Shown here one piece after another: positions 1 through 64,000 of a DNA stretch of 64,000 nt. Origin of the DNA: Sulfurospirillum sp. UCH001 (GTDB lineage Bacteria > Campylobacterota > Campylobacteria > Campylobacterales > Sulfurospirillaceae); NCBI RefSeq assembly GCF_001548035.1, contig NZ_AP014723.1:2170001-2234000 (forward strand). Direction: 5' to 3'. A program made the translations under genes and the position numbers. Within the stretch, counting starts at the first letter, position 1. Each line of letters begins with the position of its first letter. The notes beneath the pieces are model-generated. The model was given only the letters and a program-made list of their open reading frames with translations, had not been told where the DNA came from and ran no database searches.

Positions 1-242
1 TTGATGATCTCTTCCATCACCTCTTCACAATCTTCTGCACCATTTTCTTTAGTGAGAATATAATACTCAAACAATGCCATCGCTTGTTCTTCATTACTCA
101 TTGCCATATCGCATAAAATAGCGCCTATTCGGGCTTCTTTGGAGTTGGGATCGATACTGAGTGCTAATGCAAATTGTTGCATTGCCTCTTTGAAGTTTTT
201 TGTATAAAATTTCTCAATGCCATCTTTAATATATGCGTTCAT
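1..242 (-). CDS. TPR-like protein, 3' end outside window (partial)
   Basis: The frame opens at an ATG at 242-240 and runs off the window start, giving about 80 residues beginning MNAYIKDGIEKFY. The helical pattern (FKEAMQQFALALSIDPNSKE, then EEQAMALFEYYIL) is that of a tetratricopeptide repeat: small and aromatic residues in paired helices with the LSIDPNSKEA turn. The start codon overlaps the stop of the NifU-like gene (TAATG), so the two are probably translationally coupled. No catalytic motif is visible in the part seen. Function is unknown; TPR proteins usually mediate protein-protein contacts. Confidence 0.6.
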   Translation of the reverse strand, partial: MNAYIKDGIEKFYTKNFKEAMQQFALALSIDPNSKEARIGAILCDMAMSNEEQAMALFEYYILTKENGAEDCEEVMEEII

Positions 243-523
243 TACTCTCCCACTGCTTCGAATTCATGTTCTTGGCCAGGTAAAATATTTACAACTTCAA
301 GTTCAGGATGAATATCAATTCTTAATTGTCTTTCAACACCGTATTTAAGTGTTTGACCGCTGGATGCACACCCTTGACAAGCACCTTGAAGCTGAACATA
401 AACACGACCTTGTTTTATTCCTAATAATGTTAATCCACCGCCATCTAACGCTAACATTGGCTTAATTTTTTCAAGTGATTTTTCAACAACGGGAAGTAAC
501 TCATCATCACTAAATGGTATCAT
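242..523 (-). CDS. NifU-like C-terminal domain iron-sulfur scaffold/carrier protein
   Basis: A 93-residue protein that is a stand-alone NifU C-terminal (Nfu) domain. Residues about 5-70 carry the domain, with the conserved motif GACQGCASSG whose CxxC pair binds an Fe-S cluster, usually bridging two monomers. Nfu proteins carry [4Fe-4S] clusters to apo-targets in the cytoplasm. It lacks the N-terminal IscU-like and central ferredoxin domains of full NifU, so it is a carrier rather than the main scaffold. It lies downstream of rplQ, separated by a hairpin, and overlaps the following TPR gene by one base. Confidence 0.9.
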   Translation of the reverse strand: MIPFSDDELLPVVEKSLEKIKPMLALDGGGLTLLGIKQGRVYVQLQGACQGCASSGQTLKYGVERQLRIDIHPELEVVNILPGQEHEFEAVGE

Positions 524-634
524 AGATTCTCCTATAGCAAAAGTATCTAATTTAACAATAGTTTGAGTTAAAAGTGACTTAATTTAAGAGGATAGAAGGC
601 GACTTTAGGGTAAAAAAATTTTAACGAAGATAAG

Positions 635-657
635 CTTGGGGACGAATGTCCCCGAAG
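635..657 (-). terminator. Hairpin downstream of rplQ, probable operon terminator
   Basis: CTTGGGGAC / GTCCCCgAAG forms a 9-bp stem around a GAAT loop just beyond the rplQ stop. Read on the minus strand it is followed by a mixed sequence and only about 10 nt later by a T-tract, so termination may be imperfect and allow some read-through into the NifU-like gene. Confidence 0.5.
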
Positions 658-670
658 CAAAAAAAGAGAA

Positions 671-1021
671 TTAAACGAGCTCTAAAAACGCCATAGGCGC
701 AGCGTCGCCTTTTCTAATACGTGTTTTTACGATACGGGTGTAACCACCATTTCTCTCAAGGTATTTAGGTGCGATCTCATTGACCAATTTTTTTGTACAC
801 TCTTTATCTTGAAGTGCAGCAAAAACTGTTTTGTGAGCATGATCGCCACCAACTCCAGCTTTAGTAATCAATTTTTCAACAAAACCTCTAAGCTCTTTTG
901 CTTTTGGAAGTGTTGTTTCGATTTTCTCATATTTAATAACAGCTATAGCCAAGTTCTTCAACAACGCCGCTCTGTGTGATGAAGTACGACCAAGCTTTCT
1001 ATATCCGTGCTTATGTCTCAT
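671..1021 (-). CDS. rplQ: 50S ribosomal protein L17
   Basis: L17 is a large-subunit protein at the peptide exit-tunnel rim. The 116-residue product starts with the family signature [17 protein letters not shown] and has the usual bacterial core length. It is the last gene of the S10-spc-alpha operon, 3 bp after rpoA, and is followed by a hairpin at 635-657. Confidence 0.97.
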
Positions 1022-1024
1022 AAA

Positions 1025-2038
1025 TTAACCCTCGTTGGCTTCAGATTTTAAATCTTCAATTTTTTTCTTGAGCAAACTTGCTGTCTCGTCAGAGAAATTA
1101 TATCCGACAGGATAACCACTCTCTTCCATAACTTGTCTGATCTCTTCTAATGACTTTTTGCCTAGATTTTTAAGGTTTTTGAGCTCTAACTCACTCATTA
1201 AAGCAAGTTCGCCAATGAATTTAACCTCTGCTCTATCTAAACAGTTGAAGCTACGAGCACTTAGATTTAACTCTTCAATACTCTGTAATAGCTTTCCAAA
1301 CTCCACGTTCTCATTAGAACTCTCACTTTTTGGAGCCACTGCAATATCCAAAATGCCATTAAATACTGACATTTGTGCATACATCGCTTCAAGTGAATTT
1401 TTAAAAGCTTCAATTGGAGAAACAAGTCCATCTGTTTCGATTGTGAAAACAATTTTCTCATAGTTAGGATTGTCCTCAACCAAAACGTTCTCAATATCAT
1501 ACACTGCTCTTTTTACAGGTGTAAAGAAAGCATCGAGTGCAATATAATCTTCTCCGACCAAACCTCTAATGTTCTCACTTGGAACATAGCCGATTCCTTT
1601 TTCGATAATCAAAGAGAAGTTTAGCTCTGCGTCTTCATTGATTGTTGCCAAATATGCATCTGGAGTAACAATTTCAACTTGAGCGTTTGCTAAATCACTT
1701 CCTTTAATCTCTTTTGGTCCAGTAAATGAGTAGTTAACCTCTAAGCGTTTCTCATCACCTTTGATTTTGAAACGAATATTTTTAAGGTTAATGATGAAAA
1801 GAGCAACATCTTCAAGCATACCGCGCATGCTATCAAATTCATGGGTTACGCCTTCAATCTTTACAGCCGTTGGTGCAGATCCTACTGTACTGCTTAAAAG
1901 CAATCTTCGTAAAGGATGTGCCAATGTTACTGCAAAACCAGATTCAAATGGGTATGCACTCACTTGAACCTTATTTGCCGCAATATTCTCTACCTCAATT
2001 TCAGTTGGCATGTAAGCTGATGTATTGATTTTTTTCAT
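1025..2038 (-). CDS. rpoA: DNA-directed RNA polymerase subunit alpha
   Basis: A 337-residue alpha subunit. The N-terminal dimerisation/assembly domain covers about 1-230 ([21 protein letters not shown] is the hallmark region). A linker follows, then the C-terminal domain (about 255-320, with [16 protein letters not shown] and [12 protein letters not shown]) that contacts UP elements and activators. It sits in the alpha operon between rpsD and rplQ, the standard bacterial order. Length and domain order are normal. Confidence 0.98.
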
Positions 2039-2053
2039 ATACTACCTACTTTA

Positions 2054-2680
2054 TTATTTAGAGTATAGCTCAACGATTAATCTTTCTTCAACCGGAATAA
2101 CTACTTCTTCTCTCTCTGGGATACGTGTAAAAATACCCATAGCTTTTTCTCTCTCAACATCAACCCATGGTGCAATACCAGTTTGTTGTGTTAACTCAAG
2201 AGCTCTTTTTACTTGTGGGTTGTTTTTAGATTTCTCGCAAACTTCGATTTTGTCACCAGCACGTACAACATATGAAGGAATGTCAACTTTGCTGCCATTC
2301 ACTAAAATGTGACCATGTGTAACTAATTGACGTGCAAATCTTCTTGTTGTTGCAAAACCCATACGGTAAACAACATTGTCAAGTCTTCTTTCGATAAGAA
2401 GAACAAGGTTAATACCTGTGTTTCCTTCTTTTCTTGCTGCTTCGTCAAATATACGTCTGAATTGTTTTTCAGAAACTCCATACATAAATTTAGCTTTTTG
2501 TTTCTCTCTTAATTGGAGACCGTACTCACTAATTTTTGCTCTTCTTTGTCCGTGTTGACCTGGTGCATATGGTCGCTTGTCTAATGCGCTTTTACCAGCA
2601 AGTCTGCGCTCACCTTTAAGGGCTAAGCTGACACCAAGTCTTCTCTCGAGCTTTTCGACTGGTCCTCTATATCTTGCCAT
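2054..2680 (-). CDS. rpsD: 30S ribosomal protein S4
   Basis: S4 nucleates 16S rRNA 5'-domain folding and in many bacteria represses its own operon. The 208-residue product begins [16 protein letters not shown] and has the S4 RNA-binding domain at about 98-160 ([20 protein letters not shown], then [15 protein letters not shown]). A 76-bp gap separates it from upstream rpsK, room for a leader structure. Confidence 0.98.
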
Positions 2681-2756
2681 TTTTTCTCCTAATCTATTGC
2701 ATAAACGAAAAAATTATTTTGTTTCTCTTAAAGAAGTTCTATTCTAAAAATTAGAA

Positions 2757-3149
2757 TTAAACTCTTCTTCTTTTTGGAGGTCTACAGCCGTTGTGTGGAA
2801 GAGGTGTAATATCTTTTAGGAAAGATACTTTAATACCTTCTGTACTACCAGCACTTTTTACCGCTGTCTCACGACCACTGCCCGGGCCTTGAACTTTAAT
2901 ACCGATTTCTTTGAGACCATGCTCTTTTGCTTTTGTAAGTGCATCTTCAACAGCTTGTTGTGCTGCATAAGGAGTAGATTTTTTACTACCTTTAAAGCCT
3001 AGGCTTCCTGCACTGCTCCAAGCAATAACATTTCCCATCTCATCAGTTACAGTTACGACAGTGTTATTAAATGTTGCAGAGATATAGATGATACCTTTAG
3101 CAATATTTTTCTTAACAACTTTTTTACGTACTACTTTTCTTTTTGCCAT
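2757..3149 (-). CDS. rpsK: 30S ribosomal protein S11
   Basis: S11 lies on the 30S platform near the mRNA exit site. The 130-residue product has a basic N-terminus ([15 protein letters not shown]) and the conserved [12 protein letters not shown] and C-terminal [13 protein letters not shown] segments. Gene order rpsM-rpsK-rpsD-rpoA is canonical. Confidence 0.98.
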
Positions 3150-3170
3150 CTGTTTCCCTTTGAGACTTCG

Positions 3171-3539
3171 TTATTTAGCTTTAGCGCCAACGGTGCGTTT
3201 TTTACCTTTTCTGGTACGCGCATTCGTTTTTGTTTTTTGTCCACGAACTGGCAAGCCTTTTCTGTGTCTAAGACCTCTATAGCTTCCCATATCCATCAAA
3301 GCTTTAATATCCATAGCCACTTTTTTACGAAGATCACCCTCTACTTGGAATCCTGCTTGGATCTCTTTACGAATCGCAGCAACTTCATCTTCACTTAGCT
3401 CATGAACTCTTTTATCAAACGAAATTCCAGTTGCTGTTAAAATAGCTCTAGAACTTGTTAAACCTATACCGTAGATGTATGTTAAACCATACTCTACTCT
3501 CTTTTTCATTGGAAGGTCTACACCTGCAATCCTTGCCAT
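3171..3539 (-). CDS. rpsM: 30S ribosomal protein S13
   Basis: S13 forms 30S-50S bridges and contacts the P-site tRNA. The start is placed at [10 protein letters not shown] (ATG 3539-3537). The frame stays open 13 codons further upstream, but that stretch overlaps rpmJ and is not family-like. The 122-residue product has the H2TH core ([14 protein letters not shown]) and the basic tail ([19 protein letters not shown]). It is 2 bp after rpmJ. Confidence 0.97.
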
Positions 3540-3541
3540 GC

Positions 3542-3655
3542 TTATCCTTGTCTCTGTTTGTGTTTTGGATTTACGCAAATGACTCTAACGATACCTTTTC
3601 GTTTAATCACTTTGCACTTATCGCACATCTTCTTTACAGAAGGTCGTACTTTCAT
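3542..3655 (-). CDS. rpmJ: 50S ribosomal protein L36
   Basis: A 37-residue zinc-ribbon protein, [20 protein letters not shown]. Its C-x2-C...C...H ligands (CDKC, then [13 protein letters not shown]) identify the zinc-binding L36 form. The longer open frame upstream is rejected because L36 starts with MKVR. It follows infA after an unusually long 163-bp spacer. Confidence 0.96.
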
Positions 3656-3818
3656 TCGTGACTCCTGAACTTTTTTTCCACTGGGATTTTGAGTTAAACT
3701 GTCACAGGTTTGATGATGTATCTCAAACCAACAATCGAAAAAACAGTGGTTTCTTTCTCGATTATTCTTCACACAGCTTTACAAAAGGGGTAAATTATAC
3801 ATAAATTAAGCTAATAAT
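3656..3818 (-). promoter_or_regulatory. infA-rpmJ spacer with candidate internal promoter
   Basis: This is the longest gap inside the otherwise tightly packed ribosomal operon. On the minus strand a TATAAT box (plus-strand ATTATA at 3794-3799) lies just after infA, and a small hairpin (GGTTTGA / TCAAACC, 3710-3732) lies nearer rpmJ. It may give separate control of the rpmJ-rpsM-rpsK-rpsD-rpoA-rplQ part. No -35 match stands out, which is common for promoters in this phylum. Confidence 0.4.
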
Positions 3819-4037
3819 TTACTTATACCTATAAGTTATACGACCTTTATCTAAACTATACGGAGTTAACTCAACTTTCACGGTATCTCCTGGCATTATT
3901 TTAATATAATGCATTCTCATCTTGCCAGCAATGTGACACAAAATCACATGGCTATTTTGTACTTCAACTTTAAAAGTTGCATTGGGAAGTGCTTCGATCA
4001 CTTTACCATCTATTTCAATCACGTCATCTTTTGCCAT
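3819..4037 (-). CDS. infA: Translation initiation factor IF-1
   Basis: A 72-residue S1/OB-fold protein ([20 protein letters not shown], then [14 protein letters not shown] and RITYRYK). IF-1 binds the 30S A site during initiation. Length and motifs are standard. It sits between map and rpmJ, as in most bacteria with a spc-alpha fusion operon. Confidence 0.98.
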
Positions 4038-4053
4038 TTTACCTCCTATAATC

Positions 4054-4812
4054 TCAAGATAGAGACAAAATTTCTACTTTACCATCTACGATTGCAACCG
4101 TGTGCTCATAGTGGCTTCCTCTTAACCCATCTGTCGAAACAACAGACCACTTATCCTCCAAAATTTTCGGAGTTCCCTCTTTATGACAAATCATCGGCTC
4201 AATACAAAAAACCATTCCATTCTTAATTTTAGGACCGCTCTTAGGATTAATCCCTTCTAAATAGTTTGGAAGTTCTGGCTCTTCATGAGGCTTTCTACCG
4301 ATACCATGCCCACAAAAACCACGCAATGGAACATAACCTTTTTGGAGAATAAACTGCTCAATTGCATGACTCAGTTCTTTAAAACGCATTTCTGGTTGAA
4401 TAATATCGATTGCATAATAGAGTGCATCTTTAGCGCATGCTATTAGGTTTTCATCATCCTTAGTAATTTCTCCAACGCCTACTGTTATAGCAGAATCACC
4501 ATACCAACCGTCTACTTCAGTACCAATATCAAGGCCTACAATATCGCCTTCTTTAAGTCGATAATCAGTAGGAATACCATGAATGATTACTTCATTGACA
4601 GAGGTACATACACCCGCTGGAAAACCATAAAGACCCTTAAATGCAGGACGTGCACCAAGGCTATGAATGTAAGACTCACCCATGGCATTAAGCTCTTTTA
4701 AGCTGAGCCCTGGGTGAATATTACCTGCAAGATACTCTAATGTTTTAGCAACAATCTTATTAGCTACAGAAAGCTTTGCTATCTCTTGAGCTTTTTTGAT
4801 GGTAATTGCCAT
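4054..4812 (-). CDS. map: Type I methionine aminopeptidase
   Basis: It removes the N-terminal methionine from nascent proteins using two metal ions. The 252-residue product has the type I pita-bread fold with the metal ligands in [20 protein letters not shown] (two Asp), the His in [14 protein letters not shown], and the Glu residues in VFCIEPM and HYEHTVAI. It has no N-terminal zinc extension. It lies 4 bp after secY, an arrangement widespread in bacteria. Confidence 0.97.
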
Positions 4813-4816
4813 ACCA

Positions 4817-6079
4817 TTAAAGTCCTACAGCACTAAGTGTTTCATATTTATTCATGTACATCTGTGCTTCAATTTTACGCATTGTATCAAGTGCAACTTG
4901 TACAACAATGAGTACTGCCGTTCCACCAAAATAAAATGGAACACCCATTACTTTTACTAAAACCCATGGAAGAGTTGAGATAAGTCCTAGGTAAATTGAT
5001 CCCCATAAGGTTAATCTTCCTGCTACTTCATTTAAGAAGAGTGCAGTGCTTTCGCCTGGTCTTACACCCGGGATAAAACCACCTTGTTTTTTTAAGTTCT
5101 CAGAGATATCTTTTGCATTGAACACAATCGATGCATAAAAATAAGCAAAGAAAATAACGAACAAGAATGTAAGTACGTTAAAGACATAACTATTTGGATT
5201 AAGAAAATCATGAATAGATTGAACAATCGGATTGGTGCTAGCTTGCATAATTGTTGATGGGAACATCAAAATTGCGCTTGCAAAAATAGGAGGAATAACA
5301 CCACTAAGATTCATTTTGATCGGCACATAGTTCATAATACGTTTGTGTTGATTTTGAAGGACAACTTTTCGTGAATACGAAATCGGGATACGACGTTCAC
5401 CCATCTCCACATAAATAATAGAACCGACCGTTGCTAAGATAACAGCTAAAATACCAATGACGACAAGGAAGTTCAATTCCCCAGTATTCACAAGGTTAAT
5501 AGTTCCGCCAATAGCATTTGGAATTCCTGAAACAATACCTGCAAAAATAATCAAACTGATACCGTTACCAATACCACGTTGCGTAATTTGTTCACCGATC
5601 CACATAAGTAACATGGTTCCTGTAAGCATACTCGCAGCTGCAATAGCTGTAAAGGTTGTCATATCGATCATAATCGCACTCTCGCCTGCGCGACCGCTTA
5701 ACCCTCCAAGACCAACGGAAACACCAATGGCTTGTACAATCGTAATACCAATCGTTGCATATCGAATGATCTGCATGTATTTGACCATACCATCACGTTC
5801 TTTTTTCATTTTACCAAGTGCTGGGAAAGTTGCTGCAAGAAGTTCCATAATAATAGACGCGGTGATGTAAGGCATAATACCTAACGATATAATACTAAGA
5901 CGTTGTGCAGCGTTACCGCTGAACATATTAAACATTCCAAGGGCATTTGAGCTATTGGAGTCGAAGAACTCTTTAATTACAGCTATATTTACACCAGGAA
6001 CTGGCACGTATGCCAGTATCCTGTATGCAAAAATAAAGCCTAATGTAACTAAGATCTTCCTGGTGAGATCTTGGCTCAT
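4817..6079 (-). CDS. secY: Protein translocase subunit SecY
   Basis: The central channel of the SecYEG translocon in the inner membrane. The 420-residue product shows about ten hydrophobic helices. Family segments are [11 protein letters not shown] near the start, the pore-ring region [20 protein letters not shown], the cytoplasmic loop [14 protein letters not shown], and [15 protein letters not shown]. It overlaps rplO by 4 bp and is followed 4 bp later by map. Confidence 0.98.
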
Positions 6080-6480
6080 TTACTCATTCCAGTAAAAATG
6101 ACGTTTTCGTCTTTAATCTTAGCAGTCAACTCTTTTGCGCCTGCGCCGATTAATTTAACTTTAACAACGGTACTTGCCATTTTATGTACTGTTCTAATTG
6201 CATCAACAGTAATTTCAGCAAGTTCTGCAACTGCTTTAATTTTATCAATGTTGATAACATAAGGTTTTTCGATTTTAGAAGTAAAACCAACTTTTGGTAA
6301 TCTTCTTTGAAGTGGTTGTTGACCACCCTCAAAACCTCTTTTACGTTTATAACCTGTACGAGATTTTTGACCGTTAGCACCACGGCTTGCGGTTTTACCC
6401 ATACCACTACCTTGACCACGTCCTACACGTTTGATCTTTTTGGTAGAGTTTTCTGCTGGTGTAAGATTATCTAATGCCAT
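6076..6480 (-). CDS. rplO: 50S ribosomal protein L15
   Basis: A 134-residue L15 with the glycine-rich N-terminal extension ([20 protein letters not shown]) that threads into 23S rRNA, and a C-terminal globular domain. It follows rpsE directly. The 17-bp gap leaves no room for rpmD (L30), which other Campylobacterota also lack. Confidence 0.97.
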
Positions 6481-6497
6481 TTTGAATCCTTCTTTAC

Positions 6498-6941
6498 TTA
6501 GCTTTTAATCATGCTAAGAGCTTTGATAGTTGCTCTTACTACGTTAGAAGCATTGTTTGAACCCAATGATTTTGTCAAAATATCTTTAATACCTGCAAGT
6601 TCAACAACAGGACGTGTTGCACCACCAGCGATTACACCGGTACCATCACTAGCAGGTTTCAAAATAATACGACTTGCATTAAATTTAACTTCAACATCAT
6701 GAGCGATTGTTGAACCTTTGATATTTACTTTGACAATGTTTTTGAATGCATCATCAACTGCTTTTCTAATAGCATCAGGAACCTCTTTAGCTTTACCAAA
6801 ACCAAAGCCAACAAGACCTTTTTTATTTCCAACAACAACAAGTGCTGTAAATCTAAAACGTCTACCGCCTTTAACAACTTTTGTTACGCGGCCAATGTTA
6901 ACGATGACTTCTTCAAACTCTTCTCTGTTATATTTTTCCAT
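6498..6941 (-). CDS. rpsE: 30S ribosomal protein S5
   Basis: S5 helps decoding fidelity near the A site. The 147-residue product has the N-terminal double-stranded-RNA-binding-like domain ([21 protein letters not shown]) and the C-terminal domain with the signature [20 protein letters not shown]. It is slightly short at both ends compared with E. coli S5 but complete in the core. Confidence 0.97.
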
Positions 6942-6965
6942 TGAATCGTTTTCCTCTTTTTTTTC

Positions 6966-7322
6966 TTATAGCACTATGCCGTTTGCTCTAAGGCCATCTG
7001 CAAAAGCAGCAACTACACCATGATACAAATAACCATTTCTATCATAGACAACTTGAGTTAAATTCTTAGCCTTGAGCGTTTCTGCAAAAACTTTTGCAAC
7101 TTCTGCTGCACTTGCTTTGCTAGCATTGAACCCTAATTTTTTGCCATCTACACTTGCCAAAGTAACGCCACTAACATCATCAATTGCTTGTGCATAGATA
7201 TATCTGTTTGATTTAAAGAAAGAAACTCTTGGTCTTTGTTCTGTACCAGAAATATCTGCTCTTACTCTTTTTTTACGTTTAACTCTTAGTGCAAGCTTTC
7301 GTTTTAAAATATTTGCTCTCAT
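6966..7322 (-). CDS. rplR: 50S ribosomal protein L18
   Basis: It binds 5S rRNA in the central protuberance. The 118-residue product has a basic N-terminus ([20 protein letters not shown]) and the L18 core ending [12 protein letters not shown]. It lies between rplF and rpsE as expected. Confidence 0.97.
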
Positions 7323-7331
7323 CTCTTATCC

Positions 7332-7868
7332 TTACTTCTTAGAAGTTTTTCCGGCTTTACGGATAATAGTTTCATCAGAATATTTAACACCTTTACCTTT
7401 ATAAGGCTCTGGAGCTCTAAAACTTCTAATTTCGGCAGCAATCTGACCAACTACTTGCTTGTCATCACCTTGAATAGTTACCACGTTTTTTTCAACACTA
7501 ATTTGAATATCTTTTGGAAATTCATAATTGATTGGGTGTGAAAATCCAAGTTGAAGCTCAAGAACATTACCATTAACGGCAGCTCTGTAACCAACACCGT
7601 TAATTTCAAGTTGTTTTTTAAAACCTTCAGTTAAACCTGTGATAACATTTTGACCAAGTGCACGGTATGTTCCCCAAAAAGCGCTGCTCTGACGATCAGC
7701 ACCTTTTGAAATAAATACAAGCTCTCCATCTTGAACTTTTACGTCAACATTTCCTTTAGTGTCCAATACTTTTTGAACACTACCTTTTTTAAACTCTACT
7801 AAATCACCATTTACTGACACTTCAACGCCAGCAGGTATCTTAACAGGCTTTTTACCAATACGAGACAT
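7332..7868 (-). CDS. rplF: 50S ribosomal protein L6
   Basis: L6 lies near the factor-binding site of the 50S subunit. The 178-residue product starts [17 protein letters not shown], has two repeated L6 folds, and ends with the family signature [21 protein letters not shown] 75-bp gap separates it from upstream rpsH, longer than other gaps here. Confidence 0.98.
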
Positions 7869-7943
7869 TTTATTTCCTTTTACTTGTCTACGATAAGCTT
7901 ACAATCTTAGAATGGATATCGAATACCATAAAAGAACAGCTAA

Positions 7944-8339
7944 TTACCAAATACTACAGATAACTTCGCCACCAAGACCTGCTTTGTGTGCGTCATCATT
8001 ACTGAGAACACCTTTTGATGTACTAACAACGATTGTACCATAACCATTTTTGAAGCGTTTAATTTCATCGCAACCTTTATAGACTCTACGGCCTGGTTTT
8101 GAGATTTTTTTCACTTCATTGATAACTTGGTTACCTCTTGCGTCATACTTCAAAACAACATTGATAAATTTTTTAGGACCTTCTTCAACAACGTTAAAAC
8201 TTTCAATATAACCTTTGTTTTGGAAAATAACTAAAATTGCTTCAACAAGTTTTGAATGCATTAATTTAGTCACATCAAGTTTACGCATTGATGCATTTCT
8301 GATTCTTGTTAAAGAATCTGCTACTAGATCATTAATCAT
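7944..8339 (-). CDS. rpsH: 30S ribosomal protein S8
   Basis: It binds the central domain of 16S rRNA and in E. coli also represses the spc operon by binding its mRNA. The 131-residue product begins [16 protein letters not shown] and ends with the family's GGEVICSIW. It follows rpsN by 11 bp. Confidence 0.98.
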
Positions 8340-8350
8340 AGTCTATTTCC

Positions 8351-8536
8351 TTACCAGCTTGCTTTTTTGAGGCCTGGAATAAGACCCTCATTTGCCATTT
8401 TACGAAGACAAATTCTGCAGATACCAAAATCTCTGTAAACAGAGTGTGGACGTCCGCAAATTTGACAACGTGTGTATGCTCTTACTTGAAACTTAGGCTT
8501 TCTTGCAGCCTTTGCAATCATCGATTTTTTAGCCAT
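8351..8536 (-). CDS. rpsN: 30S ribosomal protein S14, zinc-binding type
   Basis: A 61-residue type-Z S14. The start is placed at [16 protein letters not shown]; ten upstream codons in frame overlap rplE and are not family-like. The zinc ligands are two C-x2-C pairs, CQIC and CRIC. The short zinc form is the ancestral one and typical of Campylobacterota. No zinc-free S14 paralogue is visible in the window. Confidence 0.97.
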
Positions 8537-8537
8537 A

Positions 8538-9083
8538 TTATTTACCTTTTGCGAACGGCAAGCCAATCAATTCAAGAAGTCTAAATGCTTCTTTGTCACT
8601 GTTAGCGGTTGTTACAACTGTAATATTCATACCGTGTGTTTTCATAATGTTATCGTAAACAACTTCTGGAAACATCAATTGTTCATTAAGACCAAAGTTA
8701 TAGTTTGATCTTCCGTCAAAACCTGTTCTTGGTAATCCTCTAAAGTCTTTTACTTTAGGAAGTGCCACAGAGATAAGTTTATCAAGGAACGCATACATTT
8801 TCTCTTTGCGAAGAGTTACTTTAACACCTACTGGATAGCCTTGTCTTACTTTAAAACCAGCAACTGATTTTTTAGCATTTGCAACAACTGCTTTTTGTCC
8901 AGCAATTAAAGAGATGGTATCAACGATATTTTGCATTAATTTCGTATCTTTACCTTCTTCACCAGCACCAACGCTGATAACGATTTTCTCAATTTTAGGT
9001 GCCAACATAGGGTTTGTAATATTAAACTCTTTAACTAATGCTGGTTGAACTTCAGCATTGAATTTCTCTTGCAATCTGTTCAT
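8538..9083 (-). CDS. rplE: 50S ribosomal protein L5
   Basis: It binds 5S rRNA and contacts the P-site tRNA. The 181-residue product has the signature [10 protein letters not shown] and the C-terminal [20 protein letters not shown] region. It overlaps rplX by one base (stop/start), indicating coupled translation. Confidence 0.98.
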
Positions 9084-9319
9084 TATTTACCCTCTACTTT
9101 AGCCACGTTAGAGATATGAATTGGTTTCTCAACGTTTGAAAAACCACCCTTAGGATTGCTCTCGCTTGGCTTAATGGCTTTTTTTACTACTTTGCAACCT
9201 TCAACAACGACTTGAGAAGTTTTAGGCATAACTTGAAGAACTTTTGCCTCTTTACCTTTATCGTCGCCTGCGATTACTTTAACAGTATCGCCTTTTTTAA
9301 TTTTCATCTTAGTCGCCAT
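9083..9319 (-). CDS. rplX: 50S ribosomal protein L24
   Basis: An assembly-initiator protein for the 50S subunit with a KOW motif ([20 protein letters not shown]). At 78 residues it is shorter than E. coli L24 but typical for this phylum. Its ends overlap rplN and rplE by one base each. Confidence 0.97.
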
Positions 9320-9687
9320 TATAGTACCTCCGGTGCCAAAGATACGATTTTCATAAAGTTAGCATAACGAACTTCACGACCTACTGGTCCGAAAATACGA
9401 GTACCGATTGGCTCTCTTTTGTTATCAAGAATAACAGCAGCATTCTCATCAAAACGAATGAGTGAACCGTTTTCTCTTTGGATCTCTTTTTTTGTTCTTA
9501 CGATAACCGCTTTAACAACTTGTCCTTTTTTCACTTTACCACTTGGTAATGCTTTTTTGACAGAAGCGATGATAACATCACCTACAGTTGCATAACGACG
9601 TTTACTACCACCAAGAACTTTAATACACATGATTTCTTTAGCACCACTGTTATCAGCAACAGCTAATCTTGTAAAACTTTGTATCAT
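9319..9687 (-). CDS. rplN: 50S ribosomal protein L14
   Basis: L14 lies at the 30S-50S interface. The 122-residue product begins [20 protein letters not shown] and ends [12 protein letters not shown], both family hallmarks. It overlaps rpsQ and rplX by one base each. Confidence 0.98.
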
Positions 9688-9938
9688 TATTCAACTCCCA
9701 CTTTAACAATTGCGCTAAGTCTAAAAGACTTTCTTTTTGAAAGTGGTCTGCACTCGATAGCGCTTACTGTGTCGCCGATTTTTACTTGGTTGCTCTCGTC
9801 ATGGACTAGGTATTTTTTGAAACGTTTAACGAACTTGCGATATCGTGGGTGCATTACACGTCTCTCTACCAAAACGGTGATTGTTTTATCACCAGTTTTC
9901 TGAACAACTACGCCTTGAATCTCTCGTTTTAAAGCCAT
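9687..9938 (-). CDS. rpsQ: 30S ribosomal protein S17
   Basis: An 83-residue OB-fold protein that binds 16S rRNA helix 11. Family segments are [29 protein letters not shown] and [13 protein letters not shown]. It is 9 bp after rpmC. Confidence 0.97.
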
Positions 9939-9947
9939 TAGTTACCC

Positions 9948-10136
9948 CTACTTGTTTTGAGCAGAAATTGCCGTATTAATACGTGCGATATCTCTTCTAA
10001 CTTCTTTAATCTCATTTGGATTAGTCAGTTGCATTGTTTTTAACTTTTGTCTCAATGTAAACAAAAGAACCTTTTTCTCTTTCAATAACTCTGCAAGCTC
10101 TGCAGCACTTTTGCCGTTTAAATCAATATACTTCAT
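9948..10136 (-). CDS. rpmC: 50S ribosomal protein L29
   Basis: A 62-residue helical hairpin protein at the tunnel exit, near the site bound by trigger factor and SRP. Signature: [20 protein letters not shown] followed by the RRDIARINT helix. It overlaps rplP by 14 bp. Confidence 0.96.
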
Positions 10137-10548
10137 TTTCGCTCTCTCGAGTTACAATCTTAGTTTTGAATGGCAATTTGTGCATTGCAAGAGTTAATGC
10201 TTCACGAGCCAACTCTTCAGGAACACCTGCCATTTCAAAAATTATTCTACCAGGCTTGATATTCATAACCCACTTATCAACAGAACCTTTACCTTTACCC
10301 ATACGAGTTTCGAGTGGCTTAGCCGTTAATGGTTTGTCTGGGAATACACGAATCCAAGTCTTAGCTTGACGTTTAACATGTCTTGTATAAGCAATCCTTG
10401 AAGCCTCAATTTGACGTGAATCAATACGACCAGCTTCAACAGCTTTAAGACCAATTTCACCAAAAGCGATTGAAGCACCACTTTGCGCTTCACCGCGATT
10501 GCGGCCTTTCATCTGCTTTTTATATTTTGTTCTTTTAGGCATTAACAT
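10123..10548 (-). CDS. rplP: 50S ribosomal protein L16
   Basis: L16 organises the A-site tRNA elbow region of the 50S subunit. The 141-residue product begins [19 protein letters not shown] and includes the [14 protein letters not shown] and [13 protein letters not shown] regions. It overlaps rpsC by one base and rpmC by 14. A start two codons later (MPKRTK) is possible. Confidence 0.97.
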
Positions 10549-11261
10549 TAGTTTTTACCTCTCTCTTTACGTGCTCTTGGCTTACGCGTATTTTCTTTTT
10601 CTGGTGCTTCTTCTTTTTCTGGTGCAAGACCTTTTACAAGAACCTCACCTTTAAAGATCCATACTTTAACACCGATAACACCGTATGTTGTGTGTGCTTC
10701 TGCAAAACCGTAATCGATTTTTGCACGAAGTGTATGAAGTGGAACGCGTCCCTCTAGGTACCATTCAGTTCTTGCCATCTCAGCACCACCAAGACGTCCA
10801 GAAACAGAAATTTTAATACCTTTAGCACCTGATTTTTGTGCACCTTGGATCACTTTCTTCATTGCACGTCTAAATGCTACACGACGCTCAAGTTGCATTG
10901 CAACGTTCTCTGCACAAAGTTGAGCAGAAGATTGAGGACGTCTCTCTTCTTTAATGTTAACGTTTACATCTTTGTCAATCAACTTAGTTAATTTAACTCT
11001 TAATTTTTCAATATCAGAGCCTTTTTTACCAATAATGATACCAGGACGTGCAGCAACAACTGTAACTCTAAGCTTCTTAGCAGTTCTTTCAATCAAAATT
11101 TGACTAACGCCTGCATAGTAAAGCTCTTTTTTCAAAAATGTTCTAATTTTGTAATCTTCACCAATACTTGTCGCTAAGGTTTGTTTACCTGGGAACCAAC
11201 GAGAATCCCAATTTCTATTGATACCAAGTCTTAAACCAATCGGATTTACTTTTTGACCCAT
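10548..11261 (-). CDS. rpsC: 30S ribosomal protein S3
   Basis: It lines the mRNA entry channel. The 237-residue product starts [20 protein letters not shown]. It has a type II KH domain with the loop [14 protein letters not shown] (about 75-88) and an S3 C-terminal domain, and ends with a charged, lysine/glutamate-rich tail (residues about 215-237). Confidence 0.98.
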
Positions 11262-11262
11262 C

Positions 11263-11595
11263 TTAGTCTTCCTTCTTTGCAGCTTTTGCTACTTCAACAA
11301 TGATATGAGAAGTTGGTTTTCTAATGCCACTCGCACTACCTCTAGCTCTTGGCATAAAACGCTTCAACACTGGACCAGCATCAACGCGACAAGAAGCAAC
11401 AACAACTTCATTTGGCTCAAATCCGCCATTAGAAACAGCAGAAGCGATTACTTTAGAGATAACTTTCGCACCTTTGTTTGGCATAAACTCTAAACTTGCC
11501 ATAGCAAGCTCTGCATTCATTCCTTGAACTTCACGTGCAATTAGTCTTGCTTTTGTAGGTGATAAACGGATAAATTTTAATATTGCTTTACTCAT
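11263..11595 (-). CDS. rplV: 50S ribosomal protein L22
   Basis: Its extended hairpin lines the nascent-peptide tunnel constriction. The 110-residue product has [16 protein letters not shown], and the hairpin tip region [20 protein letters not shown] is intact, without the insertions or deletions known from macrolide resistance. Confidence 0.97.
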
Positions 11596-11602
11596 CTTCT
11601 AC

Positions 11603-11884
11603 CTACTTACCAATTTTTTTCTGAACAGAGCCTTTGTGACCCTTGAACGTACGTGTTGGTGCAAATTCACCCATTTTATAACCAATGTGATTCTCTGTTA
11701 CATAAACTGGAACAAAGTTTCTACCATTATGAACATTGAATGTAATACCGATCATATCAGGAATAATAGTACTTCTACGAGACCATGTCTTAATCGGCTT
11801 GTTTGATTTTGTCTCTTTTGCTTCAACCGTTTTTTTCAACAAATGAGCATCAACAAAAGGACCTTTTTTTAGCGATCTAGCCAT
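11603..11884 (-). CDS. rpsS: 30S ribosomal protein S19
   Basis: It lies on the 30S head and contacts S13. The 93-residue product begins [18 protein letters not shown] and contains the family core [20 protein letters not shown]. It abuts rplB directly (0-bp gap). Confidence 0.98.
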
Positions 11885-12715
11885 CTATTTTCCTTTTCTT
11901 CTAGAAATAATCAGTTTGTCGCTCGCTTTTTTCTTACGAGTTTTTCTACCTTTAGTTGGTTGTCCCCATGGAGTTACTGGATGACGTCCTGAGTTGGTTT
12001 TACCCTCACCACCACCGTGTGGGTGATCTACTGGGTTCATCGCAGAACCACGAGTTTGAGGTCTAATACCACGGTGTCTGTTACGACCCGCTTTACCAAT
12101 AACAACGTTTGCCCAATCTTCATTTCCAACAACACCAACAGTAGCCATACACTCTGCCAATACTTGTCTCATCTCACCACTTGGAAGTCTTACCATAACA
12201 TATTGAGTCTCTTTACCCATAAGTTGAGCATAACCACCAGCACTTCTAGCCATTTGGCCACCTTTGCCAGGTTTAAGTTCAATGTTGTGTAAGATTGTAC
12301 CTACAGGGATGCTTTTTAGCTTCATTGCATTACCTGGTTTAATATCAAGTCCGCCTTCAGCTGCTTGTACTTTATCGCCTACTTTAAGACCTGATGGTTG
12401 AAGAATATATCTTTTCTCACCGTCTACATAGTTGATAAGTGCAATTCTACAATTTCTGTTTGGATCGTATTCGATTGCTGCTACAGTACCTTCGATATTA
12501 AACTTTGTACGTTTAAAATCAATAATTCTGTAAAGTTTTTTGGCGCCCGCTTCTTTATGACGAGAAGTGATTCTACCATTGTTATTTCTACCCGCAGTTG
12601 CAGCAACTTTTACAAGAAGTGAAGGAACACTAGCTTTTGCTGTGATGTCACTTGAATCAAGTCCTGTTAAAAATCTACGACTTGGGGTGTAAGGTTTAAA
12701 TGATTTTATTGCCAT
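11885..12715 (-). CDS. rplB: 50S ribosomal protein L2
   Basis: A 276-residue protein essential for subunit association and the peptidyl-transferase centre. It has an OB-fold then an SH3-like domain. The highly conserved [20 protein letters not shown] (about 224-243), including the functional His, is intact. Confidence 0.98.
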
Positions 12716-12717
12716 GA

Positions 12718-12999
12718 TTACGCCTCCACATTCTCTAGTTTAGCGCCCTCTGGCAACTGAACATAAAACTTTTTAAAATCATTACGTTTGCCTTCAATGC
12801 CTTTAAACTTTTTAACTTTTCCCATAACTCTAAGAGAATTGATTTTTAATGGAGTGAAACCAAAGTATTGTTTTAATACTTCTTTCAAGCCATTTTTTGT
12901 CATTCTTACTGAAGTTTGGATAACAACTGTACCATTCTCTTGAAGGCTCAAGCTCTTTTCAGTATAAAGGATTGCCTTAATATCAGTAATATCAGCCAT
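12718..12999 (-). CDS. rplW: 50S ribosomal protein L23
   Basis: A 93-residue tunnel-exit protein, the docking site for trigger factor and SRP. Family segments are [19 protein letters not shown], then the [20 protein letters not shown] loop and strand. It lies between rplD and rplB, 2 bp from each. Confidence 0.96.
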
Positions 13000-13001
13000 T
13001 C

Positions 13002-13616
13002 TTAGCCCTCTTTTGTGATTGTTTCAAGCACTGATTTTTCTATGATTACCGCATAGAACGCAGTTGCTAAATACGCATTAAGCTCATTTGCTTCAACAAG
13101 GTAGCAGTTTTGAATATTTCTAAACGCTAACAATGTTTTCTCGTCAACCAATTCTTTAACGATTAATGCATCTCTTGTACCAAGTGTTTTGATGATTTTT
13201 GCTGCGTCTTTAGTTTTACCAGATTCAACGCTCAAAGAATCAACAACAAAAAGCGCGTTATTAGCTGCTTTTTCATTCAATGCGAACTCAAGTGCTAATT
13301 TTTTCTGTTTTTTGTTAACTTTTAAATCATAATTTCTGTTAGCTTTTGGTCCGAATGCAGCACCACCGCCAACCCATACTGGACTTCTTCTACTACCAGC
13401 ACGCGCACCACCACGGCCTTTTTGAGCCCATGGTTTTTTACCACCACCGCTTACATCACCTTTTGTTTTAGAGTGAGCAGTGTTTGAACGAAGCGCAGCT
13501 TGGTATGATTTGACATAAAGATATAAGTTGTGTGAGTGAATCTCTTCAAAACTTGCAGGAAGAGCCAATGCACCAACATTTTCTAATTTTTCATTTAATA
13601 CGATTGCGCTACTCAT
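13002..13616 (-). CDS. rplD: 50S ribosomal protein L4
   Basis: L4 has a globular domain and a long loop into the exit tunnel. In E. coli it also represses the S10 operon. The 204-residue product carries the loop [20 protein letters not shown] (about 60-80). It overlaps rplC by 4 bp, suggesting coupled translation. Confidence 0.98.
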
Positions 13617-14191
13617 TTAACAATCCTTGCTTTACCTAATGATCCATTTGCACCTGGAACTGAGCCTTTAACAGCTAAGATACCATTTTGAGCATCAAAT
13701 GAAACGATCTCATTTTTTACGGTTACTTGGGTATTACCATAGTGACCTGGCATTTTTTTGCCTTTTTGAACACGACCTGGCCATTCGCGGTTACCAATTG
13801 AACCAGTACTTCTGTGGAAACGGTGACCGTGTGCACCTGGACCACCACCAAAGTTGTGACGTTTCATAACACCTGAGAAACCTCTACCTTTAGTATTCAA
13901 AGACACTTTAAGTGTTTTTGCATCACCTAGAGGAGCTGTATCTAAATCGCCTGCTTCAGCGTTTGCAACATCTAAAGTCACAAAGCGATTAAATTCAGCA
14001 GAAAGGTTATACTTTTTTTGCTGACCTGCAATAGCTTTGTTCATTTTTTTGCCACTTGCATAAGAGACTAAAGCACGTTTGTTTTCATCAACTGAACACA
14101 CTTTTGCTTCTAAAACTCTGAGTAACGTGACAGGAACGCTTGGTACTGCAATTGTTCGGCTCATGCCGATTTTTTCAATAATATATTCCAT
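13613..14191 (-). CDS. rplC: 50S ribosomal protein L3
   Basis: It nucleates 50S assembly near the peptidyl-transferase centre. The start is taken at the second of two adjacent ATG codons (14191) because an AGGGG ribosome site then has a 5-nt spacing. The 192-residue product has the loop [20 protein letters not shown] and the core [17 protein letters not shown]. Confidence 0.96.
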
Positions 14192-14200
14192 CATTACCCC

Positions 14201-14512
14201 TTATTTACCCATAGCTCTAACTTCAACATTGACTTCTGGAGCGAGGTCAAGTTTCATGAGTGAATCAACTGTATCAGTAGTCGCAGACACGATGTCGATC
14301 ATACGTGCATGGATTCTCATCTCAAATTGCTCTCTTGAAGTTTTGTTTACGTGCGGAGATCTAAGCACTGTATAGCGCTTGATTTTTGTAGGCATAGGAA
14401 TTGGTCCGACAATTTCGGCTCCAGTTCGTTTGACAGCTTCGACGATAGCTGCAACAGATCTGTCTAAAACTCTATGGTCATACGCCTTGAGTTTAAGTCT
14501 AATTTTTTCCAT
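14201..14512 (-). CDS. rpsJ: 30S ribosomal protein S10
   Basis: The first gene of the operon. The 103-residue protein ([20 protein letters not shown], then [20 protein letters not shown]) lies on the 30S head and in other bacteria also joins NusB in antitermination. A sigma70-type promoter lies about 60 bp upstream. The leader contains a short stem GTCATC/GATGAC. Confidence 0.98.
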
Positions 14513-14569
14513 TTAGGTACCCCTGTAAAGAACTTGTCATCGTGATGATGACCTAATTAAAGGACTGTG

Positions 14570-14598
14570 ATTTTACTATAATAGATAGAGAAAGTCAA
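14570..14598 (-). promoter_or_regulatory. Sigma70-type promoter of the S10-spc-alpha operon
   Basis: On the minus strand TTGACT (14598-14593) and TAAAAT (14575-14570) are separated by exactly 17 nt, close to the sigma70 consensus. A recognisable -35 is notable in this phylum and fits strong expression of ribosomal protein genes. No other promoter of similar quality is seen between rpsJ and the next gene. Confidence 0.75.
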
Positions 14599-14767
14599 GA
14601 AATAAGGGGTTTTTCACCATGTAAAAATAAATTTTATTTCCTTTTAAAAAGGAAAGTATTAAACTTGTACTATCAAAATTCTATTTATTTTCAATGAAAT
14701 TTTGAGGAAATCAATATCATATTTGATTAAAAAAAGTTAACCTTTTAAATACATTTAAGGAAAATTT

Positions 14768-15841
14768 ATGCAAACACTTCAAGCTTTTTATGAAACAAAT
14801 TATAAAAATAACCTCTTTTTTGATCGAAAAATTATCATAGAACACAAAAAAACAATCCTCTATGGGCCACGAAAAAGTGGAAAAAGCCATCTTATTATTG
14901 ATCATATTGGTCATTATGAGAAAGGGAGTTATCTTTATATTGATTTTTCTGATGATCGTGTAGAACCTCATTTAGTGGCAGAAAACTTGCCTCTTTTTAT
15001 ACAAAAAAATCGTATTAAACTCTTAGTCATTGAACATTTCGATTTTTCGTTTGAGCTCCCAATAGTCGATGAAATTCTCCTTACAACTTCTTATTCATCA
15101 CACGAACTTGAGGGTTATGAAAAGCTAACTCTTTATCCATTAGATTTTGAAGAATTCATCTCATTTGATAAAAAACATTCGAATATTGAGAACCTTTTTA
15201 ACCTTTATACAAATCATGGAACATTTCCACAAATTGTACAAAGCGTGGAACTTGATTACCAAAAACAAATGCAAAATCTATTACATCTTATTTTAAATGA
15301 TGCAACGACTTTTCTCATCTATAAACGATTCTGTGAATTGCAAAGTACGAAAATCTCCCTCTTTCAAATCTATAACCATTTAAAGGCATTCACAAAAATA
15401 TCTAAAGATAAACTGTATGCCATTACATCTGAACTTGTCGATCAAAAGCTTCTTTTTTTTGTTGAGAAGTACAATCAGCCTACGTCTGCAAAAAAAGTGT
15501 ATCCTATTGATTTTGCACTGAAAGACGCGCTAACCTTTAAAAAAGATTTTCTAAAACGTTTCGAGAATATGGTCTTTTTGGAACTGATAAAACGAGGAAA
15601 AACTATTTATTATGAAGAGGGAATTGATTTTTTTATCCCCAGTGAATCTCTGGCTGTCTTATGTGTTGGATTTGCGACAACAGAGGCTATTGAGATGAAA
15701 CTTCAAAAACTTTTGCCTACCTTTTGGGCATTGCACATCAAGCGCATCGAAGTTGTTACACTGAGCAGTGAAAGTGCTAAAGACATTGAGGGCTTTAGCT
15801 TTTCCATTGCTCCTTTTTGGGAGTGGTCATTACAGCTCTAA
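14768..15841 (+). CDS. AAA-type ATPase (DUF4143-like architecture)
   Basis: A 357-residue protein with Walker A at about residues 34-41 (GPRKSGKS) and a hydrophobic Walker-B-like strand (IKLLVIEHFDF, about 83-93). A winged-helix-like middle (about 185-240) and a C-terminal region (about 255-357) may be nuclease-like. The layout resembles the poorly understood ATPases with a C-terminal DUF4143 domain, but the Walker B is atypical (EHFD rather than DE). AAGGAAA lies upstream of the ATG. The stop overlaps the convergent phosphatase gene by 12 bp. Cellular role unknown. Confidence 0.7.
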   Translation: MQTLQAFYETNYKNNLFFDRKIIIEHKKTILYGPRKSGKSHLIIDHIGHYEKGSYLYIDFSDDRVEPHLVAENLPLFIQKNRIKLLVIEHFDFSFELPIVDEILLTTSYSSHELEGYEKLTLYPLDFEEFISFDKKHSNIENLFNLYTNHGTFPQIVQSVELDYQKQMQNLLHLILNDATTFLIYKRFCELQSTKISLFQIYNHLKAFTKISKDKLYAITSELVDQKLLFFVEKYNQPTSAKKVYPIDFALKDALTFKKDFLKRFENMVFLELIKRGKTIYYEEGIDFFIPSESLAVLCVGFATTEAIEMKLQKLLPTFWALHIKRIEVVTLSSESAKDIEGFSFSIAPFWEWSLQL

Positions 15842-17080
15842 AACCGGTGTAATAAACTTTTGAATGGTAATGGCATTGCCTTTTTTATTGAAATAAAAAT
15901 GGTCTAAAAGTTTGCGGATAATCACAAAACCACGTCCATTGAACTTCTCTGCATTAATGACAATATTTTTAAGCACCATTGTATCAAAGCCTTCTCCTTG
16001 ATCGCTAATGGTTGCTTCGAACAACTCTCGCTTTCCATTAGGAATAATTCCATAAATGATTTTAATTTTTTTATTATGATGTAATTGTTCAAGACGTAAC
16101 ATCTCATCATCAAACTGATTGTGCTCTATAAGATAATTTTTACGTGCTTTATCGACACCAAAACTACCGTGTTCAAGAGCATTGAGCAGTAACTCAGAAA
16201 ATGTCAGCATAATCTGACTTGACGTTTTGCTATCGACATGGTGTGATTTTAAATAGCCTGCGACAGTAAGTAATGCTTCATCAATAGCTTCATAGGTACT
16301 AGGGATACGCAGTACTTTAAAATCTTTGGAAATTTCTAATTTTTGAATATAAATATATGTAAGGTCATCATCACCTTGACCAATACGCATCGCTACTTTA
16401 TCTCGAAAATCTTTGACACAAATAGAATCTATGAAGTCATCCTTTAAACATGACCCGTAGATTTTCCCTCCATGCATAAGACTTTCACTAAGACCATCAC
16501 TGTAGCAAAGCATTTTTGAAATAGAAACCGAAGGCAATGAATTAATGCGAACATTTTCCGTAAAAATACTCAAAGGTGGATTATTGCTGCGTATGGCTTG
16601 AAAATCACCATTTTCACTGATAATGAAAAACGCTGGCATACCGCATGAAGCGTATTTTATGACTGACTCATGAATATTGTACTCCACTAAGACAATACTC
16701 ATAATCTCTTCATCAAAAAGGTTTTTTTGTAAAAATTTAAGAGTTTTGTGAATCCAAACATCAAACACAAACCCCTCTTCTTCTTCCAACTCATCAAAAA
16801 AATAGTTTAAAAATCGTGTGATTGCCATAGCACTCATAGCCGCAGAGAGACCTTTCCCCATAGCATCTGCAATAAATCCTACCAAACGACCATCGTTTGT
16901 TTTTCGAAGAGAATAGGTATCGCCACTGAGTGTACTGTGAGGTTTGTAAGAGATATCGACACGTAAAAGCTCTTTTTTGCCATTTTTTGTCAAATCGATC
17001 TGCTGGTAGTAAAGGTCATTCTTGATAACAAATAGCTCTTTATTAAATGCTTTTTCAAGATCTTCTTTTTCGTGGAACAT
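15830..17080 (-). CDS. RsbU/SpoIIE-type PP2C phosphatase with C-terminal HATPase domain
   Basis: The start is set at MFHEKEDLEKAF because AAAGGAG lies 6 nt upstream of that ATG; nine further in-frame codons upstream are disregarded. The 416-residue product has a PP2C/SpoIIE phosphatase domain (about 35-235; Asp in the LSGDTYSL and FIADAMGKGLSAAM motifs are metal ligands). It ends with an anti-sigma-type HATPase domain (about 260-400; N-box LTFSELLLNALEHG, G-box SDQGEGFD). Such pairings act in partner-switching cascades on STAS proteins. A small STAS-like protein is encoded in the chemotaxis operon here, though a link is only speculative. Confidence 0.8.
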   Translation of the reverse strand: MFHEKEDLEKAFNKELFVIKNDLYYQQIDLTKNGKKELLRVDISYKPHSTLSGDTYSLRKTNDGRLVGFIADAMGKGLSAAMSAMAITRFLNYFFDELEEEEGFVFDVWIHKTLKFLQKNLFDEEIMSIVLVEYNIHESVIKYASCGMPAFFIISENGDFQAIRSNNPPLSIFTENVRINSLPSVSISKMLCYSDGLSESLMHGGKIYGSCLKDDFIDSICVKDFRDKVAMRIGQGDDDLTYIYIQKLEISKDFKVLRIPSTYEAIDEALLTVAGYLKSHHVDSKTSSQIMLTFSELLLNALEHGSFGVDKARKNYLIEHNQFDDEMLRLEQLHHNKKIKIIYGIIPNGKRELFEATISDQGEGFDTMVLKNIVINAEKFNGRGFVIIRKLLDHFYFNKKGNAITIQKFITPVLEL

Positions 17081-17146
17081 TCTTACTCCTTTGAGACATT
17101 TTAGCAAATCTACACTAAACTTCGTTTAGAGAAACAAGGAGTTTTG

Positions 17147-17695
17147 ATGTTATGTGGTATTGATGAAGCAGGGCGTGGCTGTTTAGCTGGACCTCTTGTA
17201 GTTGCAGGAGCTATTTTAAAAGAGCCTATTTTAGGGCTTAATGACTCCAAACAGCTCAGTGAAAAACAACGCGAAGCCTATTTTGAAATCCTACAAAACA
17301 AAGCAGAATTTAAAATCGTTTTTTGTGATCATATAATGGTAGATACCAAAGGGTTAAGTGCTTGTCTTAAATACGCCATCGAAACCATAAAATCACACTT
17401 CAATGGACATGATATCTTGATGGATGGTAACTGTAATTTTGGTGTACAAGGTATTAACACGATGGTCAAAGCGGATGCAAAAGTACCTGAAGTCAGTGCA
17501 GCTAGCATTTTAGCCAAAGTCAGCCGTGATAGGTACATGTGTGAAATCTCTTCAAGGTATCCTCTTTATGAGTTTGAAAAGCATAAAGGATATGGAAGTG
17601 CCCTGCATGTAGAAAAAATTAAGGCGTTTGGGTATTGTGAAATACATCGAAAAAGCTTTAAGCTCAAATCTCTCTCACAACCTTCTCTTTTTTAA
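17147..17695 (+). CDS. rnhB: Ribonuclease HII
   Basis: It cleaves RNA in RNA/DNA hybrids and excises misincorporated ribonucleotides. The ATG at 17147 is preferred over the TTG just before it, because AAGGAG ends 5 nt upstream. The 182-residue product has MLCGIDEAGRGCLAGPLVVAG with the catalytic DEAG (Asp, Glu), then Asp in MDGNCNF and in VKADAKVPEVSAASILAKV. It is divergent from the phosphatase gene. Confidence 0.96.
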   Translation: MLCGIDEAGRGCLAGPLVVAGAILKEPILGLNDSKQLSEKQREAYFEILQNKAEFKIVFCDHIMVDTKGLSACLKYAIETIKSHFNGHDILMDGNCNFGVQGINTMVKADAKVPEVSAASILAKVSRDRYMCEISSRYPLYEFEKHKGYGSALHVEKIKAFGYCEIHRKSFKLKSLSQPSLF

Positions 17696-17775
17696 TCAAT
17701 AGAGAATATTTCTTCATTTTCTATATTTGATAGCGACAATCAAAATAAAGCTAAGTCAAAGCTTTGTTTTCTTAT

Positions 17776-17794
17776 TATTTCAATAATAATTATC
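17776..17794. promoter_or_regulatory. Candidate Fur box upstream of feoAB
   Basis: The 19-bp stretch 17776-17794, ending AATAATAATTATC, matches 13 of 19 positions of the consensus Fur box. It lies about 60 bp upstream of feoA, where repression by iron-loaded Fur would be expected. The region is very AT-rich, so chance matches are possible. Confidence 0.4.
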
Positions 17795-17852
17795 AAAACC
17801 TTAGCATCTCTTCATTTTGATGAGCTCGTTTTGATGAAATAAAGGAGAACAG

Positions 17853-18083
17853 ATGGTAGATTTATCGCAAATCAATAAAAACCAAAAAGTGCTAATCAAA
17901 CAAATTCATGCACAGCACACTTTAAAAAAACGTCTCTATTCGCTTGGCCTTGGTGTGGGTAAAGAGATTGAAGTTGTCGAAACAAGTCTTCAAAAAAATA
18001 CTATTAAAGTCGCTTTAGGCTTTAGTTCTGTGGCATTGCGTTTTGATGAAGCAAAAATGATAGAAGTGGAGGCTTTCGCGTGA
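17853..18083 (+). CDS. feoA: Ferrous iron transport protein FeoA
   Basis: A 76-residue SH3-like cytoplasmic protein that supports FeoB. Family features are the LYSLGLGVGKEIEVVE turn and the C-terminal SVALRFDEAKMIEVE strand. AAAGGAG lies 6 nt upstream of the ATG. It overlaps feoB by 4 bp (translational coupling). A candidate Fur site lies upstream. Confidence 0.92.
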   Translation: MVDLSQINKNQKVLIKQIHAQHTLKKRLYSLGLGVGKEIEVVETSLQKNTIKVALGFSSVALRFDEAKMIEVEAFA

Positions 18084-20308
18084 AAAAAATTGTTATCGCT
18101 CTTGTTGGGCAACCCAATGTTGGTAAGAGTCATCTTGCCAATGCTATTAGTGGTTCAAATCTCAAAATCGGAAATTTTGCTGGTGTTACCGTTGAAAAAG
18201 CAACAGCCCGCTTGAGTACTGAGGATTTTTCAATTGAATTTATCGATCTTCCAGGTCTTTATTCTTTAGAAGATTTTTCAGCCGATGAAAAAGTAACAAA
18301 AGACTTTTTACTCAAAGGCGAATACGACCTCATTCTCAACGTTATTGACTCTACGAATTTAGAGCGTAATTTAATGCTCACAACAGAGCTCATGGAACTG
18401 CAAAAGAAGATGGTTATAGCCCTGAATATGGATGATGAAGCCATTAAAGAAGGTATTAATATCGATTCAGATGCAATGAGCAAAATCCTCTCTCTTCCAT
18501 GTATACGTGTTTCATCAAAATTAAAAACAAACATTGAACTTCTTGTTGAGAAAATTTTGGATGTCACTAAAAATCCTTTAGTCGAACCAAAATTAATTTA
18601 CAGTGATGAAGTAGAAGAACAATTACAAACCATTGTTCGCTTTTTAGATGATAAGCATTTCTGCGCACCAAATGGTCTTACAAATCGTCACATCGCGGTA
18701 GGCCTTTTATGGCAAAAAAAAGATGTCTATGCACTTATGCATGAACAACCTCTTTATGTAGAACTTCACCCTATCCTCAATAACGCACTAGGTCATGTTT
18801 ATATGTATTCACAATGCGATGATATTGAAGAAGTTATCAACCGTCAACATACCGCTTTTTCAGCAGGACTAAGTGCAGAAGTTGTGAGCGTAAGCAAAAG
18901 TAAAAATAGAAATCTCACGCAAAAGATTGATACGATCTTAATTCATAAACTTTTTGGTCTTCCTATTTTTATCTTTTTAATGTGGGGTCTTTTCCAATTA
19001 ACATTTACGCTCGGTGAAATCCCTATGGGTTGGATCGAAGATAGCTTTGGCTGGTTAGGTGAAACCATTGGTATGTCTATCACCAATGAGGCATTAAAAT
19101 CACTCATCGTTGATGGAATTATCGCCGGTGTTGGCAGTGTTATTATGTTCTTACCAAACATTATGATTCTTTTCTTGGGAATCGCACTTCTTGAGACAAC
19201 AGGATATATGTCAAGAGCAGCCTTCTTGTTAGATGGATTTTTTCACAGGTTTGGGTTACATGGTAAAAGTTTTGTACCTTTGGTTACAGGTTTTGGATGT
19301 TCTGTTCCTGCATACATGGCAGCACGTACTCTTAAAAATAAAAAAGATCGTCTTCTTACCATGTTTATTATCGGTTTTATGAGTTGTGGCGCGCGCCTTC
19401 CTGTGTATGTTCTTTTTGCTGGTGCTTTCTTTGAAGAGAGCATGGCAGGAAACGTACTGTTTGGTATTTATATCGTAGGTGCTCTTTTAGGACTTATTGC
19501 GGCTAAAATTTTACGTGTGACTGCCTTTAAAGGCGAAGATGAACCTTTTGTTATGGAAATGCCAAAATACCGTCTTCCAAGTTTAAGACTTCTTTGGTTT
19601 GTTGTCTACTCAAAATCCATTATGTACATTAAAAAAGCGGGAACGTTTATTCTTTTAGCATCTATGCTTATTTGGTTCATTAGCGCATACCCAAAAAATA
19701 GCGTGATAGAAGCAGAATATACAACCAAAATTGAAGCACTTCAAGCACAACTAGAAGAAGCCTCTTCTACTCAAAAAGATGAAGCAGCGGATGAAGAAAA
19801 AGCCATAAATGAGGCAAAACCTACTGAAGAGGTTGCTGCTAATTCAGACGTGAAAGAACCTGCTTCTATTGAAAATGCTATCACAGCACTTGAGAATGAG
19901 AAACGTGAGAAATTAGTTGAAAACACCTATCTTGGTATCATGGGAAAAGCGATTGAGCCTGCATTCGCACCTCTTGGATTCGACTGGAAAATGGGTGTTG
20001 CAACACTCAGTGGTTTGGCGGCAAAAGAGGTTATCGTTTCAACACTGGGTGTTCTTTATTCATTGGGTGACAAAGTTTCAGAAGATGACAATTCGCTTCG
20101 TGAGATTATCGCTTCCAATATGAGTATTGCGTCCGCGATGGCATTTATCGTTTTTGTTATGGTCTACTTACCATGCCTAGCAGCAACAGCTGTTTTTGCC
20201 AAAGAGGCAGAGAGTGCACGTTATACCGTCTATCTTGTTATCTTTACGTTTGCAACAGCGTGGATACTTGCATTTATCACCTATAACGTCATTTTATTGT
20301 TTAGTTAA
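18080..20308 (+). CDS. feoB: Ferrous iron transporter FeoB
   Basis: An inner-membrane GTP-dependent Fe2+ transporter of 742 residues, starting at a GTG. The N-terminal G domain has G1 GQPNVGKS (about 9-16), G3 DLPGLYSL, G4 ALNMDDE (NMDD in place of NKxD) and a helical regulatory domain to about 270. Membrane helices with two Gate motifs follow (FVPLVTGFGCSVPAYMAART and the later ATLSGLAAKEVIVSTLGVL). Between them, residues about 543-614 form an unusually acidic, Glu/Lys/Ala-rich soluble insert. The stop is followed by a strong hairpin. Confidence 0.96.
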   Translation: MKKIVIALVGQPNVGKSHLANAISGSNLKIGNFAGVTVEKATARLSTEDFSIEFIDLPGLYSLEDFSADEKVTKDFLLKGEYDLILNVIDSTNLERNLMLTTELMELQKKMVIALNMDDEAIKEGINIDSDAMSKILSLPCIRVSSKLKTNIELLVEKILDVTKNPLVEPKLIYSDEVEEQLQTIVRFLDDKHFCAPNGLTNRHIAVGLLWQKKDVYALMHEQPLYVELHPILNNALGHVYMYSQCDDIEEVINRQHTAFSAGLSAEVVSVSKSKNRNLTQKIDTILIHKLFGLPIFIFLMWGLFQLTFTLGEIPMGWIEDSFGWLGETIGMSITNEALKSLIVDGIIAGVGSVIMFLPNIMILFLGIALLETTGYMSRAAFLLDGFFHRFGLHGKSFVPLVTGFGCSVPAYMAARTLKNKKDRLLTMFIIGFMSCGARLPVYVLFAGAFFEESMAGNVLFGIYIVGALLGLIAAKILRVTAFKGEDEPFVMEMPKYRLPSLRLLWFVVYSKSIMYIKKAGTFILLASMLIWFISAYPKNSVIEAEYTTKIEALQAQLEEASSTQKDEAADEEKAINEAKPTEEVAANSDVKEPASIENAITALENEKREKLVENTYLGIMGKAIEPAFAPLGFDWKMGVATLSGLAAKEVIVSTLGVLYSLGDKVSEDDNSLREIIASNMSIASAMAFIVFVMVYLPCLAATAVFAKEAESARYTVYLVIFTFATAWILAFITYNVILLFS

Positions 20309-20312
20309 TACA

Positions 20313-20336
20313 GTATGGCTACGAAAGTAGCCATAC
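20313..20336. terminator. Bidirectional hairpin between feoB and aroC
   Basis: GTATGGCTAC-GAAA-GTAGCCATAC is a perfect 10-bp stem with a GNRA-type tetraloop, between the convergent ends of feoB and aroC. T-tracts on either side are weak (CTCTCATTTT on the plus side), so it is a probable shared terminator rather than a textbook one. Confidence 0.65.
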
Positions 20337-20349
20337 CTCTCATTTTACG

Positions 20350-21429
20350 TCAATTATACACACGTTTGATGTGTTCCATGTTAGCGCCAAGGTTCAGTAA
20401 AAGAAGATCTGCTATCACCAAAGCAGCCATAGACTCAGCAACCACACTGCCACGTACGGCAATGCACGGGTCATGTCTTCCTTTGAGATTGCAGGTTAGT
20501 TCGTTACCCTCTTTGTCAATCGTCTCTTGCGAAATAAAAATAGAAGGGGTAGGTTTAAAATAAACTTTACAGCTAATGGTATCTCCATTGCTCATGCCAC
20601 CTAAAATGCCACCGCTATGGTTGGTTACAAATCCTTTTTTTGTGATTGCGTCATTATTTTTTGAACCTGTCAGTGAAGAGGCACCAAAGCCTTCACCGAT
20701 TTCAACTCCTTTAACGCCATTGATGCCCATCATCGCTTCGGCTAAAAGAGCATCAAGTTTATAGTAAATCGGCTCACCCAGACCTATAGGAGCGCCAATG
20801 ATTTGTACAAGCGCTACACCACCTACGGAGTCATGTGCGTTCTTAGCGGTTAAAATAGCCTCTTTTTGGGCTTCTTCTACACTAGCATCTAACGCATAAA
20901 TCTCACTCTCACTCACACGTGAAAAATCATAGCTTTTTGCTTCGATGCCACCAATCGCGCAAATACCACTTTGAACTTTTATGGATAAAGAAGCAAGAAG
21001 TAACTTAGCAATCGCACCAGCTGCTACGCGTGCTGCGGTCTCTCTAGCACTCGAGCGCCCACCACCACGATAATCTCTGATGCCATATTTGTGAAAATAG
21101 GTAAAATCTGCGTGACCTGGACGGAAAAGGTCTTTGACACTGTCATAGTCACCGCTTTTTTGATTTTCATTAAAAATCACCATAGCAATCGGTGTGCCTG
21201 TACTTTTACCCTCAAAAACACCGCTTAAGATTTCAATTTTATCGCCCTCTTTTCGGGCTGTTGCGTATTTGTTCTGACCTGGTTTTCTTCTATCTAGCTC
21301 GCTTTGAATAAAACTCTCATCGATCTCTAAACCTGCAGGTACACCATCGACGATACAGCCTAGCGCTCTGCCGTGTGATTCTCCAAATGTCGTAAAACTA
21401 AAATGTCTTCCAAATGTATTGCTGCTCAT
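20350..21429 (-). CDS. aroC: Chorismate synthase
   Basis: It converts 5-enolpyruvylshikimate-3-phosphate to chorismate with reduced FMN, the last step of the shikimate pathway. The 359-residue product contains the three family signatures: [18 protein letters not shown] near the start, [20 protein letters not shown] (about 125-145) and [17 protein letters not shown] near the end. It overlaps rnc by 4 bp. Confidence 0.97.
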
Positions 21430-22109
21430 CTGATCTCTTTTTTTAAGATGTCAAGGGCAAGCATTGCCGCTTTTTGTTGCGCCTCTTTTTTGCTTTTTCC
21501 ACTCGCAAGTGCCAGATCACGTCCACGAACCGATACGGCTATTTCAAACTCTTTTTTATGGTCAGGTCCAAAAGAGCGCACTAAACGATATTCTGGTGTC
21601 ATACCAAAATGCGCTTGCGTCAACTCTTGCAACGTCGTTTTATGGTCTCTAAAAATGGCATCCATATCGATTTTAGGATACGCCTCTTCCAAAAGAGCAA
21701 TCGCTAAATTTTTAGCTTTTTCAAGTCCTGCTTCAAGGTAAAGTGCTCCAATAATCGCTTCAAAAGCATTGGAAAGTAAAGAGGGTTTTTCACGTCCATT
21801 GTTGTTTTCTTCGGCTAACGAGATGTAGATGTACTCACCTAAATGAAGCAAGCGCGCCAGTTTCTCAAAACTTTTTTCATTGACAAGTGAAGCACGAAGT
21901 TTAGAGAGTTCACCTTCGGCTACTTCAGTAAATTCGTGGTAAAGATACTCACCAACGATGAGATCAAGTACCGCGTCACCTAAAAACTCTAGGCGTTCGT
22001 TATTGTAAGGTTGTTTGGAACTTTTGTGCGTAAGTGCCTCGATTATCAGATTTTGATCTCTAAACTGATAACCCAAACGCTTCTGTAACGCTTCTAGTCT
22101 TTTTTGCAT
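21426..22109 (-). CDS. rnc: Ribonuclease III
   Basis: It cleaves double-stranded RNA, including rRNA precursors. The 227-residue product has the catalytic signature [19 protein letters not shown] (about 37-55), the second acidic site DVFEA-like segment [18 protein letters not shown], and a C-terminal dsRBD (about 153-225, ending [20 protein letters not shown]). It sits 5 bp after rnhA. Confidence 0.97.
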
Positions 22110-22114
22110 GATTG

Positions 22115-22543
22115 CTACTCCGTAGATTTAATTTTTGTTGCTTCTTCTTTAGCGATTCTATCGCACATTTCGTTCTCCACATGGCCATCGTGTCCTCTTA
22201 CCCAAATGCCATGAACTTTATGACTTTTTGAGACTTCAAGGTAACGTTGCCATAGTTCTGGATTTTTCACTTTTGCAAAGTTTTTACGCCTCCACCCCTC
22301 TAACCATTCGTTAATCCCTTTAATGACATAACTCGAATCACTGATAAGTGTTACATCACACGGCTCTTTAAGCGCTGCGAGTCCTTCGATAACCGCTAAT
22401 AGTTCCATCTGGTTATTGGTAACATTTGCCATTCCACCACTGACGATTTTTTCTACTGTCCCAAAGCGTAAAATCGCGCAATAACCACCTGCTCCTGGAT
22501 TTCCAAGAGAGGAGCCATCACAGAAAAGAGATATTTTCTTCAT
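22115..22543 (-). CDS. rnhA: Ribonuclease HI
   Basis: It degrades RNA in RNA/DNA hybrids. The 142-residue product has all catalytic residues: Asp in [15 protein letters not shown], Glu in [14 protein letters not shown], Asp in [15 protein letters not shown], and Asp in [16 protein letters not shown] with the preceding His loop RGHDGH. It overlaps the upstream LapB-like gene by 26 bp. Together with rnhB the window carries both RNase H types. Confidence 0.97.
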
Positions 22544-23579
22544 CGTCAGCTTTAATGAGTGTTGTTTGAATCGTTACAGTATCGATGCTTTGACAGTGAG
22601 GGCATCTGTAAAAATGGATCGGAAAAACCTGTTTACACTCAAAACAGAGATACTCAAAACCAAGCCCTGCTTTGGTATAACCAATGTTATGAAGTTTTCC
22701 AAGAACATCCAGTGCGAATGGTGTTTCTTGTTCTGTTTCTTTATAAGGAATAAGTCCACGTGCCATAGCAACTTGCTGTACCAATGGATCTTTTGAGTCA
22801 ACAATGCTATAAACCATCGGATCGATATACCATAAAAGATCGATCATATTTTTAAACGGCAAGGTCTCAAAAAAAGAAGCTTCAATTTTAATGCCATTTT
22901 CTTGCATGTACTCAAACACTTTTCGTTTTAAAAAAGGTGCTATATGGCAGAGCTCTAAGAGTTTTTGAATTTTTTCACTCTCTTTTAGACGGCTCTCTTT
23001 AATGGTAGCGAGTGCTTGCAGATAGGTTCTTTGAAGAGTCACTTTTGCGCCTAGTTCTTCCAGTGAATCAAGAACCTCCTCAGCCTTAGCGTACTCTTGA
23101 AGTTGTTCGTAGGCTACGGTGAGATACTTTAAAGACTCTTCGTTGCGTGGATGTAGGCGTAGAGATTCTAAAAAAACTTCTGAGCTGCGTCTTAGAAAGC
23201 CTGCCTTAAAATACGTTTTTCCAAGCGTAGAAAGCAGATACTGCTTTTCATCTTTTCCTTTAACACGCTTCAGTGTCACCAGATAAATATTGATCGCTTT
23301 TTCATAATCACCGCTTTTTGCATATGCATGCGCAAGCAAAGCTAATGATTCAAGGGGAATAGAAGCATCTTCTAAAAGCTTTTTATACTCGTTTTCATCG
23401 GTGACAATCTCAAATTTTTTAACAAATTTATCGATACTTTGCTTCTCTTCTTTGCTTTTGAACACTCCCCACCAATAGTTGGAAAAAGAGATCACAAAGA
23501 CAATCGCAAACAAAATGATGACACCAAAAAGAGGATCGCGATACGCTATAAAAAAATTATCCAAAACATAAACCTTCAT
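22518..23579 (-). CDS. LapB/YciM-like membrane-anchored TPR protein with zinc ribbon
   Basis: A 353-residue protein with an N-terminal membrane anchor (residues about 15-38, PLFGVIILFAIVFVISF), TPR-type helices (about 70-200: LALLAHAYAKSGDYEKAINI, YLTVAYEQLQEYAKAEEVLD) and a C-terminal rubredoxin-like metal site (CFECK...CPHCQ). This order matches LapB, which in E. coli regulates LpxC and lipopolysaccharide synthesis. The same job here is inferred from architecture only. No clear Shine-Dalgarno precedes the ATG. The promoter overlaps that of divergent dnaG. Confidence 0.75.
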   Translation of the reverse strand: MKVYVLDNFFIAYRDPLFGVIILFAIVFVISFSNYWWGVFKSKEEKQSIDKFVKKFEIVTDENEYKKLLEDASIPLESLALLAHAYAKSGDYEKAINIYLVTLKRVKGKDEKQYLLSTLGKTYFKAGFLRRSSEVFLESLRLHPRNEESLKYLTVAYEQLQEYAKAEEVLDSLEELGAKVTLQRTYLQALATIKESRLKESEKIQKLLELCHIAPFLKRKVFEYMQENGIKIEASFFETLPFKNMIDLLWYIDPMVYSIVDSKDPLVQQVAMARGLIPYKETEQETPFALDVLGKLHNIGYTKAGLGFEYLCFECKQVFPIHFYRCPHCQSIDTVTIQTTLIKADDEENISFL

Positions 23580-23603
23580 TTGTGAAGTGTGAAACAGAAT
23601 TCT

Positions 23604-23632
23604 ATTATACCAAACTTGCTATAATTTAGTCA
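23604..23632. promoter_or_regulatory. Overlapping divergent promoters for dnaG and the LapB-like gene
   Basis: On the plus strand TATAAT (23620-23625) lies 6 nt before the dnaG ATG. On the minus strand TATAAT (23609-23604) has a 4/6 match to -35 (ATGACT) about 18 nt upstream, overlapping the dnaG start codon. The two polymerase sites cannot be filled at once, so the genes may compete. Confidence 0.5.
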
Positions 23633-25293
23633 TGATAGATAAAACATCCATAGAAAACCTCAAACAACGACTTGATATTGTTGATATTGTCGGCTCCTAT
23701 TTGGAGCTGAAAAAAAATGGTGCAAACTATAAATGCATATGCCCTTTTCACAACGATACAACACCTAGCCTTGTTGTTAGTCCATCAAAACAGATTTACC
23801 ATTGTTTTGCCTGTGGTGCAGGTGGAGACAGCATCAAATTCGTCATGGAATATGAAAAGCTAACTTACCCTGAAACCATTGAAAAATTGGCGAATATGGT
23901 TAACTTCTCACTCACCTATACAACTAATGAAGGTGTCAAAAAAGAAGATCGTAAACTGATGGAGACGCTCAATCTTTTTTATGTCAAACAGCTCGACAAA
24001 ACACCTTTTGCCAAAGAATATCTCGCTAAACGAGGCATTTCTGAGGCTTCAATTGAAAAGTTTGAAATAGGCTATGCACCAGCCTCATTTGCGACACTTG
24101 ATTTCTTAAGTAGTCGTGGTTATGCTATGAGTGAAAGCATCGAGTATGGTGTAGCAGGCATTGGGGAAAGCAATCAACCCTATGCGCGATTCATAGAACG
24201 GGTGACTTTTCCTATCTACACGCCGAGCAACAGACTTGTTGGCTTTGGAGGGCGCACCCTTTCTAATCATCCTGCAAAATATGTCAATTCGCCTCAAACT
24301 AAGCATTTTAATAAATCACAACTGCTCTATGGATACCACCTTGCAAAAGAGAGTATTCATAAACGAAAAAAAATCATCATTACCGAGGGTTACCTCGATG
24401 TCATCATGCTGCATCAAGCAGGATTTACCCATGCAGTGGCAACGCTTGGAACGGCGCTGACCAACGAGCATATACCTCTCATAACCAGAGGAGACCCTGA
24501 AGTGATTGTGGCTTATGATGGCGATGATGCGGGTATCAATGCAGCGCTTAAAGCCTCATTGCTTTTAAGCGGTCATGGTATAAAGGGAGGCGTTGTTCTT
24601 TTTGGCAACGGGATGGACCCTGCCGATATGGTACAAAATAACCTTATTGATGCACTCAATCATCTTTTTCGTACACCGCAGCCTTTCATTGAGTTTGCAT
24701 TAGAGCGTATGGTTAAAAAGTACAACCTCAAAGATCCTTTAGCCAAACAACAAGCGCTCAATGAGGCAATGAGTTATCTTAAAACTCTTCCACAGGCGAT
24801 TCAAGAAAGCTACACTGGTATGCTCTCTGAAAAACTGGGGTTGCATCACAATTTGGTGAAAATTCAAACGCACCAAAAACCTCAAAGACTCGATAAAAAA
24901 GAGCGTGTGTTTGAAGATATGTTGGAGCTTACCATCATCAAAACAATCCTCAGTGAGCCAAGTCTCATTGACACCGTTCTTGATACCATCGATAGCTCTA
25001 TGTTCAAAACACACCAAGAGGAGTTTTCACTTCTTTTGGAGAATCAATTTGAACATCCAAAACTCAGGCGCATTATGCTGTGGGAAGATATTAAGGTGTA
25101 CGATGAAAAGGCATTGATAGCGTCAATGGTGGCATTTTTATACCACTATTACAATGAAAAATTCCAAGAGATTAGAATGGCGAAAGAGCTGAGTTATGAT
25201 AAAAAACAGTTCTTGATCCGAAAAATTCAAGAAAAAATGATGAAATTAAAACAAGGTGAATTGGTTCCATATGAAAGCATTAGTACTCTATAG
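23632..25293 (+). CDS. dnaG: DNA primase
   Basis: It makes RNA primers for replication. The 553-residue product has the N-terminal CHC2 zinc finger (about 36-65: CICPFHNDTTPS, then YHCFACGAGGD). The RNA polymerase/TOPRIM domain (about 110-375) has ITEGYLDVIML and VAYDGDDAGINAALKA holding the acidic metal ligands. A C-terminal helicase-binding region of about 140 residues follows. Length is normal for the phylum. No Shine-Dalgarno is seen and the -10 box lies immediately upstream, suggesting a leaderless or very short leader mRNA. Confidence 0.97.
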   Translation: MIDKTSIENLKQRLDIVDIVGSYLELKKNGANYKCICPFHNDTTPSLVVSPSKQIYHCFACGAGGDSIKFVMEYEKLTYPETIEKLANMVNFSLTYTTNEGVKKEDRKLMETLNLFYVKQLDKTPFAKEYLAKRGISEASIEKFEIGYAPASFATLDFLSSRGYAMSESIEYGVAGIGESNQPYARFIERVTFPIYTPSNRLVGFGGRTLSNHPAKYVNSPQTKHFNKSQLLYGYHLAKESIHKRKKIIITEGYLDVIMLHQAGFTHAVATLGTALTNEHIPLITRGDPEVIVAYDGDDAGINAALKASLLLSGHGIKGGVVLFGNGMDPADMVQNNLIDALNHLFRTPQPFIEFALERMVKKYNLKDPLAKQQALNEAMSYLKTLPQAIQESYTGMLSEKLGLHHNLVKIQTHQKPQRLDKKERVFEDMLELTIIKTILSEPSLIDTVLDTIDSSMFKTHQEEFSLLLENQFEHPKLRRIMLWEDIKVYDEKALIASMVAFLYHYYNEKFQEIRMAKELSYDKKQFLIRKIQEKMMKLKQGELVPYESISTL

Positions 25294-26254
25294 TGGCGGG
25301 CTTGATAGCATGCTCGCTATGAAACTTTTAACAAATCAAGGCATCGAGGTGATTGCCTTGCATATTAACATTGGATTTGGTGTCAAAGAAGACCATTTTG
25401 AAACGCTTAAGCGACGCGCAGAAATTGCAGGTGCAACCCTAGAAGTCATCGATGTGCGTGACGAATACCTTCAAAAAGTGCTTTTTAGCCCAAAATACGG
25501 CTATGGTAAACAGTTCAATCCCTGCATTGATTGTCATGGGTTTATGTTCAGTGTTGCAAAATCGCTTCTACCACGCTATGGCGCTTCTTTTATCGCAACA
25601 GGAGAAGTCGTGGGACAGCGTCCTATGAGTCAAAATAAAGATGCGCTACGACTCGTAAAAAAGATAGCTGATGATATCGATGAAGATCTCATTCTTCGCC
25701 CTTTATGCGCTCTTGTGATGGACGAGACAAAACCTGAGCGTGAAGGATGGGTCGATCGAAGTAAACTTTTAGGTATTAATGGGCGTGGACGTCATGCACA
25801 ACTTGCTTTAGCCAAAGAGTTAGGCTGGGAAGATTATCCAAGCCCAGCAGGTGGATGTTTGCTCACAGACGTTCAATTTAGTGCACGTTTGCGCGATTTT
25901 GTGGCCCATGACGACTTTGCAAAAGAAGATATCGAAATACTGAAAAATGGCAGACATTTCAGACTGCCCGATGGTGCAAAACTTGTCATTGGGCGCAATG
26001 AAAAAGAAAATGAGATCCTAGAAGCGTTGAAAAATCCAAAATTTACTCTTCTGCACGTCAATGAAGCGATGAGTGCCCCTTCTTCTTTGCTCAGCCACAA
26101 TGCCTCAAGCGCAGATGAAGCCCTCGCCTGTCGTATTGTAATGACATTTACAAAAGCCCTTCCTACGCAAAATTATGCACTTTGCATTGGTGAGAAAATA
26201 GTACAAGCAACACCTTTTGAAAGTAAGGATGATGCTAAAAAATATCTTATATAG
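25271..26254 (+). CDS. PP-loop ATP-pyrophosphatase, ThiI/MnmA-like (putative tRNA thiolation family)
   Basis: The start is placed at MKALVLYSGGLDSMLAM, where the PP-loop motif (SGGLDS) falls at residues 8-13; a GTG five codons upstream is an alternative. The 327-residue product has a CIDC pair (about residues 86-89) as in sulfur-transferring enzymes, PMSQNKDALRLVKK, and SPAGGCLLTD, with a C-terminal substrate-binding-like part. The PP-loop family adenylates tRNA bases or small acids. Exact substrate unknown. It overlaps the dnaG end by 23 bp, as if co-transcribed. Confidence 0.7.
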   Translation: MKALVLYSGGLDSMLAMKLLTNQGIEVIALHINIGFGVKEDHFETLKRRAEIAGATLEVIDVRDEYLQKVLFSPKYGYGKQFNPCIDCHGFMFSVAKSLLPRYGASFIATGEVVGQRPMSQNKDALRLVKKIADDIDEDLILRPLCALVMDETKPEREGWVDRSKLLGINGRGRHAQLALAKELGWEDYPSPAGGCLLTDVQFSARLRDFVAHDDFAKEDIEILKNGRHFRLPDGAKLVIGRNEKENEILEALKNPKFTLLHVNEAMSAPSSLLSHNASSADEALACRIVMTFTKALPTQNYALCIGEKIVQATPFESKDDAKKYLI

Positions 26255-26315
26255 TTTTTTAAAGATTATTTTTGTACCATATTAACTTATAGAATTAAAA
26301 TATGAGGATTATGAG

Positions 26316-26696
26316 ATGGGCTTATCAAACAAAATGATTTTTTTAGTCGTAGATGATTCAAAAATATCACGTAAATGGCTTATTGAAATGATCCCAAAAA
26401 AAATCGTTGAGAATGCTGAAATTATCGAAGGTTGCAATGGTGAAGAAGCAATAGCTCTTTATGAAGCTCACCGACCTGATGTTGTCTTTTTAGATATTAC
26501 CATGCCGATTATCGATGGTTTTGAAGCATTAGAGCGCATTCGTGCAATTAATCCAGAAGCCCTTGTCGTAATGATCTCAGCAGATCGTCAAAAAAGTACA
26601 AAAGAGAAAGTTTTAAGCCTTGGTGCTTCAGCCATTATTTCCAAACCTATAGACGAAGAAGAATTTAGAACAACCCTTTTAAAGTTGGTATTTTAA
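26316..26696 (+). CDS. CheY-like single-domain response regulator
   Basis: A 126-residue receiver domain with the acidic pair in FLVVDDSKIS, the phospho-acceptor Asp in VVFLDITMPIIDG (about residue 57), Ser in MISADRQ and Lys in ISKPIDEEE. It has no output domain. Its stop is immediately followed by the CheC-type phosphatase gene, its likely dephosphorylating partner, and then a diguanylate cyclase. GAGG lies upstream of the ATG. Confidence 0.9.
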   Translation: MGLSNKMIFLVVDDSKISRKWLIEMIPKKIVENAEIIEGCNGEEAIALYEAHRPDVVFLDITMPIIDGFEALERIRAINPEALVVMISADRQKSTKEKVLSLGASAIISKPIDEEEFRTTLLKLVF

Positions 26697-27296
26697 ATGA
26701 CAAAACACTATTTTAATCCACAGCAGGAAGATGTTTTAAAAGAGCTGATTAATGTCTCATTTGGACTTTCAGCTTCTTTAATTGGTGATATGCTTGATAA
26801 TCATGCCAAACTTCATATTCCTGAGATTTCGAGTATAGATATTCATAATCTAGACGATAAAATTATCGAAGTTTTGGAAGAGGAATATGAATTTTATCTA
26901 ACCAAGCAACGATTCCTTGGCTCGTTCAATGGTGAAGTGCTTTTCGTTTTTAACAGTTATTCTGCACGAGCGTTTTGCAATCTTCTCCTGAAACAAAATG
27001 TAGAAGATGAAGGCGATATTAAATCTTCCATTATGGAGTTGACCAATATTATCACCTCTGCGTGTATCGGCAAATTCTGCGAGATTATCCATGGTGAAAC
27101 CATTTTTAAAGTTCCATCCATTGAAAAACGCGAAATTTCTGAAATGGACAAATACGATAAAATTGAAGGATATGACAATGTTATTGTCATTAAAACAGCG
27201 CTTGATATTGAAAAAGAGAATATTTTAGGGCATATGTTTATTCTTCTCAACAACGAGATGCTTGAGCATCTTAAAAGTACTATTGATAAGTTATAA
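26697..27296 (+). CDS. CheC-type chemotaxis protein phosphatase
   Basis: A 199-residue protein carrying both halves of the CheC active-site signature E-x2-N-x22-P. The first is ELINVSFGL... with Pro in LHIPE (Glu16/Asn19). The second is MELTNIITSAC... with Pro in FKVPS. Two complete sites indicate a CheC-like rather than single-site CheX phosphatase; both dephosphorylate CheY-P. It follows the CheY-like gene with no gap and precedes the GGDEF gene by 2 bp, so the three form one operon. Confidence 0.8.
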   Translation: MTKHYFNPQQEDVLKELINVSFGLSASLIGDMLDNHAKLHIPEISSIDIHNLDDKIIEVLEEEYEFYLTKQRFLGSFNGEVLFVFNSYSARAFCNLLLKQNVEDEGDIKSSIMELTNIITSACIGKFCEIIHGETIFKVPSIEKREISEMDKYDKIEGYDNVIVIKTALDIEKENILGHMFILLNNEMLEHLKSTIDKL

Positions 27297-27298
27297 CT

Positions 27299-28315
27299 AT
27301 GATAAATTGTGAAAAAATTATTGATTCGATTCATGTGGGTATCTTAACCATTGATGCAGAACTCAACATCTATTACGTCAACAAATGGTTTGCCGTACAT
27401 AGTGATATTGATGATGCTGATAGTTGTATTGGGAAAAACCTCTTAAGTTTGTTTGACCTCTCTTCTGAGCGACTGAAAGCTCTTAAGCGTCATATCAAAA
27501 CAGCATTAACGCTTGGTGGACCTTCATTCTTTACAGCAGATTCTAATCACTATCTTTTTCCGATGAAGAATTCCATCACCACAAAATCTATTTTTGAATT
27601 TATGCAACAAGATGTAACGATCATCCCTTACAATATTGAGCAAAAACAGGTAACGGTGCTTATTTATGACCAAACCAGTTTGATGGAAGAAAAAGCCAAA
27701 TGCAATAAAGAGAGCGAAGATCTTGCTCACGCGATTAAAGTGGCAAATGCAACGATTAAAAAGCTCGAAACTGCTAAAAATAAATTGGTTAAACAAAAAG
27801 ATATCATTTATAAACAAGCGCATTATGACCATCTAACATCACTTGCCAATAGAACACTGCTTACACAACGTATGCAACTTCTTATTGAAAATAATCACAC
27901 CAGTGGACGTAAATTTGGTGTACTCTTTTTGGATTTAGATAACTTTAAAGAGATCAATGACTCATTAGGGCATGATGTGGGCGATATGATTTTGATTCAT
28001 GTATCAAAAACGCTCCTGCTTGCTACACGCAAAAGTGATACTGTTGCACGTTTTGGAGGAGATGAGTTCATTATTTTAGTTGATGATATTGAAGATGAAA
28101 AAAGTCTCAAACACATTGCGACAAAATTAATTCATGCTATTTCACAACCTATTAGAGTCCGCCATCTTGATCTTACGGTTACCACCAGCATTGGTATTAG
28201 CCTCTTCCCAAATCATGGAACGGATTTTAATCAACTTATTAAAAACGCCGACCTCGCACTTTATGTCGCAAAATCAGAAGGTCGAAATACCTACAAAATT
28301 CACCATCAATCTTAA
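27299..28315 (+). CDS. PAS-like sensor diguanylate cyclase (GGDEF)
   Basis: A 338-residue protein. The N-terminal part (about 1-115) has a PAS-like pattern (IDSIHVGILTIDAELNIYYV). A coiled coil (about 130-170) follows. The C-terminal GGDEF domain (about 175-335) has FLDLDNFKEINDSLGHDVGD and an intact ARFGGDEF active site, so it should make cyclic di-GMP. An RxxD inhibitory site is plausible as RKSD, three residues before VARFGGDEF. No transmembrane segment is seen, so sensing is cytoplasmic. It is last in the CheY-CheC-GGDEF operon. Confidence 0.9.
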   Translation: MINCEKIIDSIHVGILTIDAELNIYYVNKWFAVHSDIDDADSCIGKNLLSLFDLSSERLKALKRHIKTALTLGGPSFFTADSNHYLFPMKNSITTKSIFEFMQQDVTIIPYNIEQKQVTVLIYDQTSLMEEKAKCNKESEDLAHAIKVANATIKKLETAKNKLVKQKDIIYKQAHYDHLTSLANRTLLTQRMQLLIENNHTSGRKFGVLFLDLDNFKEINDSLGHDVGDMILIHVSKTLLLATRKSDTVARFGGDEFIILVDDIEDEKSLKHIATKLIHAISQPIRVRHLDLTVTTSIGISLFPNHGTDFNQLIKNADLALYVAKSEGRNTYKIHHQS

Positions 28316-28346
28316 AAAAAATGCCACTTCTAAAAAGAGGTGGCAT
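28314..28346. terminator. Bidirectional terminator between GGDEF gene and chemotaxis operon
   Basis: ATGCCACTTC / GAGGTGGCAT (28321-28346) forms a stem with a TAAAAA loop. A run of seven A residues on its left becomes a U-tract on the minus strand, so it is a good terminator for the large minus-strand operon. On the plus strand CTCTTTT follows, weaker. Confidence 0.8.
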
Positions 28347-28354
28347 ACTCTCTT

Positions 28355-29641
28355 TTAGAAAAACTCTATATCGTCATCATGATTGACATCGACACTTTTC
28401 TCTTCAAATATCGCTTCAATTTGGATACATGAACTTAAAAGTGAAGAATCAAGGTAGTGAATATCTCTTGCTACTTGTGTGATGAAAACATTTTCTCTCC
28501 ACGATGCTAAATCGTGCAAAAGATTTAAAAGCATGGCTGAGAGTCGTTTTGATTTTTCAGGATCAAATTGTTCTTCCGTCAGCGTTCCCAAAAAGTTGAT
28601 AAGCGTTTGAACGGCAAAACCCAAATGCTCAAAATCCATCAGCTCTTCAAGTATATCTGCATACTCTTGGAAATTCTCATAAATAATCGTTAGATTATGT
28701 TTTGTCGGCTCTTTTTCAAATACTAAGATAGCTTTATCTGTCTCATCATTAATCATCTCTAAACCATCAATTTTTGGGATAAAGGAGATTGCTGTACTGT
28801 TTATATATTCAACAGCACTTAAGATATTATCGTGTGTTTTTGAGAGGATTTTTTTTGCTTCATCACTGACTTCAACAACCCCATTATTATGCTTAATCTC
28901 TTTGTCTAATTGAAAGGTCAGCATATCGTTTGAGAGAATATACTTGGCATTTGCAAAATGCTTGAGTAAGATATTTTTAATAATATTGCTACGAAGAGGT
29001 TTCACTTGTAAAAGCATCATATACATTTTTTCTTCATTCTCTTCAACCACAATACTGCACTCATAATCGTGTTTCAAGAGCCATAAGCTAAATCCATAAA
29101 TAAGACGCACACAATCACTCAGATTGATAATATTTTTTTCACCATTGAGCCAATAATCCCAATATTGCGCTAACGCCTCTTCATCATCAATACGAAACGT
29201 TATGTTTCGGTGAAACACATGAGCATTAAAAGGATTGAGAGCTTTTGGAAATTTATGAATTTGTTTATTGCGTAATTCAATAATGCGTAGATACTGTTTG
29301 ATACGTTGTAAAAAATGGTCGGCGTTTAATGGTTTTGTGAGATAATCTTCCGCGCCCAAAGAGAGCATTTTGTGTTTAGACACCTCATCATCTAAAGCGC
29401 TCAGAGCTATAATCATGCACTTTTTATTGACTTGTTTGATGTATTTTGTCGCTTCAAAACCATCAAGGTTTGGCATCATAATATCCATAAAAATCAAATC
29501 AAAATCATTTTTGACACACATCTCAACTGCAACTTGCCCATCTTCTGCTTCATAAACTTCGATATCTTCTACCTCTTCAAGCAAAAGGTTGAGCGTGAGC
29601 CTGTTGTTATCATTATCATCAACAATCAATACTTTATACAT
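28355..29641 (-). CDS. Response regulator with uncharacterised C-terminal output region
   Basis: A 428-residue protein. Residues 1-125 are a complete receiver (VLIVDDNDNN, Asp in LIFMDIMMPNLDG, Lys in LTKPLNADHF). The remaining 300 residues show no DNA-binding, GGDEF or HD signature that I recognise. They are mostly helical with acidic patches. The C-terminus ends HDDDIEFF, similar to the EF-ending tails of the chemoreceptor and of another kinase in this operon. It is the last gene of the che operon and overlaps the PAS kinase by 8 bp, its likely partner. Confidence 0.8.
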   Translation of the reverse strand: MYKVLIVDDNDNNRLTLNLLLEEVEDIEVYEAEDGQVAVEMCVKNDFDLIFMDIMMPNLDGFEATKYIKQVNKKCMIIALSALDDEVSKHKMLSLGAEDYLTKPLNADHFLQRIKQYLRIIELRNKQIHKFPKALNPFNAHVFHRNITFRIDDEEALAQYWDYWLNGEKNIINLSDCVRLIYGFSLWLLKHDYECSIVVEENEEKMYMMLLQVKPLRSNIIKNILLKHFANAKYILSNDMLTFQLDKEIKHNNGVVEVSDEAKKILSKTHDNILSAVEYINSTAISFIPKIDGLEMINDETDKAILVFEKEPTKHNLTIIYENFQEYADILEELMDFEHLGFAVQTLINFLGTLTEEQFDPEKSKRLSAMLLNLLHDLASWRENVFITQVARDIHYLDSSLLSSCIQIEAIFEEKSVDVNHDDDIEFF

Positions 29642-31151
29642 TTTTTTGCTCCTTTAGTCGCTTCGTTAAAATAAATTTAGCCCCACCAAGTGTGAGTGAA
29701 TCTTCAATTTTATATTCTAATTTTAACCCTTCACACAGTAATTTGACAAAATGAAGTCCTATACCTGTTCCTTTTTTCTCAATGCCACTCGGCCCTGAAG
29801 AACTTTGCGTATAGAGCTCAAAAACTTTCTCTTTATCTTTAACGCCTCTACCATCGTCCTGTACGATAATTTGTATCTTCTCACTGTCTGAAATGAGAAA
29901 AATCTCAACGATAGTATTGCCATATTTGATGGCGTTTGAAAGAATATTAGAGAGAATCTGCTTAAATCGGTACTCATCACTGGTAAGAAACGGATCGCTT
30001 CCATCACTTTGAAAGAGCATGGTTCTCTTGTGTTCTAACGCCAATGCTCCATGCTTTTCAATGACATCTAAAATGCTCTCTTTGACATTGAAGAGTGTAA
30101 GGTTGTAGTGCAATTTTTGGTGACGCAATTTCCCAAGATCTAATATATTGGTCACATTCTCCAACATAGAAGATGCACTCTTATAAATTTGTTCTAAAAG
30201 ATAGAGCCTTTTAGCTTTAGGAACTTCATCGATGTGCGGCATATGTTTATACAGGTACTGTGCAAAATTTAAAATAGCATTGAGCGGTGTTTTAAGTTCA
30301 TGGGTAAAAAGAATTAAAAAAGCATCTTTTGCTTCAGAGAGTTTCATCTCTTCATCGGCTTGAATTTGTTTTGCGATAATCTCTTTTTTTTCAGTCAGCA
30401 TTTGTGTTATATCGCGCCGTATCGCGAGATATTCTACGATCTCTCCTGTGATCTCATCTTGAAAAGGTATGATAATTGTATCTGCCCAAAAGTCACTTCC
30501 ATCTTTATTGCGATTGAGAACTCGTTCTCTCCAGACTTTACCTTTAGTGATGGTATTCCACAGATCTTGATAAACCTCAACCCCATTACTAGGATGTTTT
30601 AAAAGATTATGGCTTTTACCTAAAATTTCCTCTTTAGTATATCCCGTGATTTTTGTAAAATTATCGTTTATAAACGTTACATTACCTTCAAGGTCTGATT
30701 TTGAAACAATGGAGTGCTCAACAAATGCACGGAAATAGACTTTAAATTGATGATACACTGCTTCATGAAGCGCCATAGAGACACTCTCTTCTAACTCTGC
30801 TAAAACCGTTTCTTTCTTAGGGTCAGAGTAACAATACCTCTGGCACTTTAAATCCATAATCTCCTTCAAATAAAAAAGATGTTTTTCTTCAAAGTAGAGC
30901 GTCACATAGGTATTCATTTTGAGCTTCTTAATCCAAGAAAGCGCATCGATATAATAAGTCGTTTCATAAGCAACTGTGCCAAAAATAATGTTCGGATAAT
31001 GAAGATAGACAATATTGAGAAGCTCATCGGGCGTCTTGGCATAAAAAACATGGCTACACAGCGTGTGTGCTTTTTCAACAACCGCTGCATTTTCTACCAT
31101 ACTTCCCATTAAAACAATAGATGGCTTTTTGTTAAAAAAATCTTCTATCAT
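29634..31151 (-). CDS. PAS-domain sensor histidine kinase with N-terminal receiver-like domain
   Basis: A 505-residue soluble kinase. Residues about 10-130 look like a degenerate receiver fold. A PAS domain follows (about 150-265: FVEHSIVSKSDLEGNVTFIN, GYTKEEILGKSHNLLKHP, a redox-PAS-like sequence). HisKA has the canonical FTHELKTPLNAIL (His about 288). The HATPase has N-box SNILSNAIKYG and G-boxes DDGRGV and GTGIGLHFV. No membrane segment is present, so it likely senses a cytoplasmic cue. It is encoded between cheB and the long response regulator. Confidence 0.88.
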   Translation of the reverse strand: MIEDFFNKKPSIVLMGSMVENAAVVEKAHTLCSHVFYAKTPDELLNIVYLHYPNIIFGTVAYETTYYIDALSWIKKLKMNTYVTLYFEEKHLFYLKEIMDLKCQRYCYSDPKKETVLAELEESVSMALHEAVYHQFKVYFRAFVEHSIVSKSDLEGNVTFINDNFTKITGYTKEEILGKSHNLLKHPSNGVEVYQDLWNTITKGKVWRERVLNRNKDGSDFWADTIIIPFQDEITGEIVEYLAIRRDITQMLTEKKEIIAKQIQADEEMKLSEAKDAFLILFTHELKTPLNAILNFAQYLYKHMPHIDEVPKAKRLYLLEQIYKSASSMLENVTNILDLGKLRHQKLHYNLTLFNVKESILDVIEKHGALALEHKRTMLFQSDGSDPFLTSDEYRFKQILSNILSNAIKYGNTIVEIFLISDSEKIQIIVQDDGRGVKDKEKVFELYTQSSSGPSGIEKKGTGIGLHFVKLLCEGLKLEYKIEDSLTLGGAKFILTKRLKEQKNV

Positions 31152-31157
31152 GGCTGT

Positions 31158-32186
31158 TTACTCGCTTTTCAATAGATTGACGATCTCTTGACTTATTTCA
31201 CTAAGCGGTACGACTTTATCTACAGCACCACATTTGATTGCCTCTTTTGGCATTCCAAACACCACACAGCTCTCTTCAGATTGGGCAATGGTTTTGGCAC
31301 CCGATTCATGCATATGCTTCAGGCCCTTAGCACCATCACTTCCCATACCCGTTAAAATCACACCAATAGCATTGCTTCCTGCGACCTTTGAAACCGAATT
31401 AAAGAGCACATCCACACTAGGACAATGCCCACTGACTTTTTGACCCAATCCAATCTCTATAAAATAGTTTGCGCCTGAACGCCTAAGGACCATATGTTTT
31501 CCGCCTTGAGCGATATACACTGTCCCTGTTTGAATAAACTCTCCATTACTCGCTACTTTGACATCCACTGCACACATTTGATTGAGTCTTGATGCAAATG
31601 ACTCTAAAAAACTTTGTGGCATGTGTTGAACTACCAACACGGCAGGAGCATTTTTTGGAAGTCCGCCAAGCACAACCTTCAACGCTTCTGTACCACCGGT
31701 ACTAGAACCGATAGCAATCACTTTATGGGTTGTCTCTGCAAGACTCATAACATTCATTTTACTTCTAGTTTGAGGAATTTTTTTTTGTACCCTTGCGTAC
31801 GATGCGTTAATAACCTTTTGAATCAACTCCTCTCTTATCTCTTCTTTCCCATCATAAATGTGTGAATGAGGCTTTGCAACATAATCCACAGCACCCGCTT
31901 CAAGCGCATCCAATGTGACTTTTGCACTGCTGCGTGTTAGAGAAGAAACCATGACCACAGGAGTCGGATAGTGAAGCATTAGCTTTTGTAAAAAAGTGAC
32001 TCCATCCATCCTTGGCATCTCAACATCAAGGCATATCACATCAGGTTTTAACTCCACGATCATATCTCGTGCGATGTAAGCATCTGCAGCCAATCCTACG
32101 ACTTCCACCCTTGGACTGCTCTCCAAAATTTCACGCAGGCTATGACGTGCTGTTGCACTGTCGTCTACAATTAAAACGCGAATCAT
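31158..32186 (-). CDS. cheB: Chemotaxis response regulator protein-glutamate methylesterase CheB
   Basis: It demethylates and deamidates receptors for adaptation. The 342-residue product has a receiver (VLIVDDSATARHSL, Asp in VICLDVEMPRMDG) and a C-terminal methylesterase whose catalytic triad is visible: Ser in AIGSSTGGTEAL, His in VVQHMPQSF, and Asp in GMGSDGAKGL. It overlaps cheD by 4 bp. Confidence 0.96.
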   Translation of the reverse strand: MIRVLIVDDSATARHSLREILESSPRVEVVGLAADAYIARDMIVELKPDVICLDVEMPRMDGVTFLQKLMLHYPTPVVMVSSLTRSSAKVTLDALEAGAVDYVAKPHSHIYDGKEEIREELIQKVINASYARVQKKIPQTRSKMNVMSLAETTHKVIAIGSSTGGTEALKVVLGGLPKNAPAVLVVQHMPQSFLESFASRLNQMCAVDVKVASNGEFIQTGTVYIAQGGKHMVLRRSGANYFIEIGLGQKVSGHCPSVDVLFNSVSKVAGSNAIGVILTGMGSDGAKGLKHMHESGAKTIAQSEESCVVFGMPKEAIKCGAVDKVVPLSEISQEIVNLLKSE

Positions 32187-32653
32187 TCCATAATCTCATT
32201 TTGAACGTATTTTAAAATAATGCGGTTAGCATCGCTAATCATCATGATGCGCCTTCCGTTGTTGCCTCCCGTATCTTCTGCCTTAATAGGGATATTCCAT
32301 TGTCTTAAAATCTCTTTAGCAATGAGGACATTTTTTTGGCCTATGAGTTGCCCTTCTGAATTGGCACGATGTATATTGGCTCCTCCAAAAATCTTTGCTT
32401 CCATATTGCGTCTCAGACACCCTATATTTTCCATATTCTCAATAAGTTTAGGAATGGCAACATTGCCATATTTTGGGCTTTCTAGCCCATTTCCATTCCA
32501 AAGAGGTAACAGATAATGGTTCATACCTCCGATGAGTTCGACTTTGTCATACAAGCAAACTCCTACACATGAACCAAGCACTGTGACAATCTCCGTTGGC
32601 TTGATACCCACAAAAATTTCTCCAACATGGATAAATTTACGAGGAAGCATCAA
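32183..32653 (-). CDS. cheD: Chemoreceptor glutamine deamidase CheD
   Basis: It deamidates receptor glutamines and in some bacteria works with CheC. The 156-residue product has the Cys-His active-site segments VLGSCVGVCLYD and GGMNHYLLP, plus the C-terminal ENTGG-like AEDTGGNNGR. It overlaps its neighbours (4 bp each side), tightly coupled with cheB. A CheC-type protein is encoded 5 kb away, consistent with a CheC-CheD pair. Confidence 0.95.
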   Translation of the reverse strand: MMLPRKFIHVGEIFVGIKPTEIVTVLGSCVGVCLYDKVELIGGMNHYLLPLWNGNGLESPKYGNVAIPKLIENMENIGCLRRNMEAKIFGGANIHRANSEGQLIGQKNVLIAKEILRQWNIPIKAEDTGGNNGRRIMMISDANRIILKYVQNEIME

Positions 32654-33561
32654 AACTCTTTCATCTCTTGAGTATCATCAAACATAAATTCATTGGCACT
32701 TTCACTCATAAGTGCTTCCGCTTTTTCATACTCTTGCAATTTCATTTTAATCGTAAAAACCGTTGCCTCTTCATTGGAGCAATAATCGACTTCACCATCA
32801 AGCGACTCAACCAAACCACTCACGATGCTAAGCCCTAAGCCTAAACCATCGACAGATGTACGTGCCTTGCTCTCATGTACGCCTACTTTTTTGAAACGGC
32901 TAAAAATCTCTTTTTTAAACTCTTTAGAAATGACATCTCCAACGTTGCTCACACTGATGCAAAGCATATCATCTTCAATCGTTGCACGAATAATTACTTG
33001 ATTATTAGGAAATGAGTACTCGCATGCATTAGAAATCAGATTGGAAAAAATGGTATGAAGCTTTTTCGCATCACTGACAATTAAGCGACCAATTTCAATA
33101 TCTGAGATAAATACAAGCTCTTTCTCTTCAATAAGATAGCTAAATGCCTCTTTGACTTCTTCTACAATTAGCTTCAAATCCACTTCGCTCCAATAATTGG
33201 CAATTTCACCTGCCTCAATCTCGGCAGCAGTGAAAATGTTATTGAGCTGAAAATCGAGTTTACGTAGTTCCATATCCAAAAGCAGTTTCATCTTCTGCGT
33301 TTTTGGGGTATCTTCATTTTTACGCATCATTGATGAGAGGTTAAGAAGAGAACTTAAAGGGTTGTTAAAAACATTTTTAATCAAAGAAAGAAACTCACCC
33401 TTGATAGAATCATGCTCTTTAAGCTTTTCATTGAGAACGTAAAGTTTTTTCGTTAAAAAAGCCATTTCCTCAAGCGTACTGTTTTTTTGATCAAACCTAC
33501 GTTTGACCTCTTCAAGTAAGACAGCATCACTGACATCATCAAAATTTTGTATCTGACTCAT
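32650..33561 (-). CDS. Histidine-kinase-like protein lacking the phospho-acceptor His
   Basis: The start is placed at MSQIQNFDDV. The 303-residue soluble protein has a coiled coil (about 30-55), then an H-box-like helix FLSLIKNVFNNPLSSLLNL. Here the position normally occupied by the phosphorylated His (compare F-L-x-x-x-S-H-E-x-R-T-P-L) is Asn63. The HATPase domain is well preserved (N-box SNLISNACEYS, G-box GLGLGLSIVSGL). It may bind ATP and act as a scaffold or transphosphorylate a partner. It sits between cheR and cheD. The C-terminus ends QEMKEF. Confidence 0.8.
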   Translation of the reverse strand: MSQIQNFDDVSDAVLLEEVKRRFDQKNSTLEEMAFLTKKLYVLNEKLKEHDSIKGEFLSLIKNVFNNPLSSLLNLSSMMRKNEDTPKTQKMKLLLDMELRKLDFQLNNIFTAAEIEAGEIANYWSEVDLKLIVEEVKEAFSYLIEEKELVFISDIEIGRLIVSDAKKLHTIFSNLISNACEYSFPNNQVIIRATIEDDMLCISVSNVGDVISKEFKKEIFSRFKKVGVHESKARTSVDGLGLGLSIVSGLVESLDGEVDYCSNEEATVFTIKMKLQEYEKAEALMSESANEFMFDDTQEMKEF

Positions 33562-33562
33562 G

Positions 33563-34390
33563 TTACACCTTTTGATAGATTGAAGCACTTTTAGATTTGA
33601 ACTCTTTTTTCATATCGGTAAGTGCTTCAGAACTTCCTATAAAGAGATACCCCTCTTTACGTAAAATCGAATGAAACCGATCCACAAGGGTACTCTGGGT
33701 TGGCTTGTCAAAATAGATCATGACATTGCGACAAAAAATGATATCGAATGCTTTGTGTGCAAAGAGATTATAGTCTCCTGTTACAAGATTAAATTCACGA
33801 AAAACAATCTGTTTTTTGAGCATATCACTGATACGGTAATGAACCTCATCTTGCACCCTCACAGGAGTAAAGTATTTACGTAAATACTCCTCTTTCAAAG
33901 ACATACATGCTTTTTGCGTGTAGACTCCTGACATTGCAATTTTTAGTACCTTCGATGAAACGTCCGTTGCTAAAATTTTTATATCGTACTGAGCATAATT
34001 GGGAAGATGTTCTGCTAAGAACATCGCGATGCTATAAGGCTCTTCACCACTCGAGCATGCCGCAGACCAAATGCGTAACTTACCATTTGAGCTTGCAAGA
34101 ATGGAAGAAAGATGGGTTTTTAAAAACTCCCACTGTTTTTGTTCTCTAAAAAATGAAGTGACATTTGTTGAGATTAAAGAGGAGAGATACTCAAGCTCTC
34201 CACCCTTTTTATCGGCAACTAAATAGTCATAATACTCGCCAAAACTCTCTAACCCTAAATGCTTGACTCTTTTAGCAAGTCTGGCTTGGACCAGATAGAT
34301 CTTATGATCACCTAAACTAATACCGATATGTTGATAGATAAATGCTTGTAAAAGCGTAAATTCCTTGCGCCTTAGAACGAGCCTTTCCAT
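33563..34390 (-). CDS. cheR: Chemotaxis protein methyltransferase CheR
   Basis: It methylates receptor glutamates using S-adenosylmethionine. The 275-residue product has an N-terminal helical domain and the SAM-binding core (WSAACSSGEEPYSIAMFL; ATDVSSKVLKIA; FDIIFCRNVMIYFD). It overlaps cheA by one base and ends 1 bp before the kinase-like gene. Confidence 0.97.
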   Translation of the reverse strand: MERLVLRRKEFTLLQAFIYQHIGISLGDHKIYLVQARLAKRVKHLGLESFGEYYDYLVADKKGGELEYLSSLISTNVTSFFREQKQWEFLKTHLSSILASSNGKLRIWSAACSSGEEPYSIAMFLAEHLPNYAQYDIKILATDVSSKVLKIAMSGVYTQKACMSLKEEYLRKYFTPVRVQDEVHYRISDMLKKQIVFREFNLVTGDYNLFAHKAFDIIFCRNVMIYFDKPTQSTLVDRFHSILRKEGYLFIGSSEALTDMKKEFKSKSASIYQKV

Positions 34391-36408
34391 CAGTATAACT
34401 CTTCAACATTTAAGATCAGAGCTATTTCGCCATTGCCCATCACAGCTCCTCCACTTACTCCTTCAGTCTTCGCTAAAAATCCACCCAAAGTCTTGATGAC
34501 TACCTGTTGTCTTCCTACGAGTTCATCAACTAAAAGTGCAAATTTACCTCGAACATTTTCAATACACACCAATGTGGATTCCCAAGGATGTGGCATACAT
34601 TCATCCAATTCTAAAACGCGATTTAAACGAACTATTGGCAACAGATCTGTACGTAACTGCACAAACTCTTCTTTGCCTCTAGCACTATGAACACTCTCTT
34701 CTTGCGGTCTAAACGATTCTGTAATGCACAATGTTGGGATGATAAAAATTTTATCGCTGCAACGTACGATCATACCATCGATAATCGCCAATGTTAAAGG
34801 TAAAACAATCGAGAAGGTCGTACCTTTTCCCTCTTCGGAGCTAATATCGACTTTTCCGCGTACCGCTTCGATGGCTGTTTTAACCACATCCAGTCCCACG
34901 CCACGTCCTGATATATCGCTTATGACATCTGCTGTTGAAAAACCTGGCTGCATAATGAGTCCATAAATTTCAGCGTCACTTAGGATGTCATCTTTTTCAA
35001 CAATGCCCTTGTCTAGGGCTTTTTGATACACCTTAGCTTTGTTAATACCTCGTCCATCGTCTTTCACTTCAATGATGATGTTGCCACCACGATGATAGGC
35101 TCTGAGCGTTACAATGCCATCTTCACTTTTACCGGCTTTTAACCGCTCCTCAATTGAGCTTTCAATACCATGATCGATCGCATTGCGAATAATGTGAATC
35201 AAAGGATCAGAAAGTGCTTCAACCATCGTTTTATCAATCTCTGTCTCTTCCCCTTCTATCACTAAATGAATCGGTTTATTGACTTTTTTAGAGGAGTCAC
35301 GTACCACACGTTTCATCTTATCAAACGTATCACGAATGGGGATCATCCGCAAACTCATCACACGATTTTGAATCAAACGCGTAATCTTAGAGAGATTTTC
35401 AATTGTTTTCGTTACTTCTGCATCTGCAATTGCTTTTATTTTCGTATTTTCGCCCAGATAATTTTGAGCAATGACTAACTCGCCAATAGAATCAAATAAT
35501 TCATCCAATTTAAGAGCATCAATTTTGAGAAAATTTTTAGAAACAATGCTACTTTTCTTTGTCTCTTCTTTCTCTTCCGTAGGAGCACTTTTTTGTTCTA
35601 CAACAGCACTTTGCTCTAAGAGAGGTTTTGCTTTAATCACCTCTACTGAAAATTCCTCTTCTTCTAAAAAAGCGAAAATATCAGCAACACTCTCTTGATC
35701 TTTGGTACTTGCGAAATACACAATGACTTCTTTAATCATATTGCGTTCGACATCAAACACTTCTTCATACAGAGGCTCACTCCAATACGAAGCTAAAATC
35801 CTTCCTACGTGTGAAAGGTTTTTGAAAAATAAAAAGTGATCAAACCCTCGCAAATAAATGTCATCATCAAGCTTTAACCCAATTTTGTACAGTATCTCGC
35901 CTTCATGAAGTTCACTTAAGAAAATCTCATCATCTATGGTATGAAAAGATGGCGTAAATGTATCATTGCCAAATTCTGAAGCGAGATCATTACTAGAACA
36001 CTCTTGTTCTCCTTGGAGGTTATTGACCTTAGCAAGAATATGTTGAATTTTGGCAAGGCATGGGGCGTATTCTGTTGGAAGATGTGTGCTCTCTTCGACT
36101 TCACATACAAGTGTTTCTTTGATGACACTCACGCTTTCCAAAAACAAATCTACATCATTACTTAGTGGTATCGTATCGCTGTTTCTAAAATAATCTAAAA
36201 CATCTTCAAAGTGATGAACAAATTCGCCTAGACGTGAGAAATTAAAAGCATTGGCACTGCCTTTAAGCGTATGCACACCTCGAAAAATTTCATTCAGGAG
36301 TGCTTTATCACTAGGCGATTCTTCATAATTTAAGATATCAACGTCCATCTTTTCGATGATTTCATTAGCCTCTTCGATAAAGATTTGTCTTAATTTTTCT
36401 CTACTCAT
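34390..36408 (-). CDS. cheA: Chemotaxis histidine kinase CheA
   Basis: A 672-residue cytoplasmic kinase. P1/Hpt domain with phospho-acceptor His46 in GVHTLKGSANAF. A middle region (about 150-265) may be a divergent P2 response-regulator-binding domain. Dimerisation P3 at about 290-350. P4 ATPase (about 360-530; DPLIHIIRNAIDHG, VKDDGRGINKA, SGRGVGLDVVKTAIE). P5 CheW-like at about 535-672. No fused receiver is present, unlike the CheA-Y fusion of Campylobacter and Helicobacter flagellar systems. This suggests a separate chemosensory pathway from the flagellar one. It overlaps the STAS-like gene by 8 bp. Confidence 0.96.
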   Translation of the reverse strand: MSREKLRQIFIEEANEIIEKMDVDILNYEESPSDKALLNEIFRGVHTLKGSANAFNFSRLGEFVHHFEDVLDYFRNSDTIPLSNDVDLFLESVSVIKETLVCEVEESTHLPTEYAPCLAKIQHILAKVNNLQGEQECSSNDLASEFGNDTFTPSFHTIDDEIFLSELHEGEILYKIGLKLDDDIYLRGFDHFLFFKNLSHVGRILASYWSEPLYEEVFDVERNMIKEVIVYFASTKDQESVADIFAFLEEEEFSVEVIKAKPLLEQSAVVEQKSAPTEEKEETKKSSIVSKNFLKIDALKLDELFDSIGELVIAQNYLGENTKIKAIADAEVTKTIENLSKITRLIQNRVMSLRMIPIRDTFDKMKRVVRDSSKKVNKPIHLVIEGEETEIDKTMVEALSDPLIHIIRNAIDHGIESSIEERLKAGKSEDGIVTLRAYHRGGNIIIEVKDDGRGINKAKVYQKALDKGIVEKDDILSDAEIYGLIMQPGFSTADVISDISGRGVGLDVVKTAIEAVRGKVDISSEEGKGTTFSIVLPLTLAIIDGMIVRCSDKIFIIPTLCITESFRPQEESVHSARGKEEFVQLRTDLLPIVRLNRVLELDECMPHPWESTLVCIENVRGKFALLVDELVGRQQVVIKTLGGFLAKTEGVSGGAVMGNGEIALILNVEELY

Positions 36409-36670
36409 GTGCTACCCAATTCATCATCCCATATGATTCAAGATTAAGATTCATCGATTCGAGAAACTCAATCTTGATAGAAGGTTTTTTGCGTTTCACC
36501 CAAAAAAGCAATGAGAAGAGTGCGGATGTAGATGGGACACCATCACGTGAACGCAATAAAACGATCTCCTCAATATAATTTAGGCGATCTTGGATAAAGA
36601 GTTGCAACGTTTTGACCTCTTCCAAATCCATTTCAATATCAAGTTCTAGCACATCTCCATCTATATACAT
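36401..36670 (-). CDS. Small STAS-like protein in chemotaxis operon
   Basis: An 89-residue acidic protein located between mcp and cheA and overlapping cheA by 8 bp. The pattern (VLELDIEMDLEEVKTLQ, then GVPSTSALFSLLFWVKRKKP) resembles a STAS/anti-sigma-antagonist fold, including a PSTSALFSLL helix start where a phospho-accepting Ser would lie. Assignment is tentative. Small STAS proteins are found in several alternative chemosensory operons; role here unknown. Confidence 0.5.
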   Translation of the reverse strand: MYIDGDVLELDIEMDLEEVKTLQLFIQDRLNYIEEIVLLRSRDGVPSTSALFSLLFWVKRKKPSIKIEFLESMNLNLESYGMMNWVAHE

Positions 36671-36731
36671 TGTTTACCCTTATCGTTAAAGAAAATTCTT
36701 ATAGTGCTCTTCCACAATTTCAAAATAAAAT

Positions 36732-38714
36732 TTAGAACTCTTTTAAATCATCTTCGTCTAAAGGAAACACCTCTTCATTACTGCGTTTCGTTGTAGAACT
36801 AAATGTCGGTTTTGCTTTTTTAGGTGCCATGCTTATGCGCTTTGGAGGCATACTCAAACTTGCTGTTGAAATACGTTTTGAAGAATTGCTTTTTATAGCC
36901 TCTTTTCCCATATCATATCCTGCAAGTGCAGCAATTTCCGCAACGCTTTCTAACATTGAAAGGGCTTGAGCGTTCAACTCTTCAGCTGCTGCTGCTGTCT
37001 CTTCAGATGCTGATGCATTTTGCTGAGTGATTTGATCTACTGATCCCATCGCTGTAGCGATTTGATTCATTCCTTCTGCTTGTTCTTTTGCAGAAATAGC
37101 AATCTCACCAATAAGATCAGATGTTTTTTTGATACTTGCAAGGATTTCGCCAAAAGACTCTTTTGTACGATTGGCAACTTCTGTTCCAACCTTGACTTGA
37201 TCAATACTTGCTTCGATAATACTTGTAATCTCTTTAGCAGCACCTGCACTACGCTCTGCAAGGTTTTTGACCTCTTCTGCAACGACGGCAAATCCTAGTC
37301 CATGTTCTCCTGCTCTAGCAGCCTCAACAGCAGCATTTAGTGCTAAAAGATTGGTTTGGAAAGCGATTTCATCAATCGTTTTAATAATTTTTGCAATTTT
37401 TTGTGAAGAATCTGTAATTTTTTCCATCGCAATCATCAAATCAGCCATTTGCTGGTTTCCTTGACGTGCCGCATCGTTAGAGTGCTGCGCAAGAAGATTT
37501 GCCTCACGGCTATTGTCAGCATTTTGATTGTTGCTAGCGGTTGCTTCCTCGATAGTTGCACTCACTTCTTCCACACTGCTTGCTTGAGAACTTGCTCCTT
37601 CTGCCAATGAAACAGAAGCCGAACTGATTTGCTCACTGGCACTTACCACTTGAGCCGTCCCTTCTGAAAGTGATTTAACAGAGTAAACGACAACTTTTAC
37701 AATACTTTTTATAATAAAATAAGCGATAATTAAACTGATGATAAATGCGATAATTAACCCTATTATCATGAAATTTGATGCATCACTCAATGAAGACGTC
37801 GCTTCTTTAGAAATAACTGTTACATGTTCTAACCCTACATCAGTAACTGCTTCTGCGGCATTTAAAACATCTGCAGCAATTGTAACAAGAAGAGTAGCTT
37901 CTTTAGTCACTTCTTGCATAACTACCACAAAGCCTTTTAACATATTTTCATACGATTTAGCAGCTGCCTCAATCTCTTTTAATGTTTCTAAACCCTCATT
38001 AGTCTGTGAGTTTGCTTTAAGTCTCTCTAATAACTTATAGGCTGAATCAAATTTTTGAATAGCCCCTTCTAACATTGTAATGTCATTTTTTAATTGAGCA
38101 CGTTGTCCATATACTCTTGCGTGTGTAATGATCTCAATAACTTTATGCATAGTTTCAATATTTTCTGCTCTTGAATGCAACTTTTGAGCAGGTGCTTTTT
38201 CATCAATTTCAAGACGTAATTTTTTCTCTTGATTTTTAACATATTCATCTGTATATTTTAAAATACTCGCTGCATTCTCTACCATGGTAACATCGTAGCT
38301 TCTTTTTTTAATCAATAACTTTTCAATGCGTTCTGCAGAAGCCACATAATCTGCTAAGCCTTTAGAGATCATTTTTCCATTTTCCAATAGCCCTTTTAGC
38401 TGATACTGTTTTCCTAATGTCTCTGCTTTTGCTAACTCATTTTTAAGTTCTGTAAAATTTTTCTTTGCATTGGTTAGCGATGCGTCATCTTCTCTATAAA
38501 CATACCCACGCATATCGTAGCGTATCTGATTAGCAATTTTAAACAAATTCATAGCTAAATCTACCTCAGGGACATACATCTCAGAAAGCGTCTTAGAATT
38601 TGTTGCTGCCGTTCTCATATTGACAACACCAATAGAACCTAAAATTACTGTAATTACCACTAGAATTCCAAACCCGATAGAAATTCTTTTACCTAATGTC
38701 ATCGTATGTCCCAT
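36732..38714 (-). CDS. Methyl-accepting chemotaxis protein
   Basis: A 660-residue receptor. TM1 is at about 8-31, a large helical periplasmic sensor runs to about 310, and TM2 is [20 protein letters not shown] (about 314-333). The signalling domain (about 340-610) has the conserved hairpin tip [20 protein letters not shown] and [16 protein letters not shown]. The long all-helical sensor is HBM-like; the ligand cannot be told. The C-terminus ends [11 protein letters not shown] after a flexible linker, possibly a tether for adaptation enzymes. AAAGGA lies before the ATG. It is 3 bp from cheW. Confidence 0.94.
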
Positions 38715-38717
38715 GTT

Positions 38718-39215
38718 TTATCCTTTATCGCTAACTGTTTTACTCAAATTTTGAACCATTTCTAACTCTTCATCTCCAAATAAAGCAATCAAATCTAAGA
38801 TCATGACAACTTTTTGTTTGTACTGCGCCATATTTTTGATAAATCTTGTATCAATATGCCCTCCAAATTCTGGAGGAATACTGAGGTGTTCATCATCAAC
38901 ATTAATGACTTCTTCCACTTTATCGACAATAAAACCAATCAATTTTTCTGCTAATTTAATAATTACAATGGCAGTGTACATCTGTGGAGGAATAGTAGGC
39001 ATATCAAATTTAAGACGCATATCGACTACAGGGATAATGTTACCTCTCAAATTCATAACACCTTTGATAAACTTGGGTGTTTTAGGTACAGGAGTGGTCT
39101 TCATCATCGCAATGATCTCTTTAACATCACCGATGTTCACACCATACACTTCATCTTCCAAATAAAAAGTCAAAAAGCGATTATTCGCTAATTCTGCTCG
39201 TTTGGCTGGCTCCAT
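38718..39215 (-). CDS. cheW: Chemotaxis coupling protein CheW
   Basis: It links receptors to CheA. The 165-residue product is a single CheW domain (FLTFYLEDEVYGVNIGDVKE, PKFIKGVMNLRGNIIPVVDM, the family core). It is slightly longer than E. coli CheW at the C-terminus. It lies 2 bp after the cheY-like gene and 3 bp before the receptor gene. Confidence 0.95.
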   Translation of the reverse strand: MEPAKRAELANNRFLTFYLEDEVYGVNIGDVKEIIAMMKTTPVPKTPKFIKGVMNLRGNIIPVVDMRLKFDMPTIPPQMYTAIVIIKLAEKLIGFIVDKVEEVINVDDEHLSIPPEFGGHIDTRFIKNMAQYKQKVVMILDLIALFGDEELEMVQNLSKTVSDKG

Positions 39216-39217
39216 TG

Positions 39218-39604
39218 TTATAACCCCAGTACCATGTTGATTGCTTTGACAAGCTTGTCATCGCTAAAAGGTTTGACCATCCATCCTGTCACACCGATGG
39301 CTTTTCCGCGTGCTTTCATTTCCGGAGAGCTTTCTGTTGTAAGAATTAAAATCGGTCTGTTTTTAAATTTTTCATGACTTTTGAGTTCGGTTGCAAGGTC
39401 AAGTCCGCTCATCTGCGCCATATTAATGTCACTGATCAACAAATCGTAATCCTCATTACTACTGACAAGAGCGTCACGCAACTCAGCAGGATTGAGATAG
39501 GTAGCAAACTGAATGATCCCTTTGTTAACCATCTCCTCCAAAGCCATTTGTGCTGTTGCAAGAATTGTTTTAGAATCATCCACTAAAATCACTCGTTTAC
39601 TCAC
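39218..39604 (-). CDS. CheY-like response regulator, first gene of the chemotaxis operon
   Basis: A 128-residue receiver with a GTG start preceded by AAAGGAG. Features: acidic pair VILVDDSKTI, Asp in LLISDINMAQMSGLDLA, Thr in LILTTESSP and Lys in WMVKPFSDDKL. The insert-free form and final LVKAINMVL are typical of CheY. It is first in the operon, so probably the main phospho-output of the CheA encoded 3 kb downstream. A CRP-like palindrome lies upstream. Confidence 0.92.
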   Translation of the reverse strand: MSKRVILVDDSKTILATAQMALEEMVNKGIIQFATYLNPAELRDALVSSNEDYDLLISDINMAQMSGLDLATELKSHEKFKNRPILILTTESSPEMKARGKAIGVTGWMVKPFSDDKLVKAINMVLGL

Positions 39605-39642
39605 GTCATCTCCTTTCTATTAGTCCAAGACATTTTCAATTT

Positions 39643-39658
39643 CGTGACAAATGTCACA
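39643..39658. promoter_or_regulatory. CRP/FNR-type palindrome upstream of the chemotaxis operon
   Basis: CGTGA-N6-TCACA (39643-39658) matches nine of ten fixed positions of the CRP consensus TGTGA-N6-TCACA, about 40 bp upstream of the first gene. CRP/FNR-family regulators of Campylobacterota (for example NssR) use related sites. That one acts here is inference. Confidence 0.4.
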
Positions 39659-39772
39659 TGAATTACGTGAAAATATAACTTAAAGAATATTAAAAATGCG
39701 TTAACAACGGCGAAAAAAGGCGTTTTTGGAAAGGAATTGATTTTGCTTTAATCCTAAAGCAAAGGAGAAACT

Positions 39773-40300
39773 ATGAAACTGCATCTCACTTCAGATTTAA
39801 TTACCATTCATGTTGCAGAAAACTCATCTCATTACTTACACATATGCCGTGTCTTAACGCACTCTTTGGGACGCTCTTTTTGGGTTAATGAAACACTCAT
39901 CAATTTTGAAATATCGCATGAAGACAAAAGGCGAAAAGCGTTTTTAACCTCTTTATATTATACGTGCGCTTTTGCTTCAAAAACCCATAATTCCGCTTTT
40001 TTAGAAAAGCTTCTTTTGGCGTCAAATAGACCTATAAAACTTGTTAAGAAAAAACGCCAACAATGCTCTACTCAAAAGCTTATGGCATCTAATGATCCTT
40101 ACTCTGTATTGAATGCAGATGAAACAGAAAGTATGGAAAGCATTCGACGAAAATACCTTTCGCTCGCCAAAGCCTATCACCCTGATAGTATCGCGTCTAA
40201 GGACGCAAGCAGTGTGAAAAATTGTACAGCAAAGTTTCAGAAAATTCAAGAGGCATATACTGCTATAAAGATAGAAAAAATGAAAAAATGTGCTGCATAA
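39773..40300 (+). CDS. J-domain protein with short N-terminal extension
   Basis: A 175-residue protein whose C-terminal half (about 108-172) is a J domain, DPYSVLNADETESMESIRRK then AKAYHPDSI with the HPD motif that stimulates DnaK ATPase. The N-terminal 100 residues are basic and unlike known families. It lacks the Gly/Phe, zinc-finger and substrate domains of DnaJ, so it would target DnaK to a specific client through its N-terminus. Similar stand-alone J proteins occur in related genomes. It has a strong AAAGGAG upstream and lies next to the tRNA gene. Confidence 0.8.
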   Translation: MKLHLTSDLITIHVAENSSHYLHICRVLTHSLGRSFWVNETLINFEISHEDKRRKAFLTSLYYTCAFASKTHNSAFLEKLLLASNRPIKLVKKKRQQCSTQKLMASNDPYSVLNADETESMESIRRKYLSLAKAYHPDSIASKDASSVKNCTAKFQKIQEAYTAIKIEKMKKCAA

Positions 40301-40348
40301 AAACCAATCTTTAAGTTTCACTTGGTAAAATACTTTCTTTCTTCAAAT

Positions 40349-40424
40349 GGGGTGTTAGCTCAGCTGGGAGAGCGCAACGCTGGCAGCGTTGAGGTCAGGG
40401 GTTCGATCCCCCTACACTCCACCA
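40349..40424 (+). tRNA. tRNA-Ala (GGC anticodon)
   Basis: A 76-nt cloverleaf with encoded CCA. Acceptor GGGGTGT / ACACTCC includes the G3-U70 wobble that is the identity mark of tRNA-Ala. The anticodon loop CTGGCAG gives GGC, and the T arm is CAGGGGTTCGATCCCCC. Its 3' half, from the anticodon loop on, is the attachment core of at least one integrated element (repeats at 48920 and 57308). Confidence 0.97.
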
Positions 40425-40425
40425 C
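40379..40425 (+). repeat. Attachment site attL: tRNA-Ala 3' half, 47-bp direct repeat copy 1
   Basis: The 47 bp from the anticodon loop through CCAC recur exactly at 48920-48966 and imperfectly at 57308-57352. An integrase remnant starts 15 bp downstream. This is the standard arrangement when an element integrates into a tRNA 3' end and rebuilds the gene. Confidence 0.9.
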
Positions 40426-40440
40426 GATACCACCGAATTT

Positions 40441-41324
40441 TCAAGCACTTCCACCATCCGTCAAAATGTTAGGTGTGCCAGAAAGTGTGCCAGACTCCGT
40501 ATCATAAAGCTTATGAGTAGCGTCCAATTTTATAAGCTCTCCATCTATGTAATGTCCATAAACTGACTGTATCAATCTTACGTCTTCATGCCCTACATAT
40601 TCAGCGATAATAGGTGCACGTACCCCTGAGAGCAACATATGGGAGATAAAAGTATGCCTTGTTGCATAAAGTTTGCGATGGGTTATACCACATTCCTCAA
40701 GCAAGCCTTTCCATTTCTTTCTAACTGATCCAATATCCCAGTAAGGTTCACCTTGATTGTTCACCACTAGATATAAGCTCTTTCTGCCTTGAGTAGATAG
40801 CAAATTATCGAAATAAGGTCTCGCCTCATTCCTGATAGGTATTTTTCTTTTAGATGACTTTGTTTTAGTGTCACCTTTACGACCTCTGACTATTGCCTCT
40901 TTGATGACAATATACTCTTTCCCCACATTAGGTAACATCAATCCAATCAATTCACTAGGTCTCATCCCCATGGTGAAAAGAATGCCAAGCATATCCTTGA
41001 ATGTACCTGTTGCCGTTGCGAGTATCCTTTGAACTTCATCGACAGTAAAAGGGTTAATTTCTTCACCATCATCCGATAAAGAAATGTTTTGAGCTTTGTT
41101 CGTTTCGATGTATTCATCTTCTACGGCCAAAGCTAAAATGCCACTGACTGCTGCAAGATAGTTTTTTTTAGATACATCCTTAATATTTAAGGACTTTAGA
41201 AAATCTTTAACGTCTAGGCGCGTAATCCCAGCGACATCACGATCTTCACCAAAGTGTTTAACAACACGATCAACATACCGCACAATGCTTTCATAACTCT
41301 TGCACTTCTCTGAGTATAGAAGAT
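40441..41324 (-). pseudogene. Tyrosine recombinase/integrase, N-terminus lost to an IS insertion
   Basis: The surviving ~294 residues include a core-binding domain (about IVRYVDRVVKHFGED) and a catalytic domain with the Arg in MGMRPSELIGLML, the Arg of LYATRHTFISHMLLSG, the His of AEYVGHEDVR and the Tyr of QSVYGHYID. The frame stays open to 41403, but the first ~26 residues come from the left end of the IS3 element. The true N-terminal arm-type domain is missing and is not found on the other side of the IS. It lies next to tRNA-Ala, so it probably once drove integration there. It is likely inactive. Confidence 0.85.
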
Positions 41325-41392
41325 TGATCTGGCTACACTTATTAGGACACAGAAATGATAAGATTTCTACATAATAAGGAAGGATTGATAAT

Positions 41393-41707
41393 ATGGTCAA
41401 CAAAGCTCAGAAATATACTCAAGAGTTTAAAAACTCAACAATACAATTAGCCCTCAATAGTGAAAAATCAGCCTATCAAATAGCACAAGATTTAGGGATG
41501 AGTGATAAAACACTGTATGCGTGGCTACGAGACTATAGGAAAAAGCATCACTTAATTTCTGAATTACCGAACCGAACTACCAATAGTTCACCCAAAGAAA
41601 GTCTTGAAGAGGAGAATCGACGACTGCGTAAAGAGAACTCAAAGTTGAAGATAGAGAGAGATATTTTAAAAAAGGCAGCGGCGTTCTTCGCGAAAGAAGC
41701 TCATTGA
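41393..41707 (+). CDS. IS3-family transposase OrfA
   Basis: A 104-residue DNA-binding component with a helix-turn-helix (QIAQDLGMSDKTLYAWLRDY, about 27-46) and a leucine-zipper-like coiled coil ending DILKKAAAFFAKEA. The sequence TTA AAA AAG at 41665-41673 provides the IS3-type -1 frameshift site that would yield the OrfAB transposase. It overlaps orfB by 4 bp. Confidence 0.93.
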   Translation: MVNKAQKYTQEFKNSTIQLALNSEKSAYQIAQDLGMSDKTLYAWLRDYRKKHHLISELPNRTTNSSPKESLEEENRRLRKENSKLKIERDILKKAAAFFAKEAH

Positions 41708-42573
41708 AGTACGCCTGGATTAAAGAGCATCGTAATGAATTCAATATTGCGCACATGTGCCATTTATTAGAGGTTTCTCGTAACTGTTATTATCGATGGC
41801 TTCGAATAGAGAGGCAAGAAGATATGGTATTAAACACCATGATTCAAGATATTTTTCTTAGCACTTATCAAACGTACGGCACACGCCGAATGAAAAAGAG
41901 ACTTGAACAACTCTATGGATTGATCGTCTCTCGTAGACGTATTGCAAGGATTATGAAAAAACTTGGGCTAAGTTGTCGCAATAAACGTCGTTTTAGAGTT
42001 CTTACCACCAACTCCAATCATACCTATGCTATTGCCCCTAATCGAATTCAACAAGATTTTTATGCCTCAGTTCCTAATCAAATGTATGTAGGTGATATAA
42101 CCTATATCCCGACACAAGAAGGATGGCTCTATTTAGCTGTCGTCATTGATTTATATTCAAGAAGAGTTATTGGTTGGTCTATGGATGCACATATGAGTGC
42201 AACACTTGTCAACGATGCGCTTTTTATGGCGCTTAAAAAACGCAATCCTCCGCAGGGTGTCATCTGGCATACCGATCGTGGCAGTCAATATGCTTCCGAT
42301 GCCCATAAAGCCATGCTTAAAGAATATGGCATCGTCCAAAGTATGAGTGCTAAGGGAAATTGTTATGATAATGCTGTTGCCGAGAGTTTCTTTCATTCTT
42401 TAAAAACAGAACTTACGCACCATATGAAATTTGAAACAAGGAGCCAAGCAAATCAAGCTATATTTGAATATATCGAAGTGTTTTATAATAGACAGAGGTT
42501 GCACTCTAGTAATGGTTATTTGTCACCAGTGGATTTTGAAAATAAACTGTTACAAAACGATATGAGTGCCTAG
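41704..42573 (+). CDS. IS3-family transposase OrfB (DDE integrase core)
   Basis: A 289-residue rve-type catalytic subunit with an HTH_21-like front (about 45-90, TYGTRRMKKRLEQLYG). The DDE triad is visible: Asp in YVGDITYIPTQ, Asp in WHTDRGSQYAS and Glu in NAVAESFFHSLK. It is normally made as an OrfAB fusion by frameshifting; the TTG at 41704 is only the formal frame start. It appears intact, so the copy may be active. Confidence 0.93.
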   Translation: MKYAWIKEHRNEFNIAHMCHLLEVSRNCYYRWLRIERQEDMVLNTMIQDIFLSTYQTYGTRRMKKRLEQLYGLIVSRRRIARIMKKLGLSCRNKRRFRVLTTNSNHTYAIAPNRIQQDFYASVPNQMYVGDITYIPTQEGWLYLAVVIDLYSRRVIGWSMDAHMSATLVNDALFMALKKRNPPQGVIWHTDRGSQYASDAHKAMLKEYGIVQSMSAKGNCYDNAVAESFFHSLKTELTHHMKFETRSQANQAIFEYIEVFYNRQRLHSSNGYLSPVDFENKLLQNDMSA

Positions 42574-42633
42574 ACATATTTATTTCTGTGTATCATAAAG
42601 TGTTGACAGATCACTCCTACATTTATTATAGCT

Positions 42634-43284
42634 ATGTGGAGATATTTTCCAAAATTAGTTCAAAAAACAATATATATGATTCTAATTTATACTATAACCA
42701 TAGTATTTTTAATTACACTTTTTGATGCATATTTAAATATACGCTATGGAATAACTTTCACAGATATATATTACACAGATGGTTATTCTCTTAAATACGA
42801 TGTGAATGCTTCAGAAAATAAAAACTTTACTTTATATGACAAACCTCCCTATTCTTTAGAAAAACTAGGACAATGGGGCGATTTTCTAGGTGGTCATTTT
42901 AATGTCTTAGCATTTCTAATGTTGACAATCACTGTGCTACTACAATATAAATCTACACTAGTGCAATCAGCAAATAATGCTATGGATCGTATTGAAAGAC
43001 TTTATAGTGCATGTGACATTTATGAAAATAATCACCAAATCAAAACCATTCTTGGTGGTAAAACTCTTGATCCAAAGAAAATAAAAAATTTAGAAGATTT
43101 CAACAGCGCCATTGGCAAATTACATTCTCTTTATAATCTTATTCAAAAAGAGATTGACAATATTGAAGATATTGATACAAAAAAACATGAGAAAGAAAAA
43201 TTTGATATTTTGAAAAAACACAATTATGTTAATATACAAAAAACTATTGAAAATCAAAAAAACAATCATACGCTTTGTAAGTAA
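42634..43284 (+). CDS. Membrane protein resembling putative phage abortive-infection (putAbiC-like) proteins
   Basis: A 216-residue protein with two membrane helices (about 12-32 and 93-110) separated by a short extracytoplasmic loop, then a soluble helical domain. The segment LGQWGDFLGGHFNVLAFLML is the W-G-D-F-x-G-G pattern that I associate with putAbiC-type and related island-borne membrane proteins. That is recognition by pattern only. It begins 20 bp after the IS right end, so its native upstream region is lost. AT-rich, like the neighbouring cargo. Confidence 0.5.
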   Translation: MWRYFPKLVQKTIYMILIYTITIVFLITLFDAYLNIRYGITFTDIYYTDGYSLKYDVNASENKNFTLYDKPPYSLEKLGQWGDFLGGHFNVLAFLMLTITVLLQYKSTLVQSANNAMDRIERLYSACDIYENNHQIKTILGGKTLDPKKIKNLEDFNSAIGKLHSLYNLIQKEIDNIEDIDTKKHEKEKFDILKKHNYVNIQKTIENQKNNHTLCK

Positions 43285-43323
43285 TTTAACTATACTTCAA
43301 AAATACAAAACTTGCCTTATTAA

Positions 43324-44259
43324 CTAATCAGGTATTTTGGGTGTAAAAAATACAAAATAAACTTTACTATCAGTTAAATAAAAATAAAGTCTATAATCTC
43401 CTATTCTTGTATGCCATGAAAGGATAATAGAATTATTATCTTTATCTTTTTTGGTTAGCCTATGTTTTCGCTTAGATTGCTTATTGGATGTTTCCTCATT
43501 AATATGCTTTCCAAGCTTCGAAAAGTTTACATGTAAGGGGTTCCCACCATTTGCTTCTATAAATGTATTAATATTACTAATATCTTCAAGTACATTTCTC
43601 TGCTGAATTGATCCCCAAGCATATGGTAATAAAGTACTAATACAATCATTAAGAATTTCAACATATTTAAAATTAGAATTTACATAGTTTTGGTACTCTT
43701 GCCATGTCGAGATATTTGCATATTCGGCTTTATGTTTATTTTCAAGATATTCTAAAAGCATTGTTTCATGCTTGCTTAGGCAAAAGTTATATAATTCATA
43801 CTGTGAATGCTCACAAGATATATTAATTTTATCCCCGAAAAATGCTTCTCTACTACACAGCTTGTCTGGTGTAACAATAGAAGAATTATTATACATTGCA
43901 CAAGCCAGAAAATTGCCAATAATATCTATTTTTGTAGAAAGCTCATGACAATTCCCTAACATAATCACTTCATTGTCACCATATGCATCATACGTATCTG
44001 AACAAAAAGGATGATAATTAGTAAACTTACTCAATAATGCTCTTCTTATATCAGCTTCTTCTATCTTTAATAAATAATTTTTAAGAAGATCTCCCTTTAC
44101 ATAAGTATTTAATAAGTTCTGATTTATGATCAAAGATATACTATGTTTATGCAATAATGAAGAAAAGGAAAAGATATCTCTCAGTGTTTGCAAAATATGA
44201 GAATCGTTGATACCCTCTTTAGCTTTTTCAAATGCAAAATAATTTAGGAAACAATACAT
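43324..44259 (-). CDS. Unknown protein, last gene of a putative DndC/DUF262/ATPase defence operon
   Basis: A 311-residue protein with no family that I recognise. The N-terminal 130 residues are helical and cysteine-containing. A basic linker (KQSKRKHRLTKKDKD, about 262-276) leads to a C-terminal strand-rich tail, HTRIGDYRLYFYLTDSKVYF. That tail recalls the last strands of RelE/ParE-like toxins, but this is a weak resemblance. Its ATG overlaps the stop of the upstream ATPase gene by one base, so translation is coupled. As the only unrecognised member of the operon it may be the effector; that is speculation. Confidence 0.75.
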   Translation of the reverse strand: MYCFLNYFAFEKAKEGINDSHILQTLRDIFSFSSLLHKHSISLIINQNLLNTYVKGDLLKNYLLKIEEADIRRALLSKFTNYHPFCSDTYDAYGDNEVIMLGNCHELSTKIDIIGNFLACAMYNNSSIVTPDKLCSREAFFGDKINISCEHSQYELYNFCLSKHETMLLEYLENKHKAEYANISTWQEYQNYVNSNFKYVEILNDCISTLLPYAWGSIQQRNVLEDISNINTFIEANGGNPLHVNFSKLGKHINEETSNKQSKRKHRLTKKDKDNNSIILSWHTRIGDYRLYFYLTDSKVYFVFFTPKIPD

Positions 44260-45380
44260 TATATTAGCTCAAGTAAATCATTTTCATATTGATCAAAAAA
44301 TCCTTTTGGCCAATTAGACAATACTCCATTTTCAAATGGATATATCTCAAATATATTGTTTTCTCCAACATTTTCACTTTTTTCAAAAAAATTAAAAATA
44401 ACATCTTGATGTGAAATTATTTTATTTTTTATTGCTTTACGGATACCATTGATAATATGATCACTGTGTGTTTCCAAAATAATCTGAACTCCATTAGCAG
44501 CCATTTGCGCAAGAAAAACTCCTAATTTTGATTGAGCAGCAGGATGTAAATGGGCTTCTGGATTTTCGACGACAACAACAGGATTTTCAATTATTGACTC
44601 AAATTCTTTTTTTTCATGTTTCTTGTATCTACTAGGATCCCTTAATAAACAACTGACAATAATTGGTAAAACATAACTTACACCATAAGGCATATTAACA
44701 GGGTTCTTATATCCTAAGCTTTTTGTTGTAGAGTTTGTAATTTGAAGTAATGAAATATTTACACCATCAAGATGATCCGCTAAGATTTCTACATACCCAA
44801 AAATATTTTGTAAAACTTTGTTTAGATTATGAAAAAAAACATGATCAGATTTTAATTTTCCTAATAATACCCCTGTATATTCTCCATATTTACCCACTTT
44901 CTTTGTTGAGAAATTACCATCTACATGATAAAATGTTTTTGGCCCGAAGCGATCAGCACTTATAAAGTCGAAGTCTGACATAAATCGATCAACAAAGTTT
45001 TTCTTACCTCTAGTGAGAGGAATACCTTTTAGAGAGATATGATTTATTTTAAGTTGCATTGTATTTTCTTTATCTTCAACACACTCAAAAAAAACTTCTT
45101 CGCCTTCATTTCTAAAACCAAACAGCATCAAATCTTGTTTTGCTTCACAATATAAAATATCTCTAAAGGTTCCTAATTCGCAATAATAATCATTTAAATA
45201 AAATGATTTTATATTTTCAATCGGCAATTTATGTATGTCATATGATTGCTTTATTATTGATAATACTTGAATAACTGTTGATTTACCTGCACCATTTTCG
45301 CCTGCAAGAACAGTAAGCTTTTTGAAACTAATGTTTTCTGATTCAATACCCTTAAAATTTTCAATATATAATTGTTTCAT
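44259..45380 (-). CDS. ABC/AAA-like ATPase with DUF3696-type C-terminus (OLD/RecF-like)
   Basis: A 373-residue single-protein ATPase. Walker A GENGAGKST is at residues 27-35, just after the start as in RecF/SMC/OLD families. The Walker B region PVVVVENPEAHLHPAAQSK (about 268-286) and the following switch LETHSDHIINGIR are typical of the AAA_21/DUF3696 group. The ending NWPKGFFDQYENDLLELI also fits DUF3696. It has no nuclease (TOPRIM) domain. Such ATPases accompany effectors in many anti-phage systems. It lies 1 bp after the DUF262 gene and is coupled to the unknown gene. Confidence 0.85.
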   Translation of the reverse strand: MKQLYIENFKGIESENISFKKLTVLAGENGAGKSTVIQVLSIIKQSYDIHKLPIENIKSFYLNDYYCELGTFRDILYCEAKQDLMLFGFRNEGEEVFFECVEDKENTMQLKINHISLKGIPLTRGKKNFVDRFMSDFDFISADRFGPKTFYHVDGNFSTKKVGKYGEYTGVLLGKLKSDHVFFHNLNKVLQNIFGYVEILADHLDGVNISLLQITNSTTKSLGYKNPVNMPYGVSYVLPIIVSCLLRDPSRYKKHEKKEFESIIENPVVVVENPEAHLHPAAQSKLGVFLAQMAANGVQIILETHSDHIINGIRKAIKNKIISHQDVIFNFFEKSENVGENNIFEIYPFENGVLSNWPKGFFDQYENDLLELI

Positions 45381-45381
45381 T

Positions 45382-46881
45382 TTAATGACCTATAACTTTT
45401 TGAAATATTTCTTTTACTTTATTAAATCTTTTTTTAACATTATCTGGGTTATTTGTCGCATTTGAAATCCAATCTAAAAATTTTCCTTGAACTTCGTTTT
45501 CTTTGGTATCTTTTTCATTAAATAATACAAGAAATTCATGATATAGATCATCTTTGTATGTCGAGAGTTCATCCACAGTATATTGAGATACGGTATAGGT
45601 AATAGTTTCAAATAAAGGTAGATTTATAGGTGCTTTTCTATCACTTTTTATTGAAAAATATTTTCTAAAGCTATTTTCTCCAAATACCATATATACTTTT
45701 ATCATATTCTCTCTAAATTCATTTTTTAAATTATCAAGAAATTCTTTATCATCGGGATTTTTTTTAGGATCTAGTTTATTTAACTTTTGCATTCCTCTTA
45801 CTAAAAATGAATTCATATCATTTTTTAATTTTCCACCATATCCATCTTCATCAGTTGCATCTTTCTGGCAATAACCCAATAATTTGAAAGAAAGATATCT
45901 TAAAATTAGGGCTTTTTCATTCATTCTTTTTGATAATGCGACATAATTTTTTTCAGAAATTGCTATATGAAATTCATGAATACTTGCTAGGTCTGTTAAA
46001 AAATCTGTAGCCGTTCCCATATTCATAGCATGTCTAATTTCTTGTGCACTCAAAGGTGTTCCAAGTGTATTGATTCTTGTAAAGATATTGAAAGCCACAT
46101 CAGTAGGTGTACCTGGTTTAATCATATTAAAGGTTAATTCATAATCTTCAATTCTCCTTTGGTATCTACGATCTAATGTTTCAAATTTTCGACCTTTTAA
46201 ATCTAAATATTCTAAGTCATCGCTCAAAAGAAAATCATTATTTATAAAGTCTATTATGGTACTTAATCTTTGCACTCCATCAATAACATTCCACTTCCAA
46301 GAAGATCGTGCATCTATATAAAATGCTGGAATAGGTATATTAATCAATAACGATTCAATCAATAGCGTTTTCTGTTTAAGAGTCCAAACTTTACTTCTTT
46401 GAAAATCAGGATTCATATCAATTTCTTCGTATGTAACTTTTTTATAAACTGCTTGAACTGTAAATTTTTGCGTAGAAATATCAATTTCATTTATGTTATA
46501 TAATTTTGAACTTTCTTCAAAATCTTCTTCCTCAATATCTCTTGGGTTATTATAATTACATTCATTTTGAACCCATTCCTGAGGAATACGCTCTAATAAA
46601 AAGTCATAATAAACTAATGCCTTTTCCTGTATATTTTTATTGTTAAAAGTATGACAATTTTTTAAAAACTTATCGTATAGTTCTTTACATTGGCTAAATT
46701 TGAATAAAATAATATCTTTAATTGCGTATCGTTTTAAATCAGATGTGTTTTGTTCTTCTACATATTTTTGATAAGCTAAACCAATTGGAACTCCAATTTC
46801 TTTTTTGAAAACCGCTTTTGCTTTTTCTTCATATGAGGCAGCCTTATCAAATTTTTCATTTTGAGATGGTGTTAAGATCAT
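45382..46881 (-). CDS. DUF262 (ParB/GmrS N-terminal-like) domain protein
   Basis: The start is placed at MILTPSQNEKFD; a start 11 codons upstream is possible. The 499-residue product has the DUF262 core (about 145-290): PDFQRSKVWTLKQKTLLIES, IPIPAFYID, the DGQQR-like motif IDGVQRLST (about 201-206) and FTRINTLGTPLSAQEIRHA. The C-terminal 200 residues are helical. DUF262 proteins occur in GmrSD nucleases and in other defence loci, and the fold is related to the DGQHR fold of DndB. No HNH (DUF1524) nuclease motif is visible, so it is not a full GmrSD. Confidence 0.85.
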   Translation of the reverse strand: MILTPSQNEKFDKAASYEEKAKAVFKKEIGVPIGLAYQKYVEEQNTSDLKRYAIKDIILFKFSQCKELYDKFLKNCHTFNNKNIQEKALVYYDFLLERIPQEWVQNECNYNNPRDIEEEDFEESSKLYNINEIDISTQKFTVQAVYKKVTYEEIDMNPDFQRSKVWTLKQKTLLIESLLINIPIPAFYIDARSSWKWNVIDGVQRLSTIIDFINNDFLLSDDLEYLDLKGRKFETLDRRYQRRIEDYELTFNMIKPGTPTDVAFNIFTRINTLGTPLSAQEIRHAMNMGTATDFLTDLASIHEFHIAISEKNYVALSKRMNEKALILRYLSFKLLGYCQKDATDEDGYGGKLKNDMNSFLVRGMQKLNKLDPKKNPDDKEFLDNLKNEFRENMIKVYMVFGENSFRKYFSIKSDRKAPINLPLFETITYTVSQYTVDELSTYKDDLYHEFLVLFNEKDTKENEVQGKFLDWISNATNNPDNVKKRFNKVKEIFQKVIGH

Positions 46882-46939
46882 ATAGCTTCCCTTTATACAC
46901 AAAGTGTATAACAATATTATTTTTTGCCTTTAGTATTTG

Positions 46940-48406
46940 TTAGATATTTTCTAACAAATTACTAAAAACATGATTACAGAAAATTTTTTGACTAATATGC
47001 CATTCTTTTCTAATATGATTTTCTTCTTTTTTGGATGGAAAGAATTTTTTCTGAATTTTTTCAGGATTCAGAGTATATTGAATTGCGAAACGTTTAAGTG
47101 TTAAAATTGAAAATTCTTTACTAAAAGGTTTTTTGAAAAGCTCGATTTTATAGTAGTCTTTAGCTTTCTTTGAAGCAGATCTGCATGAGAGCAATTTTGC
47201 ACTTTTGTGAATTTTGATTTTATGTTTTTTTGCCAATCTTAAAGCTGTTAATTCTAAATCACCTTCATCTAACCATCTTTCTTGAATTAAAACAATTTCT
47301 TCTGGTGTAATGATCGAAATATTTAATTGATCTTGCAATTCAAGGAACTTTTTAAACGCAATTTTTCGAATTTTTAGTGTTAAGCCACGAGGCATTGTCA
47401 TCCCAAATTTGGCACTTTGCTCATCACCTTTGTTGTAGATCTCGCGAGTATGAAATCTATGATGATAAACATCACGAGTTTTTTCCCAACCTTGTTGTGT
47501 AAAATTCCAAAACCAATCACGATAAGCTTTGTATAGATCTACATTGGCATAGCCACTATTCATTAAACCGTCTAAGCTTTTATCGTTGTCTCTGACCATA
47601 TAGCATTGCCAACAACCAAAGCGAGAAACACCACAACCTATCTTGCCTTCATCGATATGCTTACCACCAGCTGCAACAAAGGTACACTCATTTGCATCTT
47701 TGCCACTTGCATCACTGTATAGTTGCCATAGAAAATCTATATTGACAAGATCGTTGGTTTGTTTTAGTAGATACTCCCAAACTTCTTTTGTTGTCCAATT
47801 TTCAATAGGCATTAAATTGCTTGCATTTGGGTATCTGTCATTGATCTTTAGATTTGTACCTTTGACAGATAATTTTTCAATTCTAAGGTTTCTATCGAAA
47901 CTTTCATCTTTACGTGTGCCAATAACAGAGATAAACTCACCAGATGGGAATAACTCTTGAATTTGTCTATCTATAGGATTTACTTTTAGTTTATCGGTAC
48001 ACCATCTAAAAGTCGATGATGGAGGAGGCATACCAACACCTAAAAGTTGAACATTTAATGTGTCTTTTGTTTCTGGAAAAACTTCTTTTACGATAACAGG
48101 GAAATTATGATCTGATACATACTGTCTAATCTTGTTTAATGTTAACTCTAAATGCTCTAATAAAGGAGGAAGCTCTGCAAGTGTATTGGAATTAATAATA
48201 TAAATAGGCTTTTGAGATTCAAGTGAATTTTGTCGCAATTTATGAAGCATTGCAAATGTCAAATACACAACCGCGGTACTATCTTTTCCACCACTAAATG
48301 CGAGGCATAGATTTCTTGTATCATGTAGATAATAGTATTCTAACAGTTGAATGGCTTGATCTATTTTCATTTCCAGATCAGGAATTTCAAGATTTGAGTA
48401 TGTCAT
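46940..48406 (-). CDS. DndC-like phosphoadenosine-phosphosulfate-reductase-family protein
   Basis: A 488-residue protein with the PP-loop SGGKDST (38-44) and the DndC hallmarks FRWCTDKLK (Cys136) and GCGVSRFGCWQC with DKSLDGL (Cys258, 265, 268), plus Cys241. In DndC these cysteines hold an Fe-S cluster, and the protein activates sulfur insertion into DNA. Its residues 300-400 match the long DndC C-terminal part (YRDWFWNFTQ, MPRGLTLKIR). No dndA, dndB, dndD or dndE is nearby, so the usual phosphorothioation set is absent. It is first in a four-gene minus-strand operon inside a tRNA-bounded island. Confidence 0.88.
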   Translation of the reverse strand: MTYSNLEIPDLEMKIDQAIQLLEYYYLHDTRNLCLAFSGGKDSTAVVYLTFAMLHKLRQNSLESQKPIYIINSNTLAELPPLLEHLELTLNKIRQYVSDHNFPVIVKEVFPETKDTLNVQLLGVGMPPPSSTFRWCTDKLKVNPIDRQIQELFPSGEFISVIGTRKDESFDRNLRIEKLSVKGTNLKINDRYPNASNLMPIENWTTKEVWEYLLKQTNDLVNIDFLWQLYSDASGKDANECTFVAAGGKHIDEGKIGCGVSRFGCWQCYMVRDNDKSLDGLMNSGYANVDLYKAYRDWFWNFTQQGWEKTRDVYHHRFHTREIYNKGDEQSAKFGMTMPRGLTLKIRKIAFKKFLELQDQLNISIITPEEIVLIQERWLDEGDLELTALRLAKKHKIKIHKSAKLLSCRSASKKAKDYYKIELFKKPFSKEFSILTLKRFAIQYTLNPEKIQKKFFPSKKEENHIRKEWHISQKIFCNHVFSNLLENI

Positions 48407-48630
48407 GATAAGATTATATATAAATTCTTATTATAAGAAAGCTGATTAACCCAATAAAAGTCTTTTTTGTACTGTAAAATTGATAAAGCCATAACCTCTA
48501 CAAATACTTTATGCACTATATATAATTAAGTATTTAACTTACTATCCTGTCTTCATTCTTTTTTTAAGATAGAGAGATATTTATTTATAAATATCATCTT
48601 ATTAGGTTTTGTTTAGTTTATATAAGAATA

Positions 48631-48725
48631 ACTGCTAATTCACTGCTGTCATACTGCTAACAGCCTTTAAAATGTCTATTTTAAGGGCTTTTTTTACTGC
48701 TGTCTCACTGCTGATATACTGCTAA
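48631..48725. repeat. Two 30-bp imperfect direct repeats built from ACTGCT units
   Basis: Positions 48631-48660 and 48696-48725 share the layout ACTGCT-N4-CACTGCTG-N4-ACTGCTAA, each containing three ACTGCT hexamers. They bracket a hairpin. Function unknown; they could be binding sites for a recombination or replication protein of the island. Confidence 0.6.
48662..48695 (+). terminator. Rho-independent terminator-like hairpin
   Basis: AGCCTTTAAAAT-GTCT-ATTTTAAGGGCT followed by TTTTTT on the plus strand: a 12-bp stem with one mismatch pair and a proper U-tract. No plus-strand gene ends just upstream, so it may belong to a lost gene or to a small RNA transcribed from about 48600. Confidence 0.65.
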
Positions 48726-48919
48726 AAAAAATAGATGTGCTTTCTTGAGAGATTTTTAGAACCCAGAAAATTGATGATTGTTCGATATGATTAAAGAAGA
48801 AGAGTGAATAATAAATTGTGCCAAGAATGTGCCAAATTCATTATGTAAAAAAAGTGAAAATGACTACTTCCGACAAGCAGTCATACCATAAATTAGGATA
48901 CTTCAAAGCATCCTCGTAG

Positions 48920-48966
48920 GCTGGCAGCGTTGAGGTCAGGGGTTCGATCCCCCTACACTCCACCAC
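48920..48966 (+). repeat. Attachment site copy 2: exact 47-bp repeat of tRNA-Ala 3' half
   Basis: Identical over 47 bp to 40379-40425. It lacks the tRNA 5' half, so it is not a tRNA gene. It marks the right end of the element carrying the integrase remnant and the DndC-like operon (about 8.54 kb between copies) and the left end of the arsenate-reductase segment. Confidence 0.92.
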
Positions 48967-49285
48967 CTATTTTAGGGATTTTTACCTGATTATAAAATCT
49001 TTAGCAAATCACCATCCCCCACTATTTCCCCCACACAAAATATTTGATTATTTTTTAAAATATCTCGTGTAATTTTCTTAAAAAAATCGAAACTAAATTA
49101 TTTTTTTAAGCAAAAAATCCTTCCAAAGATAAATCCATTCTCCTATTTGGAATAAATTATAAATATTGGAAAATTTTTATGATTATTCTAACTAACGGAA
49201 CTCTTAGACATATTTTTAATTTTATTGTATTTATTCAGCTATTGTGGGAAAATATCCATATTACTTGAATGAGGAAGATTACGAT
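48920..49285 (+). repeat. Long direct repeat, left copy (about 366 bp)
   Basis: From the attachment core through ...GGAAGATTACGAT, this sequence is repeated at 57308-57671 with scattered substitutions (e.g. GATTTTTACCTG / GATTCTTACCTG). It is non-coding here. In the right copy it leads into a small DNA-binding protein gene, whereas here it is cut off 17 bp before the response-regulator gene end. Confidence 0.9.
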
Positions 49286-49302
49286 TGTCAGGGGACTTTT
49301 CT

Positions 49303-50688
49303 TCATTTATCTTCTTCGCTTTCATAAATACCGAACTCTTTTAGTTGTTTTTTAAGTGTATTTCGCGAAATATTGAGAAATGCTGAAAGCTGTGTAATAT
49401 TCGAACAAAGAGCGAAGCTTACCTGTAAAAAAGACTTTTGCATCATGTGTTCTAATTCGTATGCCTTTTCAATACCTTCTTGTTCTAAAAAATCACGACA
49501 AAATTGTTCAATACCCTTTTTTTCATACGATGATGTATCTTCGAATTCCTTGATATCATCTGCCTTAATCATATCATCGCTAGTATTCAAACAGGCACTA
49601 TAGATTGTATTGCGTAACTCTCTAATGTTACCTCTCCAGTGATGTTGTAAAAGTTTTTTGATGGCTTCTTCAGAGATAGAACTAATTGTTGTTTTGAGAT
49701 CACGATTTGCTTTGGCGATAAAATGCTCACATAAAATAGGAATATCTTGAATCCGCTCTTTGAGTGTTGGCATCGTAATAGTGAGCATTGAAAGCCTAAA
49801 GTAAAGATCCTCTCGAAAACTTTTTTGTTGACTTTGTTCTTTGAGATTAGCATTGGTTGCACTGATAATGCGTCCTTCAAAATGAAGTTCTTTAGTTCCT
49901 CCAACACGTCTAAACTTCTTTGTCTCTAAAAAACGTAAAAGCTTGCTTTGAAGTTCAATGTCTAGTTCACCAATTTCATCTAAGAAGAGTGTTCCTTCTC
50001 CCGTTTGTTCTGCAAAACCAATATGCTGTTTATCGGCGCTCGTAAAAGAACCCTTCTCATGCCCAAAAAGCTGACTCTCAAACAATTCTTTAGGAATTGA
50101 TGCACAATTGACAGCAATAAAAGGATGTGCACTTCGTTCAGAATTGGTATGTATAAGATTAGCGATCAGTTCTTTACCTGTACCTGTTTCACCATAAATA
50201 AGTATAGCAAGATCATTGTTTGCAGCAATACCAATCTTTTTATAGATCTCCTTCATCGTTTCATAAGAGCCTACAAATTCCTCTTCTCCTTGCTTAATCG
50301 ATTTTTTTGCGCTCTTTTCTTTGCTTGAGGGGTGTGTGTATTTTTCAACCAATTCTAAAAGTTGTGACTCATCAAAAGGCTTTTGTAAAATGTCTTTAAT
50401 ACCAATTTTTGATGCTTCGATCATATTTGTAGGCGTAGTATAAGCTGTCATCAAAATAATGGGAAGATTCAACCCTGCTTTTTTAAACTGCTTAATCAAA
50501 TCAATCCCTGTAAGATTTTCACCTAACATAACATCAACAATCAAAAGCTCAACACCTTGTTCTTCAATCATTAAAGAAAGTTCAAACTCTTCGCCATTAA
50601 ACTGCAACGGTGTATGTTGGTTGCGTTGTAAAATTTTAGCAACTGAGTAGCGAATTTCTTGTTGATCATCAATGATGGCGATTTTCAT
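49303..50688 (-). CDS. Sigma54-dependent NtrC-family response regulator of the arr locus
   Basis: A 461-residue regulator. The receiver (about 1-120) has its Asp in LLIVDVMLGENLTG. The AAA+ domain (about 140-370) has Walker A GETGTGKE and Walker B GTLFLDEIGEL. A Fis-type HTH lies at the end (ITQLSAFLNISRNTLKKQL). The sigma54-contacting GAFTGA loop reads GSFTSA, an unusual variant. It overlaps the kinase gene by 4 bp. A -24/-12 promoter lies before the divergent arrC, its obvious target. The gene set (binding protein, kinase, regulator) matches AioXSR-type arsenic sensing. Confidence 0.9.
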   Translation of the reverse strand: MKIAIIDDQQEIRYSVAKILQRNQHTPLQFNGEEFELSLMIEEQGVELLIVDVMLGENLTGIDLIKQFKKAGLNLPIILMTAYTTPTNMIEASKIGIKDILQKPFDESQLLELVEKYTHPSSKEKSAKKSIKQGEEEFVGSYETMKEIYKKIGIAANNDLAILIYGETGTGKELIANLIHTNSERSAHPFIAVNCASIPKELFESQLFGHEKGSFTSADKQHIGFAEQTGEGTLFLDEIGELDIELQSKLLRFLETKKFRRVGGTKELHFEGRIISATNANLKEQSQQKSFREDLYFRLSMLTITMPTLKERIQDIPILCEHFIAKANRDLKTTISSISEEAIKKLLQHHWRGNIRELRNTIYSACLNTSDDMIKADDIKEFEDTSSYEKKGIEQFCRDFLEQEGIEKAYELEHMMQKSFLQVSFALCSNITQLSAFLNISRNTLKKQLKEFGIYESEEDK

Positions 50689-52052
50689 GCAACCTCTTCA
50701 CATGGGATATAAAGACAAAACGTTGTCTGTTCTTTTTGACTTTCAAATTCGATATAGCCATTGGATAAATAAACAATTTTATAAATACTAAAAAGTCCCA
50801 AACCAGACCCCTCTTTTTTAGTAGTAAAAAAAGGTTTGAAAAGATTTGTCTTAGTTTTTTCATCCATATTTTCACCACTATTTTTGACACATAAAATGGA
50901 GAATCCTACTTGATCTGCCCTTTTCCATGTTATTTCAATAGTACTTAATTGGAATGCTGCATCAATGGCATTATTCAATAAATTGATCAAAATAATTTCA
51001 ATAGCATTTGCGCCCATTTTAACTTTTAAATCCTCTTCAACATGACTTTCAATCCCTAAATGTTTTGCACTTAACGAAGCACGCAGTAGCGCAATAGATT
51101 CTTCTACAAATGGTTTGACAAGTAAAGGGTTTTCGTACTTAAAATCTGCGGGTTTAGCAAGAGCCAAAAAATCTACTACTTGATGATCAATGCGTGCTAG
51201 TGTGCCGTGAATGATAGGCATATCCTCTTTATCAGGCACTTGTGCTGGAGAGAGTAAAAGTTTTAAAGGTTGCAATAAATTCTTCACTTCATGAGCAAAA
51301 GAAGAACCAATTTCTCCTAAAATAATCAATGAATGTGAAATGCGTGCATTCTTTTCTTCTTTCTCAATAGATTCTCTAAGTTCATGCATGAGCTGTGTCG
51401 TTTTTTCAATAATACGAGTTATTTCATCGTTTTCTTTTCCTTGATATATTGTAATATCATCCCAACGTTTTTCAATCATCGCTGTTGCATTATTGGAAAG
51501 AAGATTAAGCCTTCCCAGCAATCTTCCCATAAATATATTAGCGATAATGAGCGAAAGAAGTGCGACCATAATTAAAAGAATGAACTGTGCCAAAAAGGTA
51601 TCTTGCAGCATACTAAAGAGTGTTTGGTTTTTCACTTTAAGAACAAAAGAGCCAAAGGTAACGCCATCTTGTTCAAAAGGGACAACAGTGTAAGTATCAA
51701 ACTCTCTAAAGGTATCTCCTAGACGATAATGTTCTGTATCAGTATGAGCAACGATAACATTATTTGTGTCAATGAAACCAGAGCTTTCGATCATACTGCT
51801 AGAACTTAATGTTTTGAGAAATTTATAAAGCTCCCACTGATTACTAGTTAGAATAAAATCACTTACAAAAGCTTTATTAGAATTAATATTGGTCTTAATG
51901 AGCTCATCAATAATCTGATTCGTATGATTTTTATGAATATCAATGTTGATTAAAATAGAGACAGAAGAGATTGTAACAACAACCCAAAAAATAAGCGTTG
52001 CTAATTTAACTTGAACAGAGAGAGCTAAAAGATAATCAACGAATTTTTTCAT
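50685..52052 (-). CDS. Membrane sensor histidine kinase (NtrB/AioS-like) of the arr locus
   Basis: A 455-residue kinase. TM1 is at about 16-37, a periplasmic domain of about 120 residues follows, then TM2 at about 158-178 (FILLIMVALLSLIIANIF) and a HAMP-like linker. HisKA has ILGEIGSSFAHEVKNLLQPL (His about 255). The HATPase has N-box LINLLNNAIDAA and G-box KEGSGLGLFSIY. It lies between the binding-protein and regulator genes with 4-bp overlaps on both sides, so the three are made together. It probably receives the signal from the periplasmic binding protein. Confidence 0.9.
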   Translation of the reverse strand: MKKFVDYLLALSVQVKLATLIFWVVVTISSVSILINIDIHKNHTNQIIDELIKTNINSNKAFVSDFILTSNQWELYKFLKTLSSSSMIESSGFIDTNNVIVAHTDTEHYRLGDTFREFDTYTVVPFEQDGVTFGSFVLKVKNQTLFSMLQDTFLAQFILLIMVALLSLIIANIFMGRLLGRLNLLSNNATAMIEKRWDDITIYQGKENDEITRIIEKTTQLMHELRESIEKEEKNARISHSLIILGEIGSSFAHEVKNLLQPLKLLLSPAQVPDKEDMPIIHGTLARIDHQVVDFLALAKPADFKYENPLLVKPFVEESIALLRASLSAKHLGIESHVEEDLKVKMGANAIEIILINLLNNAIDAAFQLSTIEITWKRADQVGFSILCVKNSGENMDEKTKTNLFKPFFTTKKEGSGLGLFSIYKIVYLSNGYIEFESQKEQTTFCLYIPCEEVA

Positions 52053-52921
52053 TGTCTCTGTTCAATAACTTCAAGCATTTTTGCTACATTTGAAAAATCT
52101 TGACCTGATGGAAGATCAAAACGGTCCAGCGAGAGTTTTTCTAAAATACTTTTTCCATAAGGATCTAAATGCATTGTTGCAAAAGCTTTTTGTAACATTT
52201 CAAACTGTTTTTTGGGTAATGCACTTCTTGCGACAATAGGAGAATTAGTATAAGGTCCCAATATTTGAACAATTTTAAGTTGCTCAATCTGTTCTGGGTG
52301 CTTTTGGGCAAAACGGGTATAGACAATGTTATCTACGCTTGCACCATCCACAAACCCATCAATCACAGCTTTGATCGATTCGCCGTGTTCATAGGTATAA
52401 ATGTATGATTTGAAAAATGTTTTAGGATCCATCCCATGACTAAGCATATAATAACTAGGTGCTGTTGCTCCTGAATTACTCTCTGGATCAGTAAAGGCAA
52501 AAATAGCTCCTTTAAAATCTGCCAGCGAATTGAATCGACTATTTTTTTTGGCAATAATATAAGAATAATATTGATCACTTCCATCAAAAATAGGGATAAC
52601 TAAAATTTTCCCAGTACCATCTTTATCCAATTTAGTATAGCTTGAGTTACAAACATAAGCAATATCTACTTTATTTTCTTTGATAAGTGTATTCATTTCT
52701 GCATAAGTCTTTGAAAAACGTATTTGTACATCAAAATCACTGATTTTATGCTCTAAATAATTTTCCCAATCCATAAAATTTTTGAGATCATCTTTGAAAA
52801 CAGTTCCTGTAAGACCAAGGACTATTTTTACTTTGGCATAGAGTGAAAAAGGCAACATTAGTAGCAAAAAAAACATGGTAAATTTTTGAAAGGCACTGGT
52901 CAAAATTTGATCGTTTTTCAT
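52049..52921 (-). CDS. Periplasmic PhnD-like substrate-binding protein, putative arsenic sensor (AioX/ArrX-like)
   Basis: A 290-residue protein with a signal peptide (hydrophobic core FFLLLMLPFSLYA, cleavage near residue 29). The phosphate/phosphonate-binding type II fold follows: VKIVLGLTGTVFKDD, FTDPESNSGATAPSYYML and EHGESIKAVIDGFVDGASVDN. No transporter genes accompany it. Instead it is coupled to a histidine kinase, as in AioX, which presents arsenite to AioS. A single Cys91 follows DIAYV, and AioX also relies on one cysteine for arsenite. That the two cysteines correspond is inference. It is divergent from arrC. Confidence 0.8.
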   Translation of the reverse strand: MKNDQILTSAFQKFTMFFLLLMLPFSLYAKVKIVLGLTGTVFKDDLKNFMDWENYLEHKISDFDVQIRFSKTYAEMNTLIKENKVDIAYVCNSSYTKLDKDGTGKILVIPIFDGSDQYYSYIIAKKNSRFNSLADFKGAIFAFTDPESNSGATAPSYYMLSHGMDPKTFFKSYIYTYEHGESIKAVIDGFVDGASVDNIVYTRFAQKHPEQIEQLKIVQILGPYTNSPIVARSALPKKQFEMLQKAFATMHLDPYGKSILEKLSLDRFDLPSGQDFSNVAKMLEVIEQRQ

Positions 52922-52975
52922 CTCTTCGAAGCTCCTTTTTTCTTAAAAATTCCCTATTTTATGGGGTTTTCAAAG

Positions 52976-52992
52976 TTGGCACATTAATTGCA
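52976..52992 (+). promoter_or_regulatory. Sigma54 (-24/-12) promoter of arrCAB
   Basis: TTGGCAC at 52976-52982 and TTGCA at 52988-52992. GG (52978-52979) and GC (52990-52991) have the required 10-bp spacing, an almost perfect RpoN site. Transcription would start near 53003, about 40 nt before arrC. It pairs with the NtrC-type regulator encoded in the same locus. The 54 bp between this site and the binding-protein gene must hold any enhancer; I see no obvious palindrome there. Confidence 0.88.
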
Positions 52993-53044
52993 GTTAACAC
53001 ATTGTACTTGAAGAAAAGTTCAAAAAACTTTAAAGGAGTCCATG

Positions 53045-53881
53045 ATGAATTTATTGTGGGATGTACGGGTCTCTTTAGATCTGTTCTTGGGTGGTTTAGG
53101 TGTAGGTGCCTTCCTTGTGGGGGTTATACTTTACTATGTCGATGCGAAAATTTACGAGGGTTTTGTTAAAAAATCATTTGTTATTGCACCGCTTTTAGTG
53201 ATAGCAGGATTGCTTCTACTTCTCACAGAACTTGGTCGACCATTGAACGTGATTAAAACGATTTATGCGGTTAATCCAACATCGTTTATGTCCATTGGTA
53301 TTTTTTTACAAAGTGCATTTGCAGCCGTTGCGCTTCTTATCGCCTTTAAAGCTCTTACGAGCGGTGTTGCTTCTCTTAGCTCAAAAGTCATTTATGCAGG
53401 TGCCATTCTTGCAGGCTTAGTAGGCTTATATCATGGATTTTTGCTCTCAGGCATTGCCAAAGAGCCATGGAATAATGCCATTCCTGTGATTTTCTTTGTT
53501 TCCTCTATTCTTTCAGGCGTATCATTAATGATTCTGCTAAATCTAGAAAGTTTGGAAAATCTTGTCACACGCTTTAAACTCCCACTTATTATCAATATGG
53601 TTTTAACACTGGAGTTAGCAGCTGTCTTTGCATGGGTTTACAATTTAGCTCTTACAACAGCTTCTTCTAAACATGCTTATGATGTTCTCATAAGTAGTTT
53701 TAGTATGGAATTCTGGGTTCTAAGTATCTTATTAGGGCTTATTGCACCTTTGATTATTTTTACATTGGTTATTTTGAATAAATTATCCCTCAAAGCAGTC
53801 GCCATTCCAACATTTTCAATTATTGTGATAGGAAGCTTCTTCCTTAAAAACTTAGTTGTATATCTTGGTCAAGCAGTATAA
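53045..53881 (+). CDS. arrC: NrfD/PsrC-type membrane subunit, putative quinol-oxidising ArrC
   Basis: The second of two adjacent ATG codons is chosen because GGAG then has a 6-nt spacing. The 278-residue product has about eight membrane helices and NrfD-family features (MNLLWDVRVSLDLFLGGLGV, LTELGRPLNVIKTIYAVNP, GLYHGFLLSGIAKEPWNNAI). It would take electrons from menaquinol and pass them to the Fe-S subunit. It is the first gene of the operon, behind the sigma54 promoter, and ends 10 bp before arrA. Gene order C-A-B differs from the arrAB order of Shewanella. Confidence 0.85.
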   Translation: MNLLWDVRVSLDLFLGGLGVGAFLVGVILYYVDAKIYEGFVKKSFVIAPLLVIAGLLLLLTELGRPLNVIKTIYAVNPTSFMSIGIFLQSAFAAVALLIAFKALTSGVASLSSKVIYAGAILAGLVGLYHGFLLSGIAKEPWNNAIPVIFFVSSILSGVSLMILLNLESLENLVTRFKLPLIINMVLTLELAAVFAWVYNLALTTASSKHAYDVLISSFSMEFWVLSILLGLIAPLIIFTLVILNKLSLKAVAIPTFSIIVIGSFFLKNLVVYLGQAV

Positions 53882-53891
53882 GGAGTCAATG

Positions 53892-56450
53892 ATGAGTATT
53901 AACAGAAGAGATTTTCTCAAAACAACAGCAGGAAGCGCTGCGGTAGCTTCAACACTTTCTATTTTTCCTGAAGAAGTTGAAGCAAAAACAGGTGAACTTG
54001 GTTACGAAGGTGAAGCAGGCAAATGGGTAGCATCAACCTGTCAAGGATGCACAAGTTGGTGTAGCATTCAAGGACTTGTGGTTGATGGTAAAGTGATTAA
54101 AGTGAGAGGTAATCCAAACTCTCCAAGTGGTGGTCGCATCTGTCCTCGCCCACATTTAGCATTGCAACAAGTATACGATCCTGATCGTGTTAAAACACCT
54201 CTTAAACGTACCAATCCTAAAAAAGGTAGAGGCATTGATCCTAAATTTGTACCTATTTCATGGGATGAAGCGATTAATACAATCGCCGATAAAATTATGG
54301 AACTTATTAATGCAGGGGAAACGCATAAATTCCTTTTAACACGTGGTCGCTACACAGGATTAAATGAAATTATGTATGGAACTTTTCCAAAATTAATTGG
54401 AAGTCCAAATAATATTTCACATAGTGCCTTATGTGCAGATGCGGAAGAATTTGGACGAGAACAATCTGAGGGCTATCCTGCTTATGCTGATTTTGACCTT
54501 CAAAATACACGCTATATTTTAGGGTGGAGTTCTGATATGGTTGCATCTAACCGACAAACACCATGGTTTATCAATCAATTTGGAAATGTTAAAGATAGGG
54601 CAAAAATCACAACAATAGATCCTCGTTTATCAGCTACTGGTGCAAAATCACATCGCTGGCTACCAATTATTCCAGGAACAGATGGCGCATTAGCCATTGC
54701 AATTGCACATGTTATTCTTGCTGAAGGAAAATGGAATAAGGACTTTGTAGGCGATTTTGCTGATAAAGTCAATTATTTCGTTGTCGGACAAGAAGTGCCA
54801 ACGGAAATTATTGTTGAAGATAAAAAAATTCCTATCGTATTTAATGAAATTCATACGAATGGCGTTGTCGCATGGTGGAACTTAGAATTAAAAGATCGTA
54901 CACCTGAATGGGCAGAACCTATTACAGGTATTAGTGCTAAAGAAATCCGTGAAGTGGCACGTGAATTTGCGGAAGCTGGAAGCAGAGCAATTTCATGGAC
55001 AAGCCCAGGATCTTCTATGCAAATTAGAGGTGGTATTTCTGCGTTTGCTTGCCATGCACTTAATGGTCTTGTAGGGTCTGTTGATTCTGTAGGTGGTATT
55101 TTGCAACAAGGTTCAGCACCAACTGCTAAAACACCTGACGTAAAACCTTATCTTGATCCTCGCTTTGCAGAGAGTTTGAAAAAACCAAAGATAGATCAGC
55201 GAGGTACCAAAGGTTTTCCTGCGCTTGAGCACATGAAATCAGGTCAATTTGTTGTCACATCAAGAGTTGCGCAAGCGATGCTTGATCAAGATCCATATGA
55301 CATTAAAATGGCAATTGGTTACTGGAATAACTGGGTGTTCTCCTCTATGGGAACAAAACACTGGGAAGAAGCAATGGCAAAGCTTCCATTTTTTGCACAT
55401 ATCACAACAAATATCGCTGAGATGACAATGTTCGCAGACATCGTATTACCAGCAAAAATGCATATGCTTGAACGTTACGGATTCGCAAAAAATAAACAAA
55501 ACCTAACAGCATATCTCTCAGTTCATCAACCGCTTATCAAACCTTATGGTGATGCAAAAACTGATGAAACAGAAGTACCATTTTTAATTGCACAAGCTCT
55601 CGCTAAAAAAGGTTTTGATTTACCTTTGAAATATTATCAAGAAAATTTCAAAGATCCTGAAACGGGTAAAGTTCCCGAAACTGCAGAGGAATTTGATCTT
55701 TTTGCAACAAAATTCTTCACAAAGCCTTGTTGGGATGGAAGTAGCAATAGCAAAGGCGATACTATCAATAGTTGGAACGAATTGCTCGATAAAGGTATTT
55801 GGAAATCAAAACGTTACAAAATTGGTGAAAAGATTGGTCATTTCCATACAGCTACACACAAATTTGAATTTTTCAGTGAAACGCTTAAAGCAGGAATGCA
55901 AAATCATGCAGATAAACATAAAATGACGCTTGATGAAGCCATTGAAGCTGCAAATTATACCGTCAAAGGAGAAGCCTTCTTTGTTCCTCATTATGAACCA
56001 GCTGTACGTTATGGAGATGAAAAAACGTATCCATTCATCTTTATTGATCATCGATCACGTCTTAATCGTGAAGGAAGAAGCCAAAATTCACCTTGGTATT
56101 ACAGCACCAAAAGTGTTGATCCAGGTGATGAAAATGAGAAGGATGTTACCAAAATCAATCCTTTGGATGGCAAAAAATTTGGACTCAAAAACGGCGATAA
56201 AGTACGCGTTAGTTCTATGTTTGGAACGATTGAAAGTGAGATCAAACTATGGGAAGGTATCCGCCCAGGAACGGTTTCTAAATGTTATGGTCAAGGACAC
56301 TGGGCATATGGTCGCGTAGGATCTGAGATCTTTGGATCAAAACCTCGCGGTGGAAATAACAATGATTTATATTGTTATGATTGGGAACGCCTTAGTGGTT
56401 CAAACCCACGACATGGTGGACATACTCGTGTCAAAATCGAAAAGATATAG
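53892..56450 (+). CDS. arrA: Respiratory arsenate reductase-like catalytic molybdoprotein ArrA
   Basis: The start is at MSINRRDFLKTTAG, with AGGAG 6 nt upstream; 852 residues, as usual for ArrA. A Tat signal (RRDFLK) exports it. The [4Fe-4S] cysteines are C50-x2-C-x3-C-x26-C84. The Mo ligand is Cys181 in SHSALCADAEEFG. Three segments are those I know from ArrA: PKFVPISWDEA, TRGRYTGLNEI (151-154, substrate pocket) and ELKDRTPEW; the first and third match the targets of common arrA primers. It would reduce arsenate to arsenite in the periplasm. Relatives (polysulfide, antimonate reductases) remain possible. No TorD-type chaperone gene is nearby. Confidence 0.85.
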   Translation: MSINRRDFLKTTAGSAAVASTLSIFPEEVEAKTGELGYEGEAGKWVASTCQGCTSWCSIQGLVVDGKVIKVRGNPNSPSGGRICPRPHLALQQVYDPDRVKTPLKRTNPKKGRGIDPKFVPISWDEAINTIADKIMELINAGETHKFLLTRGRYTGLNEIMYGTFPKLIGSPNNISHSALCADAEEFGREQSEGYPAYADFDLQNTRYILGWSSDMVASNRQTPWFINQFGNVKDRAKITTIDPRLSATGAKSHRWLPIIPGTDGALAIAIAHVILAEGKWNKDFVGDFADKVNYFVVGQEVPTEIIVEDKKIPIVFNEIHTNGVVAWWNLELKDRTPEWAEPITGISAKEIREVAREFAEAGSRAISWTSPGSSMQIRGGISAFACHALNGLVGSVDSVGGILQQGSAPTAKTPDVKPYLDPRFAESLKKPKIDQRGTKGFPALEHMKSGQFVVTSRVAQAMLDQDPYDIKMAIGYWNNWVFSSMGTKHWEEAMAKLPFFAHITTNIAEMTMFADIVLPAKMHMLERYGFAKNKQNLTAYLSVHQPLIKPYGDAKTDETEVPFLIAQALAKKGFDLPLKYYQENFKDPETGKVPETAEEFDLFATKFFTKPCWDGSSNSKGDTINSWNELLDKGIWKSKRYKIGEKIGHFHTATHKFEFFSETLKAGMQNHADKHKMTLDEAIEAANYTVKGEAFFVPHYEPAVRYGDEKTYPFIFIDHRSRLNREGRSQNSPWYYSTKSVDPGDENEKDVTKINPLDGKKFGLKNGDKVRVSSMFGTIESEIKLWEGIRPGTVSKCYGQGHWAYGRVGSEIFGSKPRGGNNNDLYCYDWERLSGSNPRHGGHTRVKIEKI

Positions 56451-56464
56451 GTGAAGGATAAACA

Positions 56465-57163
56465 ATGGCAAAAAAATATGGAATGATTATTGACCTCCAT
56501 CGTTGTGTTGGATGTGGTGCATGTGATCTTGCATGTAAGAGTGAAAATAATACACCTGTTGGAATTGATTGGGCGAGTCATAAGATCGAAACGTATGGCG
56601 TATTTCCAAAAGTTACGTATACCCATACACCAACGCTTTGTAACCACTGTGAAGATGCTCCATGTGTTAGAGTTTGCCCAACACAAGCGATGCATAAAAC
56701 AGACGAAGGATTCGTGGTCCACGATCCAAGTCTTTGTATTGGTTGTAAAAGCTGTATGTTGGCGGATCCTTATGGTGTTATCTTTTTCAACAAAGAACAT
56801 GCATTCTTAGATTATGCAACGGATGATAGTAGTATCATCAAAGGTGGAACGTTCTCTAAAAAAGAGCTCAGTGACAAAGCAAAAGCACCGTTCCCTAATT
56901 TCAATGCGGCACGTGGCGCTGGCGGTTATGAAGCTATACGTCGCAAAGGTGCGGTTGAGAAATGTACTTTCTGTAACCATAGGGTTGCTCAGGGACTTGC
57001 CCCTGCATGTGTAGTAGCATGTCCAGCGGATGCACGTATATTTGGCGATCTCAATGATGAAAAAAGTCAAATCGCAACAACGTTGAAAGCAAATAAACCA
57101 ACAGTATTGCTTCCTGAAAAAGGCACAAAACCAAAAGTGTTTTATATCAGAAGCTACAACTAA
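56465..57163 (+). CDS. arrB: Four-cluster ferredoxin subunit ArrB
   Basis: The 232-residue electron-transfer subunit linking ArrC to ArrA. Cysteine groups: CVGCGACDLAC, CNHCEDAPCVRVC, CIGCKSCMLAD and CTFCNHRV...CVVACP. The third motif has Asp where the fourth Cys is usual (MLADPYG versus MLACPYG), confirmed at the DNA level (GCG GAT CCT). One cluster may therefore be ligated differently. It is 14 bp after arrA and is followed by a terminator. It has no Tat signal and would be exported with ArrA. Confidence 0.87.
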   Translation: MAKKYGMIIDLHRCVGCGACDLACKSENNTPVGIDWASHKIETYGVFPKVTYTHTPTLCNHCEDAPCVRVCPTQAMHKTDEGFVVHDPSLCIGCKSCMLADPYGVIFFNKEHAFLDYATDDSSIIKGGTFSKKELSDKAKAPFPNFNAARGAGGYEAIRRKGAVEKCTFCNHRVAQGLAPACVVACPADARIFGDLNDEKSQIATTLKANKPTVLLPEKGTKPKVFYIRSYN

Positions 57164-57167
57164 ATCA

Positions 57168-57189
57168 AAGACCCTCATTCGAGGGTCTT
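57168..57189 (+). terminator. Terminator of the arrCAB operon
   Basis: AAGACCCTC-ATTC-GAGGGTCTT, a perfect 9-bp stem 5 bp after the arrB stop codon, followed by GTCTTGATATT (weak U-tract). Confidence 0.8.
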
Positions 57190-57307
57190 GTCTTGATATT
57201 AAATTATGTGATAGTAATTTTGTACCCTATTTTGTACCCTAAATGTTGCCGATTTGTGTATTTTATTTTTATAAAATGCCCTATTTTAGGGATTTAAAGG
57301 TGAATGA
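57190..57307. other. Gene-free junction between arr operon and third attachment repeat
   Basis: AT-rich. It contains a tandem duplicate of TTTTGTACCCTA (about 57218-57241) and no gene. The doubled motif recalls the doubled GTGCCA motifs near the integrase 3' end and at 48817, perhaps worn 3' ends of integrase genes. Confidence 0.4.
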
Positions 57308-57352
57308 CAGCGTTGAGGTCATGGGTTCGATCCCCCCCCTACACTCCACCAC
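57308..57352 (+). repeat. Degenerate attachment site copy 3 (tRNA-Ala 3' end)
   Basis: It matches the att core from CAGCGTTGAGGTCA to CTACACTCCACCAC, with one substitution (GTCATGGG for GTCAGGGG) and three extra C residues (eight in place of five). It is no longer a faithful tRNA end, so integrase recognition is uncertain. Confidence 0.85.
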
Positions 57353-57671
57353 GTATTTTAGGGATTCTTACCTGCTTATAAAATCTTTATCAAATCATTA
57401 TCCCCCACTAATTCCCCCACATAAAATATTTGATTATTTTTTAAAATATCTCGTGTAATTCTCTTCAAAAAATCGAAACTAAATTATTTTTTTAAGCAAA
57501 AAATCCTTCCAAAGATAAATCCATTCTCCTATTTGGAATAAATTATAAATATTGGAAAAATTTTATGATTATTCTAACTGTCGGAACTCTTAGACATATT
57601 TTTAATTTTATTGTATTTCTTCGGCTATTGTGGGAAAATTTCCATATTACTTGAATGAGGAAGATTACGAT
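57308..57671 (+). repeat. Long direct repeat, right copy (about 364 bp)
   Basis: Counterpart of 48920-49285. Both copies run from the attachment core through the same AT-rich leader to GGAAGATTACGAT. Here the final ATG belongs to a small HTH protein, so this copy is probably the original context and the left copy the derived one. The two bracket the whole arr segment, about 8.39 kb apart. Confidence 0.9.
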
Positions 57672-57888
57672 GGTTGATAGAAAAATCTCAAGTATTGAAC
57701 TTGAAAAAAATGGATTGATAAAAGATGGAATCGAATATATTCCTCCTTTTTGCTTAAAGAAAAAAACACAAGCATATATGAGGAGTGAACGACGCATTTC
57801 TTATTTTAAAATATGTGGACGTATTTATTACAATGAAAGTGATTTAATAGCATGGGCACAAAAGCAAAAAGTTAATATTGCATCATAA
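57670..57888 (+). CDS. Small excisionase/AlpA-like helix-turn-helix protein
   Basis: A 72-residue protein starting at the ATG at 57670, with GAGGAAG upstream. The C-terminal half (SERRISYFKICGRIYYNESD then LIAWAQKQK) fits the winged HTH_17 fold of excisionases and AlpA-type regulators: helix-turn-helix, strand pair with a YYNESDLIAW-like ending. Next to an attachment site and a phage-type gene it may be a recombination directionality factor of a lost element. Confidence in the fold is moderate. Confidence 0.6.
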   Translation: MVDRKISSIELEKNGLIKDGIEYIPPFCLKKKTQAYMRSERRISYFKICGRIYYNESDLIAWAQKQKVNIAS

Positions 57889-57930
57889 TAACTCTTTCAC
57901 CTTCCAAAACAAAATACAAAGAGACAGAAT

Positions 57931-58314
57931 ATGCAAAAAAAATACTATTGGTTAAAACTACCAATTAGCTTTTTTAGTGACCCTAGAATCAAAAAATTAA
58001 GACGAATTGCAGGAGGTGATACTTATGTCATTATTTTCTTAAAAATTATGCTAACAGTAATTAACAGCGAAGGTATATATACTTATGAGGGTATAGAAAA
58101 AACGCTTGAAGAAGAACTTGCGCTAAAACTTGATGAAGATGTAGATAATATAAAAGTTGTTATTGCCTTTTTATCAACTAACCAAGAATTTATAGAACTT
58201 ACAAATGAAAATTATCTTATTCAAAGAGTGACCTCACTTATAGGGAAAGAAACAGATTCAGCTATCCGCAAAAGAAGGCAAAGGCAAAAAGAAAAAGAAT
58301 CTAATGTGGAATGA
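57931..58314 (+). CDS. Phage replisome-organiser N-terminal domain protein, 3' end disrupted by IS
   Basis: A 127-residue product beginning MQKKYYWLKLPISFFSDPRI. It fits the phage replisome organiser/DnaD-like N-terminal winged helix (KLRRIAGGDTYVIIFLKIML, YTYEGIEKTLEEELALKLDE). Full proteins are about 250-300 residues. The IS3-family copy B inserts at 58307 and the frame ends 8 bp inside it, so the C-terminal DNA-binding part is gone. A remnant of a phage or satellite replication module. Confidence 0.7.
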   Translation: MQKKYYWLKLPISFFSDPRIKKLRRIAGGDTYVIIFLKIMLTVINSEGIYTYEGIEKTLEEELALKLDEDVDNIKVVIAFLSTNQEFIELTNENYLIQRVTSLIGKETDSAIRKRRQRQKEKESNVE

Positions 58315-58335
58315 CCCCACATTTGTAGACACACT

Positions 58336-59178
58336 CTAATTCTGCGAAGCCATATTTAATTTCTCATTATATCTTTTTTCAAATTCATTGGGCGAAATAT
58401 AACCAAGATAGCTATGCCTTCTGGTTGAATTATAAAACATTTCAATGTAATAAAATATGTCTGATTGTGCTTCCTCTCGTGTAATATAAATCTGTTTTTT
58501 GACACATTCACGCTTAAATGTTTTAAAAAAGCTTTCAGCCACTGCATTATCATAACAGTTGCCTCGCCTGCTCATGCTAGGAATCAGGTTGTATTTTTTT
58601 AGGAGTGCTTGCCACTCGTAAGAGCTATACTGTGATCCTTGATCAGAGTGTACAATAACTTCATGATGTGGTTTTTGTCTAAAGGTTGCCATTTCCAGAG
58701 CTTTTAGAGCTAACTGTGTTGTCATGCGATGACTTGTTGCCCATCCAGCAACTTTTCTACTGAAAAGGTCTAATACAACCGCTAAATAAAACCATCCTTC
58801 ATGTGTTTTGATATAGGTTATATCTGTTACCCATGTGTGATTTGGCTCTTGAACATTGAAACACTGCCCAAGATGGTTAGGATGTGCCAAATGTCTCTGC
58901 CCTTTTTTATAACGAGGTTTTTTCTGTTTGACACCTGCACCAAAGAGTTTGGCTATGTTCATAAGTCTTGCGACTCTTTTTTTATTCACACTGATACCTG
59001 ATGCTATAAGATCTTTGGTAACAGTTCGATATCCATAGATACGACCACTGTGTTCATAAGCCTCTTTAATGTGTTGCAAGACCACTTTATTATCTCTATC
59101 ACGTTTTGATTCTGGTTGTTTATTCCATGCATAATAACCACTAAAATGGACTTGCAAAGCTTTGCACATTCTTCGCAC
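58336..59178 (-). CDS. IS3-family transposase OrfB
   Basis: A 280-residue DDE transposase with HTH_21-like YEHSGRIYGYRTVTKDLIA, then Asp in TWVTDITYIKTHEG, Asp in VIVHSDQGSQYSS and Glu in NAVAESFFKTFKREC. It is translated as a fusion with OrfA through a -1 shift at the AAAAAAG site (plus-strand CTTTTTT, 59250-59256). The frame upstream of the first ATG is open to that site. It looks intact. Confidence 0.94.
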   Translation of the reverse strand: MRRMCKALQVHFSGYYAWNKQPESKRDRDNKVVLQHIKEAYEHSGRIYGYRTVTKDLIASGISVNKKRVARLMNIAKLFGAGVKQKKPRYKKGQRHLAHPNHLGQCFNVQEPNHTWVTDITYIKTHEGWFYLAVVLDLFSRKVAGWATSHRMTTQLALKALEMATFRQKPHHEVIVHSDQGSQYSSYEWQALLKKYNLIPSMSRRGNCYDNAVAESFFKTFKRECVKKQIYITREEAQSDIFYYIEMFYNSTRRHSYLGYISPNEFEKRYNEKLNMASQN

Positions 59179-59216
59179 GGGATAAAATGGCTTATACTCT
59201 TTAATGAAGGCGTACT

Positions 59217-59501
59217 TTACTTTTGATTCTTGGCAAAGTACGCTGCGGCCTTTTTTAGAATGTCACGCTCCTCGGTGACTCTTTTTAATTCTGCTTTGAG
59301 CTTCCTATTCTCGGATGATAAATCTTTGGAAGCTTGGTGTTGTGAGGTACTTTGAGGATTACTATAGATTTTTATCCATGCTTTGAGTGAATCAGGATGC
59401 ACTCCTAATCTTTGTGCGGTATCTTTAATGGGATAGCCATTTTTTACAATTTGATTGACTGCCTCTTGTTTGAACTCGTCTGTGTATAGTTTATTTGCCA
59501 T
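59217..59501 (-). CDS. IS3-family transposase OrfA
   Basis: A 94-residue DNA-binding subunit with the HTH YPIKDTAQRLGVHPDSLKAW and a coiled coil ending RDILKKAAAYFAKNQK. It contains the A_AAA_AAG slippery heptamer for making OrfAB. Confidence 0.93.
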   Translation of the reverse strand: MANKLYTDEFKQEAVNQIVKNGYPIKDTAQRLGVHPDSLKAWIKIYSNPQSTSQHQASKDLSSENRKLKAELKRVTEERDILKKAAAYFAKNQK

Positions 59502-59590
59502 GGAATTACTTTCTCCTCTTGATGTTTCATGTGGTCATTATCGACCGTATTAACAGTTTCAAGAGTGTCTAGTGTTGTGGGGTCATTCCA

Positions 59591-59915
59591 GATAGAAATC
59601 GCCCAGATTATCAATAACCATGTACGAGAGGAAGATTGTTTTGCACGTATTGGGGGAGAAGAGTTCGCACTATTACTTTTTAATACCAAAATTAGACGCG
59701 CTTACGTCATTGCAGAAAGAATACGAAGAATGATTGCTGATTCAAAAATTAAGATTCACGATGCTACACAAGAAACTGTATCAATCACAATAAGTGTAGG
59801 CATTAGCACTTTTACGACTTATGATACTTCAATAGAAAACATTATAGCAAGAGCAGACGAAGCAATGTATCTTGCAAAAAAAGAAGGTCGAAATAAAGTA
59901 AAAATTGAACAATAA
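59591..59915 (+). pseudogene. Truncated GGDEF (diguanylate cyclase) gene, 5' part lost at IS
   Basis: About 107 residues of a GGDEF domain remain, with the active site ARIGGEEFALLL, and ending EGRNKVKIEQ. The first part of the domain, including the metal-binding DxDxFK motif, and any sensor are missing. The frame reads back into the IS as a chance extension. Expression and activity are unlikely. It probably marks the chromosomal side of the hot spot. Confidence 0.85.
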
Positions 59916-59977
59916 GTTGAAAAGATTTTGAGCTTTATTTCATCAAAATTGGCATCTTGTTATTTGAGTAATTACGT

Positions 59978-60006
59978 GCCTAAGAGAAAATGATCTCCTC
60001 TTAGGC
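59978..60006. terminator. Hairpin downstream of the NosL-like gene
   Basis: GCCTAAGAG / CTCTTAGGC with an 11-nt loop lies 10 bp past the end of the minus-strand NosL-like gene. The weak U-tract suggests an imperfect or bidirectional terminator, also able to serve the GGDEF remnant. Confidence 0.55.
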
Positions 60007-60016
60007 ATCGATGATT

Positions 60017-60484
60017 TTAACGCAATCTATTATTTAAAAGATTAATAAGCCCATTTGAAACTTGTGAAAAGTCAAGTACTCTTCTACCTTCATATTTTTG
60101 AGCAAATTTTTCCGCTCTTTCTTTACTTGAAAAAGCAGGTAAGTCATCTCCTGATGAGCTTGTTTTCTGGCTTCCATAGACATAAAAAGCTTCACGCGCT
60201 GGAATTTTTTCTAACGTCTCATAATCGGTTACATTGATGCGCATATCATCATTTTGTTTGACCTGATATTCTGGCCAACGAGATGGCTCAAAGTAAAATT
60301 CAAACATTGATTTCGGACTTGAAAAATAGATAATTTCGCCACTTCTTACTTGAATAGTCGCTGCCCACTCAGCAGTTTGATACACTTTAGTATGGCGTAT
60401 CAGACATGTTGCGTCTTTTGGAATTTCCATTTTAGCTCCAAATAGAGCACCTGCTATCGCAATCATCATCAAGAATTTTTTCAT
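60017..60484 (-). CDS. NosL-family periplasmic protein (without CxxC motif)
   Basis: A 155-residue secreted protein with a cleavable signal peptide (MKKFLMMIAIAGALFGAK). The NosL core covers about 60-140: REAFYVYGSQKTSSSGDDLP, AFSSKERAEKFAQKYEGRRV, the final-strand VLDFSQV. NosL proteins deliver Cu(I) to nitrous oxide reductase. Here the usual CxxCxM lipoprotein metal site is absent; only one cysteine (CLIRHTKVY) is visible. It is the last gene of a six-gene minus-strand cluster. nosZ itself is not in the window. Confidence 0.7.
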   Translation of the reverse strand: MKKFLMMIAIAGALFGAKMEIPKDATCLIRHTKVYQTAEWAATIQVRSGEIIYFSSPKSMFEFYFEPSRWPEYQVKQNDDMRINVTDYETLEKIPAREAFYVYGSQKTSSSGDDLPAFSSKERAEKFAQKYEGRRVLDFSQVSNGLINLLNNRLR

Positions 60485-60494
60485 TATATTTCTC

Positions 60495-61322
60495 CTAAAC
60501 TAAATCAGTCTTTTTAAAGATATAAAATCCAAAAAATGCAAACCCCAATCCTAAAAGAATGGGATAAACAATTGAAAACAAAATAAACAACGCTAGCCTA
60601 ATATGATCTAAAATATAGAAAGCAACAGGGCCCATGACTGTTAATTCTGGATCAAAAAGGCTAATAGCCGCAACTCTAAAAATTTCCATAGGATTGATCA
60701 GTGAAATAGCAATAATCACCTCTTCACTTAAACGTTTTTGCATCATAAAACTAATTAAAGCAATATCGATAAAAGCAAGCAGCACAATCCATACAAAGAA
60801 TGAAAGCCCAAGTGCGACTTCAGAGGATTTGACAACAGAAGATATTAAAAATGAGATGCCCAAAAAAGCAGCACACAAAGCAAAAAGTAACCCAGAATAC
60901 AAAAGAAAAATATTCCAAGGAATCTGTGCACCCTTAATCGTTCCAATAATTAAAGCTAACATCATCGCAAAAAAAACAGGAAGAAAAACCGTTGTAAATC
61001 TTCCAATAATTTTACCCCAATAGTATTGCGGCAACGAAATTGGAAAGGAAAGCATATATTCCAATATATGGTTATCTCTATCTCCTGAGATAGACCGAAC
61101 AGTCGTAATAAGAATAAAAATAGGAAGTATAACAATCGTCACTTGGATATACATCAACAATAATCGACTAAGCCCACTAAAACCCATTACTTGCGATTCA
61201 GTAACGCCTGCAATAAAGAAGAGCGCAATCAAACCGCCAAAGACTAAAGTATACACAACAAACCAACGTGCTCTTACTGACTCTTTAACATCAAGAAAAG
61301 CAATTAACAGTAAATTTTCCAT
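60495..61322 (-). CDS. NosY-like ABC-2 type membrane permease
   Basis: A 275-residue protein with about six membrane helices and the NosY layout (AFLDVKESVRARWFVVYTLV, SISGDRDNHILEYMLSFPIS, YYWGKIIGR). NosY with the ATPase NosF supplies sulfur or copper-related help for the nitrous oxide reductase CuZ centre. No NosF-type gene is adjacent; the only ABC ATPase in the cluster is the LolD-type one at 62792. It lies 10 bp from the terminal NosL gene and 1 bp from the other NosL gene. Confidence 0.75.
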   Translation of the reverse strand: MENLLLIAFLDVKESVRARWFVVYTLVFGGLIALFFIAGVTESQVMGFSGLSRLLLMYIQVTIVILPIFILITTVRSISGDRDNHILEYMLSFPISLPQYYWGKIIGRFTTVFLPVFFAMMLALIIGTIKGAQIPWNIFLLYSGLLFALCAAFLGISFLISSVVKSSEVALGLSFFVWIVLLAFIDIALISFMMQKRLSEEVIIAISLINPMEIFRVAAISLFDPELTVMGPVAFYILDHIRLALFILFSIVYPILLGLGFAFFGFYIFKKTDLV

Positions 61323-61323
61323 C

Positions 61324-61836
61324 TTAATTTCCTAATAGTTTTTTTCTAATTTTAGGGTCGCTTATGGTTTCACCTCTAAGCATACGAAGGCGCATTTCAT
61401 TAAAGTCTATCATGCCCTCTTTGGCATTTGCGTTTTCATACGCTCCAAATCCATAATGCATCGGTGTAGTATCTGTTATGGAATAGGTTGCTTTGAGTGC
61501 ATCGATATAGCGATTCGTATCATTACTAAACACCCAAAAGGTGATCTCTTTGGGTTCTATCTTATGTTCTTTCAGCCACAGTATGGCACATCCTATATCA
61601 TCAAAGAAATGGGTTTTTAGCTCTTTGGTGATGATTTGAGCGGTATATTTTTTTCCTACAAGATACATATGGCACTGTGGGCATTGCACCGTATTGTCTT
61701 TAAATTCAAGCGGAGCTTTCTCTTTATTGGTGATATCTGTGGGCAACTGATTTTTAAGGTGCAGCGTATAAAACAATCCACCCAGTGCTAAGAGTGGAAA
61801 GACAATTAAAATGCCAATTAAACCATTTTTTTTCAA
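61324..61836 (-). CDS. NosL-family copper-binding-type protein with CxxCxM
   Basis: A 170-residue protein with an N-terminal membrane anchor or signal (about 5-25, no lipobox cysteine seen) and the NosL metal motif CPQCHMYLVGKKY (about 52-64), where Cys, Cys and Met would bind Cu(I). The remaining core (HFFDDIGCAILWLKEH, WVFSNDTNRYIDALKA) is NosL-like. It overlaps the upstream membrane-protein gene by 4 bp. Two NosL paralogues in one cluster, only one with the metal site, suggest a division of labour. Confidence 0.75.
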   Translation of the reverse strand: MKKNGLIGILIVFPLLALGGLFYTLHLKNQLPTDITNKEKAPLEFKDNTVQCPQCHMYLVGKKYTAQIITKELKTHFFDDIGCAILWLKEHKIEPKEITFWVFSNDTNRYIDALKATYSITDTTPMHYGFGAYENANAKEGMIDFNEMRLRMLRGETISDPKIRKKLLGN

Positions 61837-62795
61837 AGCCAGACTCCATTACGTATAAAATAAATGATTGGGTAGAGTGAGATGATAACCACATAGAGAG
61901 TATTGAAGCACAAAGAACGCTTGCTAAAACATCGCTCTTTCTCTTTTACGATAAACGATACCACTGCTCCTGCCATTCCATAAAATGTTCCTAAAAAGAG
62001 TACGGTATAAAGCAGATACCCCACGTAATAATAGTCCTTTTGCAATAAGCAAAACGGACAGCGGTGTGTAGGCAATTCATAAATATAGGAGCTAAAGAAA
62101 ACAATCAAAGCGATAATCGCAAAAATGAGAAACATAGCATTGCAGAAGAGAGTTAGCACGCTATTTTTAAGCCAAAAAGCCAATAAAGTCATCGCAAAAA
62201 AGCCATAAAAGAGCCCTACCCAAAGGAGTTCATCCACCGCAAAAAGAAGCGAGATATACGAACTGCTAGATGCTGAGAAAAGCGTACCACAGCAGCTAAC
62301 GATTTTACTGATGTTGAGGCTCATAAAAAAGGCTATTTCAAGTCCAATTTCGACAAACAAAGGAAGAGAAAACACCACAAAAAGGATAAATTTTAGTCGT
62401 GTAAACGGAAGCGTCTCGGAGTTAATATCCAAAGCGTGCAACACTACCCAAAACCCAAAAAGATAGAGATTAAAAAGTTTAAACAGTGTGAGATACAGCC
62501 CAAAATCCACCGAATTAACCACACCACTAGCACACATGGCACCTGCTATGATGTTTGAGAGCTTATCACAGGTATAGATAAAAAAGGCAAACAGAGGCAG
62601 TTTAAGCATAAAGATGTATTTAATGATAGTCGCAACCAAGTAGCTCTGTTTGGTAAGGCGATACTGAAGCGGTGTACTTGCATCATTATTCCAATAAAGT
62701 GCGAGCCTAAACGAGAGAAAAAAAGCAATCACGCCAAAAAAAAGAAAAATAGCATCCAGCGTTAAAAGAGCGATAATCTCGGGCGTTAAACTCAT
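61833..62795 (-). CDS. Polytopic membrane protein with two cysteine pairs
   Basis: A 320-residue protein with about eight or nine membrane helices. Cysteines at VSCCGTLFS (about 159) and in THRCPFCLLQK (about 256) lie at helix ends on what may be the periplasmic side. The CPFCLLQ segment recalls the CxxC turn of DsbB-type oxidoreductases, but the overall sequence does not match DsbB. It overlaps both neighbours by 4 bp, between an ABC ATPase and a NosL protein. A role in thiol or copper redox chemistry of the envelope is a guess. Confidence 0.6.
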   Translation of the reverse strand: MSLTPEIIALLTLDAIFLFFGVIAFFLSFRLALYWNNDASTPLQYRLTKQSYLVATIIKYIFMLKLPLFAFFIYTCDKLSNIIAGAMCASGVVNSVDFGLYLTLFKLFNLYLFGFWVVLHALDINSETLPFTRLKFILFVVFSLPLFVEIGLEIAFFMSLNISKIVSCCGTLFSASSSSYISLLFAVDELLWVGLFYGFFAMTLLAFWLKNSVLTLFCNAMFLIFAIIALIVFFSSYIYELPTHRCPFCLLQKDYYYVGYLLYTVLFLGTFYGMAGAVVSFIVKEKERCFSKRSLCFNTLYVVIISLYPIIYFIRNGVWL

Positions 62796-63460
62796 AAGAT
62801 CATCTCACCATTTTTTATTTCAATAATACGATCTACAAAGGGTACCTCAAAAAAGAGCGGATCATGCGTTGCGATCAGTTGTGTTACGCCTTGTTGTTTA
62901 AGCGTTTCAAATTCTGCGATTAATGCCATGGAGAGTGTTTCATCAAGGTTCGCCGTTGGCTCATCCGCAAGAATAATGGAAGGGTTATTGACCAATGCTC
63001 TTGCAATGGCAACACGTTGTTGTTCACCGCCTGAGAGACGGTTCACCCGCATCTTTGCTTTATGCGCAATACCGCACTGCTCCATAACAGCCTTAGCTTT
63101 CTCTTCTAAGCTATTGGGGGAGAGATTTTCAGGGATCAGTGGGGCTATCACATTCTCAAGGGCTGAAAGGTGAGATATGAGATGAAATTTTTGGAAGATA
63201 AATCCAATATTCTTTCGTCTAAGCTGTGCGCTAAAGGATTCAGGCAATTTAGAGATCTCTTTACCATCCACACTGATTGTTCCACTGCTTGGTTGCATGA
63301 GTCCAGCAATAAGGGAAAGTAAGGTACTCTTTCCACTACCGCTTGAGCCTTTAAGCACCACGCATTCACCTTTTTTAATCTCTAAAGAGATCTTTTTAAG
63401 GGCATGTGCTTCTTCATCTCCTTGCATAAACTGTTTGCATACTTCGTGAAGGACTATCAT
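62792..63460 (-). CDS. LolD/MacB-type ABC transporter ATPase
   Basis: A 222-residue ATPase. Walker A GSSGSGKST (about 38-46), Q-loop FIFQKFHLIS, signature LSGGEQQRVAIARALVNNP, Walker B ILADEPTANLDE and switch ATHDPLFFE. The sequence groups with LolD/FtsE/MacB ATPases, which drive FtsX-type permeases; the next gene encodes one (4-bp overlap). It could serve that permease, and, lacking another ATPase, the NosY-like one as well. Confidence 0.92.
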   Translation of the reverse strand: MIVLHEVCKQFMQGDEEAHALKKISLEIKKGECVVLKGSSGSGKSTLLSLIAGLMQPSSGTISVDGKEISKLPESFSAQLRRKNIGFIFQKFHLISHLSALENVIAPLIPENLSPNSLEEKAKAVMEQCGIAHKAKMRVNRLSGGEQQRVAIARALVNNPSIILADEPTANLDETLSMALIAEFETLKQQGVTQLIATHDPLFFEVPFVDRIIEIKNGEMIL

Positions 63461-64000
63461 CGCATCACCTCGTCAGCATCAAGTGTTGAAGCTCTCCATG
63501 CGGGAATGAGGGTCGCTGCAATATAAATGGGCACACTGAGTAAAAAGAGTAAAACCAGCATTGAACCATCTACACTAAAGGGAAGCGCAAAAGAGGGTTT
63601 GAGTGCAGAATAGCCCATAAAAAGATTTCTAAGAAGGGGAGCTTGCAGGGCGTACACATAAAACAGTGATCCTGTTACCCCAAGCAAGAAAGCGCTTAAT
63701 GAGAGTGTGAAGCTTTCATAAAACTTCTCTTTTAAAATGTCATCACTGCTCCATCCAATGGCTTTTAAAATACCAATTTCTCTCTTCTCTTCAGAGCTGA
63801 GTCCACTGGTTTTATCATAGATAATGATAAAAAAGGCAAAGGCACAGATACTAAAGAGCGCTAGGAAGAAGCCGCTTTTATAATCAAAAATATTCTGGTA
63901 ACTCACCCTAATGTCATCTTGGGTGATGGTTCTCATATCGGGGTAGCGTTCATTGATTTTTTGCACGATAGTAGCGATCTCTTTGATATTGGCAACTTTT
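63457..64000 (-). CDS. FtsX/MacB-type ABC permease, 5' end outside window (partial)
   Basis: About 180 residues of the C-terminal half, with three membrane helices: one at KSGFFLALFSICAFAFFIII, and the pattern EIGILKAIGWSSDDILKEKF that is the FtsX/MacB mechanotransmission-type loop. The end is LIPAWRASTLDADEVMR, also typical (PAWRAAxxxPxExLR). The frame is open through the window end, so the true start lies beyond 64000. It pairs with the LolD-type ATPase. Confidence 0.88.
   Translation of the reverse strand, partial: KVANIKEIATIVQKINERYPDMRTITQDDIRVSYQNIFDYKSGFFLALFSICAFAFFIIIYDKTSGLSSEEKREIGILKAIGWSSDDILKEKFYESFTLSLSAFLLGVTGSLFYVYALQAPLLRNLFMGYSALKPSFALPFSVDGSMLVLLFLLSVPIYIAATLIPAWRASTLDADEVMR

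Follow-up and report, generated by a model that had tools for sequence, protein, structure and literature searches.

Whether RpoN (sigma54) of Campylobacterota serves anaerobic respiration in addition to flagellar synthesis is the question raised by a short sequence, TTGGCACATTAATTGCA, located in front of a putative arsenate reductase operon of Sulfurospirillum sp. UCH001. A positive answer would bring dissimilatory arsenate reduction, through which arsenic can be mobilised into groundwater, within the sigma54 regulon and would name a precise candidate promoter and operator for it. The analysis of the window, i.e., the whole 64,000-nucleotide stretch of DNA, and of related genomes indicates that TTGGCACATTAATTGCA (52976..52992, forward strand) is very probably a working, ArrR-activated sigma54 promoter of arrCAB, the arr counterpart of the switch known for aio operons.

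Two divergent groups of genes flank the element. On the reverse strand arrX (52049..52921) encodes a periplasmic PhnD-like oxyanion-binding protein (PF12974), whose best PDB sequence is ArrX 6x6b (E 1.6e-41) and which is predicted from this similarity to the solved protein to bind arsenic oxyanions. The same strand carries arrS (50685..52052), encoding an AtoS/ZraS-like sensor histidine kinase with a HATPase_c domain, and arrR (49303..50688), encoding a response regulator (PF00072) with an AAA+ sigma54 interaction domain (PF00158, E 8.9e-65); the pairing of the promoter with a neighbouring sigma54 activator, proposed in the initial annotation, is thus borne out. The sigma54-contact loop of ArrR reads GSFTSA in the window and in nine relatives, which keeps the F and T of the canonical GAFTGA and changes two positions, and we assume that this loop is competent with sigma54.

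The forward strand carries arrC (53042..53881), encoding an NrfD-like membrane subunit (PF03916), arrA (53892..56450), encoding a molybdopterin catalytic subunit with a TAT signal, and arrB (56465..57163), encoding an iron-sulphur subunit. The X, S and R genes directly adjoin this molybdoenzyme operon, as expected of an XSR-controlled arsenic respiration operon. The top-ranked families of the two latter proteins are ArrA NF041714 (1069 bits) and ArrB NF041715 (297.5 bits), though both scores fall under the curated NCBIfam cut-offs (1600 and 450 bits, respectively), and therefore the name arr is strong but not certain. These low scores, together with the paralogous XSR cassettes adjoining ttr-like and aio operons in relatives, favour a reading in which the sigma54 promoter is real, while the cassette senses or serves another oxyanion or acceptor and the operon encodes an ArrA-like molybdoenzyme other than arsenate reductase. 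The likelihood of this appears small, as the best PDB match of ArrA is by far Shewanella ArrA 6cz7 (E 4.5e-282, 942 bits; the next match reaches 171 bits), with which it has in common the RGRY and SPNNISHS stretches, presumably of the active site, and the X protein is closest to the solved ArrX. Moreover, ArrA of a further arr locus in genome G458 scores alike (1048 bits), hence the NCBIfam cut-off may simply exclude this branch. The host is probably able to breathe arsenate, and the placement of the promoter before a respiratory operon, claimed earlier, stands, with the operon probably encoding a respiratory arsenate reductase. Downstream of arrB, positions 57323-57351 of the window resemble the 3' end of a tRNA gene whose remainder is missing; this sequence precedes an IS3-like transposase (58336-59501), is the only genomic copy within 2 mismatches and is perhaps the scar of an integrated element.

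TTGGCACATTAATTGCA lies within the 120-bp intergenic gap between the divergent arrXSR and arrCAB, 49 bases before the arrC ATG at 53042. Its GG (52978-52979) and GC (52990-52991) elements have exactly 10 bases between them, and the whole is close to YTGGCACGN4TTGCW, the sigma54 consensus quoted in the available part of PMC2848651. The weights of our promoter matrix were set by hand from the known consensus, the same as that quoted there. With this matrix TTGGCACATTAATTGCA scored 19.6, the highest value in the window (the runner-up reached 15.5), and shuffling, done 20 times for the window and 2000 times for the 120-bp gap, never produced a site of at least 19. The pattern TGGCACN5TTGC had 58 matches in the window at up to two mismatches (45.7 expected), only TTGGCACATTAATTGCA being free of mismatches, which upholds the original description of a near-perfect -24/-12 promoter with exact spacing. 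In the whole 2.6-Mb genome TGGCACN5TTGCW occurred exactly three times; at up to one mismatch it was found 108 times versus 51 for the reversed control, so that a bare match to the motif is weak evidence and the context decides. It is conservation and gene context that take TTGGCACATTAATTGCA beyond chance, and the motif by itself proves little. A near-identical sigma54-like site, TGGCACATTGATTGCA, is present at another locus (L066, 4049-4470), 49 bp before a HIT-family-like gene.

The search for ArrA (E<=1e-120) identified 11 of 298 genomes of the order, and in ten of them, the window's genome included, arrXSR faces arrCAB across approximately 120 bp. The promoter core is kept in all 10 aligned arr loci: TGG, the A at 52981 and TTG are invariant, the final C is present in nine, and the spacer is variable. 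G116 has GT in place of GC at -12, and a Sulfurospirillum UBA6810 fragment has 11 bases, not 10, from GG to GC. The same type of ArrR was found in 15 of 397 Campylobacterota genomes, namely the eleven with ArrA and four others (G458, G213, G037 and G173). The first of these four carries an arr locus (ArrA identity 68%). In G213 and G037 (loci L186 and L187, respectively) the XSR cassette adjoins a ttr-like operon, and in G173 (L188, 3274-10289) it lies beside aioBA, rpoN is absent and the regulator is without the sigma54 loop altogether. At L186 and L187 the XSR cassettes are paralogous and encode AAA+ regulators, and both -24/-12 sites and perfect palindromes are seen upstream. Among these 15 genomes, which are related and do not represent independent trials, rpoN is present in 13, and all 13 encode a G(S/A)FT(S/D)A loop and carry, ahead of the partner operon, a GG-N10-G(C/T) site. 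In the two rpoN-less ones neither the sigma54-contact loop nor a -24/-12 site was found, and both retain an operator-like sequence.

The possibility that TTGGCACATTAATTGCA is a chance motif and that arrCAB is expressed from an ordinary sigma70 promoter controlled by ArrR or a global regulator seems very slight: such a promoter could be overlooked, since the sigma70 promoters of Campylobacterota are not known to have a firm -35 box, and the cassette of the two genomes lacking rpoN presumably functions without sigma54, but the exact sigma54 contact bases are selectively conserved next to a variable spacer, the site is missing only where rpoN is missing, and the candidate sigma70 promoter was rejected, as the sole sigma70-type match in 52840-53060 is weak and lies on the other strand.

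For the favoured sigma54 promoter, the predicted transcription start near 53003 fits the strong cross-species conservation that resumes at about 53000; the alignment delimits a conserved arrC leader with a ribosome-binding site, extending from the predicted start (53000..53041, forward strand). An RNA element in this leader was considered and rejected, because its folding was no better than that of shuffled sequences. Between arrX and the -24 box there is a palindrome-like element (52952..52966), CCCTATTTTATGGGG here and CCCTAnnnTAGGG in most relatives, which may hold the -10 sequence of arrX; a CCCTATTTTAGGG-like palindrome is seen at this place and again after arrB (57279-57291). Although CCCTAnnnTAGGG occurs in 19 copies in the genome versus 0 for the reversed control, its role as a global operator was rejected, as the copies are mostly located just past gene ends and have matching flanks, resembling terminators.

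The alignment of the upstream DNA revealed tandem, operator-like TGGTmAAA... sequences, which we propose as candidate ArrR operators. The proximal one, TGGTCAAAATTTGATCG (52897..52913), is located in the 5' coding region of arrX, 79 bp ahead of the first base of the -24 box, and its TGGTCAAA part is invariant in 10 of 10 loci. The distal one, TGGTAAATTTTTGAAAG (52876..52892), lies inside arrX, 100 bp upstream of the -24 box and 21 bp from the proximal site; the two thus fall among the opening codons of the gene. Similar spacing is maintained across loci, the distances to the first base of the -24 box being 78-81 and 99-102 bp. At least one operator-like site is present in all 14 promoter-bearing loci examined and both in 11 of them; in G037 and G213 one of the sites is a perfect 17-bp palindrome, TGGTAAAAATTTTACCA. 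When the motif was compared with 500 shuffles at five loci outside its definition, it beat all of them in three, with p of 0.076 and 0.124 in the other two. Only the 35-bp two-site pattern was specific in genome searches, having at up to three mismatches one occurrence, at the arr locus; a lone site was discarded as a search tool, since TGGTMAAAWWTTGA with 2 mismatches gave 425 matches versus 406 for the reversed control. As the sites fall in arrX coding DNA, protein constraint may contribute to their conservation, although the N-terminal protein sequence is variable elsewhere.

The genome encodes the sigma factor required, in two rpoN copies (G000:C1:1119793, L062, and G000:C1:1343710, L063), one near nifX and one after lptB. 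Two separate rpoN matches are found in 22 of 24 genomes of the genus; of the remaining two, one has just one rpoN gene and the other shows mere fragments of a gene. Three full sigma54 activators are encoded, i.e., a FlgR-like (387-aa) and a NifA-like (467-aa) protein and ArrR; given the former two and the nif-linked second rpoN, arr would be the third sigma54 circuit of this organism. The idea, put forward in the initial annotation, that arr widens the regulon of an RpoN best known for flagellar genes therefore stands as regards the addition of a respiratory operon; however, RpoN is not only flagellar here, in view of the NifA-like activator and the rpoN copy near nifX.

The scan of named genomes yielded 80 arr-like loci in total. 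Left out were L136, with no ArrA match above 600 bits; L076, L111, L132 and L146, with short upstream DNA; the Campylobacterota loci L071, L072, L073 and L075; and the near-duplicate L113. When a set length of at most 1780 bp, with its end just within arrA, was scanned, strong -24/-12 sites (score of at least 13.5) were present in 14 of the 24 remaining loci with an AAA+ ArrR nearby versus 3 of the 46 without it (Fisher 4e-6; rank test 1.9e-6), while the reverse-strand control leaned weakly in the same direction (p 0.012). The 1780-bp stretch replaced one covering roughly 400 bp ahead of the first gene for an arr subunit after the latter was seen to miss sites before small Desulfobacterales leader genes, and the association is significant with both. 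Two of the three positives without an AAA+ ArrR (L144 and L130) lie on contigs ending close to the gene, and L144 has an ArrR fragment below the 100-bit limit used. The strong sites belong to Desulfobacterota, Denitrovibrio and further lineages. Since they track the AAA+ ArrR across phyla, sigma54 control of arr looks widespread, following the class of regulator, to judge from these predicted sites. At L074, arrCAB is close to that of the window (ArrA 73%) and X, S and R are only distantly related, yet a sigma54-type site is still present. At eight Desulfobacterales arr loci (L126, L128, L137, L141, L142, L145, L147 and L149) a long ArrR-like AAA+ protein of about 740 aa is encoded, mostly directly after arrX, and our search found no separate arrS at these eight; the protein is perhaps a fused sensor-regulator.

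The part most worth following is that of the rpoN-less relatives, in which the loop and the promoter are absent and the operator is retained, as they allow the loss of sigma54 dependence by an enhancer-binding protein to be studied as a natural experiment. That all Arcobacter species have lost RpoN is already stated in the consulted section of PMC9321776. In G108, the eleventh genome with ArrA, neither the promoter nor rpoN was found, and two operator-like copies, 21 bp apart, are kept. Its cassette may be of aio descent: the X protein matches the X of the G173 aio cassette (44%) slightly better than ArrX of the window (39%), and the gap before arrC contains what looks on visual inspection like the broken start of AioB. 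If so, it would be an aio-type regulator, and not ArrR itself, that lost the loop, on one or two occasions. More generally, we give roughly even chances to a scenario in which entire operons for anaerobic respiration (arr, ttr-like) in Campylobacterota are placed under sigma54 by an exchangeable X-S-R cassette, which, where sigma54 has been lost, is kept and rewired, the regulator shedding its contact loop and the promoter its -24/-12 elements while the operator stays, so that an enhancer-binding protein becomes a conventional activator of the main polymerase.

In the proposed mechanism of arrCAB activation, arsenate or a related oxyanion would bind periplasmic ArrX, which would signal through the kinase ArrS to ArrR. 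Phosphorylated ArrR would then bind the TGGTmAAA pair (52876 and 52897) and oligomerise; using ATP, it would open the RNA polymerase-sigma54 complex waiting on the -24/-12 element in an rpoN-dependent manner, and transcription would start near 53003.

The idea of sigma54 control of arr is not wholly new, because Badilla et al. 2018 (PMC5908839), in the portion consulted, described ArrX and noted the epsilonproteobacterial ArrR as AtoC-like, and the XSR/RpoN design is established for arsenite oxidase. Our search of the open-access literature, a scope outside which most subscription papers fall, turned up no description of arr being served by a sigma54 promoter, and a term search of the main text of a review on respiratory regulation in Campylobacterota (PMC6682613) gave zero occurrences of RpoN or sigma54.

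Among known systems, ArrXSR of Chrysiogenes arsenatis resembles the one described here in that the ArrX sensor adjoins the arr operon; according to the same portion of PMC5908839, its ArrR is CitB-like, without the AAA+ domain of the window's ArrR, and the region before arrAB showed no detectable RpoN promoter. The FlgR/RpoN flagellar and NifA/RpoN nif systems of the same genome likewise combine RpoN with an AAA+ activator, although the activators and targets are different and arr is a respiratory operon. The aioXSR/RpoN-aioBA systems of Herminiimonas, Agrobacterium and Rhizobium NT-26, as presented in the relevant parts of PMC2848651 and PMC3834237, share with arr the periplasmic X, the kinase S, the AAA+ R and the -24/-12 promoter. 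For the Herminiimonas enzyme, arsenite oxidase, a -12/-24 promoter was indicated by 5'RACE and by an rpoN mutant (PMC2848651), and, within the cited part of PMC3834237, two tandem palindromes with a -24/-12 element preceded 12 of 12 aioBA operons with aioXSR and none of those without. The two palindrome-like sites of aio lie 100-200 nt upstream of the first gene, and the arr locus likewise has two tandem sites. The arr operator, TGGTmAAA..., is unlike the ArxR site known from the literature, gtaacaattcaagc. In contrast to aio, the target of the arr switch is a reductase, arrCAB, not an oxidase, and the regulatory genes are divergent to the operon.
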